A stretch of DNA of 37,823 nt. Origin: Zetaproteobacteria bacterium. GTDB taxonomy: Bacteria; Pseudomonadota; Zetaproteobacteria; Mariprofundales; Mariprofundaceae. The stretch covers positions 1 through 37,823 of the forward strand of contig JAJRWP010000024.1 of the NCBI GenBank assembly GCA_021545645.1, given 5' to 3'. The position numbers and the translations under genes are program-made. How positions within the stretch are numbered: position 1 is the first letter of the stretch; each line of letters starts with the position of its first letter. Positions 1-37,823 of the stretch are shown one piece after another. Under the pieces are notes generated by a model. The model was not told the DNA's origin. It searched no databases and saw nothing but the letters and a program-made list of their open reading frames with translations.

Positions 1-118
1 CCTCTTCGCAGCTGCTTGCCGCCCCCAAAAATTCAATCAGCGCATACTTATCCATTGCCAACTCAAGACCTTTGAGTATACAGACATCATCATCAATTAA
101 GACAACTCCAAATGAGAT
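1..118 (-). CDS. Response regulator receiver domain, N-terminus only (cut by window edge); apparent ATC start
   Basis: The minus strand encodes a typical receiver-domain beginning: a hydrophobic beta-1 strand followed by three aspartates (VVLIDDD, the Mg-binding acidic pocket), then an alpha-1 helix. The remainder lies outside the window, so the output domain is unknown. The frame is closed upstream by TAG at 133-131, and no ATG, GTG or TTG lies before the beta-1 strand. A strong Shine-Dalgarno AGGAGG at 132-127 sits 8 nt before ATC at 118-116, so translation seems to begin at that non-standard codon and give (I/M)SFGVVLIDDD. The first standard codons, TTG at 61 and ATG at 55, would remove the acidic pocket. 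A sequencing error or start-codon mutation is the alternative. Receiver identity is fairly sure; the start is inferred. Confidence 0.7.
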   Translation of the reverse strand, partial: MSFGVVLIDDDVCILKGLELAMDKYALIEFLGAASSCEE

Positions 119-254
119 GGCGAACCCCTCCTAATCTGCGCTAACAAGCCTTGAGCCGACCCCAAACAGTTCAAGGCAACAACAAAAACCTGCCGCAGAT
201 GACACTTTCCTCAGTCTGTACTATGCAAGTCCCTGCACAGATTGAAAAGCCTTT

Positions 255-283
255 TTTACTGTCGGTCAGCAACTATTTATATA
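255..283 (+). promoter_or_regulatory. Possible sigma-70 promoter for the 213-aa gene
   Basis: A TTTACT (-35, 255-260), 17-nt spacer and TATATA (-10, 278-283) lie about 75 nt before the ATG at 360. Each hexamer matches four of six consensus positions, so this is a moderate candidate only. Confidence 0.35.
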
Positions 284-359
284 CCTCATATTCAGCTTCA
301 AATACAACCGCAAGCTACAAGCTGATGCAAATAACATCCGTTTCACGCAGCATACGCCA

Positions 360-1001
360 ATGAATACAAGTCGTGCCGCCGATAAAGTCGGAATCAAGCT
401 GCTGTTGCTTACTGTATTGGTCACTGTCGCTGTCTTCGCATGGACCAGCAGCCAATACAAAACGGATAACACGCATCGCGATACATGGGTGGATAGCACA
501 GGAAATTTGCATGTATTGGGCATTACCCTGCAAGAAACCACGCTGCGCCAAGCCGAATCCCTTTTGCAAAGCCGCAGCGACACCGCCCTATATATATATC
601 CACGCGAACATCCTTCCGCTGGCATGACATTGGAGGCATTTTTTCCGGCCATCGCCGATCATTCGAAGGTCATTCTGCTGCTTGATACGGACACCGACCT
701 ACTGCACGACATCGAAACCCGCGCCACGCGGCCACATTTATACCCGAATAAAGTCGCGCGCATGAATCTTTCGCCGCAAGATCATAAACTGGCGCAGCAA
801 CTCACGGTGCGCGAGTTAACATTGATTCCCAGCGTCTCGCTTAACAGAAAAAATATTGAAGCCCGCTTCGGCAAGGCCAATCGCGAAGAAACCCTGCCAG
901 ACGGCGGACTTAAACTGCTGTTCGCCGATCTGCAATTGGAAGCTGTACTGGCCGAAGATAAGGTAACACGTCTGCATTTTTCCAATCCTGCAAAGCACTA
1001 A
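360..1001 (+). CDS. Hypothetical membrane-anchored protein, 213 aa
   Basis: Function not recognised. The protein has a short basic N-terminus and one hydrophobic segment at about residues 11-28 (VGIKLLLLTVLVTVAVFAW), which looks like an uncleaved signal anchor, followed by a soluble domain that would lie in the periplasm. Around residue 175 it has a segment (ARFGKANREETLPDGGLKLLFADL) that reads like a small beta-rich lipoprotein-style domain. No clear Shine-Dalgarno precedes the ATG, but the hydrophobic start makes this the sensible choice. Its last 92 bp overlap, tail to tail, the 3' end of the SafE-like gene on the other strand. It stands alone on the plus strand beside the cbb3 assembly genes; no functional link to them is shown. 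Confidence 0.7.
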   Translation: MNTSRAADKVGIKLLLLTVLVTVAVFAWTSSQYKTDNTHRDTWVDSTGNLHVLGITLQETTLRQAESLLQSRSDTALYIYPREHPSAGMTLEAFFPAIADHSKVILLLDTDTDLLHDIETRATRPHLYPNKVARMNLSPQDHKLAQQLTVRELTLIPSVSLNRKNIEARFGKANREETLPDGGLKLLFADLQLEAVLAEDKVTRLHFSNPAKH

Positions 1002-1725
1002 CCAACACTGCGGAAGAAAGCATATCCGGCAATACCTGTTGCTGCACATGCCGCATATCGTGCATGCCAAGGCCGCGCAACATGGTCAGCACTGCGAGTG
1101 CAGCAACCAGTACTGCCGCGAATTTTAGCAAACGGGCGCGCGATGTAGCACTTATTTTACCTAAAACCAGCGGTGCCAACAGCATTGCCGGCACTGTGCC
1201 AAGACCAAAAAACAGCATCATTAAAAACGCATCCCAGACATGCGCAGATGCCACAGCCATCACCAACGCCGCATACACCAAACCGCAGGGCAACAAGCCG
1301 TTGGCCATTCCGAGTAACAACCAACCGCGCGAACGGGCATGCTGTGCGGCATGGCGTACAAGCCTGCCCAAGCCAAGGTAGCGATTCGCCGCCGCCGTGA
1401 TACGCGTCAAGGGATCGGGCAGCCAACCACCCAGATTCAACGCAAAAAACAGCATCGCCAGACCGGCAAATACCGCCAAGCTGCGCTGCAACCATGCACC
1501 GCCGATGCCGACCAGCCCCATACCGCCCAATCCGGCCAGTAAACCGAGCAAAGCATACGTCGCCACCCTTCCCGCCTGATAGGTGACAAGACCACGCCAC
1601 CAGATTGCCGGACGACTTAACGATAAAGCCGCCACAAGACCGCCGCACATGCCAATGCAATGCAAGCTACCGATAAAACCCATGCCCAACATCAGCCACA
1701 AGCTCTGCACGTCTACCTCAGCCAT
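910..1725 (-). CDS. SafE/DsbD_2-family membrane protein of the cbb3 locus
   Basis: Polytopic inner-membrane protein of about 271 aa, from the family annotated 'sulfite exporter TauE/SafE' or DsbD_2 (cytochrome c biogenesis transmembrane region). The diagnostic first-helix motif GSLHCIGMCGG, with its two cysteines, is near residues 18-28, and a second repeat has NGLLPCGLVYAAL. About six hydrophobic helices can be read. Members are often found next to ccoS in cbb3 clusters and are suspected to act in copper or thiol handling during oxidase maturation; that role is inferred from context. The gene follows ccoS in the same orientation. I chose ATG at 1725; TTG at 1740 is the alternative and neither has a good ribosome site. 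The 3' end overlaps the convergent 213-aa gene by 92 bp. Confidence 0.85.
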   Translation of the reverse strand: MAEVDVQSLWLMLGMGFIGSLHCIGMCGGLVAALSLSRPAIWWRGLVTYQAGRVATYALLGLLAGLGGMGLVGIGGAWLQRSLAVFAGLAMLFFALNLGGWLPDPLTRITAAANRYLGLGRLVRHAAQHARSRGWLLLGMANGLLPCGLVYAALVMAVASAHVWDAFLMMLFFGLGTVPAMLLAPLVLGKISATSRARLLKFAAVLVAALAVLTMLRGLGMHDMRHVQQQVLPDMLSSAVLVSALQDWKNADVLPYLRPVQLPIADRRTAV

Positions 1726-1752
1726 CGGAATGGAAATCAAACAAAGATTGCA

Positions 1753-1980
1753 TCATGCTTTCGGGCCGTCGTCGGCATCCGGTTTCTTCGTATCCGCATT
1801 GTTTGTGTCCCGATTGTTCACATTCAGCTTGTTTTCGCCTAAATCGTCGTCATCAAGAATGCGGTGCGCCGGGCCTTCCATATCATCGTATTGACCGCTA
1901 CGCACCGCCCAGAAGAAAACCAGCACACTGACCAAACCCAGCAAAATCATCCCCGGAATCAATCCGTAAATCACACTCAT
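1753..1980 (-). CDS. ccoS: CcoS, cbb3 oxidase assembly protein
   Basis: Small single-span membrane protein of 75 aa. CcoS is needed to put haem and copper cofactors into the cbb3 oxidase. The N-terminus (MSVIYGLIPGMILLG) starts a single transmembrane helix, followed by the family's FFWAVRSGQYDDMEGPAHRIL segment and an acidic DDDDLGENK stretch. The tail is long, polar and low-complexity (many N, D and K), beyond the usual family end. The ATG at 1980 is preferred over the in-frame ATG at 1986 because AGGAG (1991-1987) is 6 nt from the former and directly abuts the latter. The SafE-like gene follows downstream. CcoS is separated from ccoI by an oppositely oriented cytochrome c gene, so it needs its own promoter. 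Confidence 0.93.
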   Translation of the reverse strand: MSVIYGLIPGMILLGLVSVLVFFWAVRSGQYDDMEGPAHRILDDDDLGENKLNVNNRDTNNADTKKPDADDGPKA

Positions 1981-2089
1981 GCGCATCTCCTGTCGTCAGC
2001 AGGCAATTCAACACCAATGGCGCAGCGCTGCAAGCCCTAAGGCAGGGCATACCTTATATCAAACCCATAATCTTTACATGCGGTGGTGA

Positions 2090-2118
2090 TTGACATGCAT
2101 CGCCTATCTGTATATAAA
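2090..2118 (+). promoter_or_regulatory. Strong sigma-70-type promoter of the cytochrome c gene
   Basis: A perfect -35 TTGACA (2090-2095), a 17-nt spacer and TATAAA (2113-2118) precede the cytochrome c ATG at 2151, giving a leader of about 25 nt with TAGGAG as ribosome site. Confidence 0.8.
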
Positions 2119-2150
2119 TTGCATTCTAAATACATCTTATAGGAGTTCAT

Positions 2151-2528
2151 ATGAAAAAAACACTTCTGCTCATCTCATCCCTTGCCATCATGACAATCGG
2201 CTTAGCGGCAAATGCCGACGCCGGTCCGGAAAGCAGATGCAAGGGATGCCATACCTTCAATCAGGGCGGTAAACATAAAACAGGCCCGAATCTATTCGCT
2301 ATTGTCGGCAAAAAGGCAGGCAGCACGGACTTTAAAAAATACGGCAAATCACTGAAAAATGCCGACTGGGTCTGGGATGAAGACAATCTTAAAGCTTGGG
2401 TTTGCGACTCCAAAAAGGCCATCAAGGAACTAACCGGTGATGATCATGCCAAAACAAAAATGGGCAAGCAAAAGAAATGCGGCGACAAAGCTGAAGCCGT
2501 GGTTGCCTTTCTTAAAGGCCTGAAATAA
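2151..2528 (+). CDS. Periplasmic class I cytochrome c, 125 aa
   Basis: Small soluble monohaem cytochrome. A Sec signal peptide (MKKTLLLISSLAIMTIGLAANADA) probably ends at residue 24; the haem site CKGCH is at residues 30-34, followed by a GPNLFAIVGKKAGS segment typical of c2/class I cytochromes. The likely axial methionine is in KTKMGKQKK near residue 104. The mature protein is rich in lysine. It could carry electrons to the cbb3 oxidase encoded around it; this is inferred from position. The ribosome site TAGGAG is 6 nt before the ATG. It lies on the plus strand between ccoI and ccoS, so it interrupts the minus-strand assembly genes, and it has its own promoter and terminator. Two additional cysteines (VCDSKK and KKCGDK) outside the haem motif might form a disulfide. 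Confidence 0.92.
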   Translation: MKKTLLLISSLAIMTIGLAANADAGPESRCKGCHTFNQGGKHKTGPNLFAIVGKKAGSTDFKKYGKSLKNADWVWDEDNLKAWVCDSKKAIKELTGDDHAKTKMGKQKKCGDKAEAVVAFLKGLK

Positions 2529-2601
2529 AGCCAAGAGGCAGTTCAAAGCCGCAGCGCCCGCAACACCTAGCCCCGCAAAGTCTTCCCTCCCCCGGAAGTA
2601 A

Positions 2602-2631
2602 GGCGTCTGACTTCGGTCAGGCGTCTTTTTT
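2602..2631 (+). terminator. Rho-independent terminator of the cytochrome c gene
   Basis: A ten-pair stem (GGCGTCTGAC / GTCAGGCGTC, with T:G wobbles) closes a TTCG tetraloop at 2612-2615, followed by six T (2626-2631). The stop codon of ccoI on the opposite strand (2617) lies inside the hairpin. Confidence 0.92.
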
Positions 2632-5214
2632 ATGTTGCGACCTTTTTTGTCCTGCGGAACATGATACCGGGGCAACATATCGGCAGCGCCGCCGGATAAG
2701 CACCGCATTACCAATCACCAGCAACGAACTCACCGGCATGGCAATCGCCGCAAACACAGGCGTCACCAACGCCGCCATCGCCAAGGGAACCAGCAACAAA
2801 TTATAAGCCAGCGACAATCCGAGATTTTGACGCACTGTTTTCAATGTCTGCCGCCCGAGCATCAGCGCATACAATACCTTATCGATGTCCGAACTCATCA
2901 ACACGACATCGGCGGATTCCAACGACACATCGGCCCCGGAACCCATGGCGATACTGACATCGGCAACCGCCAGCGCCGGCGCATCGTTCACCCCATCGCC
3001 AACCATCAACACCTTTTTTCCCTGTTCGCGCAACTGCATCACCGCCTGCGCCTTTTCCTCAGGCAAGACCCCGGCCACCACCTGCATATCGCCAAGTTTT
3101 TGCTGCACACAGGCCGCCGCCTGCTCGGAATCACCGGTCAGCAAGCTCACGCCGATACCTTCGCGATGCAAAATTGCGACAACTTCCGCCGCCCCGTCGC
3201 GAAGTTTGTCCTGCAAATGAATAAAACCGGACAATTGCCCATCCACTGCCAGCCAAACGCAAATCCCCATATCCGCCTCAATACGCTGCCGAACACGCAG
3301 CTGGTCGGCAGTGAGCGAAATCCCGTTTTCCACCAATAAACGCGCATTGCCCAAACACAAAGATTTGCCCTGCACATCGCCGCGAACACCCATGCCGGGC
3401 ACGGATTGCAGGGCTGTTGCGGGTAGAAATTCCAACTTGCGCCGTTCCGCCTCATCGGTAATGGCACGCGACAAGGGATGCGGGAAATGCCGCTCTATCG
3501 CCGCCGCCAGTTGCAACACCTCGTCGCTACCCATATCTCCAAACACGGATGCGCATTCGATCACACGCATGCGCCCCTCGGTCAACGTCCCTGTTTTATC
3601 GAACACCACATGATCAATCTCGGACAATCGTTCCAGCGCCTCGCCGTTGCGCACCAACACCCCGGCGCGCGCGCCGACCCCCGAACTGACGGCAATGGCC
3701 ATCGGCGTTGCCAAACCGAGCGCACACGGGCAGGTGATAATCAACACCGCCGCCGCCGCAAGCAAAGCTGTATCGACATCTTGGCGCAACCAGTAAACAA
3801 AAGTTAGTGCGGCAAGACCAAGGGTGGCGGCGACAAACCACGGCACAATCCGGTCAGCCAGCCGTTGCACCCGCGCCTTGCTGCCCTGCGCGGCTTCGAC
3901 CAAATGAATGATGCGCGCCAGCATCGTACCGCCACCCACCTGCCGAACAACGACCACCAACGGCGCATCGAGATTCACCGTCCCCGCCGCCACCGCATCG
4001 CCTGTTTTTTTATGCACTGGCATTGATTCGCCGGTCAGCATCGATTCGTCGAGATGGCTCTCACCTTCCATCACCTCGCCATCGGCAGGCAGTTTATCGC
4101 CTGCGCGAACCAACACCCGGTCACCGGCAACAAGCTTGCGAATCGCCACCCGCTGTTCACCGTCCACTGTTAAAAGAGTGGCCATACGCGGCTGCAATTC
4201 CATCAAGCGCAACGATGCCGAAGAAGCATTCCTGCGCGCCAGCGCCTCCAGATAACGGCCAAGCAGAATTACGAACAAAAACGTCACCACGGTATCGAAA
4301 TACACATGCTCGCCGTGATTTATCGTCTGCCACAGGGAATAGGCGAAGGTTACCGACGCACCGATGGCAATCGGCAAATCCATACTCAGGCGCAAACGCA
4401 TCAAACCACGCCATGCGGAGCTAAGAAACGGCCCGCCGGAATACACCAGCACCGGCGTAGCGATGGCGAAGCTGACCCAATGAAAGAAATTCCGGTATTC
4501 GGCGCTGATGCTGGAAAATGCTCCGGCATACAGGGCGATGGAAATCCACATGATATTCATCGCCCCGAAAGCGGCAAAACCCATGCGGAAAAGCAGGCTG
4601 CGATTCTGCCGTTTCTGCTGCCCTTCGGCGGCTTCCTGATTGTACGGCAGTGCCGCATAACCGAGCGCCGCCAAGCGCTGCACAATCGCAGACAATTGCA
4701 CCTGCCCCGCTTTCCACACCACACGCAGCCGCTGGCGGGCCAGATTCACCTCGGCGAATTCAATGCCGGGCAGGGCTTTGAGTCCTTTTTCAATCAGCCA
4801 GATACAAGCTGCGCAATGAATTCCCTCAACCAGCAGCAGCGCTTCTCTGCGCCCGTTCGCATGCTGGAGAACCATATCCTGCTGCACTTCATGCAAATCG
4901 TATTGATCCATATCCGCAGGCATATCGGGTGGTGGTGTCAGTTCCGCTTCGCGTTGCTGTACGCGGGCATAAAAATCATCCAATCCGGCATCGTGAATCG
5001 CTTGACAAACATTAAGGCATCCGCTGCAACAAAAAGCATATTCCGTATCCGCCACCATGCCCCGGCAAGCCGTTGCACCGTCGGCGGACAGGCCGCAATG
5101 ATGGCAATCTGTCCCGCTTAGACAACCTGTCGTGCTTACGGGCGTGCTATCACTTTTCGACAAAAATTCGCTGGGCGGTATCGTATTGATGTTCGCCGGA
5201 AGAAATCTTGGCAA
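2617..5214 (-). CDS. ccoI: CcoI, copper-transporting P-type ATPase for cbb3 assembly
   Basis: Heavy-metal P1B ATPase of about 865 aa that moves copper across the inner membrane for cbb3 assembly (FixI/CcoI group). In order: N-terminal Cys cluster CHHCGL and FCCSGC typical of CcoI, a metal-binding domain with GIHCAACIW, transmembrane helices, the TGES actuator motif (LTGESMPV), the metal site ITCPCALGLATP, the phosphorylation motif DKTGTLT, the HP motif (HFPHPLS) and the hinge GDGVNDAPAL. All catalytic residues are present. The start is uncertain: TTG at 5214 (shown) overlaps ccoH by 65 bp, and TTG at 5163 would overlap by only 14 bp; both keep the Cys cluster. It follows ccoH in the same operon. 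The last codons lie within the terminator of the convergent cytochrome c gene. Confidence 0.95.
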   Translation of the reverse strand: MPRFLPANINTIPPSEFLSKSDSTPVSTTGCLSGTDCHHCGLSADGATACRGMVADTEYAFCCSGCLNVCQAIHDAGLDDFYARVQQREAELTPPPDMPADMDQYDLHEVQQDMVLQHANGRREALLLVEGIHCAACIWLIEKGLKALPGIEFAEVNLARQRLRVVWKAGQVQLSAIVQRLAALGYAALPYNQEAAEGQQKRQNRSLLFRMGFAAFGAMNIMWISIALYAGAFSSISAEYRNFFHWVSFAIATPVLVYSGGPFLSSAWRGLMRLRLSMDLPIAIGASVTFAYSLWQTINHGEHVYFDTVVTFLFVILLGRYLEALARRNASSASLRLMELQPRMATLLTVDGEQRVAIRKLVAGDRVLVRAGDKLPADGEVMEGESHLDESMLTGESMPVHKKTGDAVAAGTVNLDAPLVVVVRQVGGGTMLARIIHLVEAAQGSKARVQRLADRIVPWFVAATLGLAALTFVYWLRQDVDTALLAAAAVLIITCPCALGLATPMAIAVSSGVGARAGVLVRNGEALERLSEIDHVVFDKTGTLTEGRMRVIECASVFGDMGSDEVLQLAAAIERHFPHPLSRAITDEAERRKLEFLPATALQSVPGMGVRGDVQGKSLCLGNARLLVENGISLTADQLRVRQRIEADMGICVWLAVDGQLSGFIHLQDKLRDGAAEVVAILHREGIGVSLLTGDSEQAAACVQQKLGDMQVVAGVLPEEKAQAVMQLREQGKKVLMVGDGVNDAPALAVADVSIAMGSGADVSLESADVVLMSSDIDKVLYALMLGRQTLKTVRQNLGLSLAYNLLLVPLAMAALVTPVFAAIAMPVSSLLVIGNAVLIRRRCRYVAPVSCSAGQKRSQHKKDA

Positions 5215-5650
5215 TCAAATCCCACTTGCCCGGTTGCGGAAAACGCAACGAACCGACAAAAGTCCCCGAATCCGCATAGCTTAGTGTGGTGCGGAAATCG
5301 TCATCGGCATTGCTGGGCCGATAGGCATACAGGGTCACCTCGCCGGAATGTACCGGTTTGCCTTGATGATCAAGCACATACAAGCGGTAGGTTTGTGTCT
5401 GATTCAGTTTGGCATGCTGCGGTGCCAACAATTGCAAACGCCAAGCATTCACCGCCTCCTGTCGGCGGATTTTCTGATCGTGAAAATAGCTCTTTCCCTT
5501 TTCGTAATAATCCTTGACCACCAAGGCCGGTGGCGACCAAAAAGCATAACTGATAAACGCAATATTCACCGTTACAGTCACCGCAACCACAGCAAGCACA
5601 CCGCGCAACCACGGGTTTCTCAAATCGTCTTTAAGCTCATCGCTAAACAT
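5150..5650 (-). CDS. ccoH: CcoH/FixH, cbb3 oxidase assembly protein
   Basis: Inner-membrane protein of 166 aa needed for stable cbb3 assembly. One transmembrane helix lies at about residues 18-38 (VLAVVAVTVTVNIAFISYAFW), followed by the family motif PPALVVKDYYEKGKSY and a periplasmic beta-rich domain ending PQPGKWDLIAKI. The length fits FixH. ATG at 5650 follows a G-rich weak ribosome site. It sits 47 bp after ccoG and overlaps the start of ccoI, as is usual in ccoGHI operons. Confidence 0.93.
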   Translation of the reverse strand: MFSDELKDDLRNPWLRGVLAVVAVTVTVNIAFISYAFWSPPALVVKDYYEKGKSYFHDQKIRRQEAVNAWRLQLLAPQHAKLNQTQTYRLYVLDHQGKPVHSGEVTLYAYRPSNADDDFRTTLSYADSGTFVGSLRFPQPGKWDLIAKISSGEHQYDTAQRIFVEK

Positions 5651-5697
5651 CGCTCACCGCCTGTCCGGTTTTTTTATCGCCAATCATCCATAGCCGC

Positions 5698-7116
5698 CTA
5701 TTTTCTTGGACCAATAAATACCGTGCCCTTTTCGAGCCTGATCTTATCAGCAGGATCAACGCTCTCAAGCACAAAGCGAATCTTCGTGTCTTCCTTTTTT
5801 AACAACGACGGCATGGCGCGCAAATACACATGGAAGCGGTTGAGCTTGCCGGCATGCAAGACAATCTCGTCGCCATCATTCATCCTTATTTTGATGCTCG
5901 GCAGACCCGTCACACGCAAATGCAGATGCATATTCTTAGGCGTCTTGTTCACCGCCTTGATTGTGTATTTATTTTGGATGCTGCCGTCCGACATCTGCAA
6001 ATACAGCGGTTGCCGTTCATGCACAATAGACAATTCCACCGGCGGAATATGCGTCAAACCATAAGCAATGCCGAAAACAGCCAGCAGGAAAATCGTCGAA
6101 TAAGCCAACACCCGTGGACGCTTAAACAAGGGCGGCAAGCTTTCCCCGTCCATATCCTTGCGCGACGCATAGCGAATCAAACCCTTGGGCCGGCCTACTT
6201 TTTCCATCACCCCGTCGCAGGCATCAATGCACATACCGCAGGTGATACAGCCTTCATGCATGCCTTCGCGAATATCCACGCCGGTCGGGCAAACACCGAC
6301 ACAAAGATGGCAATCGACGCAATCGCCGCGCTCACTTGCCCCTTTACCTTTGATTTTACCGCGCGGTTCGCCGCGTTTTTTATCGTAGGTGGGCATAATC
6401 GTATCTTTATCGACCATCACACTCTGAATACGCGCATAAGGGCACAGCCAAAAGCACACCTGCTCACGCATAAAACCGGCAAATACATAAGTGCCGAAAA
6501 TAAACGACGCCAGCACCACCCAAGCCACCAACGGCGCATCCAGCGTCAAATAATCCACCCACAAGGCATAAACATCGGTAAAATACGCGGCAAAGGTGAC
6601 GCCGGTGAGAATGGCGATCAGCATCCACAGGCTGTGTTTGAATACTTTGAGGCGAATTTTACGGGCGTTCCACGGTGCAGCATCCAGCTTGCGGCGCTGA
6701 ATCGGATTGCCCTCGATTTTATCCTCCAACCATGTAAACCAATCGGTCCACACCGTCTGAAAACAGAAATAGCCACACCATACCCGCCCGGCCACCGCCG
6801 TAACGCCGAATAGGGTCATGGCCAGCAAAATAAGTACCAGCGACAACATCCAGATGTCCTGCGGCCAAATCGTGGCGGCAAAAAAATGAAATTGACGGCT
6901 CGGAATATCGAATAAAATAGCCTGCTGCCCGTCCCAGCGGAAATAAGGCATGATAAAATACAACAGCCACAACGATCCGGCATACCATTTAAAACTGCGA
7001 AACCAGCCGCCGATACGTTTGGCATGAATCGTCTCGCCACCGGTATTGACATGCCAGTGCGCCGCTTCTTCATAAATATCTTCAAGATTGGCTTGCTGTT
7101 CGTTTGTATTATCCAC
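5698..7116 (-). CDS. ccoG: CcoG/FixG, cbb3 accessory 4Fe-4S protein
   Basis: Membrane-bound ferredoxin-like protein of 472 aa. CcoG is reported to act in copper reduction or delivery for the cbb3 oxidase. Transmembrane helices occupy the first half. Two cysteine clusters typical of 4Fe-4S sites follow at about residues 250-290 (CVDCHLCVGVCPTG and CITCGMCIDACD). The C-terminal domain is a periplasmic Ig-like fold of the IG_FixG type. Translation starts at GTG 7116 with AAGGAG five nt upstream. It heads the ccoGHI transcription unit, separated from the oxidase genes by a strong terminator. Confidence 0.95.
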   Translation of the reverse strand: MDNTNEQQANLEDIYEEAAHWHVNTGGETIHAKRIGGWFRSFKWYAGSLWLLYFIMPYFRWDGQQAILFDIPSRQFHFFAATIWPQDIWMLSLVLILLAMTLFGVTAVAGRVWCGYFCFQTVWTDWFTWLEDKIEGNPIQRRKLDAAPWNARKIRLKVFKHSLWMLIAILTGVTFAAYFTDVYALWVDYLTLDAPLVAWVVLASFIFGTYVFAGFMREQVCFWLCPYARIQSVMVDKDTIMPTYDKKRGEPRGKIKGKGASERGDCVDCHLCVGVCPTGVDIREGMHEGCITCGMCIDACDGVMEKVGRPKGLIRYASRKDMDGESLPPLFKRPRVLAYSTIFLLAVFGIAYGLTHIPPVELSIVHERQPLYLQMSDGSIQNKYTIKAVNKTPKNMHLHLRVTGLPSIKIRMNDGDEIVLHAGKLNRFHVYLRAMPSLLKKEDTKIRFVLESVDPADKIRLEKGTVFIGPRK

Positions 7117-7133
7117 TGTTGCTCCTTCGACCG

Positions 7134-7161
7134 TTTATACCACAAACCTCTATTTCACAAA
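7134..7161 (-). promoter_or_regulatory. Possible promoter of ccoGHI
   Basis: On the minus strand TTTGTG (7161-7156), a 16-nt spacer and TATAAA (7139-7134) precede ccoG, between its GTG and the upstream terminator. The -35 match is weak and the leader would be very short. Confidence 0.3.
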
Positions 7162-7178
7162 TTCATTCGTTTGGCAAT

Positions 7179-7206
7179 AAAAAGGGAGGTGCATAATGCA
7201 CCTCCC
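7179..7206 (-). terminator. Rho-independent terminator ending the ccoNOQP unit
   Basis: A perfect ten-pair inverted repeat (GGGAGGTGCA, 3-nt loop, TGCACCTCCC; 7184-7206) is followed on the minus strand by five T (7183-7179). The plus strand has no T tract, so it acts on leftward transcription after the 37-aa gene. Confidence 0.9.
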
Positions 7207-7228
7207 TCCCACAAATTGTTATGCTCAG

Positions 7229-7342
7229 CTAACTGGCATCATCCCCTTTGCCGATAATGACAAAGAAACGATATGCAAAGTAGATGAAAATCAGGATGGT
7301 TCCCATCAACGCGAGAATCGTACCAATCACCACAGCATCCAT
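7229..7342 (-). CDS. 37-aa single-span membrane peptide at the end of the cbb3 operon
   Basis: Begins MDAVVIGTILALMGTILI, has one hydrophobic helix (about residues 4-30) and ends with polar GKGDDAS. GGGAGG lies five nt before the ATG at 7342, the same ribosome-site style as ccoP. It lies 34 bp after ccoP and just before the operon terminator, so it is co-transcribed with the oxidase subunits. Size and topology resemble CcoM of Pseudomonas cbb3 oxidases and other tiny oxidase subunits, but I cannot claim homology. It is distinct from CcoQ, which is encoded separately here. Confidence 0.8.
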   Translation of the reverse strand: MDAVVIGTILALMGTILIFIYFAYRFFVIIGKGDDAS

Positions 7343-7376
7343 ATCAACCTCCCAAGATTTTTTCTTTGAAAATCAA

Positions 7377-8243
7377 TTACTTCCCGCCGCCAAATTGATA
7401 CACCTTCACGGCCAGCATCTTGATTTCTTCCGGCGATAATTTTTCACCAAAGGGCGGCATAATCGCCACACGTGTATTCGGCACATCCTCTTGATTCACG
7501 CCGTCGCGAATCGTGCGCATAATATCTTCGCGACTGCCACCGAAACGCCAGATGCCATCGGTCAAATTCGCCGCACCCGAACCAAGCTCGTTAATTGCGC
7601 CACCAGCCGCATTCTCGCCATGACAACCGGAACAACCTATTTCATCGAATTGCGCCAGCTGCTCCTGCGTCACCTTGCCTTGCGAAGCGGCAATCACCGT
7701 ATCGGTCAGTTGATTGATTTCTTCATCGCTAAGCATCTCGCCATGTGCAGGCATATCGCCCATGCGACCATCGGTAATCGATTCGATAATGGTATCGATA
7801 TCGCCGCCGTACAGCCAATCATCGTCGGCCAAAACAGGGAACAAACCCGGTGCGCCTTCACCACCCGCGCCATGACAAGCCGCGCAATTGTCGCCAAAGA
7901 GAGCCTTGGCCGAGGATTCGGCAAAATTACGCATGCCTTCGTCGGCCAGCAATTGCTGGCCATCCATCGCCGCAACCTTTTTCAGATAAGGTGCGCGAAT
8001 CGCATCGTTTGCTTTCACATCCGCCTTGAATTCCTTGATCTGCGTCCAACCGAGGATGCCCTTGGTGGATTCATGAACCAACGGAATCGCCGGATAAAGA
8101 ATAAAATACACCACGCACCATATCCAACCGGCATGGAAAGCAATCATCCACCAGCGTGGCGGCGGATTGGTCAGCTCACGAATACCATCCCATTCGTGTC
8201 CCGTGTCCGGGGCGTGTTGTGGCTGCTTATCTTGTTTGGCCAT
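7377..8243 (-). CDS. ccoP: CcoP, dihaem cytochrome c subunit of cbb3 oxidase
   Basis: Subunit III of the cbb3 oxidase (288 aa) passes electrons from periplasmic cytochromes toward CcoO. The N-terminal domain has the CcoP motif GHEWDGIRELTNPPPRWW and one transmembrane helix (IAFHAGWIWCVVYFILYPAIP). Two cytochrome c domains follow, with haem sites CAACH and CSGCH and likely axial methionines in RMGDMPAHG and AIMPPFG. ATG at 8243 is chosen because GGAGG lies six nt upstream; the longer frame to 8279 runs back into ccoQ. It overlaps ccoQ by 17 bp. Confidence 0.97.
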   Translation of the reverse strand: MAKQDKQPQHAPDTGHEWDGIRELTNPPPRWWMIAFHAGWIWCVVYFILYPAIPLVHESTKGILGWTQIKEFKADVKANDAIRAPYLKKVAAMDGQQLLADEGMRNFAESSAKALFGDNCAACHGAGGEGAPGLFPVLADDDWLYGGDIDTIIESITDGRMGDMPAHGEMLSDEEINQLTDTVIAASQGKVTQEQLAQFDEIGCSGCHGENAAGGAINELGSGAANLTDGIWRFGGSREDIMRTIRDGVNQEDVPNTRVAIMPPFGEKLSPEEIKMLAVKVYQFGGGK

Positions 8244-8466
8244 GTTCAACCTCCCTCCTCGTATCTTCCTTTTCGTCATTGATAAAATCTTCGTTTACAA
8301 AATCGCGGTACTGCTCGAACTTATCTTTATTCGATGGTCGGAAAGTCCATATGTAAATGCCAACCATCAATACCGCCAGCACCAGAACAATCACCAGTCC
8401 CGTCCAATCGACATGCGTCATCGCCTGCCAATCGGTATGAAAAAAATCGCGCAAGAACTCACTCAC
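8227..8466 (-). CDS. ccoQ: CcoQ/FixQ, small cbb3 subunit
   Basis: Small single-helix subunit (79 aa) that stabilises the core complex. It has one membrane span ([22 protein letters not shown]) followed by the charged [14 protein letters not shown] segment typical of FixQ. It starts at GTG 8466, overlapping the ccoO stop by 8 bp, and its end overlaps ccoP by 17 bp, so the three genes are translationally coupled. Confidence 0.93.
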
Positions 8467-9100
8467 GATAATCTTTACCCGGCTCGAATTTCACCATCGT
8501 TCCCAGCACCTGCAGATAGGCAACCACCGCATCCATCTCGTTTTTACCACGAACAGCCGCCGCTGCACCGGCAAAATCGGCATCCGTATACGGCACACCG
8601 ACAGCAGCCAGCGCACGCATCTTTTTCTCGGTCAACACACCATCAAGCATGTGTTTTTCGAAAAATGCGTAATCCGGCATTACCGATTCCGGAACCAACG
8701 AACGCGGCGCACGCAGATGCTGCACATGCCATTCATTGGAATATTTGCCACCGACACGCGCCAAATCCGGCCCGGTGCGCTTGGAGCCCCACTGGAACGG
8801 ATGATCGTATTTGGATTCCGCTGCCAGTGAATAATGGCCGTAGCGCTCTTTCTCGTCGCGGAACGGACGAATCATCTGCGAATGGCACAAATAGCAGCCC
8901 TCGCGGATATAAACATCACGTCCTTCCAACTCCAGAGCCGTATAAGGACGAATACTGTCTTCTTCCTTGGTCAGCTTCTCTATGGTGTTATCCAGATAGA
9001 ATAATGGAACGATTTCCACAATGCCGCCGACAGAAACGACAATCGCCACCATGGCAATCAATCCCCAGATATTCTTTTCGAGTTTTTCCTGAAATGTCAT
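8459..9100 (-). CDS. ccoO: CcoO, monohaem cytochrome c subunit of cbb3 oxidase
   Basis: Subunit II of the cbb3 oxidase (213 aa), a membrane-anchored cytochrome c. An N-terminal helix ([21 protein letters not shown]) is followed by the haem site CYLCH in the signature [20 protein letters not shown]. The axial methionine is likely in VPESVMPDY. The conserved [20 protein letters not shown] segment is intact. It lies 9 bp after ccoN and overlaps ccoQ. Confidence 0.97.
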
Positions 9101-9109
9101 GTCCGCCCC

Positions 9110-10531
9110 CTATGCCCGAGCTGCCGCAGTTTTCGGCTGACCGGCAGTTCGAATTGTCATCACAACATTGTATAACATGATCAACGCACCCAGCAGCACC
9201 AGCAATCCGCCGATGGAACGCAACACATAATACGGATGCATGGCCACTACGGTTTCGGCGAAGGTGTAGGCCAGATTCCCGTAATCATCGGTCGCCCGCC
9301 ACATCAGACCCTGCATGATACCGGACACCCACATCGCACAAATATAAATCACCGTGCCGATGGTATGAATCCAGAAATGCCCGTTAACCAATCCGACGGA
9401 ATAAATCTCTGTTTTCCACAAGCGCGTCAGCAAATGATAAATCGCGCCGATGGATACCATTGCCACCCAGCCCAGCGCACCGGAATGTACATGGCCGATG
9501 GTCCAATCCGTGTAGTGGCTCAATGCATTCACTGTTTTGAGCGACATCACCGGCCCTTCAAACGTAGACATGGCATAAAAAGCCAACGACACGACCAAGA
9601 AACGCAGCACATAATCGTCGCGCAGTTTGTTCCACGCGCCGGAGAGCGTCATCAAGCCGTTAATCGCACCGCCCCATGACGGAATAATCATGGCAATGGA
9701 AACCGCCGCCCCCAATGAACCGGCCCAGTCGGGCAACGCCGTGTATTGCAGATGATGCGCGCCCAGCCAAACATAACCGAACATCAATGCCCAGAAATGC
9801 AACACAGAAAGACGGTAGGAGAAAATCGGCAGATTCGCTTGCTTGGGAATGAAATAATACATAATACCGAGAAAGCCTGCGGTCAGGAAGAAGCCCACCG
9901 CGTTATGCCCCCACCACCACTGAATCATCGCATCGTGGACGCCGGAAAATATCGAATACGATTTGGTCATGGTCACCGGAATAGCCAGCGAATTGACCAC
10001 GTGCAGATAGGTAATCATAATCATCATGCCGAGGAAGAACCAGTTGGCGACATAGATATGCGAGGTCTTGCGGTTGGCAATCGTCATAATGAAATTAAAC
10101 ATATACGACAACCAAACCACGGCGATCAGAATATCAACCGGCCATTCCAATTCGGCATATTCCTTACCCTGCGTCCAACCCATCGGAAACGAAATCACCG
10201 CACAAACAATCACCAGATTCCAACCCCAGAAAGTGAACCACGCCAGTTTATCGCTCCACAGCGACACCGCACAGGTTCGTTGCACCACATAAAATGCCGT
10301 GGCCATCAATGTGCAACCACCAAATGCGAAAATCACCGCATTGGTATGCAAAGGACGCAAGCGACCGAAGCTAAGGTATTCGTTCAGATTCAGTGATGGA
10401 AACGATAGCTGCCATGCAATCAGATCACCGACAAGTGCGCCGACAACCAGATAAACCACCGCGCATATTGCAAATGCTTTGACGATGTTAAAATTGTAAT
10501 TCAGACCCTCAGATGAAACGTTCTCTGCCAC
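9110..10531 (-). CDS. ccoN: CcoN, catalytic subunit I of cbb3 oxidase
   Basis: Haem-copper oxygen reductase of the C family (473 aa) that reduces oxygen to water at low oxygen tension. About 12 helices can be read. Haem and copper ligands are in [38 protein letters not shown] and [14 protein letters not shown] at 10531 is preferred to GTG at 10540: AGGAGG lies 8 nt before the former and overlaps the latter, giving [13 protein letters not shown]. It heads the operon ccoN-O-Q-P. I found no TTGAT-N4-ATCAA FNR/ANR box in the 250 bp upstream, so low-oxygen control is not evident from sequence. Confidence 0.97.
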
Positions 10532-10540
10532 GATTCTCAC

Positions 10541-10783
10541 CTCCTCTATCCAATGAACATATATTTAGGATGAAACTTTCTTCATAATCGGCACGCATTG
10601 CAAGCTTTTTTTTAGGCGCTGCTCATGCGGCACGATTTATTGAATATATAAGAAGGCGTTTTTACGCTTCATATCGGACTGAACAAGAAAAAAGCGCATA
10701 AATAAAATGGCGGGAGGGTGTCACTCACATTATCACCTGAAACCATTGCTACATAAAGAATATATCTGTTTGGTTTTTCAATA
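10541..10783. other. Region upstream of ccoN, no gene seen
   Basis: AT-rich stretch between ccoN and the left repeat of the integrative element. It must hold the ccoN promoter, but I see no convincing -35/-10 pair or FNR box. A weak hairpin is at about 10650-10670. Confidence 0.5.
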
Positions 10784-10805
10784 TACCATCAAATGTACCA
10801 ACAAA
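10784..10805 (+). repeat. Left attachment-site repeat (22 bp)
   Basis: It starts TACCATCAAATGTACCAA and is identical to 15142-15163. The match stops on both sides, as expected for an attachment core. Confidence 0.75.
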
Positions 10806-10903
10806 TCTGACTGATACCCTGCGCATAGCACCCAAACCCATGTGATACGGCATCACTGCCTAGAATTCTCCCGACCCTAGATTGATGCTACACGGAGGCA
10901 GCA

Positions 10904-11086
10904 ATGAGTGGACAACGGCAAGCCTTTTATGGAGGTAAGGAACTCTTTTTATACACTCCGCATAAACTCCACCCTGCCCATATCGGCAGCCCCTTTTTAT
11001 GGTGGCTAGAAAATCTTTTTATAACGCTCCGAAAAATTTCACCATTGCCAGCACATCCGGCCATTCATTTTTTGGCACATCGTTAA
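10904..11086 (+). CDS. Possible small ORF with internal repeat, 60 aa
   Basis: A good ribosome site (GGAGG six nt before ATG 10904) supports translation; the codon content does not prove it. The product has two similar halves, FYGGKELFLYTPHK and FLWWLENLFITLRK, produced by the imperfect DNA duplication in this stretch. It is the only plus-strand candidate in the element and overlaps the 66-aa minus gene by 68 bp. No function recognised; it may be non-coding. Confidence 0.3.
   Translation: MSGQRQAFYGGKELFLYTPHKLHPAHIGSPFLWWLENLFITLRKISPLPAHPAIHFLAHR
10919..11042. repeat. Imperfect tandem duplication, two copies of about 55 bp
   Basis: Copies at about 10919-10973 and 10986-11042 share AGCC-TTTTATGG, the core CTTTTTATA and CTCCG blocks in the same order, about 68 bp apart. 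On the minus strand the right copy includes the last codons of the 66-aa gene (V K F F G A L stop) and the left copy carries a matching V E F M R S V stop. Confidence 0.6.
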
Positions 11087-11219
11087 TCGGGGCCGGATAG
11101 ATGCCGCACCCGAAAAGTATTTGCCGGATCGCCATAATTTCGCCGCTTTCAATCTTAACGATGAAATAGCGACCATCCGCTATCCTGTAGCCTGTAGTCC
11201 GCACATCAGAAGCGCACAT
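11019..11219 (-). CDS. Hypothetical protein, 66 aa, in the integrative element
   Basis: Not recognised. The product reads like a small globular protein (YFIVKIESGEIMAIRQILFG, then PKNEWPDVLAMVKFFGAL). ATG at 11219 has no clear ribosome site. It lies downstream of the iteron-like repeats, in the same direction as the other element genes. The last codons belong to a duplicated DNA block. Confidence 0.5.
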   Translation of the reverse strand: MCASDVRTTGYRIADGRYFIVKIESGEIMAIRQILFGCGIYPAPINDVPKNEWPDVLAMVKFFGAL

Positions 11220-11253
11220 AAAAACCGGAGCCTATGGCATATATATACATAGT

Positions 11254-11382
11254 GTTCAGTTTCTGAACCTGTGAAACATCCGTGAAACACGCTAACGGTT
11301 CAGTTTCTGAACCTGTGGAGCATGCCGAAAAGGCTTTCAAGTTCAGTTTCTGCACCTGTGGTGTTCAGTTTCTGAACTTGTG
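11254..11382. repeat. Iteron-like array: four 20-bp repeats
   Basis: Copies at 11254-11273, 11298-11317, 11341-11360 and 11363-11382 carry GTTCAG-TTT-CTGAAC followed by CTGTG or TTGTG. The core is a perfect inverted repeat; copy 3 has one change in the core. Offsets are 44, 43 and 22 bp, all near multiples of two helical turns, so a protein would meet them on one face. Such arrays are typical of plasmid or phage replication origins (iterons) or co-operative operators. The rightmost two copies lie at and inside the 3' end of the winged-helix gene. Confidence 0.85.
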
Positions 11383-11735
11383 TTCTGTTTTTTCCAGTTT
11401 ATCCATTCGCCAGAAAATGCGTATAGGTTGGGTCGCTTGTACAGCCCACCACGTTGGGTGCGCTCTATGAAGCCCTTTTCTTCCAGTTCTCGGATCGCCT
11501 TGGCAATCGTAGCCCTTGCCATGCCGCCGTTCATGTCAGTGTAAGGGCAGAAAATAGGTTCACTGAGACTGCCCGCCATGCCTTTTGTCGGGTTCTTATG
11601 TCGAATAATGGAAAGGAAGACCCGCACTGCCGAATGCGAAAGACTGTTGAATGCCTCCGAATCAAACAAGGGGTTTTCCACCATGATAAACAGCGGGCCT
11701 TTCCTGCCGCGTTTCATGTTTCGCTGATTCGTCAT
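11343..11735 (-). CDS. Winged-helix DNA-binding protein, possible replication initiator or regulator
   Basis: 130 aa with a basic N-terminus (MKRGRKG), a helical part (SLSHSAVRVFLSIIRHK) and a winged-helix motif (RATIAKAIRELEEKGFIERTQRGG) followed by a wing strand. Similar layouts occur in small plasmid/phage replication proteins and in transcription regulators; sequence alone does not decide. ATG at 11735 overlaps the stop of the Cys-rich gene (ATGA). The C-terminal tail after KKQNTSSETEHH is encoded by the iteron-like repeats and may be a by-product of them. Its own product is a natural candidate to bind the array. Confidence 0.65.
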   Translation of the reverse strand: MTNQRNMKRGRKGPLFIMVENPLFDSEAFNSLSHSAVRVFLSIIRHKNPTKGMAGSLSEPIFCPYTDMNGGMARATIAKAIRELEEKGFIERTQRGGLYKRPNLYAFSGEWINWKKQNTSSETEHHRCRN

Positions 11736-12115
11736 TTTAGCCCTAGCTTCTCAGCGCCGGAAAGACGTTGCACCAGCGAATCCATACCTTTGCATGCCTG
11801 AGTATCCAAAACATACTTGTGCGACGAAAAAACGTCCCCTATTGCCATATCAGCGGTACGCTTGCCCGTCCTGAAAGGCCAGAGTGAACAGGTGCTTGTT
11901 TGGCAGGTGGATGGATTCGCGCCGATACACTCGCGGCAGTAGCGATTGATCACCTTTGTTTTGTCGATGCCCTTCGGTGTTTTGCCCATTCGCATAGGCC
12001 ATAGGCTGCATTCAGCCTGAAAGCTGCAATTTTTGATTGTACCGATTTCGCCAGCGGTACAATCGATGCAAAAAAGGCGGATTGATTCGCTTCTGTTCAG
12101 GCATTCCTTGCTCAT
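11732..12115 (-). CDS. Cys-rich protein with two zinc-finger-like repeats
   Basis: 127 aa with two similar halves: FCIDCTAGEIGTIKNCSFQ...CSLWPMRMGK and YCRECIGANPSTCQTSTCSLWPFRTGK. Each has CxxC, two further cysteines and CSLWP-x-R-x-GK, which suggests two small zinc-binding modules. Proteins with such C-L-(W/Y)-P-(Y/F)-R-x-G endings are frequent in phages and prophages but have no clear function. ATG at 12115 follows GAGG and overlaps the upstream stop (ATGA); its own stop overlaps the winged-helix start. Function unknown; nucleic-acid binding is a reasonable guess. Confidence 0.65.
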   Translation of the reverse strand: MSKECLNRSESIRLFCIDCTAGEIGTIKNCSFQAECSLWPMRMGKTPKGIDKTKVINRYCRECIGANPSTCQTSTCSLWPFRTGKRTADMAIGDVFSSHKYVLDTQACKGMDSLVQRLSGAEKLGLK

Positions 12116-12462
12116 GTTTCCACCTCGCATAGCTGGCGGGCAGCCGAGCAAAACGCATTTTCTGGATTACCCCGCACAGCGCGTAAGCAACCTTTTACAA
12201 TTTCGTCGCCAGCCAGCCCGAAGCTGTCCAAAGCATGCCTGATACCCTCAATGCCCCAGCCATCGACTGCGGCTTTCACTAAAAATAATCCGTAGGGTGA
12301 AAGCTGCTCTTGAATTTTGATTGGCAGCCACAATGCAAGGCTTGGTTTTATCAGAATTGCACCCAGCAATTTGGCGGCGGCCTTATCTGTGCTATGATTC
12401 GCTTGCTTGATGTGGAAAGGCGGCTTCTTGGCGGGGGCCGCTTTTTTTGTGGTGGTGTCCAT
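12112..12462 (-). CDS. Hypothetical protein, 116 aa
   Basis: Not recognised. It has a low-complexity basic start (TTTKKAAPAKKPPFHIK) and then a helical domain (AAKLLGAILIKPSLALWLPIKIQEQLSPYG...IRHALDSFGL). ATG at 12462 lies 1 nt after the alpA stop, and the gene end overlaps the Cys-rich gene by 4 bp. It belongs to the leftward, translationally coupled block of the element. Confidence 0.6.
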   Translation of the reverse strand: MDTTTKKAAPAKKPPFHIKQANHSTDKAAAKLLGAILIKPSLALWLPIKIQEQLSPYGLFLVKAAVDGWGIEGIRHALDSFGLAGDEIVKGCLRAVRGNPENAFCSAARQLCEVET

Positions 12463-12463
12463 A

Positions 12464-12712
12464 TCAGGCTGCCTGATTCGTATCTTGACGGTCGCGCCAG
12501 TCCTTACCTGCGGCCAGCAGATCGCAAAGTTCATCAATAGCACTTGTTTCCCATGCCGTAGTGCGCTCGCTGAGTTTTATGCCAGCCGGAAATCGGCCTG
12601 CTTGAATGCCTGCCCACCATGCCGAGCGGCTAACCGGAACACGTTGCAATACGCGCGGCAGTCGCTCAAATCCTTTTGCCTGTGTTGATATTCCTTTGCT
12701 TTGTGATGCCAT
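12464..12712 (-). CDS. AlpA-like phage regulator / excisionase, 82 aa
   Basis: Small MerR-type helix-turn-helix protein. It contains ERLPRVLQRVPVSRSAWWAGIQAGRFPAGIKLSERTTAW, the AlpA signature (first strand, VP.SRS.WW turn, G.FP..IKL..R...W). AlpA proteins regulate integrase/excision genes in P4-like elements. ATG at 12712 has AGGAGG seven nt upstream. It starts the coupled block running left and faces a leader region cut by the MITE insertion. Confidence 0.88.
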   Translation of the reverse strand: MASQSKGISTQAKGFERLPRVLQRVPVSRSAWWAGIQAGRFPAGIKLSERTTAWETSAIDELCDLLAAGKDWRDRQDTNQAA

Positions 12713-12810
12713 TTTACTGCCTCCTGTCGTCTCTGTTAGACGTTATGAAGGCTCAGCTTAGACCCGTAATAATGCGAAAAAGAATTGAAAAAAAACCTTT
12801 CGCCTATGTG

Positions 12811-13137
12811 CAAGCCGTTCGACAAAGGTGTTGCTATAAAGAAAAGGTAAAATGGGTCTGTCATTGTATGTTGTGCATTTGATGTATTTGAAAAGTAATC
12901 ATGCAAGTCAAAATAGACATAGCCGCCTATTGGGGGCTATGTCTATTTGTACCTTTCTGAACTATTTAGCCCTGTCCTGAATCCCTGTTTGCAGAAATTA
13001 ATCTGAACACCGTCAACTTTCACTGGAATCCGTGAAGAAGATTTCTTGCCCAAATGAAAAATGCCTCCAACCGTTGTGATTAAAGGCATTATATCATCTG
13101 CAAAGGCTAATTAGCAACATCTTTGTCGAACGGCTTG
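12811..13137. mobile_element. MITE: 327 bp, 25-bp inverted ends, 9-bp target duplication
   Basis: The left end starts CAAGCCGTTCGACAAAGG (12811-12835) and the right end (13113-13137) is its inverted copy with one mismatch in 25. The insertion is flanked directly by GCCTATGTG at 12802-12810 and 13138-13146, a 9-bp target duplication. There is no credible ORF inside, so a transposase would have to act in trans. An internal 14-bp perfect hairpin (12911-12948) may fold in RNA. The transposon family is not assigned; 9-bp duplications occur in several IS families. Confidence 0.9.
12911..12948. terminator. Perfect 14-bp hairpin inside the MITE, possible bidirectional terminator
   Basis: Arms AAATAGACATAGCC (12911-12924) and its reverse complement (12935-12948) enclose a 10-nt loop. 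The A-rich foot on one side and T-rich foot on the other could stop transcription in both directions, although the T tracts are short. Confidence 0.45.
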
Positions 13138-13139
13138 GC

Positions 13140-13874
13140 CTATGTGTGCCCTTGTTTGAGAATTCCACGCACCTGCTGCCTCGTAGTTTTAAGATCGCCA
13201 AACTCAGAAAGAAGATTGGCTGTAAGGGAATATCTATCGGGCATATCTTCGTGGAAAAGCCCAGCCAGCGTTTTTACAGCCCAACCCCGCTTAGCAGAAA
13301 GTCCGCTATTTTTTCCTCTCTTCGCAAACAGATCGCTTGAAAGATTCCAATTAGCCGCCACTTCAACCATTTTTCTCCCTGCTATATGCTCAAGCTCGCT
13401 TGCAAAGTCCCAATCTTTTTCGCGATCCTCCGAATATAGATAATCATTTGATATAAGGTCATCGTAACCGTAACGCTGTTTTGCCTCCCTATAAAACACC
13501 TCCGCAGCGTCTTGCCGCGCCTTGTTGTTCAAATCCACGTCTTTTTTCCATTGAACAGGATCATCAATAGAACGGCACACAAGAAGAACATCGAGAATTT
13601 CGGTACAGTGATTAAACACCATCTTAACTGGCCCGCCAAATCCATTTAATACATCTTGCAGCGCCTTATCTTCAAGCCAATCAAGCGGCCACAAGCACTC
13701 ACCATCTATTTCAAGAATACGACCGTTGAAGCGTTGAAGGGCAGAAGCCACGCCCTCGGCCAAGATGCCCTTACAAAACGCTTTATATGCTGTCTCAGAG
13801 GTTTTGAAGATACCAAAGATTTTATGTCTTGCATCAATGTGAAGTAACTTCCGAAGGTTCGTCTGCTCGTCCAC
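13140..13874 (-). CDS. Hypothetical protein coupled to the integrase, 244 aa
   Basis: Not recognised; it looks soluble and mostly alpha-helical. It starts at GTG 13874, just 3 nt after the integrase stop, with the G-rich integrase end (AGGGGGTG) as ribosome site, so both are translated from one transcript. It ends KTTRQQVRGILKQGHT. Its TAG stop falls in the 9-bp sequence duplicated by the MITE, so the insertion left the reading frame intact. Being next to int suggests a role in the element's maintenance or in host interaction, but nothing in the sequence shows which. Confidence 0.75.
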   Translation of the reverse strand: MDEQTNLRKLLHIDARHKIFGIFKTSETAYKAFCKGILAEGVASALQRFNGRILEIDGECLWPLDWLEDKALQDVLNGFGGPVKMVFNHCTEILDVLLVCRSIDDPVQWKKDVDLNNKARQDAAEVFYREAKQRYGYDDLISNDYLYSEDREKDWDFASELEHIAGRKMVEVAANWNLSSDLFAKRGKNSGLSAKRGWAVKTLAGLFHEDMPDRYSLTANLLSEFGDLKTTRQQVRGILKQGHT

Positions 13875-13877
13875 GAT

Positions 13878-15098
13878 TCACCCCCTTTCACGATGTATCG
13901 GTATCACATCCGCGCCTGTTCGCAGTCCATCCAAATAATCAGCCCAGTGTTGCATCATTTTTTTACGTTCGGCCAAATGCTGAGCATGGTTATAGGCCGC
14001 TTTTATCTTGTTGCGCTCGGCATGGGCAAGCTGGCGCTCGATCACATCACTGGCCCAGCCCTGTTCATGCAACATGGTGGAAGCCATTGCCCTGAAACCA
14101 TGACCGACAATCTCCGACTTTTCAAAACCCATACGACGCAAAGTCGCATTCACCGTGTTTTCACTCATTGCCCGATCCCTGCTCCGCACACTCGGGAAGA
14201 CAAAACGCCCCCGCCCCGTCAACGCATGCAGATCGCGCAGGATAACCACCGCCTGCGATGATAGTGGCACAATATGCTGAACCTTCATCTTCATCTTCTC
14301 CGCTGGTATGCGCCACTCTGCGGCATCAAGATCAAATTCTACCCATTCCGCATTCCGTAATTCACCGGGACGCACAAACATCAGCGGGGCAAGCTGTAAG
14401 GCGCAGCGAGTGACATACGCACCGGAGTAACTGGCAATCGCACGAAGCAACCCGCCAACCTCTTTCGGATCAGTAATTGTTGCCATGCTTTTATGCTTTA
14501 CGGGCGCAAGTGCTCCTTTCAGATCAACGGTAGGGTCACGGTCTGTGCGTCCCGTTGCGATTGAATAGCGGAACACCTGACCGCAAACCGCCCGCGTCCG
14601 GTGCGCTGTCTCTACAGCACCACGGCTTTCAATGCGGCGGAGCATCGCCAATACGTCCGGCGCTTCCAGTTCAACAATCGGGCGTTTCCCAATCCACGGG
14701 AAAACATCCCGCTCCAGATCACGAATCACCCGCTTTGCATGCCTATCGCTTAATCTTCGAGACTGCTTACCGTGCCATTCCCTAGCAATCGCCTCGAAGC
14801 TGTCAGCCTTGGCATTCTTTTCAGATTGCTTTACCACGGCGGGATCAATTCCATCAGCCACTTGTGTGCGATAATCATTACACCGACGCCTTGCCTCTTT
14901 TAGGCTCACCTCAGGATATGTCCCCAAGGCCAGCGTACATTGTCGGTTCCCCATGCGGTAATTCATTCGCCAATACTTGCCCCCGTTTGGGTGAATAAGC
15001 AGATGGAGACCGCGACCGTCAGACAACTTCACCTGCTTGTCAGCAGGTTTCGCAGCACGCACAAGAGGATCATTCAATTTATCGCTTAACCTAGCCAT
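13878..15098 (-). CDS. int: P4-type tyrosine integrase
   Basis: Site-specific recombinase of 406 aa that inserts and excises the element. The N-terminal DUF4102-type arm-binding domain has VKLSDGRGLHLLIHPNGGKYWRMNYR and LALGTYPEVSLKEAR. A SAM-like core-binding domain follows, then the catalytic domain with the first Arg in FVRPGELRNAEW, HGFRAMAST (H-x-x-R), HAERNK and the tyrosine in AAYNHAQHL. All catalytic residues are present, so it is probably active. ATG at 15098 (AGGGGC just upstream) is preferred to 15140, which would translate through the attachment-site repeats. It reads away from tRNA-Ser and is followed directly by the 244-aa gene. Confidence 0.96.
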   Translation of the reverse strand: MARLSDKLNDPLVRAAKPADKQVKLSDGRGLHLLIHPNGGKYWRMNYRMGNRQCTLALGTYPEVSLKEARRRCNDYRTQVADGIDPAVVKQSEKNAKADSFEAIAREWHGKQSRRLSDRHAKRVIRDLERDVFPWIGKRPIVELEAPDVLAMLRRIESRGAVETAHRTRAVCGQVFRYSIATGRTDRDPTVDLKGALAPVKHKSMATITDPKEVGGLLRAIASYSGAYVTRCALQLAPLMFVRPGELRNAEWVEFDLDAAEWRIPAEKMKMKVQHIVPLSSQAVVILRDLHALTGRGRFVFPSVRSRDRAMSENTVNATLRRMGFEKSEIVGHGFRAMASTMLHEQGWASDVIERQLAHAERNKIKAAYNHAQHLAERKKMMQHWADYLDGLRTGADVIPIHRERG

Positions 15099-15110
15099 TT
15101 TCAGCCCCTT

Positions 15111-15176
15111 TTGATGGTACATGCTCTGGAGGGCGGCCATGTACCATCAAATGTACCAACAAAAATGATGGTACAT
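15111..15176. repeat. Cluster of integrase core-type sites
   Basis: TTGATGGTACAT occurs at 15111-15122, inverted at 15139-15150, and again (less its first T) at 15166-15176. These lie just upstream of int and around the right attachment repeat, as expected of recombinase-binding sites. Confidence 0.65.
15142..15163 (+). repeat. Right attachment-site repeat (22 bp)
   Basis: Identical to 10784-10805; it sits 44 bp upstream of the int start codon and about 110 bp from the 3' end of tRNA-Ser. Confidence 0.75.
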
Positions 15177-15274
15177 TGCTGAATTGTATAGGACAAGGCT
15201 GGACAACAAGACAAGAAAAAAGACAGCAACCACAACGATTACTGGCCTTTATTGGACTTCCTAGAATACTGATA

Positions 15275-15367
15275 TGGCGGAGAGGGTGGGATTCGAACCC
15301 ACGTGACAGGTTTCCCCGTCCAACCGATTTCGAGTCGGTGCCGTTATAACCACTTCGGTACCTCTCC
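15275..15367 (-). tRNA. tRNA-Ser (anticodon CGA), CCA encoded
   Basis: The minus strand folds as a class II tRNA: acceptor GGAGAGG/CCTCTCC, discriminator G, encoded CCA, anticodon stem ACCGA/TCGGT with loop CTCGAAA (anticodon CGA, reads UCG), a long variable arm containing GACGGGGAAACCTGTC, and T loop GGTTCGAATCC. It lies 97 bp downstream of accA in the same direction. It marks the right flank of the integrative element. Confidence 0.98.
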
Positions 15368-15464
15368 GTACCTGAAAAACCCTGTTTGAAAAGTCGGCGA
15401 AGCATACGGAAGCATGCGAGCGACGCAAGTACAGCATACGGATGTTTAATCGTGCACTGCGGGC

Positions 15465-16427
15465 TTACGTCAGCTCGGAATATGCACCCAACTTACGCAA
15501 ACGCTGGTAGCGTGTTTCAAGCAACGCATCAAGCGGTTCGGCAAGCAGTGCTTTCAAGGCCTTGTCGAGCACATCGCCCATCATTGCCGCAGCAGCTTCG
15601 GGATTTTCATGTGCGCCGCCCAGCGGTTCGGGAATAATTTCATCAATCAGGCCAAGGCCTTCGAGATCCTTGGCGGAAAGCTTGAGCGCCTCCGCCGCCT
15701 GCTCGGCAAAGCTGCGGTCATGCCACAAAATAGCTGCACAACCTTCCGGCGAAATCACCGAATAGGTAGTAAATTGCTGCATGAATAAACGGTCGCCCAC
15801 GCCAATCGCCAGCGCCCCGCCGGAACCGCCCTCGCCAATCACCGTGCAGATCACCGGCACTTTCAGGCTGGAAAGCTCCATCAGATTACGCGCAATAGCC
15901 TCGCTCTGGCCGCGTTCTTCGGCATCGACACCGGGCCACGCACCAGCCGTATCAATAAATGTCATCACCGGCATGTTAAAACGCTCGGCCAGTTGAAAAA
16001 GCCGCAACGCCTTGCGATAACCTTCGGGGCGCGGCATGCCGAAATTGCGTTTGATTTTTTCTTTGGTGTCGCGGCCCTTCTGATGCCCGATAATCACCAC
16101 CGCCTGCTCGCGAAAACGCGCCGTACCACCGACAATCGCACCATCGTCGCCGAAGGCACGATCCCCGTGCAATTCTTGAAAATCGTCAAACATTTCTTCC
16201 ACATAATCGAGAAAATACGGGCGATCCGGATGCCGGGCCAGCTGCGTGAGCTGCCAGCGGTCGGCTTTGGCATAAATATCGTGAATCAGCGCATCGCGTT
16301 TGGCGGTCAGCTTTTCCACCTCTTCGGCAATATTTACTCCGGCATCTTTGCCCATGCCGGAAAGCTCTTCGATTTTTGAAGTGAGTTCGGCGATAGGCCG
16401 TTCGAATTCCAGATAGCTACGCGGCAT
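15465..16427 (-). CDS. accA: Acetyl-CoA carboxylase carboxyltransferase, alpha subunit
   Basis: AccA (320 aa) pairs with AccD to transfer carboxyl from biotin to acetyl-CoA, the first step of fatty acid synthesis. Visible are the N-terminal family motif [11 protein letters not shown], the crotonase-like core with [37 protein letters not shown] and the oxyanion-hole region [15 protein letters not shown], then [14 protein letters not shown]. The length is typical. ATG at 16427 has AGGAGA four nt upstream and overlaps the end of dnaE by 11 bp, so the two are coupled. Confidence 0.98.
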
Positions 16428-19400
16428 GTTGTCTCCTTTGCTCTCGTCTAAAACCTTGTTTTGCCTTGATTTGCGGCTGCCATGGCTGGCAAAACAAATG
16501 CACGGCATCCATGTCGAACCAGTCACGCAGTTTACACTTTACTTCCTCATTCCAACACAGGGTAAGCGAAGATGAAAGCTTCACACTTGCGCCGTTGGCC
16601 AAATGCAGGCAAAAATCGACGGCAACTTGCCCCGGATTGCGTTTCGCCAAATCAGCCAAACGCGCAATCGCCGCATCATCCCAGAAAAGCGCATGACTCG
16701 AAATACGAATTTTCCGCACCTGTTCGCCAAGCACGCTTTCCAGCGGTGCAATCGCCTCGGCAAGCAAGGACAATTCATCACGCGAACGGTCCACGCGCAA
16801 CATCGCCAACAGCGCCTGTTCGCCGTCGAGGAATTCAGAAACTTCACTATATAAACTTGGAAAACAAACCATCTCGGCACTGCCGAACAAATCCTCGATT
16901 TGTACAAAAGCCATGGTTCCGCGTGCGCTGCGATGTGTGCGCACACTGCTCACACCAAGCGGCAAAATCACCATCGAACCATCGGGGAGATTGGCCACAT
17001 CTTCCAAATTGGTATTCCACAGCCCGCTCACCAAATCCACATATTCTTCCAGCGGATGACCAGTCAAATAAAAGCCGAGCACCTCTTTTTCGTGTTTCAA
17101 ACGCTCGCCCAAACCCCAAGCAGGCACATCGGGGAAAAGCTCAGCCGCATCGCGTTCTTCACTGGCTGCAAACAATGCCGACTGCTGGGCTTGCAGATCG
17201 TGCCGTTTGCGCACCGCCCGATCCATGGCCTCGCTTAAACCTTCAATCGCTGCAAACGCATGCGGCACTAAGCCTTCCAGCGCCCCCGCTTTCAGCATCG
17301 CTTCGACAATACGTTTGTTCAGCGTTCGCGGCGGCATGCGCATGCACATGTCTTCCAAACTGGCAAAATCACCGCTATCGCGGCGCACCTCGACCAAATG
17401 GCGCACCGCAGCTTCGCCCGCACCCTTGAGCGCTCCCAAACCGAAACGAATCGCACTCTCACCTTCCGGCACAAATTCCCAATTCGATGCATTAACGTGT
17501 GGTGGCAACACCTTGATATCCATGCGTTTGCAATCGGTAATCAACGCGCTCACTTTATCGCTATTGCCCATGTCGCAAGAAAGCGTTGCCGCCATAAATG
17601 CCTGCGGAAAGTGCGCTTTCAAATATGCTGTTTGATAAGCAATCAGCGCATAGGCAGCGGAATGCGACTTGTTGAAACCGTAACCGGCGAATTTTTCCAT
17701 CAGATCGAAGATTTGCTCGGCTTTTTCAGCCGGAACATCGTTTTCTTTGGCCCCGTCCATGAAAATCTTGCGCTGTTCAGCCATTTCTTCGGCTTTTTTC
17801 TTACCCATCGCGCGGCGCAGCATATCCGCCTGCCCCAAGGTATAACCGGCCAACACTTGGGCAATCTGCATCACCTGTTCCTGATACAAAATCACGCCGT
17901 TGGTTTCGCTTAAAATCGGCTCAAGCTGCGGCAGCGTATAAACAATCTTTTCCTCGCCGTGTTTGCAGGCGATATAGGTATCTACCATGCCCGATTCGAG
18001 CGGACCCGGGCGGTACAGGGCGACCAGCGCAATCACATCTTCAAAACAATCGGGCTTCAGACGCACCAGCAAATCGCGCATGCCGGAGGATTCGACTTGA
18101 AATACCGCACTGGTCGCACCGCGCTGCAATAAATCGAAGCTCGCCGCATCGTCGAGCGGAATCGTATCAATGTTGAAATCCGCTTGTTCTTCGTGCTGAC
18201 GAATCAGCCGACAAGCCAAATCAATCACGGTCAGGGTTTTCAAGCCGAGAAAATCGAACTTGACCAGCCCGACTTTTTCGGCGCATTTCATATCCCATTG
18301 CACCACCGCACCATCTTCGCGCGCTTCTTTATACAGCGGTGCAGTTTCAACCAACGCCGTGCGACCAATCACCACCCCTGCCGCGTGTTTACCGGCATGC
18401 CGGTGCAGACCTTCCAAACGGTGGGCGATTTCAAACAAACGCGCCACATCGTTATCCTCATCAAGCATTTTTTTCAATTTCGGTTCGTCAACCAGCGCTT
18501 TGTCCAGCGTCATGTTCAAATCGTTGGGAATCAGCTTGGCGATGGTGTTCACCTTGCCCAAGTCCATATCCAAAACCCGCCCGACATCGCGCACCACCGC
18601 TTTCGCCTTCATCGAGCCGTAGGTAATGATTTGCGCCACCTGATCCGCACCATATTTTTCGGTAACGTAGCGAATCACCTCGTCACGCCGGTTCATGCAG
18701 AAATCAATATCGAAATCGGGCATGGATACGCGCTCAGGATTGAGAAAACGCTCGAAAAGCAGGCCATATTTCAGCGGATCGAGATCGGTAATCCCCAAGC
18801 AATACGCAACAATCGAACCGGCACCGGAACCGCGCCCCGGCCCGACCGGAATATCGTGCGCCTTGGCCCACTGGATAAAATCGGCGACAATCAGAAAATA
18901 ACCCGGAAAACCCATCTTCTCGATCACATTCAATTCGAAATCCAGGCGATCCTGATACACACTACGCTCGACATCCGGTGTTTGCGCACAAATCATCGGC
19001 CAGCGCGTTTCCAATCCATCGGCAGCCAGCTTGCGAATATAGGCCTTGATGTCGGAACCGTCGGGCGGCGCGAAATCCGGCAACTGATAATTGCCGAATT
19101 GCATATCCACGTTGCAACGGCTGGCGATATGCAGGCTGTTTTCCAGTGCTTCCGGCACATCTTCGAATAATTCCGCCATTTCTTCGTCAGATTTTAGATA
19201 GTTTTCCGGCGTATAATGGCCGCTAACATCATCGGCCAGCGTTTTGCCGTCGCGCAAGGCCAGCATGCCTTCAAAGGCATGAAAATCGTCGCGGCTGAGA
19301 AAATGCGCGTTGTTCGTCGCTACCAGCGGAATATCTTCGGCATGCGCCAGTTCAATCAACTGCCGGTTCAATGCCTCCTGACCAGCCACCCCGTGCCGGT

Positions 19401-19935
19401 TCAATTCGATAAAGAAATGATCGTGCGGGAATAGTTCTTTGTATTCGTTGGCCAGTTTTGTTGCACCGTTTGTATCGCCCTTGCGCAAATGCGTCTCGAT
19501 TTCGCCGTTCCAACCGCAAGACAGCGCAATCAGCCCATCGCCGAATTCGCGCAGCAGGTTTTTATCGATGCGTGGTTTGTAATAAAACCCCTGCAAATAA
19601 CTGATCGATACCAGCCGCATCAGATTGCGCCAGCCGGTATTGTTGCGCGCCAGCAGCAGCAACTGCGGATATTGCGGCCCGCGCGGCCCGGCACTGACTT
19701 TTTTCTGATAGTCGTCGCACAAATACACCTCGCAACCGAGTACCGGTTTGATACCAAGCCGCAAGGCTTCGCTGTAAAATTCGACCGCCCCGAAAAGATT
19801 GCCGGTATCGGTCAGCGCAATGGCCGGTTGGCGCATTTCCACGGCTTTTTTGAGCATCGAAGACACCGACATCGCACCGGATAACAGCGAAAAATCGGAA
19901 TGCGCATGCAGGTGGGCAAAAGGAGCGAAATGCAT
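16417..19935 (-). CDS. dnaE: DNA polymerase III alpha subunit
   Basis: Replicative polymerase catalytic subunit, 1172 aa, normal for DnaE1. An N-terminal PHP domain ([16 protein letters not shown]) is followed by the C-family polymerase core with [23 protein letters not shown], the catalytic aspartates in MPDFDIDFC, and [10 protein letters not shown] with the third acidic residue. Finger and beta-binding regions and an OB-fold domain ([21 protein letters not shown]) follow. ATG at 19935 has no strong ribosome site, but the PHP start fits. It is followed directly by accA, an arrangement common in proteobacteria. Confidence 0.98.
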
Positions 19936-20157
19936 GCGCCAAGCTTATCGCCGAAGCAAACGAAAAGCATCTGCGAGTATTCTGTTTTTGGACTGCCCGA
20001 TAACGCATAAAAAATTCCAGTTTATGCCCAAACGAAGGTGACATAATACTCATTCCCAGAAAATACGGAAACAACGTACCTATTCATTGATATTTCCGGT
20101 CAAGCCATCCCATTCACCCCTTGCGAATGAGCGCCAATCGCGGCATCGTGCAAGCGC

Positions 20158-20634
20158 ATGAAACCACCGTTACACATCGTCCTGTTCGAGCCGGAAATTC
20201 CGCCGAATACCGGCAATATCGCCCGGTTGTGCGCTTGCACGGCCTGCCAGTTGCATCTGGTGCATCCGCTGGGTTTCGATATTACCGATAAACACTTAAA
20301 ACGCGCCGGACTGGATTATTGGCCTTATCTGGATGTGCAGGAACATGCCGATTGGGCAGCTGTGCGCGAAACGCTCGCCGGACACCGTTGGTTCGGGCTG
20401 AGCACCAAAGCCGGGCAAGGCATCTGGGACAGCAAATTTGAAGCGGGCGATGTGTTGGTCATGGGGCCGGAAACGCGCGGCTTGCCGGAAAATATCCTTA
20501 ACGAGCTTACCCCACTGCGCATTCCGATGCGTCAAGATGCGCCGGTGCGTTCGTTGAACCTATCTTCGGCCTGCGCCATCGTCGTTTACGAGGCGATGCG
20601 CCAATTTTCCGCCAGCAGAAGAATCGATATTTGA
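20158..20634 (+). CDS. trmL: tRNA (cytidine/uridine-34 2'-O)-methyltransferase TrmL
   Basis: SPOUT-class methyltransferase (158 aa) that methylates the wobble ribose of leucine tRNAs. Family motifs are EPEIPPNTGNIARLCA at the start, LVMGPETRGLPENIL in the middle and SLNLSSACAIVVYEAMRQ in the trefoil-knot SAM site. The length is typical. It is the only plus-strand gene in this stretch, and its stop lies 4 bp from the stop of convergent mpl. Confidence 0.95.
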   Translation: MKPPLHIVLFEPEIPPNTGNIARLCACTACQLHLVHPLGFDITDKHLKRAGLDYWPYLDVQEHADWAAVRETLAGHRWFGLSTKAGQGIWDSKFEAGDVLVMGPETRGLPENILNELTPLRIPMRQDAPVRSLNLSSACAIVVYEAMRQFSASRRIDI

Positions 20635-20638
20635 ATCG

Positions 20639-22039
20639 CTAAGATGTCTGCAATGCAGTGAATAAACGCTGATGAATACCGTCGAAACCACCGTTGGAAA
20701 GAATCAGCACATCGTCGCCGGAATCGGCATGCGCAACAATAAACGCAATCATCGCCGCCGCATCGCCTAACACCTGCGCCTTGTCGCCAATCGCGGCACA
20801 CACCGCATCAATATCCAGCACTTCATTGGCCGCCAGATTGCGCGCTGAAGGCGGCGCAAAAATCACCTGATCGGCAGCCGCAAAGCAATCCGGCAAGCGA
20901 TTCTGGTGAATGCGCGTACGCATTGTATTGCTACGCGGTTCGACAATCACCCAAAGCCGCCCTTTTCCTTGCATCGCCGCTTTTGCTGCATCGACGATGC
21001 CTCGAATTGCCGTCGGATGATGGGCGAAATCATCGAATATGCGAATATTTTGCGCTTCGCCGACCAAGGTCATGCGCCTGCGAATGCCGGAAAACGAAGC
21101 AAACGCCCGCGCCATCACTTCCGCCTCAACACCCAAGGCAAACGCCGCTGCCGCCACCGCACAGGCATTGGCAATATGATGCACGCCAATCATGCTCCAC
21201 GTGCAAGAAATCACTGCTTCGCCGTGATGGAAAAGACGAAACGCACTACCGTCGGCAGCATCCGCCTGCCATTGCCACTCGGCACTGGCATGGCCGCGTT
21301 TGGCGAAAGCAATCACCGGCGTCCAGCAACCGCGCGTCAGTACCTCGGCAAGGTTTTCATCGTCGGCATTGACGATGATATGACCATTTTCAGGCACAGT
21401 GCGCAGCACATAGGAAAATTGTACTTTAATGGCCTCTAAATCAGCGAAAATATCGGCATGATCGAATTCCAGATTGTTCAAAATAAGGGTTTTTGCATGA
21501 TAATGCAGGAATTTCGAGCGTTTATCGAAAAAAGCAGTATCGTATTCATCGCCTTCAAGCATGAATTCAGCGCCCGAACCGAGCCGCGCGCCGCCGCCGA
21601 AATCCTCAGGAATACCACCAATCAAAAAACCGGGCGAACGCCCCGCCACTTCCAACACATGCGCCAGCAAACTGGCCGTTGTCGTTTTTCCATGTGTTCC
21701 GGCAACCACCACCGGATGTCTGCCGGGCAAAATATAATCGCCGACAAATTGCGCCCCGGAAGTGAATGGAAGACCTGAACGCAACACCGCTTCCACTTCC
21801 GAATTACCGCGCGAAAGCGCATTGCCGATAACCGTTAAATCAGGACGCGGCGTTAGGTTTTCTTCGGCGAATGGTGAGATTTCAATACCCATATCGGCCA
21901 GATAATCGGACATCGGCGGATAAACTCCGGCATCGGAACCACTCACCCGCCAACCGCTTTCTTTGGCCAGCGCCGCCACTGCCGCCATCGCCGTGCCGCA
22001 AATACCGGAAATATGCAGGTGTTTTTTGGCGCTACTCAT
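20639..22039 (-). CDS. mpl: UDP-MurNAc:L-Ala-gamma-D-Glu-meso-DAP ligase Mpl
   Basis: Murein recycling ligase (466 aa) that joins the released tripeptide to UDP-MurNAc. It has the Mur-ligase N-terminal site HISGICGTAMAAVA, the ATP-binding P-loop AGTHGKTTTAS, and Mpl-type segments GGIPEDFGGGARLG and LEGDEYDTAFFDKRSKFLHY, which separate it from MurC. The C-terminal domain has IFDDFAHHPTAI. ATG at 22039 forms an ATGA overlap with the TGA that ends the open frame after the acyltransferase, so the two genes were once translationally coupled. Confidence 0.96.
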   Translation of the reverse strand: MSSAKKHLHISGICGTAMAAVAALAKESGWRVSGSDAGVYPPMSDYLADMGIEISPFAEENLTPRPDLTVIGNALSRGNSEVEAVLRSGLPFTSGAQFVGDYILPGRHPVVVAGTHGKTTTASLLAHVLEVAGRSPGFLIGGIPEDFGGGARLGSGAEFMLEGDEYDTAFFDKRSKFLHYHAKTLILNNLEFDHADIFADLEAIKVQFSYVLRTVPENGHIIVNADDENLAEVLTRGCWTPVIAFAKRGHASAEWQWQADAADGSAFRLFHHGEAVISCTWSMIGVHHIANACAVAAAAFALGVEAEVMARAFASFSGIRRRMTLVGEAQNIRIFDDFAHHPTAIRGIVDAAKAAMQGKGRLWVIVEPRSNTMRTRIHQNRLPDCFAAADQVIFAPPSARNLAANEVLDIDAVCAAIGDKAQVLGDAAAMIAFIVAHADSGDDVLILSNGGFDGIHQRLFTALQTS

Positions 22040-22137
22040 TGAAAATGCGCCTCTGCTATTTCCCGAGTTTTATCCATCGCCGCCTGCACACGCGCCAATG
22101 CCGCCTCATCATCCTCATCGGCATGAATCGAAACGAC

Positions 22138-22668
22138 TTAACCGAAAACATAAACGCCGCGTGTAAACGGCTTCGGAATATAAAAATGATCCCATGACGA
22201 AGTAACCCGCCAATGGCGTTTTGTCGCCCAACAGAAGGGGCAAACGGGTAGGCCTGTTTTTTTAGCCATCATCACCGTACCCATCTGCACCTTTTCACGC
22301 GGTCCTTTCGGGCCGTCCGGGGTAATCACCAGCGCACAATGCTCCCGCTTTATTTTACGCACCATCTGTAACAAAGCCCGCGCACCGCCGCGTGTTGACG
22401 AACCACGAATGCTGTCGATATCGAACAAACGCATGGTATCGGAAATGAAAGAACCGTCGCGATGGTCGGAAATCAGCACATATACGGGCCGAATAATCAC
22501 AAAAACCGCAGACATCAGCAGCCGGTTATGCCAAAAAGCATAAATGCACCGCTCATTGCCAACAAAATCATTCTCGTTGATGGCTTTCCAGCGAATGCTC
22601 ACCGTCATAAAAGCAATCACCAGCTTGATGAGCCTCGGCACCAGCCAATGAATAAAACGATCTTTCAC
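22138..22668 (-). CDS. DUF374 lysophospholipid-acyltransferase-like protein, truncated by an in-frame stop
   Basis: Probable inner-membrane acyltransferase of the DUF374 family. Motifs are AFWHNRLL, SDHRDG, GSSTRGGARAL, ITPDGPKGPRE and GTVMMAKKTGLPVCPF. Translation stops at TAA 22140-22138, right after TRGVYVFG, the point where family members usually continue with a conserved GEP-like segment and a helical tail. The same frame goes on for 33 more codons (VVSIHADEDDEAALARVQAA...) to a TGA at 22038-22036 that overlaps the mpl ATG. So the gene seems to carry a recent nonsense change, for example CAA or GAA to TAA. The catalytic part is intact and may still work. GTG start at 22668 after AAGGA. 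Confidence 0.85.
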   Translation of the reverse strand: MKDRFIHWLVPRLIKLVIAFMTVSIRWKAINENDFVGNERCIYAFWHNRLLMSAVFVIIRPVYVLISDHRDGSFISDTMRLFDIDSIRGSSTRGGARALLQMVRKIKREHCALVITPDGPKGPREKVQMGTVMMAKKTGLPVCPFCWATKRHWRVTSSWDHFYIPKPFTRGVYVFG

Positions 22669-22817
22669 AGTGCTATATCCTTTTCCCGTTCATGCCGTGA
22701 TGTTGCATATTTCCGAACGCTAGCGCCATCGAAGTCTTTGCAGAAGCTGTTTGCAACATAAGTTTGCCAAAAAACCGACAAAACCAGCAAGACAAACGAT
22801 AAATATTTCGGCAACAT
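22665..22817 (-). CDS. Possible 50-aa secreted or membrane peptide upstream of the acyltransferase
   Basis: Begins MLPKYLSFVLLVLSVFW, a signal-like hydrophobic start, and ends HEREKDIAL. Its TGA overlaps the GTG start of the acyltransferase (GTGA), typical of coupled genes. It has no recognised family or good ribosome site, so it could be chance. Confidence 0.3.
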   Translation of the reverse strand: MLPKYLSFVLLVLSVFWQTYVANSFCKDFDGASVRKYATSRHEREKDIAL

Positions 22818-22823
22818 CGCCAC

Positions 22824-23492
22824 ATGAATCTGCATTTGCTGCCGCATTTAACCGTTGAAACCGCACCCGAACCGGATGCTGCGGTGATTTGGCTGCACGG
22901 CTTGGGGGCCGACGGCCACGATTTCGAGCCTATTGTGGCGCAGTTGGGTTTGAATAAAAACACCCGCATCCGTTTCATTTTTCCGCACGCGCCAGCCATT
23001 CCGGTTAGCATCAACGGCGGTTATGTGATGCCTGCTTGGTACGACATTCGCCAAAATGACCTTGGTATCGAACACGATGCGGCAGGCATCGCCGATTCGC
23101 AGCGCGCCATTTCTCTGCTTATCGAACAGCAGCAAATGCATGGTATTGCCAGCAACCGCATCGTACTCGCCGGTTTTTCGCAGGGGGCGGCGATGGCGCT
23201 GCATATCGGTCTGCAACAAAACGAGGCGCTGGCCGGCATCATCGCACTTTCCGGTTATCTGCTGCTACCGGACACACTGCAAGCGAGGCTGCGCGATGGT
23301 GCAAAACAAACACCGCTATTGATGGCACACGGCATTAACGATCCGGTAGTGCCGTTCGAGCTTGGCGAAAACGCATGCCACACCCTAAAAAAACTCGATT
23401 TTGACGTACAGTGGCACAGCTATCCGATGGCACATCAGGTTTGCCCGGAGGAGATTTCCATGATTGGCAACTGGCTGAACACCCATTTATAA
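22824..23492 (+). CDS. Alpha/beta hydrolase, carboxylesterase/phospholipase family
   Basis: Cytoplasmic serine esterase of 222 aa from the bacterial carboxylesterase (EstB-like, acyl-protein-thioesterase) family. It has the oxyanion HGLGADGHDF near residue 25, IRFIFPHAP, PAWYDI, the nucleophile elbow GFSQGAAM, the acid in HGINDPVVP, and the catalytic His in YPMAHQV. The length and the full triad indicate an active enzyme; its substrate is unknown. It is transcribed divergently from the acyltransferase. Ribosome site weak. Confidence 0.93.
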   Translation: MNLHLLPHLTVETAPEPDAAVIWLHGLGADGHDFEPIVAQLGLNKNTRIRFIFPHAPAIPVSINGGYVMPAWYDIRQNDLGIEHDAAGIADSQRAISLLIEQQQMHGIASNRIVLAGFSQGAAMALHIGLQQNEALAGIIALSGYLLLPDTLQARLRDGAKQTPLLMAHGINDPVVPFELGENACHTLKKLDFDVQWHSYPMAHQVCPEEISMIGNWLNTHL

Positions 23493-23521
23493 AACAAGCA
23501 TAACAACAGAACAAAAACATA

Positions 23522-23550
23522 GCGATGCGGTGGATAAACCACCGCATCGC
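23522..23550 (-). terminator. Terminator hairpin between the esterase gene and katG
   Basis: A perfect 12-bp stem (GCGATGCGGTGG, loop of 5, CCACCGCATCGC). On the minus strand it is followed by TATGTTTTTG, so it best serves katG; on the plus strand there is no T tract, but it may also slow the esterase transcript. Confidence 0.75.
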
Positions 23551-23576
23551 CCTCAGCGAATCACTTACCTCGTTTA

Positions 23577-25814
<2,238 letters not shown>

Positions 25815-25952
25815 TTATTCTCCTTTTATGTTTCTGCTTGTGCTGCATCATGTAAATCATGTTGTTTTCAGCATTAATGATAGACAGCATGCATGGATGT
25901 TATTGTAATAATAGCCTGTATATATGTATAATTGATTGATTGGATTGTAACG

Positions 25953-25967
25953 ATAGGTTTCGACTAT
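25953..25967. promoter_or_regulatory. OxyR-type half site ATAG-N7-CTAT
   Basis: An exact ATAG-GTTTCGA-CTAT lies 22 bp before the oxyR ATG. This matches the paired tetranucleotides of OxyR operators, although the full four-part motif is not clear. It could serve autoregulation and katG control. Confidence 0.5.
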
Positions 25968-25988
25968 GATGGAAAGGGAGGTGCGGCA

Positions 25989-26894
25989 ATGAATTTACGC
26001 GAAATGTCATATCTTGTTGCTGTAGCTGATTTACACAATTTCAGTAAGGCGGCCGAACAGTGCAATGTCAGCCAGCCGACCTTAAGTACACAAATAAAGA
26101 AAATGGAAGAATGGCTCGGCGTCAAAATATTCGAGCGCAATAACAAACGTGTCATGATTACCGAAGAAGGAAAAGAAATCGTACAATCTGCAAAGAAAAT
26201 CCTGCAAGAAGTGGAGCGGATCAAAGAGATTGCCGAATGCTCGCACAATCCTTTTGCCGGGAAATTCAGGCTTGGCGCATTCCCGACACTATCCACATAT
26301 ATATTCCCAGGCATGGTTCCACAGGTTAAGAAACGCATGCCGGAGCTGCGCCTGATTCTCATCGAAGAAAAAACCTCTGTTTTAATGGAACGTCTGCATA
26401 GCGGGGACATTGACGCAGCGCTGTTTGCCTTGCCGGTGCATGATGATATTTTCAAGATAAAACAGCTATTCGACGACCGCTTTTTCCTCGCTGTTCCGCC
26501 AAATCACCCCCTAGCGGAACATGCTGAAATAAACGTGGAAGCGCTTGCCCGTTACCGTTTATTATTGTTGGAAGAAGGCCACTGCCTACGAGATAACGCG
26601 CTGGAAATCTGTCAGCAGCACAATATTGAAGAAGAACAGGATTTCCGGGCAACCGGCCTTGAAACGCTACGTCAGATGGTCAAAGCCGGTACGGGCATCA
26701 CCCTCATGCCGGAAATTGCCATCAATAAGCACGAAACAGGAATACATTACATCCCTTTTTCGGAACCAACGCTACACAGAAGCATAGGACTGGTTTACCG
26801 CAAAACATCGACCAAGAATGAAATCATTGAGCAGATTGAAGCGATATTGAAGAATTCCCATCGTCAGGAATGCTCTGAAAAAGTTAGAATATAG
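25989..26894 (+). CDS. oxyR: OxyR, peroxide-sensing LysR-type regulator
   Basis: 301-aa transcription factor. An N-terminal winged helix-turn-helix (LREMSYLVAVADLHNFSKAAEQCNVSQPTLSTQIKKME) precedes the periplasmic-binding-like sensor domain. The two redox cysteines of OxyR lie at exactly C199 (EEGHCLRD) and C208 (LEICQQ) when the ATG at 25989 is used. That start has GGGAGG seven nt upstream; the longer frame from 25932 lacks one. Divergent from katG with 177 bp between the starts, the classic regulator-target arrangement. Confidence 0.96.
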   Translation: MNLREMSYLVAVADLHNFSKAAEQCNVSQPTLSTQIKKMEEWLGVKIFERNNKRVMITEEGKEIVQSAKKILQEVERIKEIAECSHNPFAGKFRLGAFPTLSTYIFPGMVPQVKKRMPELRLILIEEKTSVLMERLHSGDIDAALFALPVHDDIFKIKQLFDDRFFLAVPPNHPLAEHAEINVEALARYRLLLLEEGHCLRDNALEICQQHNIEEEQDFRATGLETLRQMVKAGTGITLMPEIAINKHETGIHYIPFSEPTLHRSIGLVYRKTSTKNEIIEQIEAILKNSHRQECSEKVRI

Positions 26895-26932
26895 TGAATT
26901 CACCTATCTTTAAGTTCCGCAGACCCGTTTAG

Positions 26933-27802
26933 TTAAGTGATTTTGGCCAGCGACTCGAATTCTTCAGCCTCAACATACACGGATTCGGGATAAACCGGCC
27001 CAATATCGACGATTGCCCACACATCGCCGCGCATGCCAAGCTCGGCATCCAACACATCGCCTACCCGCAGTAAATCGAGAATTTCGGCGTTTAAGACAAG
27101 CGGCCCGAGGCGATCCGCTTGCGAATCGAAACGAAGCCAAACACCATCTACCGTGATTTCGGCAATACGCGCATGCCCTTCGGCGAAACGTGAAAATTGC
27201 GTGCCGTGCGTATGCGTCGGCATGCCGAGGCCGAGGCGGGCAAAATGGAATAATAATCTTGCCGCTTTGGCGACGCGCACTGCGTCCGGCTCAATTTCGG
27301 CAAGTACCGAAAGAAACGCCAAATGCTGAGCATTTTCCAAGCGCCCTTTACGGCAGAGAAACTGCAACCAATCGCGCATCACCGCCGCATATTCGACAAT
27401 TGCCATAGCATCGCCACCCTGTTCGCGTGGTAAATACCAACCGAAAAAATCGCGCAAATGCGAAGGCTCCAACTGCTCAAGCTTGAGATCGTACAGCGAC
27501 AACGGCGGCTCGGTATCGCCGTCCATCAATTCGGACATGTGCGAATCGAGCGATTGCTCCCATTCGGCCAGCGGCGATTCTTCGGATTCGACCATGTCAT
27601 CGTCGAATAAATCGGAATAACCGAGCAGATAATAAGCCAGATGCTCCATGCAAGCTTCTGCAACCTTACCGTGATCGGTACTGTGCGTAGCCTGCGTGCG
27701 TACGAATCCATCCAGTGCATCTTGTAATAACAATAAAGCCCCCACTTGCCCGCTCAAGCCGTTGTGGCTATCGTCGCGTCCACTCGTGAAATCGCAAAAC
27801 AC
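26933..27802 (-). CDS. Hypothetical protein, about 289 aa
   Basis: Not recognised. The protein is mostly alpha-helical and acidic (LFDDDMVESEESPLAEWEQSL) with a helical middle (DAMAIVEYAAVMRDWLQFLCRKGRLENAQHLAFLSVL) and a beta-rich C-terminus (ARIAEITVDGVWLRFDSQADRLGPLVLN...VGDVLDAELGMRGDVWAIVDIGPVYPESV) that might be an OB-like domain. I chose GTG at 27802, which clears efp; ATG at 27850 would run across the efp ribosome site. It is divergent from efp. Confidence 0.7.
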   Translation of the reverse strand: MFCDFTSGRDDSHNGLSGQVGALLLLQDALDGFVRTQATHSTDHGKVAEACMEHLAYYLLGYSDLFDDDMVESEESPLAEWEQSLDSHMSELMDGDTEPPLSLYDLKLEQLEPSHLRDFFGWYLPREQGGDAMAIVEYAAVMRDWLQFLCRKGRLENAQHLAFLSVLAEIEPDAVRVAKAARLLFHFARLGLGMPTHTHGTQFSRFAEGHARIAEITVDGVWLRFDSQADRLGPLVLNAEILDLLRVGDVLDAELGMRGDVWAIVDIGPVYPESVYVEAEEFESLAKIT

Positions 27803-27851
27803 TTGTTTTGCAGATAATTGTAACAATGCAACGACACTAAGGAGCAAAACC

Positions 27852-28412
27852 ATGCAAATCAATGCCCCAAGTATTCGCAAGGGAATGATATTGGAAATTG
27901 ATAGCAATCTGTGGCGGGTAATGAAAACCCAGCATGTCACCCCTGGCAAAGGTGTCGCCTGCATGCAGGTGGAAATGCGTAACATCGAAACCGGCAACAA
28001 AACCAACAAACGCTTCAATTCGACCGAGCGCTTGGAACGCGTCACCCTGTCGCAGCGACAAATGCAATATCTCTACGAAGATACCGGCAAACACCATTTT
28101 ATGGATATGGAAAGCTACGATCAGATCGAGCTGGATACCGAGTTTCTCGAAGATGTCATTCCCTATCTGTTGCCTGAAACCGAAGTGGTTGTCGAATTTC
28201 ACGATCAACGGCCACTGAATGTACAGCTGCCGCAAACCGTGGTCTTGACCGTCGTCGAATGCGATGCCGCCATCAAAGGACAAACAGCCACCGGCTCTTT
28301 CAAGCCCGGAAAATTGGAAACCGGTGCGACCATCATGGTCCCGCCCTATCTCGAAGCCAATACCAAAATCCGGGTCAATACCGAGACCGGTGAATACATG
28401 GAACGGGCTTAA
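27852..28412 (+). CDS. efp: Elongation factor P
   Basis: EF-P (186 aa) rescues ribosomes at polyproline stretches. The KOW-like N-domain carries the modified-residue loop TPGKG, with lysine 33 at the position that is beta-lysylated in many bacteria; no modification enzyme is in the window. Two OB domains end with the signature AAIKGQTATGSFKPGKLETGATIMVPPYLEANTKIRVNTETGEYMERA. ATG at 27852 has AAGGAG seven nt upstream. It is followed by the tolC-like gene after 24 bp. Confidence 0.97.
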   Translation: MQINAPSIRKGMILEIDSNLWRVMKTQHVTPGKGVACMQVEMRNIETGNKTNKRFNSTERLERVTLSQRQMQYLYEDTGKHHFMDMESYDQIELDTEFLEDVIPYLLPETEVVVEFHDQRPLNVQLPQTVVLTVVECDAAIKGQTATGSFKPGKLETGATIMVPPYLEANTKIRVNTETGEYMERA

Positions 28413-28436
28413 ACGCCCGCCATCTGGAGACCGGAG

Positions 28437-29942
28437 ATGACCCGCTCCGCCATACCTCGCCGATTCATATCCTGTAACGCATGGCTGCTCTGCATGCTGG
28501 CGTTCAGTCAAATAACGAGTGCCGCCGAAATGACACTGAGCGACGTGGTCGCTGCGGTTCTGGAAAGGCATCCGGATTTGAGTATCAGCCGTACCGATAC
28601 CGCCATTGCCGCAGCCGATACCCAACGCGTCGAAAGCCTGTTGGATGCCAGCATCAACAGCAGCATTACCGGCATCAATGAACAAATACCGGTAGCCAGT
28701 GATTTCCAAGCTGTGGAAAAACGCACAACAAGAATCCAAGCTGCCATCAGCAAGCCGCTGCGCAATGGCGATACGTTGTCTGTGCAGGGAAGCTACAACC
28801 GCACAGGTCAGGATTTTATTTCGCCCTTTGCCGCCGCACTGGCCAGATTCAACCCCGAATACCGCGCCCAACTGGACATTACCTACCGCCATGCACTGCT
28901 GCGCGGTGCCAAACGCCCCGATTACAGTTTGGGGCTGCAATCGGTCGAGGCAAAAACAAGCGCTGCGGCCCTAAGCGAACACCTGGTCGCCCGCGCACTG
29001 GCTTTAAAGGCGCTCAATGCATTTTTTCAACTGGCCGCAAACGATATTAATGTCGCCATCGCCCGGCAGGCGGTGCAGCGCGCCCGCGATGTGCTTGCCT
29101 ACCAACGTTCGCGTGAAAAATTCGGTTTAATCGAAAAGGCCGACCGGCTGCAAGCCGAAGCACTTCTCGCCGCACGCAATATGGATTTGCAACTGGCTGT
29201 GGCGCAGCGCCAAACCGATGAAAGCACTCTCAATCGGCTGATGTTAAACCAATCGAATCCGCCTATTGCACTCAAACTTCCACCGCTTTCGCCCAATGCA
29301 AAGATTCCCGACATGGATGAAATCGAGCCGCAGGTGCTTTTACAGCGTCCTGATATTAAAGCCATTGACGCACAACTGGAAGCCGCCGAGGCCGATCTGG
29401 CAACCGTCCGCGATATTGATGCCATGCAACTGGATGTGGTAGCACAACTGGGCACGCGCGCACTGGGCAGCAGCGCAGGTGTGGCGGCGGCAGGCGGTCT
29501 TTCCATCAATGACCGTTTTGCATCCCTATCGCTGGAAATGCAGGATACATTGGGCAGAAATAGTGCCAGAGCAGCCATTCGCAAAGCGGAACTGACGCGT
29601 CAACGTCTTGCCGGACAACGCCGCCAGACCCTTGAACTGATTCGCGACGATTTGGCCGCCGCCATCACCGCCATCCGCACCGCTATTCCCAATCTGCGCA
29701 TGGCACGCCGCTTGGCTATTGCCGAAAAAAGAAAATACCGGACCGAGCTAAAACGCTACCGCGAAGGCCGCTCGGATACCGCCACGCTGGTACAATTCGA
29801 AGGCGAATTGCGCAATGCCGAATTGCAGGAACGCCTACAGCAACTCACCCTGCAACTGGCGCGCCATCAACTGCTCTGGGCCAAGGGCAACCTACTCGAT
29901 AATTTGAATATCGAATTGCCGCAAACAGTGCCCTCACCATGA
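28437..29942 (+). CDS. TolC-family outer-membrane efflux protein
   Basis: Outer-membrane channel component of a tripartite exporter (501 aa). A signal peptide (WLLCMLAFSQITSA) is followed by two long-helix repeats with typical OEP motifs: LSDVVAAVLERHPDL, QRPDIKAIDAQLEAAEADL in the middle and RYREGRSDTATLVQFEGELRNAELQERLQQLTLQLARHQL near the end. It precedes the RND permease gene by 13 bp and probably shares its transcript. There is no lipoprotein cysteine. Confidence 0.9.
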   Translation: MTRSAIPRRFISCNAWLLCMLAFSQITSAAEMTLSDVVAAVLERHPDLSISRTDTAIAAADTQRVESLLDASINSSITGINEQIPVASDFQAVEKRTTRIQAAISKPLRNGDTLSVQGSYNRTGQDFISPFAAALARFNPEYRAQLDITYRHALLRGAKRPDYSLGLQSVEAKTSAAALSEHLVARALALKALNAFFQLAANDINVAIARQAVQRARDVLAYQRSREKFGLIEKADRLQAEALLAARNMDLQLAVAQRQTDESTLNRLMLNQSNPPIALKLPPLSPNAKIPDMDEIEPQVLLQRPDIKAIDAQLEAAEADLATVRDIDAMQLDVVAQLGTRALGSSAGVAAAGGLSINDRFASLSLEMQDTLGRNSARAAIRKAELTRQRLAGQRRQTLELIRDDLAAAITAIRTAIPNLRMARRLAIAEKRKYRTELKRYREGRSDTATLVQFEGELRNAELQERLQQLTLQLARHQLLWAKGNLLDNLNIELPQTVPSP

Positions 29943-29955
29943 GAATAGAGCTGTT

Positions 29956-32900
29956 ATGAAACATATCATTGCCTTTTTCGTGCGCCGTAGCGTACTGGTT
30001 AATTTGGTTTCCTTGATGCTGCTTGTCGGCGGTATTTATGCCGCATTCAATATCCAGCGCGAGGCATTTCCCAGTGTTAATTTCGATATTATCGCCATCG
30101 GTACCGGTTATCCGGGCGCCGCACCGCGAGAAATGGAAAAACTGGTGGTCACACCGATTGAGCGCGAACTCAAAGGCCTTGATGGCATCAATGTGATTCG
30201 CTCCACATCCTATCCGGGACGCATGGAAATCATTATTGAGGTGGACCCGAATTATCAAGACCGCTCGCGACTGGTTTCCGATGTGCAGCAGGCCATCAAT
30301 CGCGCCGATTTACCCACCGATCTGCCGTCCGATCCGGTTATCAGCGAAATCAAATCCGAACAAGCGCCCATCCTCACCTTTTCAATTTTCGGCGAATTCG
30401 ACCCGCTCAGCTTGAAGCATCTGGGCGATGCGATTGAGGATGACGTGTTGGATATCCCCGGTGTCAGCAAAGTGCTGATTCAGGGCGATTTGAAAGAGGA
30501 AATCCGCATTGTTGTCGATCCGGAAAAACTGCGCCGGCATCGTGTTTCCATTGACGACTTGGTGCAATTGATTCGCAACTGGAATATCAACGCTCCCGGC
30601 GGTCTTTTAAAAGAGCCGGACGGACAACGGATTATCCGCATCACCGGCGAATTCACCTCTGCCGAAGACGCCGCCAATCTGGTCATTCGCGCCAACGAAC
30701 GCGGTCAGGCACTGCGTCTCGGCGACGTTGCCGAAGTCAGCGAAACACTGGAACGGCCACGTCGGTTAGTCGGCGCGCAGGGCGATCCGGCTATCAATAT
30801 GATTGTCCTGAAAAAGGGTGATGCCGACATTATCACCCTCGTTGATCGTGTTCGTGCCTATTTGAAAACCGTGCCGCAAAAATACGGCGAAGACGTCAAT
30901 GTGCGCGTTTATAACGACATGTCGACAATCACCCGTCTGCGCCTCGGAGTGCTAACCAGCAACGGTGCCATCGGCTTGGCGCTGGTCATGCTCACCCTAT
31001 TGCTGTTTCTGCGTCCGGCAGTGGCCCTAACCACCGCCTGGGGCTTGCCCATTATCTTCTTTTCCGGCCTTCTGGCGCTGTATTTGGGTGGCGTTACGTT
31101 AAATTTATTGACCATGTTCGGCTTTATTATGGTGCTTGGATTGATGGTCGATGATGCCATCATTATCGGCGAAAACGCCACTTGGCATATGGAGCGCGGC
31201 ATGCCACCGGAAAAAGCCGCCATTGTCGGAACCCTCGAACTCATCGGCCCGGTCACCGCCACAGTATTGACTACCATCATCGCCTTTCTGCCGTTGATGT
31301 ATATGCAAGGTATTATCGGAAAATTCGTTTATTCCATTCCCATTGTCGTCGTCGTGCTGCTGTTGTTTTCATGGATTGAGGCGTTGTTTATTCTGCCCAA
31401 CCATATCTGCGATGTGGCCAGCGCCAAAAAACACCCGCGCGAACGCAAGCTGTTCATCTGGCTGACCGGAATCTATGCATGGCTACTCGCCCATGCCGTG
31501 AAATTGCGTTATTTGACCATTCTACTGACCATTCTCGGCCTTCTCGGCGCGGCTGTTGTCGGTAAAAACATGAAATTTCAGCTATTTCCGTCCGGCGCGG
31601 AAAGTACCTTCTACCTGCGTGTGAATATGCCGGTAGGCACAACCTTGGAACACATGCAGCAAACCTTAAAACTGCTCGACAAAGAAGTGCGCGCACGCAT
31701 CGATCCGGCCCTGCTGGAAACCACCACGATGATTGCCGGTGAAAACAGCGCCGATCAGCGCGAAACCCTAAAACAACTCGGCGACCGCTTTGGTTTTGTG
31801 CGCGTGATTCTGATTCCATTCACCCAACGCAGCATTTCCGCCTACACGGTGATGGATAATATCGAGGAGGAAATACCACAATTATTCCCCGATTTGGACA
31901 TCAGCTTCGCCATGCAAAAACCGGGGCCGCCGGTTGGCCGCGCCCTGCAAGTGGAGCTTACCGGCAACGACGAACAGGCCATGGTACGCACCGCCAACCG
32001 TCTGAAAGAACTATTGAATAAAACCGACGGCGTGTATGCGGTTGAAAGTGATTTGGAGCCGGGCGATCCGGAAATCCATATCGAACTGGATCGCAAACTG
32101 GCCGCCTATGCCGGTGTCAATATGGCCACCGTCGCCACCCATATCCGCGCCGCCTTCGATGGTTTACGCGTCTCTACGCTGCGCCGAGGCAAAGAAGAAA
32201 TGGATGTCACCATCCGCTACCCAGAAGCCGCCCAGCACGACCTGAAGACCTTGATGCAACTGGAAATCCCCAATCGGGTCGGCGGCCTGGTTCCGCTCTC
32301 ACGCATTGCCAAGCTGGTCGAAATGCCCGGTGAAACCAGTATCCGTCATAAAAATGGCAATCGCATCATCAATGTTTCCGCCGAAGTGGAACACAAGAAA
32401 ACAAGCTCGCGCGAGGTTAATCTTCTCGTCGAAGGTGAAAAAGGCAACTGGCTGGGCGAGGATGCGGCTAAGGTTCGCTACCATCTGGGCGGTGAGCAGG
32501 AGCGCAGCGTGGAAGCAGTCCGCGGCCTGCTGTTCAGCTTCGCATTCGCACTGATCGGTATTTTTGTCATTCTGGCGATTCAATTCAACCGCATCAGCTA
32601 CCCTTTTCTGGTTATGCTGGCGATTCCTTTCGGCGTTATCGGTATTGTCATCGGCTTTTTTCTGCACGATCAACCCATTTCCTTTATGGCACTGATGGGT
32701 TTTGTGGCGCTCTCCGGCGTTGTCGTCAACGCATCGTTGGTCATGGCCGTGTTTATTCAACGTTTGGTGGAAAATGGCCGCCCGTGGCGGGAAGCAATTA
32801 TCGAAAGTGGTAAACGACGCCTGCGCGCCGTCTTGCTGACCGCCATCACCACCGTCGTCGGTCTGCTGCCCACCGCTTACGGCTGGGGTGGTTTCGATCC

Positions 32901-33048
32901 GTTTGTTGCGCCGATGGCTTTGGCACTGTCTTGGGGTTTGCTGTTTTCGACGGTCATCACCCTGTTTTCCGTCCCTGCAGCCTTCGGTATCGGCATGGAT
33001 ATTAAGTCTGTATTTACCTTTTTTGCCGCCAAAGTGCGGCGTATATAA
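29956..33048 (+). CDS. RND efflux permease (AcrB/HAE1-type)
   Basis: Proton-driven inner-membrane exporter, 1030 aa. The start FVRRSVLVNLVSLMLLVGGIYAAFNI is the first helix, followed by the porter domain (YPGAAPREMEKLVVTPIE). The central helices carry the proton-relay aspartates in VLGLMVDDAIIIGENATWHME. The second half repeats the fold, with FVALSGVVVNASLVMAVFIQRL. The length is typical of HAE-type pumps. It is downstream of the tolC-like gene; no membrane-fusion adaptor gene is next to it. Substrate unknown. Confidence 0.94.
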   Translation: MKHIIAFFVRRSVLVNLVSLMLLVGGIYAAFNIQREAFPSVNFDIIAIGTGYPGAAPREMEKLVVTPIERELKGLDGINVIRSTSYPGRMEIIIEVDPNYQDRSRLVSDVQQAINRADLPTDLPSDPVISEIKSEQAPILTFSIFGEFDPLSLKHLGDAIEDDVLDIPGVSKVLIQGDLKEEIRIVVDPEKLRRHRVSIDDLVQLIRNWNINAPGGLLKEPDGQRIIRITGEFTSAEDAANLVIRANERGQALRLGDVAEVSETLERPRRLVGAQGDPAINMIVLKKGDADIITLVDRVRAYLKTVPQKYGEDVNVRVYNDMSTITRLRLGVLTSNGAIGLALVMLTLLLFLRPAVALTTAWGLPIIFFSGLLALYLGGVTLNLLTMFGFIMVLGLMVDDAIIIGENATWHMERGMPPEKAAIVGTLELIGPVTATVLTTIIAFLPLMYMQGIIGKFVYSIPIVVVVLLLFSWIEALFILPNHICDVASAKKHPRERKLFIWLTGIYAWLLAHAVKLRYLTILLTILGLLGAAVVGKNMKFQLFPSGAESTFYLRVNMPVGTTLEHMQQTLKLLDKEVRARIDPALLETTTMIAGENSADQRETLKQLGDRFGFVRVILIPFTQRSISAYTVMDNIEEEIPQLFPDLDISFAMQKPGPPVGRALQVELTGNDEQAMVRTANRLKELLNKTDGVYAVESDLEPGDPEIHIELDRKLAAYAGVNMATVATHIRAAFDGLRVSTLRRGKEEMDVTIRYPEAAQHDLKTLMQLEIPNRVGGLVPLSRIAKLVEMPGETSIRHKNGNRIINVSAEVEHKKTSSREVNLLVEGEKGNWLGEDAAKVRYHLGGEQERSVEAVRGLLFSFAFALIGIFVILAIQFNRISYPFLVMLAIPFGVIGIVIGFFLHDQPISFMALMGFVALSGVVVNASLVMAVFIQRLVENGRPWREAIIESGKRRLRAVLLTAITTVVGLLPTAYGWGGFDPFVAPMALALSWGLLFSTVITLFSVPAAFGIGMDIKSVFTFFAAKVRRI

Positions 33049-33221
33049 CACATTACAACAGCAAATGGCGGCGAATGACTGCCACCGCAAACAAAAAAAC
33101 TCCGTGCATTAATAAACGCTAATTTATGCTTCATAAGCATTTCAGACGGGCTTTCTATGTTTCGTTCCTGTCTGGCGCCGCCCTCCTCTTCCCCTCCCTC
33201 CCTTGGCGTCAGATTTTAAAG

Positions 33222-33248
33222 AGCTCCGGCAGTAATGCCGGAGCTTTT
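33222..33248 (+). terminator. Rho-independent terminator after the RND gene
   Basis: Stem AGCTCCGGCA / TGCCGGAGCT with GTAA loop, then TTTT-A-C-TTT. It lies about 175 bp after the RND stop. The 33049-33221 stretch before it holds no gene I can support. Confidence 0.85.
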
Positions 33249-33300
33249 ACTTTATCCGAGCTAGCGTTTATTTATCCGGGGGGTTATCAACAATAGAAAT

Positions 33301-33315
33301 TGGCCTGTTTCTTGC
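33301..33315 (+). promoter_or_regulatory. Sigma-54-type promoter (-24/-12)
   Basis: TTGGC-CTGTTTC-TTGCG places GG at 33302-33303 and GC at 33314-33315, exactly ten nt apart, with the conserved TGGC and TTGC blocks. The leader to the ATG at 33396 is about 70 nt. Confidence 0.7.
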
Positions 33316-33395
33316 GAAGTTTTCAATCAACCGTGCTTGTATCCATTGCAAGCACAATTTGAATACTGGAATTTGCACAACAAACAGGAGTCGGT

Positions 33396-33764
33396 ATGAA
33401 AATTCGCCCCGGACAACCGCTACGATCACAAAAAATCGCCGCGCACGTCCAAGACAGCACCGCCAACAGCCGTTTTCAGGTGTTGCTGGACGGGCAATTG
33501 CAGGAAACAAACGAAAAACAACTCGATTTCACCGCCAATGAAGACGCAACACAGGATCAGCGCCAACAATTATTCAACGATGCCACCCGCCTGCTCGACG
33601 AGGCTATCGAACAAATCGAAGCCGAGCACGTACCACATACAAAAACCGTCGAATCGCTGCAAAAAGTACGCGAAAAGCTGGCCGGAATGAATATGGCGGG
33701 CAGTGACCTGACAACGGCCAACACTATTCTGGCGGTGGAAACGGAGCGCCTGAAATCGTGGTAA
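33396..33764 (+). CDS. Hypothetical helical protein, 122 aa, first gene of the sigma-54 unit
   Basis: Function not known. The N-terminus (MKIRPGQPLRSQK) looks unstructured; the rest is helical: NDATRLLDEAIEQIEAEHVPHTKTVESLQKVREKL and then TTANTILAVETERLKSW. The layout loosely recalls small flagellar-regulation proteins such as FliX, but I see no decisive motif. ATG at 33396 follows AGGAG at five nt. It overlaps the GGDEF gene by 7 bp, so the pair is translationally coupled. Confidence 0.75.
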   Translation: MKIRPGQPLRSQKIAAHVQDSTANSRFQVLLDGQLQETNEKQLDFTANEDATQDQRQQLFNDATRLLDEAIEQIEAEHVPHTKTVESLQKVREKLAGMNMAGSDLTTANTILAVETERLKSW

Positions 33765-34981
33765 AAAGAGAACTGCACGAAGCACTCGAAGCCTTAAGTC
33801 TGCTGCGCATGCGGGTGCTGCGCAACGACCCTAAAAACAACGAATTACGCACATCATTCCGCGAAATATCGCATCATCTGGAAAACATTCAGCAACAAAA
33901 ACCCGTTGCCTTAGAAGAATTCAGCATATTGGCATCATGGCTGAGTATGTTTCTCGATGCCGACTTCGGCACCAAAATACGCCATTATAGCGAGCTTAGC
34001 AGCAGCGAACGCGAAGCACTCGTCGAGCATATCAACGCCCGCAAACAGATGATTGTACAAGCAGAACACACCGTGCCGCAACTGCAAGCGACACTTGGAA
34101 AATGCCTGCGCGCATTGAATCAGTCGCCCAATGCCAACGACGATCTCGGCAAACAGGCGCGCAAATTGGCGCGCGTTCTGAAAAAACACATGCAAGACGA
34201 CGATAATCTTCGCAAAGCGCTGAATGCACTGATCGCCGCCATGCAGGAATCGCTGGAACATACGGTCGAAATGCTCAGCGACATCGGTGAGGAATCCCCG
34301 GAACTCAGCGAAACACAAGCGCTGCTAGAGCAAGAACTCCCCGACGATCCGGTTGCCGCCAAAGAACTGCTGCAAAAAGCCCGCCAAGGCCTGATCATGG
34401 CTGGCAAACGGGTCAGCCAAGCCGGGCAAGCTATCCAACAAGCCATGGAAAATCAGAAAACGCAAATGCAACAAATGAGCGAGGATCTGAACCGCGCCGA
34501 ATTCGATGCCATGCACGATACCCTGACCGGCATCGGCAACCGCCGCAAACTGGCTGCATTCGTCAGCACACTGGGTGATGCATCAGCGGCTTTTCTTCTG
34601 TTGGACATCGATCATTTCAAGAAAATCAACGACCGTTACGGGCACGATGCCGGTGACGAGGTTCTGGTGGCGCTGGCACAACGCTTATCCGCCAATGTGC
34701 GTGCCAGCGATTTGGTCATTCGTTTGGGCGGTGAAGAATTTGCCGCAGTGTTACCCAATGTACCTGCCGAACACGCCTTTGAAATTAGCGAAAACCTGCG
34801 TCAGGCAATCAGTGCAACCCATATAAAATACAGTAAAGGCAAACTGCCCGTGACCATCAGCATCGGGCTAGCGACACGCAAACCCGGAGAAAGCGTTGCA
34901 CACTGGATAGCCCGCGCCGACAAAGCGCTCTACGGCGCTAAAAATAACGGCCGCAACCGAACCGAAGTCTCTTTGGGTTAA
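33758..34981 (+). CDS. Diguanylate cyclase (GGDEF) with helical N-terminal domain
   Basis: Makes c-di-GMP; 407 aa. The C-terminal GGDEF domain starts with DTLTGIGNRRKL; the active site is GGEEF (residues 324-328), and the RxxD inhibitory site (R315-A-S-D318) lies five residues upstream, so product inhibition is likely. Substrate-binding DIDHFKKINDRYGHDAGD is intact. The first 240 residues are soluble and helical with no recognised sensor. The GTG start at 33758 overlaps the preceding gene. Expression probably depends on the sigma-54-type promoter. Confidence 0.95.
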   Translation: MVKRELHEALEALSLLRMRVLRNDPKNNELRTSFREISHHLENIQQQKPVALEEFSILASWLSMFLDADFGTKIRHYSELSSSEREALVEHINARKQMIVQAEHTVPQLQATLGKCLRALNQSPNANDDLGKQARKLARVLKKHMQDDDNLRKALNALIAAMQESLEHTVEMLSDIGEESPELSETQALLEQELPDDPVAAKELLQKARQGLIMAGKRVSQAGQAIQQAMENQKTQMQQMSEDLNRAEFDAMHDTLTGIGNRRKLAAFVSTLGDASAAFLLLDIDHFKKINDRYGHDAGDEVLVALAQRLSANVRASDLVIRLGGEEFAAVLPNVPAEHAFEISENLRQAISATHIKYSKGKLPVTISIGLATRKPGESVAHWIARADKALYGAKNNGRNRTEVSLG

Positions 34982-35015
34982 AACAGGAAAACCATCTGAC
35001 ATAACTGGGAAACAT

Positions 35016-35042
35016 CTGAATGCCGCCTTGGGCAGCATTCAG
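35016..35042. terminator. Possible hairpin between convergent GGDEF and PilZ genes
   Basis: CTGAATGC / GCATTCAG arms with an additional inner GCC/GGC pairing. Neither side has a good T tract, so terminator function is uncertain. Confidence 0.4.
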
Positions 35043-35084
35043 AGGGCAAAAACAGAACTATTTAATCTAACATACTGTTGTAAT

Positions 35085-35687
35085 CTATTGCTGCAGCGGC
35101 CTTCTATTTTCCGCATTGTGGCGTAATTCCATGCGTATCTCTTCGCGATGTCTGCGAAACACATAACGCGCCAACTGCTCTTGCTCATCATCGCAGCGAA
35201 AATGAAAAATAACGCCGACATTAACCCGCCCACGCGCCCCCTGCTCGGCCCGTTTAACAACACCGAGTAACTCCATCACCAGCGGCGGCAATGACGGCAG
35301 CATCAACGTCACCTCCATGAAATCACCGATTCTGTACGCTTCGCTACTGGAAAAACTAATACCGGTCACACTGATATTCACCGGCCGCTCATCAAGATCG
35401 TTGCGATTGGCATCGTTCAGCATATTCACACCGATCAGATAATTCAGTTTAGCATCCAGTGCCTCAAGTGCGCGCGATGTTTCGCTATCTTCATGCTCGG
35501 CAGGCGCAATACTGGAAAAAATATCGTTGCCGACCATATTGCGCAGCAAACTGCTTTGCCGCGAGCGGATACCAATGTGTTTTTTTTCGTATTCGAAGGT
35601 CTCGCGGTCTATCGGTTTATCCGACATCGGCAATAAATCATCGACCCTGAAATCTTGGCGTCGGTTGTCGTTTTCGTTATCAGCCAT
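35085..35687 (-). CDS. PilZ-domain protein, probable c-di-GMP receptor
   Basis: 200 aa. Both PilZ signatures are visible: the RRQDFR motif (R10-x3-R14) near the start and NISVTG (residues 104-109) followed by the beta-barrel strands. Between them is an insertion of about 90 residues with a helical part (SRALEALDAKLNYLIGVNM), longer than in a plain PilZ domain and reminiscent of PilZ variants with inserted oligomerising helices. ATG at 35687 follows AGGAG at 8-9 nt. It lies 23 bp downstream of the HD-GYP gene in the same direction. Confidence 0.87.
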   Translation of the reverse strand: MADNENDNRRQDFRVDDLLPMSDKPIDRETFEYEKKHIGIRSRQSSLLRNMVGNDIFSSIAPAEHEDSETSRALEALDAKLNYLIGVNMLNDANRNDLDERPVNISVTGISFSSSEAYRIGDFMEVTLMLPSLPPLVMELLGVVKRAEQGARGRVNVGVIFHFRCDDEQEQLARYVFRRHREEIRMELRHNAENRRPLQQ

Positions 35688-35710
35688 ATTATTTGCTCCT
35701 CAAAATCACG

Positions 35711-37300
35711 TCAGGCGGCGACAGAGAGCGGCATCTCCCCTTGCGAAGCCTCCTGCGGGCTTGCCTGCGTAGTGACATAGCCTTTGTCGATGACGCTGAG
35801 CGCCACCTCCACCACGTCTGCATCAAATTGCGTGCCAGAATTGCGTTTTAACTGATCCACACAAAAGGACATCGGCTGCGCCATACGATAAACACGGTGG
35901 CTGGTCATCGCATCAATCGCATCGGCAACACAAACAATGCGTGCCGCAAACGGAATCTGATCACCTTTCAAACAATCGGGATAACCGTTGCCATCAATAC
36001 GTTCGTGATGATGACGCACCACCTGACGTTCATAAACCAGCGTATCCATATGCCGCAAAATGGCGTCACCAATGCCCGGATGCGCTTTCATCACGGCGAA
36101 TTCCCGATCTGTATAGCGTCCCGGTTTGAGCAGCACCGCATCGGGAATCCCCGCCTTACCGATGTCATGCAAACGACCACCCGTACGAATCAAATTCACC
36201 TCGTCAGCAGCAAAGCCTAAACCGTTGGCCAACAAAACCGCCAATTTTCCGACACGCTCCGAGTGATCGCGCGTGTAACGATCCCGCGCTTCCAGCGAAT
36301 GCACCAGTGCAATTAAGGTTTCCATCGCACTATCGCTTAGCGCTGCATGCACAGCCCGATTATCCAACAACGTATCAAGCTGGCGAATTAACATACCAAG
36401 CAAATGTCGGTCATCCTGACTGATGTGCTGTTCGTCGGCATGCCGGTCCATCAAACACAACACACCCATCGCTGTTTCCTGCAAGCGCATCGGCCAAGCC
36501 ATAAAATTTTCTGCATCCACCTGCGGCCAGCAAACATGCAGCTTACCGGCTTCGCTTGTCATCTCGACAGATTTTCCGTTCGCCTGTAGTAATTCTGCAA
36601 ATGGCGTATCGTCCAGCGCGCATGTCGGCGGCGCGATTTCCAGTTGCTTATTATTCGGTCCGCATTGTTTTGCAGCCATGACCAGCCGCCGTTTTCCACG
36701 ATCATACAAACAGGTAAAACCACGATCCGCACGCGCAATATCCAAGGCAATACTCAGCGCACTGCGGCAAAGGTCTGCGATCTCATGCTTGTGCGGGAGT
36801 TCATTGATAATGCGGAACAAGAGACTCTTATTGCGATCCATATCGAAAAGCTTGGGCAATAATTTCCCATCGAGGGACTCATTGTTTTCGCCTGCATCGT
36901 CAGAGCGTAATATTGATTTTGATGCATCGTCTGCTTCGTCGCCCAGCAACGCTTTGACCGATGCCTCCAGCTCCACAGGTTTAAACGGCTTGGCCAACAC
37001 ATGTTGGATACCAAGCTCCTCGGCCCGTTGAATGCGCGTCGGCGAAAGAAAACCACTGACCATAATGATCGGAACTTGGTTTCCCCGCTCGCGGATTTCG
37101 GCAATAAAATCAAGACCCCGGCCATCGCCGAGGTTGCAATCAGTGATAATGGCATCCCAGTGCTGAGAATTGAAAACCTCCTGCGCCTCGGCCAGAGATG
37201 CGGCTTCGCAAACATTTAGCGGTTTATCAATATCGTTGATGGTATCAACGATAACCTCGCGCACCGCCAATTGATCTTCGATCACTAAAAGGTGTTGCAT
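35711..37300 (-). CDS. Response regulator with GAF and HD-GYP domains (probable c-di-GMP phosphodiesterase)
   Basis: 529 aa. An N-terminal receiver (phospho-acceptor D54 in DAIITDCNLGDG, K104 in LAKPFKP) leads to a GAF-like central region (about 155-310) and a C-terminal HD-GYP domain: RDHSERVGKLA, RLHDIGKAGIPD (HD 378-379), KAHPGIG, HHHERIDGNGYP (GYP 439-441). All metal-ligand motifs are present, so it should hydrolyse c-di-GMP. The ATG at 37300 shares one base with the stop of the upstream receiver gene (TGATG); the GTG one codon earlier is less likely. PilZ follows. Confidence 0.95.
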   Translation of the reverse strand: MQHLLVIEDQLAVREVIVDTINDIDKPLNVCEAASLAEAQEVFNSQHWDAIITDCNLGDGRGLDFIAEIRERGNQVPIIMVSGFLSPTRIQRAEELGIQHVLAKPFKPVELEASVKALLGDEADDASKSILRSDDAGENNESLDGKLLPKLFDMDRNKSLLFRIINELPHKHEIADLCRSALSIALDIARADRGFTCLYDRGKRRLVMAAKQCGPNNKQLEIAPPTCALDDTPFAELLQANGKSVEMTSEAGKLHVCWPQVDAENFMAWPMRLQETAMGVLCLMDRHADEQHISQDDRHLLGMLIRQLDTLLDNRAVHAALSDSAMETLIALVHSLEARDRYTRDHSERVGKLAVLLANGLGFAADEVNLIRTGGRLHDIGKAGIPDAVLLKPGRYTDREFAVMKAHPGIGDAILRHMDTLVYERQVVRHHHERIDGNGYPDCLKGDQIPFAARIVCVADAIDAMTSHRVYRMAQPMSFCVDQLKRNSGTQFDADVVEVALSVIDKGYVTTQASPQEASQGEMPLSVAA

Positions 37301-37773
37301 CACTGATCTTTGTGCTGTGCGTCGTATGCCTTTAAGGCATGTTGATCGGCCATACGCACAATTGGAATGGCGGTATCAGTTCCGGCTAGGTATTTGCGTA
37401 ACAACGTCTGATAACGCGCCGCATTATCTAAGCGCACATGAATTTCCGGCAATTGAAAAGGCTTGCTGACAAAATCGTATGCCCCCTGTCGCACAGCATC
37501 CAGCGCATCCTGAATACCGGAATAACCGGTCATCAGTATGACCAGTGTTTTTTGTGGTTGCCCACTGGCCTCACGCAGAATGCTTAAGCCATCGGCTCCG
37601 GGCAGCACCAAATCGGTCAACACAAGATCGTACTGGCCGCTGCGTAAGGCCTGCATGGCAGTATCGCCGCGTAAATGCAATTCCACATCGAAACCCGATT
37701 CCTGAAGGTACTCCTCCAGCAAAGCAGCCAATGCCTCGTCATCTTCGACAACGAGCAAGCTCACCCGACTCAT
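37300..37773 (-). CDS. Single-domain response regulator
   Basis: 157 aa with one receiver domain: acidic pocket VVEDDEA, phospho-acceptor D54 in VLTDLVLPGADG, T82 and K104 (VSKPF). After the receiver there is only a short helical tail (ARYQTLLRKYLAG...), with no output domain. It is translationally coupled to the REC-GAF-HD-GYP gene downstream and to an open frame upstream (ATGA), so it probably works in a phosphorelay controlling c-di-GMP turnover. Confidence 0.93.
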   Translation of the reverse strand: MSRVSLLVVEDDEALAALLEEYLQESGFDVELHLRGDTAMQALRSGQYDLVLTDLVLPGADGLSILREASGQPQKTLVILMTGYSGIQDALDAVRQGAYDFVSKPFQLPEIHVRLDNAARYQTLLRKYLAGTDTAIPIVRMADQHALKAYDAQHKDQ

Positions 37774-37823
37774 GAACCTGATACCGAACGAGCGCTATAC
37801 ATTTGCAACAATTGATTTTCCAG
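37770..37823 (-). CDS. C-terminal end of an upstream gene (cut by window edge)
   Basis: An open frame enters from the right edge and ends LENQLLQMYSARSVSGS with TGA at 37772-37770, which overlaps the ATG of the receiver gene by 4 bp. Identity cannot be given from 17 residues; a sensor kinase would fit the context. Confidence 0.5.
   Translation of the reverse strand: MENQLLQMYSARSVSGS

Follow-up and report, generated by a model that had tools for sequence, protein, structure and literature searches.

The closest described counterparts of the element reported here are the tRNA/tmRNA islands with IntY and AlpA from Pseudomonas (I23, I44, and I55; PMC12595487) and the PICMI satellites of Vibrionaceae (PMC10803314). 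In the Pseudomonas tmRNA islands, excision requires the integrase, which also has a part in phage-mediated transfer (PMC12595487), and in PICMI satellites the expression of AlpA is sufficient for activation (PMC10803314); phage-borne transfer of comparable islands is described in both reports. Integrases linked to tRNA genes have also been shown to repress themselves, as in the KplE1 intS type (PMC2951348).

A very small tRNA island in Mariprofundaceae

The window, i.e., the whole 37,823-nt stretch analysed, is from a Mariprofundaceae genome, that of an iron-oxidising marine bacterium, and holds a mobile element of ~4,567 bp at the 3' end of a tRNA-Ser gene (Table 1). The best explanation of the locus, which we regard as likely, is a minimal integrative element of this size, put into the tRNA-Ser 3' end by its own tyrosine integrase. 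Its genes follow the order int, 244-aa orphan, alpA, small gene, Cys-rich gene, and winged-helix gene with iterons, with a transposon remnant between the orphan and alpA, and all reading frames are intact. An earlier, sequence-only reading had proposed a minimal integrative element that has no structural genes and none for transfer, and our results agree with it in this respect, since no capsid, terminase, or transfer genes were recognised in the element and all of the genes named in that reading were found, each on the minus strand. Partition and relaxase genes were likewise not found in the element.

Like the I23/I44/I55-type islands, the window has an integrase directly downstream of an RNA gene, AlpA, a direct repeat of the RNA gene's 3' end (here an imperfect distal copy, at the spacing seen in relatives), and no transfer genes. 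Unlike them, its element is about 4.6 kb long, has no detected defence system and no YqaJ, RadC, or Gp2-like gene, and carries a winged-helix/iteron block instead. PADLOC recognised no defence system in the element, yielding weak matches to DNA-binding domains only; such cargo is common in tRNA/tmRNA islands, although not obligatory. PICMI satellites resemble the element in their very small size, in their order of int, a gene of unknown function, alpA, a small gene, and a replication gene, and in having no capsid genes. However, they carry a DUF3987/DUF5906 primase, to which no protein of the element matched, and they lie next to fis rather than at tRNA-Ser. Satellites of the P4 kind carry a primase-helicase and capsid-redirecting genes, and neither was found in the element.

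Nearer relatives occur within the family. Two small Mariprofundaceae islands, one of 4.5 kb at tRNA-Lys (G053:C9, L139) and one of 5.05 kb at tRNA-Asn (G070:C237, L142), share the window's integrase family, its tRNA end, its arm sites, and its order of int followed by alpA. They differ in having a YagK_YfjJ/REP_ORF2-G2P gene, whereas the winged-helix/iteron block, Cys-rich gene, and 244-aa orphan are features of the window. A fragment from Mariprofundus sp. EBB-1 (G063:C7, L117/L120), on a contig that stops before the element's distal end, likewise combines an RNA gene (tRNA-Leu) with int, an unknown gene, an alpA-like gene, and a winged-helix gene; however, its unknown gene beside int is unrelated to the window's, an HTH_39 gene is present, and there are no clear iterons. 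Judged from these comparisons, the element is a stripped-down, very small relative of the tRNA islands carrying integrase and AlpA, and its replication-like module is unusual. For a class that has been little studied, this is an additional, very small tRNA island, and it suggests that replication modules are exchanged among such islands while the int-alpA front end stays constant.

Table 1. Features of the element and of its tRNA-Ser target (window coordinates).
Feature	Position	Strand	Remarks
Left end (attR), tRNA-Ser 3'-end copy	10708..10720	-	CACCCTC-CCGCCA vs CACCCTCTCCGCCA, one base missing
Distal tandem pair of predicted integrase arm-type sites	10782..10805	+	TATACCATCAAA TGTACCAACAAA; contains the left copy of the 22-bp repeat; same layout at distal ends of related elements
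66-aa ORF	11019..11219	-	No family match
Iteron-like array	11254..11388	.	Palindrome GTTCAGNNNCTGAAC in four copies; two of these overlap the winged-helix gene at its 3' end
Winged-helix protein, 130 aa	11343..11735	-	HTH_36; proposed iteron-binding replication protein
Cys-rich protein, 127 aa	11732..12115	-	Two CxxC...C modules
Small protein, about 116 aa	12112..12462	-	ORF open from 12543
AlpA-family excisionase/regulator, 82 aa	12464..12712	-	PF05930
Internally deleted transposon, 327 bp	12811..13137	.	26-bp inverted ends, 9-bp target duplication GCCTATGTG
244-aa orphan gene	13140..13874	-	Directly downstream of int
Tyrosine integrase (int)	13878..15098	-	ORF open from 15140; start 15098 by alignment with G001
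Four predicted integrase arm-type sites	15109..15178	.	TGTACCAWCA and inverse; upstream of int; include the right copy of the 22-bp repeat
Conserved element-borne attL arm	15179..15274	-	Terminator stem 15224-15244
tRNA-Ser (CGA), target gene	15275..15367	-	3' end = right end of the element

Probable attachment at the tRNA-Ser 3' end

We searched for the integrase in 74 genomes of the family and examined 21 loci, the window included. All 21 have the integrase immediately past an RNA gene's 3' end, with targets that vary from locus to locus (tRNA-Ser, -Leu, -Met, -Asn, -Lys, -Ala, -Arg, and tmRNA). They share the sequence that separates the RNA gene from the repeats upstream of int; a terminator stem occurs in it, as do the runs CTTTTTTCTTG and GTCCTATACTGTCC. 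With the window as reference, this ~100-bp segment between tRNA and arm sites was similar in 20/20 other elements (z 6 to 30), whereas the flanks of six element-free tRNA-Ser genes were dissimilar to it (z -0.2 to 4). Since the segment travels with the integrases and is absent from the element-free tRNA-Ser genes, it belongs to the element, placing the right end at the tRNA-Ser 3' end, 15275. A genome of the same genus carries an 81% identical integrase at the same tRNA-Ser with different cargo. Searches via ccoN and via tRNA-Ser in relatives found no uninterrupted site, and the two genes were never seen adjacent in the other genomes examined.

These findings bear on the perfect 22-bp repeat (10784-10805 and 15142-15163), which the sequence-only reading had taken for the attachment core of a ~4.4-kb element lying wholly between ccoN and tRNA-Ser, outside the tRNA itself. 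The repeat exists at these positions and is far from chance, with two matches in the window at up to 3 mismatches and none in 100 shuffles, and it does bound the genes. Its role as the ends is nevertheless very improbable, considering that the ~100 bp outside the right copy are element DNA in every related island, that related islands have the same kind of tandem arm pairs inside their tRNA-copy ends, and that the motif occurs in four copies near int. We instead interpret the repeat as a pair of predicted integrase arm-type sites, where the integrase would grip the DNA; the ends would lie at the tRNA-Ser 3' end, as in the relatives, and at its copy. Arm-type sites are found inside both ends of the element, and one directly precedes the likely int start codon at 15098. 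The motif varies between islands (TGGTAC, ACGGTA, GCAGTAAC, and GGGGGT), which is what recognition by the variable N-terminal integrase domain would predict.

On the left, the tRNA-Ser copy matches 13 of 14 bases, with a gap. Its score was reached by 0/5000 shuffles of the left flank but by 3/744 segments of the window, and the sequence of the copy alone is therefore moderate evidence; its position and orientation make it convincing as an end. In eight related elements with a readable far end, a copy of the 3' end of the element's own target RNA gene lies beyond a tandem pair of the element's own arm motif, 40-58 bp away in the seven for which the distance was measured, and the corresponding distance in the window is 61 bp. 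One to three bases are missing in 7/9 distal copies, the window's included, and each gap includes, or can be aligned to include, base 70, i.e., the seventh base from the tRNA 3' end. The distal copy of L141 is intact, and that of L139 departs from the tRNA at the base-70 point and runs into what appears to be the conserved arm of a second, tandem island. The fixed position of the missing base argues against random decay. Either the core of the circular form and the tRNA truly have a one-base difference, or islands become locked in place through a loss at the crossover. Because of the deletion of 1-3 bases, a search for exact repeats failed to find the far tRNA copy in most relatives, and gapped alignment found it. 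A rule for the far ends of these islands follows, namely an arm pair, ~40-60 bp, and a tRNA copy without base 70, which exact-repeat searches miss.

Gene content and the winged-helix/iteron block

The gene assignments of the sequence-only reading were borne out. The integrase has arm-binding, central, and catalytic domains and is of the P4/PRK09692 type, as that reading had suggested with its P4-type integrase; the AlpA-like regulator matches PF05930 (28.3 bits vs a cut-off of 21); the double-zinc-module gene corresponds to the Cys-rich gene with its two CxxC...C blocks; and both the winged-helix gene (HTH_36) and the iteron-like array were recovered, three of the four GTTCAGNNNCTGAAC palindromes being exact. 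The block from alpA to the winged-helix gene, which that reading did not recognise, proved to be rare. The winged-helix protein has one clear relative, 46-48% identical, in Mariprofundus sp. EBB-1 (G063), beside which no clear iterons were found, two weak 20-mers not being accepted as homologous. Weak relatives occur in 2/399 phylum genomes (G190 and G383), where they adjoin alpA-like genes in elements that are otherwise different. A viral match to this protein (L121) was confined to the recognition helix of a longer phage replication-like protein and was rejected. For the 244-aa protein, no relatives were found in 78 class genomes, plasmids, viral contigs, Pfam, PHROGs, or PADLOC, and its single-sequence model was unusable (pLDDT 35). 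The 116-aa protein has a possible distant relative at L117:8039-8269; a viral match to it (L122) was rejected as a 19-residue chance match, the gene being absent there.

The best PHROG matches of the winged-helix protein are phage O-like replication initiators and helicase loaders (phrog_678, E 1.2e-6 over residues 69-124). In phage lambda, O is a winged-helix DNA-binding protein, and four palindromic iterons overlap its own gene. The window may be alike, in that an array of four iteron-like palindromes overlaps its winged-helix gene, although these lie at the gene's 3' end and beyond, the protein has no C-terminal loader-binding domain, and there is no loader gene. In both small relatives, those at tRNA-Lys and tRNA-Asn, int and alpA are followed late in the operon by a gene for a YagK_YfjJ/REP_ORF2-G2P protein, a kind of rolling-circle initiator. 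This gene is missing from the window, where the winged-helix gene takes the corresponding late position. Given that both relatives, which follow the same plan, have a rolling-circle Rep gene late in the operon, the replication module of the element is probably the winged-helix/iteron block.

A less favoured possibility is that the winged-helix protein serves in regulation or as a recombination directionality factor, with the palindromes as its operators, and that the element does not replicate autonomously. Winged-helix proteins are reported to be able to act as excision factors (PMC11963761), the Pfam match covers the DNA-binding domain only, the protein ending after that domain without one for binding a helicase loader, and a fold search with a weak model of the protein gave no significant match, to a replication protein or otherwise. 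However, the PHROG matches point to replication initiators and helicase loaders, the small relatives, which share the plan, carry a Rep gene at a late position in it, and the element already has an excision factor in AlpA. That the element is a cryptic plasmid captured by an integrase is improbable. The iterons beside the winged-helix gene do resemble a plasmid origin, but the winged-helix, 116-aa, and 244-aa proteins had no match in 72,556 plasmid records, there is no partition or relaxase gene, and the gene order matches that of tRNA islands; no recognised plasmid Rep protein and no plasmid relatives were found.

Mobility and a possible phage link

In islands of this kind, integrase and AlpA together form an excision module, and for the element in the window we infer excision, replication, and transfer as follows. 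Integrase bound to its own arm sites would repress its own promoter. As in the KplE1 intS type (PMC2951348), the integrase is linked to a tRNA gene and its promoter overlaps arm-type sites; autoregulation was measured in that system, and only inferred here. AlpA, once induced, would turn the integrase towards excision across the last bases of the tRNA, and the winged-helix protein would bind the four palindromic iterons and start replication of the excised circle with the host's replication proteins. For its spread the element would rely on a further agent, most probably a phage, as other small islands do that have int and alpA but no transfer genes.

Between alpA and the 244-aa gene lies a 327-bp transposon remnant that had escaped the sequence-only reading. 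Its ends plus 150 bp match (80%) a 4.07-kb transposon in another genome (G043), which encodes a 595-aa putative transposase without a Pfam family, a D12 methyltransferase, and a NotI-like endonuclease and is flanked by GTTCATCCC repeats. The insert appears to be a deleted derivative, i.e., later damage outside the element's core plan. Given this insertion and the one-base deletion in the left copy, the element may here have lost its ability to excise. In a more extreme form, the missing core base and the insertion would have ended mobility, leaving a locked relic whose remaining genes are passengers. We hold this to be possible but doubtful, as the core copies do differ by one base and the remnant is present, yet all reading frames are intact, the transposon lies between genes, and most relatives' distal copies are without the same base. 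The deletion may therefore be normal in this family.

A more specific version of the preferred reading, that of a minimal integrative element, can be offered only as speculation. It would make the element a phage satellite of iron-oxidising Mariprofundaceae with a gene set among the smallest known, in which a single short winged-helix protein and four iterons do the work normally done by a primase or rolling-circle Rep, and with an integrase family for which cores differing by one base can still recombine (the distal core being without tRNA base 70 in 7/9 elements). With regard to phages, no relatives of the Cys-rich protein were found in the 77 other genomes of the class, but phage contig L037 encodes a protein that shares 72% identity with it over 119 residues, and the two genes have a DNA identity of 77% over 317 bp. 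On the phage contig, the gene sits between those of a RecE-like exonuclease and a single-strand-binding protein. This match suggests exchange with a phage sharing the same hosts, which fits a phage-dependent element without proving it, and through the shared gene a first phage group can be named as a candidate helper in these bacteria.

Distal tRNA copies and the left end of the island

Comparison of the window's island with its relatives showed that 1-3 bases were absent from the distal copies of the tRNA or tmRNA 3' end in seven of nine islands (the window's included), and each of these gaps included, or could be aligned to, tRNA base 70, the seventh from the 3' end. A 12-bp sequence, ACAAGAAAAAAG, was also present both immediately beyond the left end and within the right arm of the element; it may be left over from a previous island at this tRNA.

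Features of the window's island and related DNA
Feature	Location	Detail
Distal copies with gap	window 10708-10720; distal ends of L128, L132, L133, L136, L138, L142 (related islands)	
12-bp repeat	window 10683-10694 and 15211-15222	
Non-autonomous transposon	window 12811-13137	327 bp; 26-bp inverted ends, 9-bp target duplication
Parent transposon	G043:C1:35800-40500 (L156)	4.07 kb
Cys-rich relative	phage contig L037, 1855-2220	72% identical

Other islands and their arm-type motifs

An integrase 81% identical to the window's was found at the same tRNA-Ser (CGA) in a same-genus genome (L038/L008, G001:C52); the DNA that follows it is unrelated, and the contig stops within the island. In G053:C9 (L139, ~4847-4900), the distal tRNA-Lys copy runs straight into a second conserved island arm, which suggests tandem islands at one tRNA. 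Upstream of int, the proposed arm-type motifs in the intergenic regions of islands L085-L113 varied (TGTACCAWCA, ACGGTA, GCAGTAAC, GGGGGT), although the remainder of the attL arm was conserved; these islands thus form a naturally occurring set of variants with which the arm-binding domain's specificity could be studied.

Transposon remnant and Cys-rich protein

The parent of the window's transposon, found in genome G043, encodes a 595-aa putative transposase without a Pfam family, a methyltransferase, and a NotI-like restriction enzyme, and by its predicted genes is a transposon with restriction-modification cargo. The phage gene for the relative of the element's Cys-rich protein is flanked by genes for a RecE-like exonuclease and an SSB.
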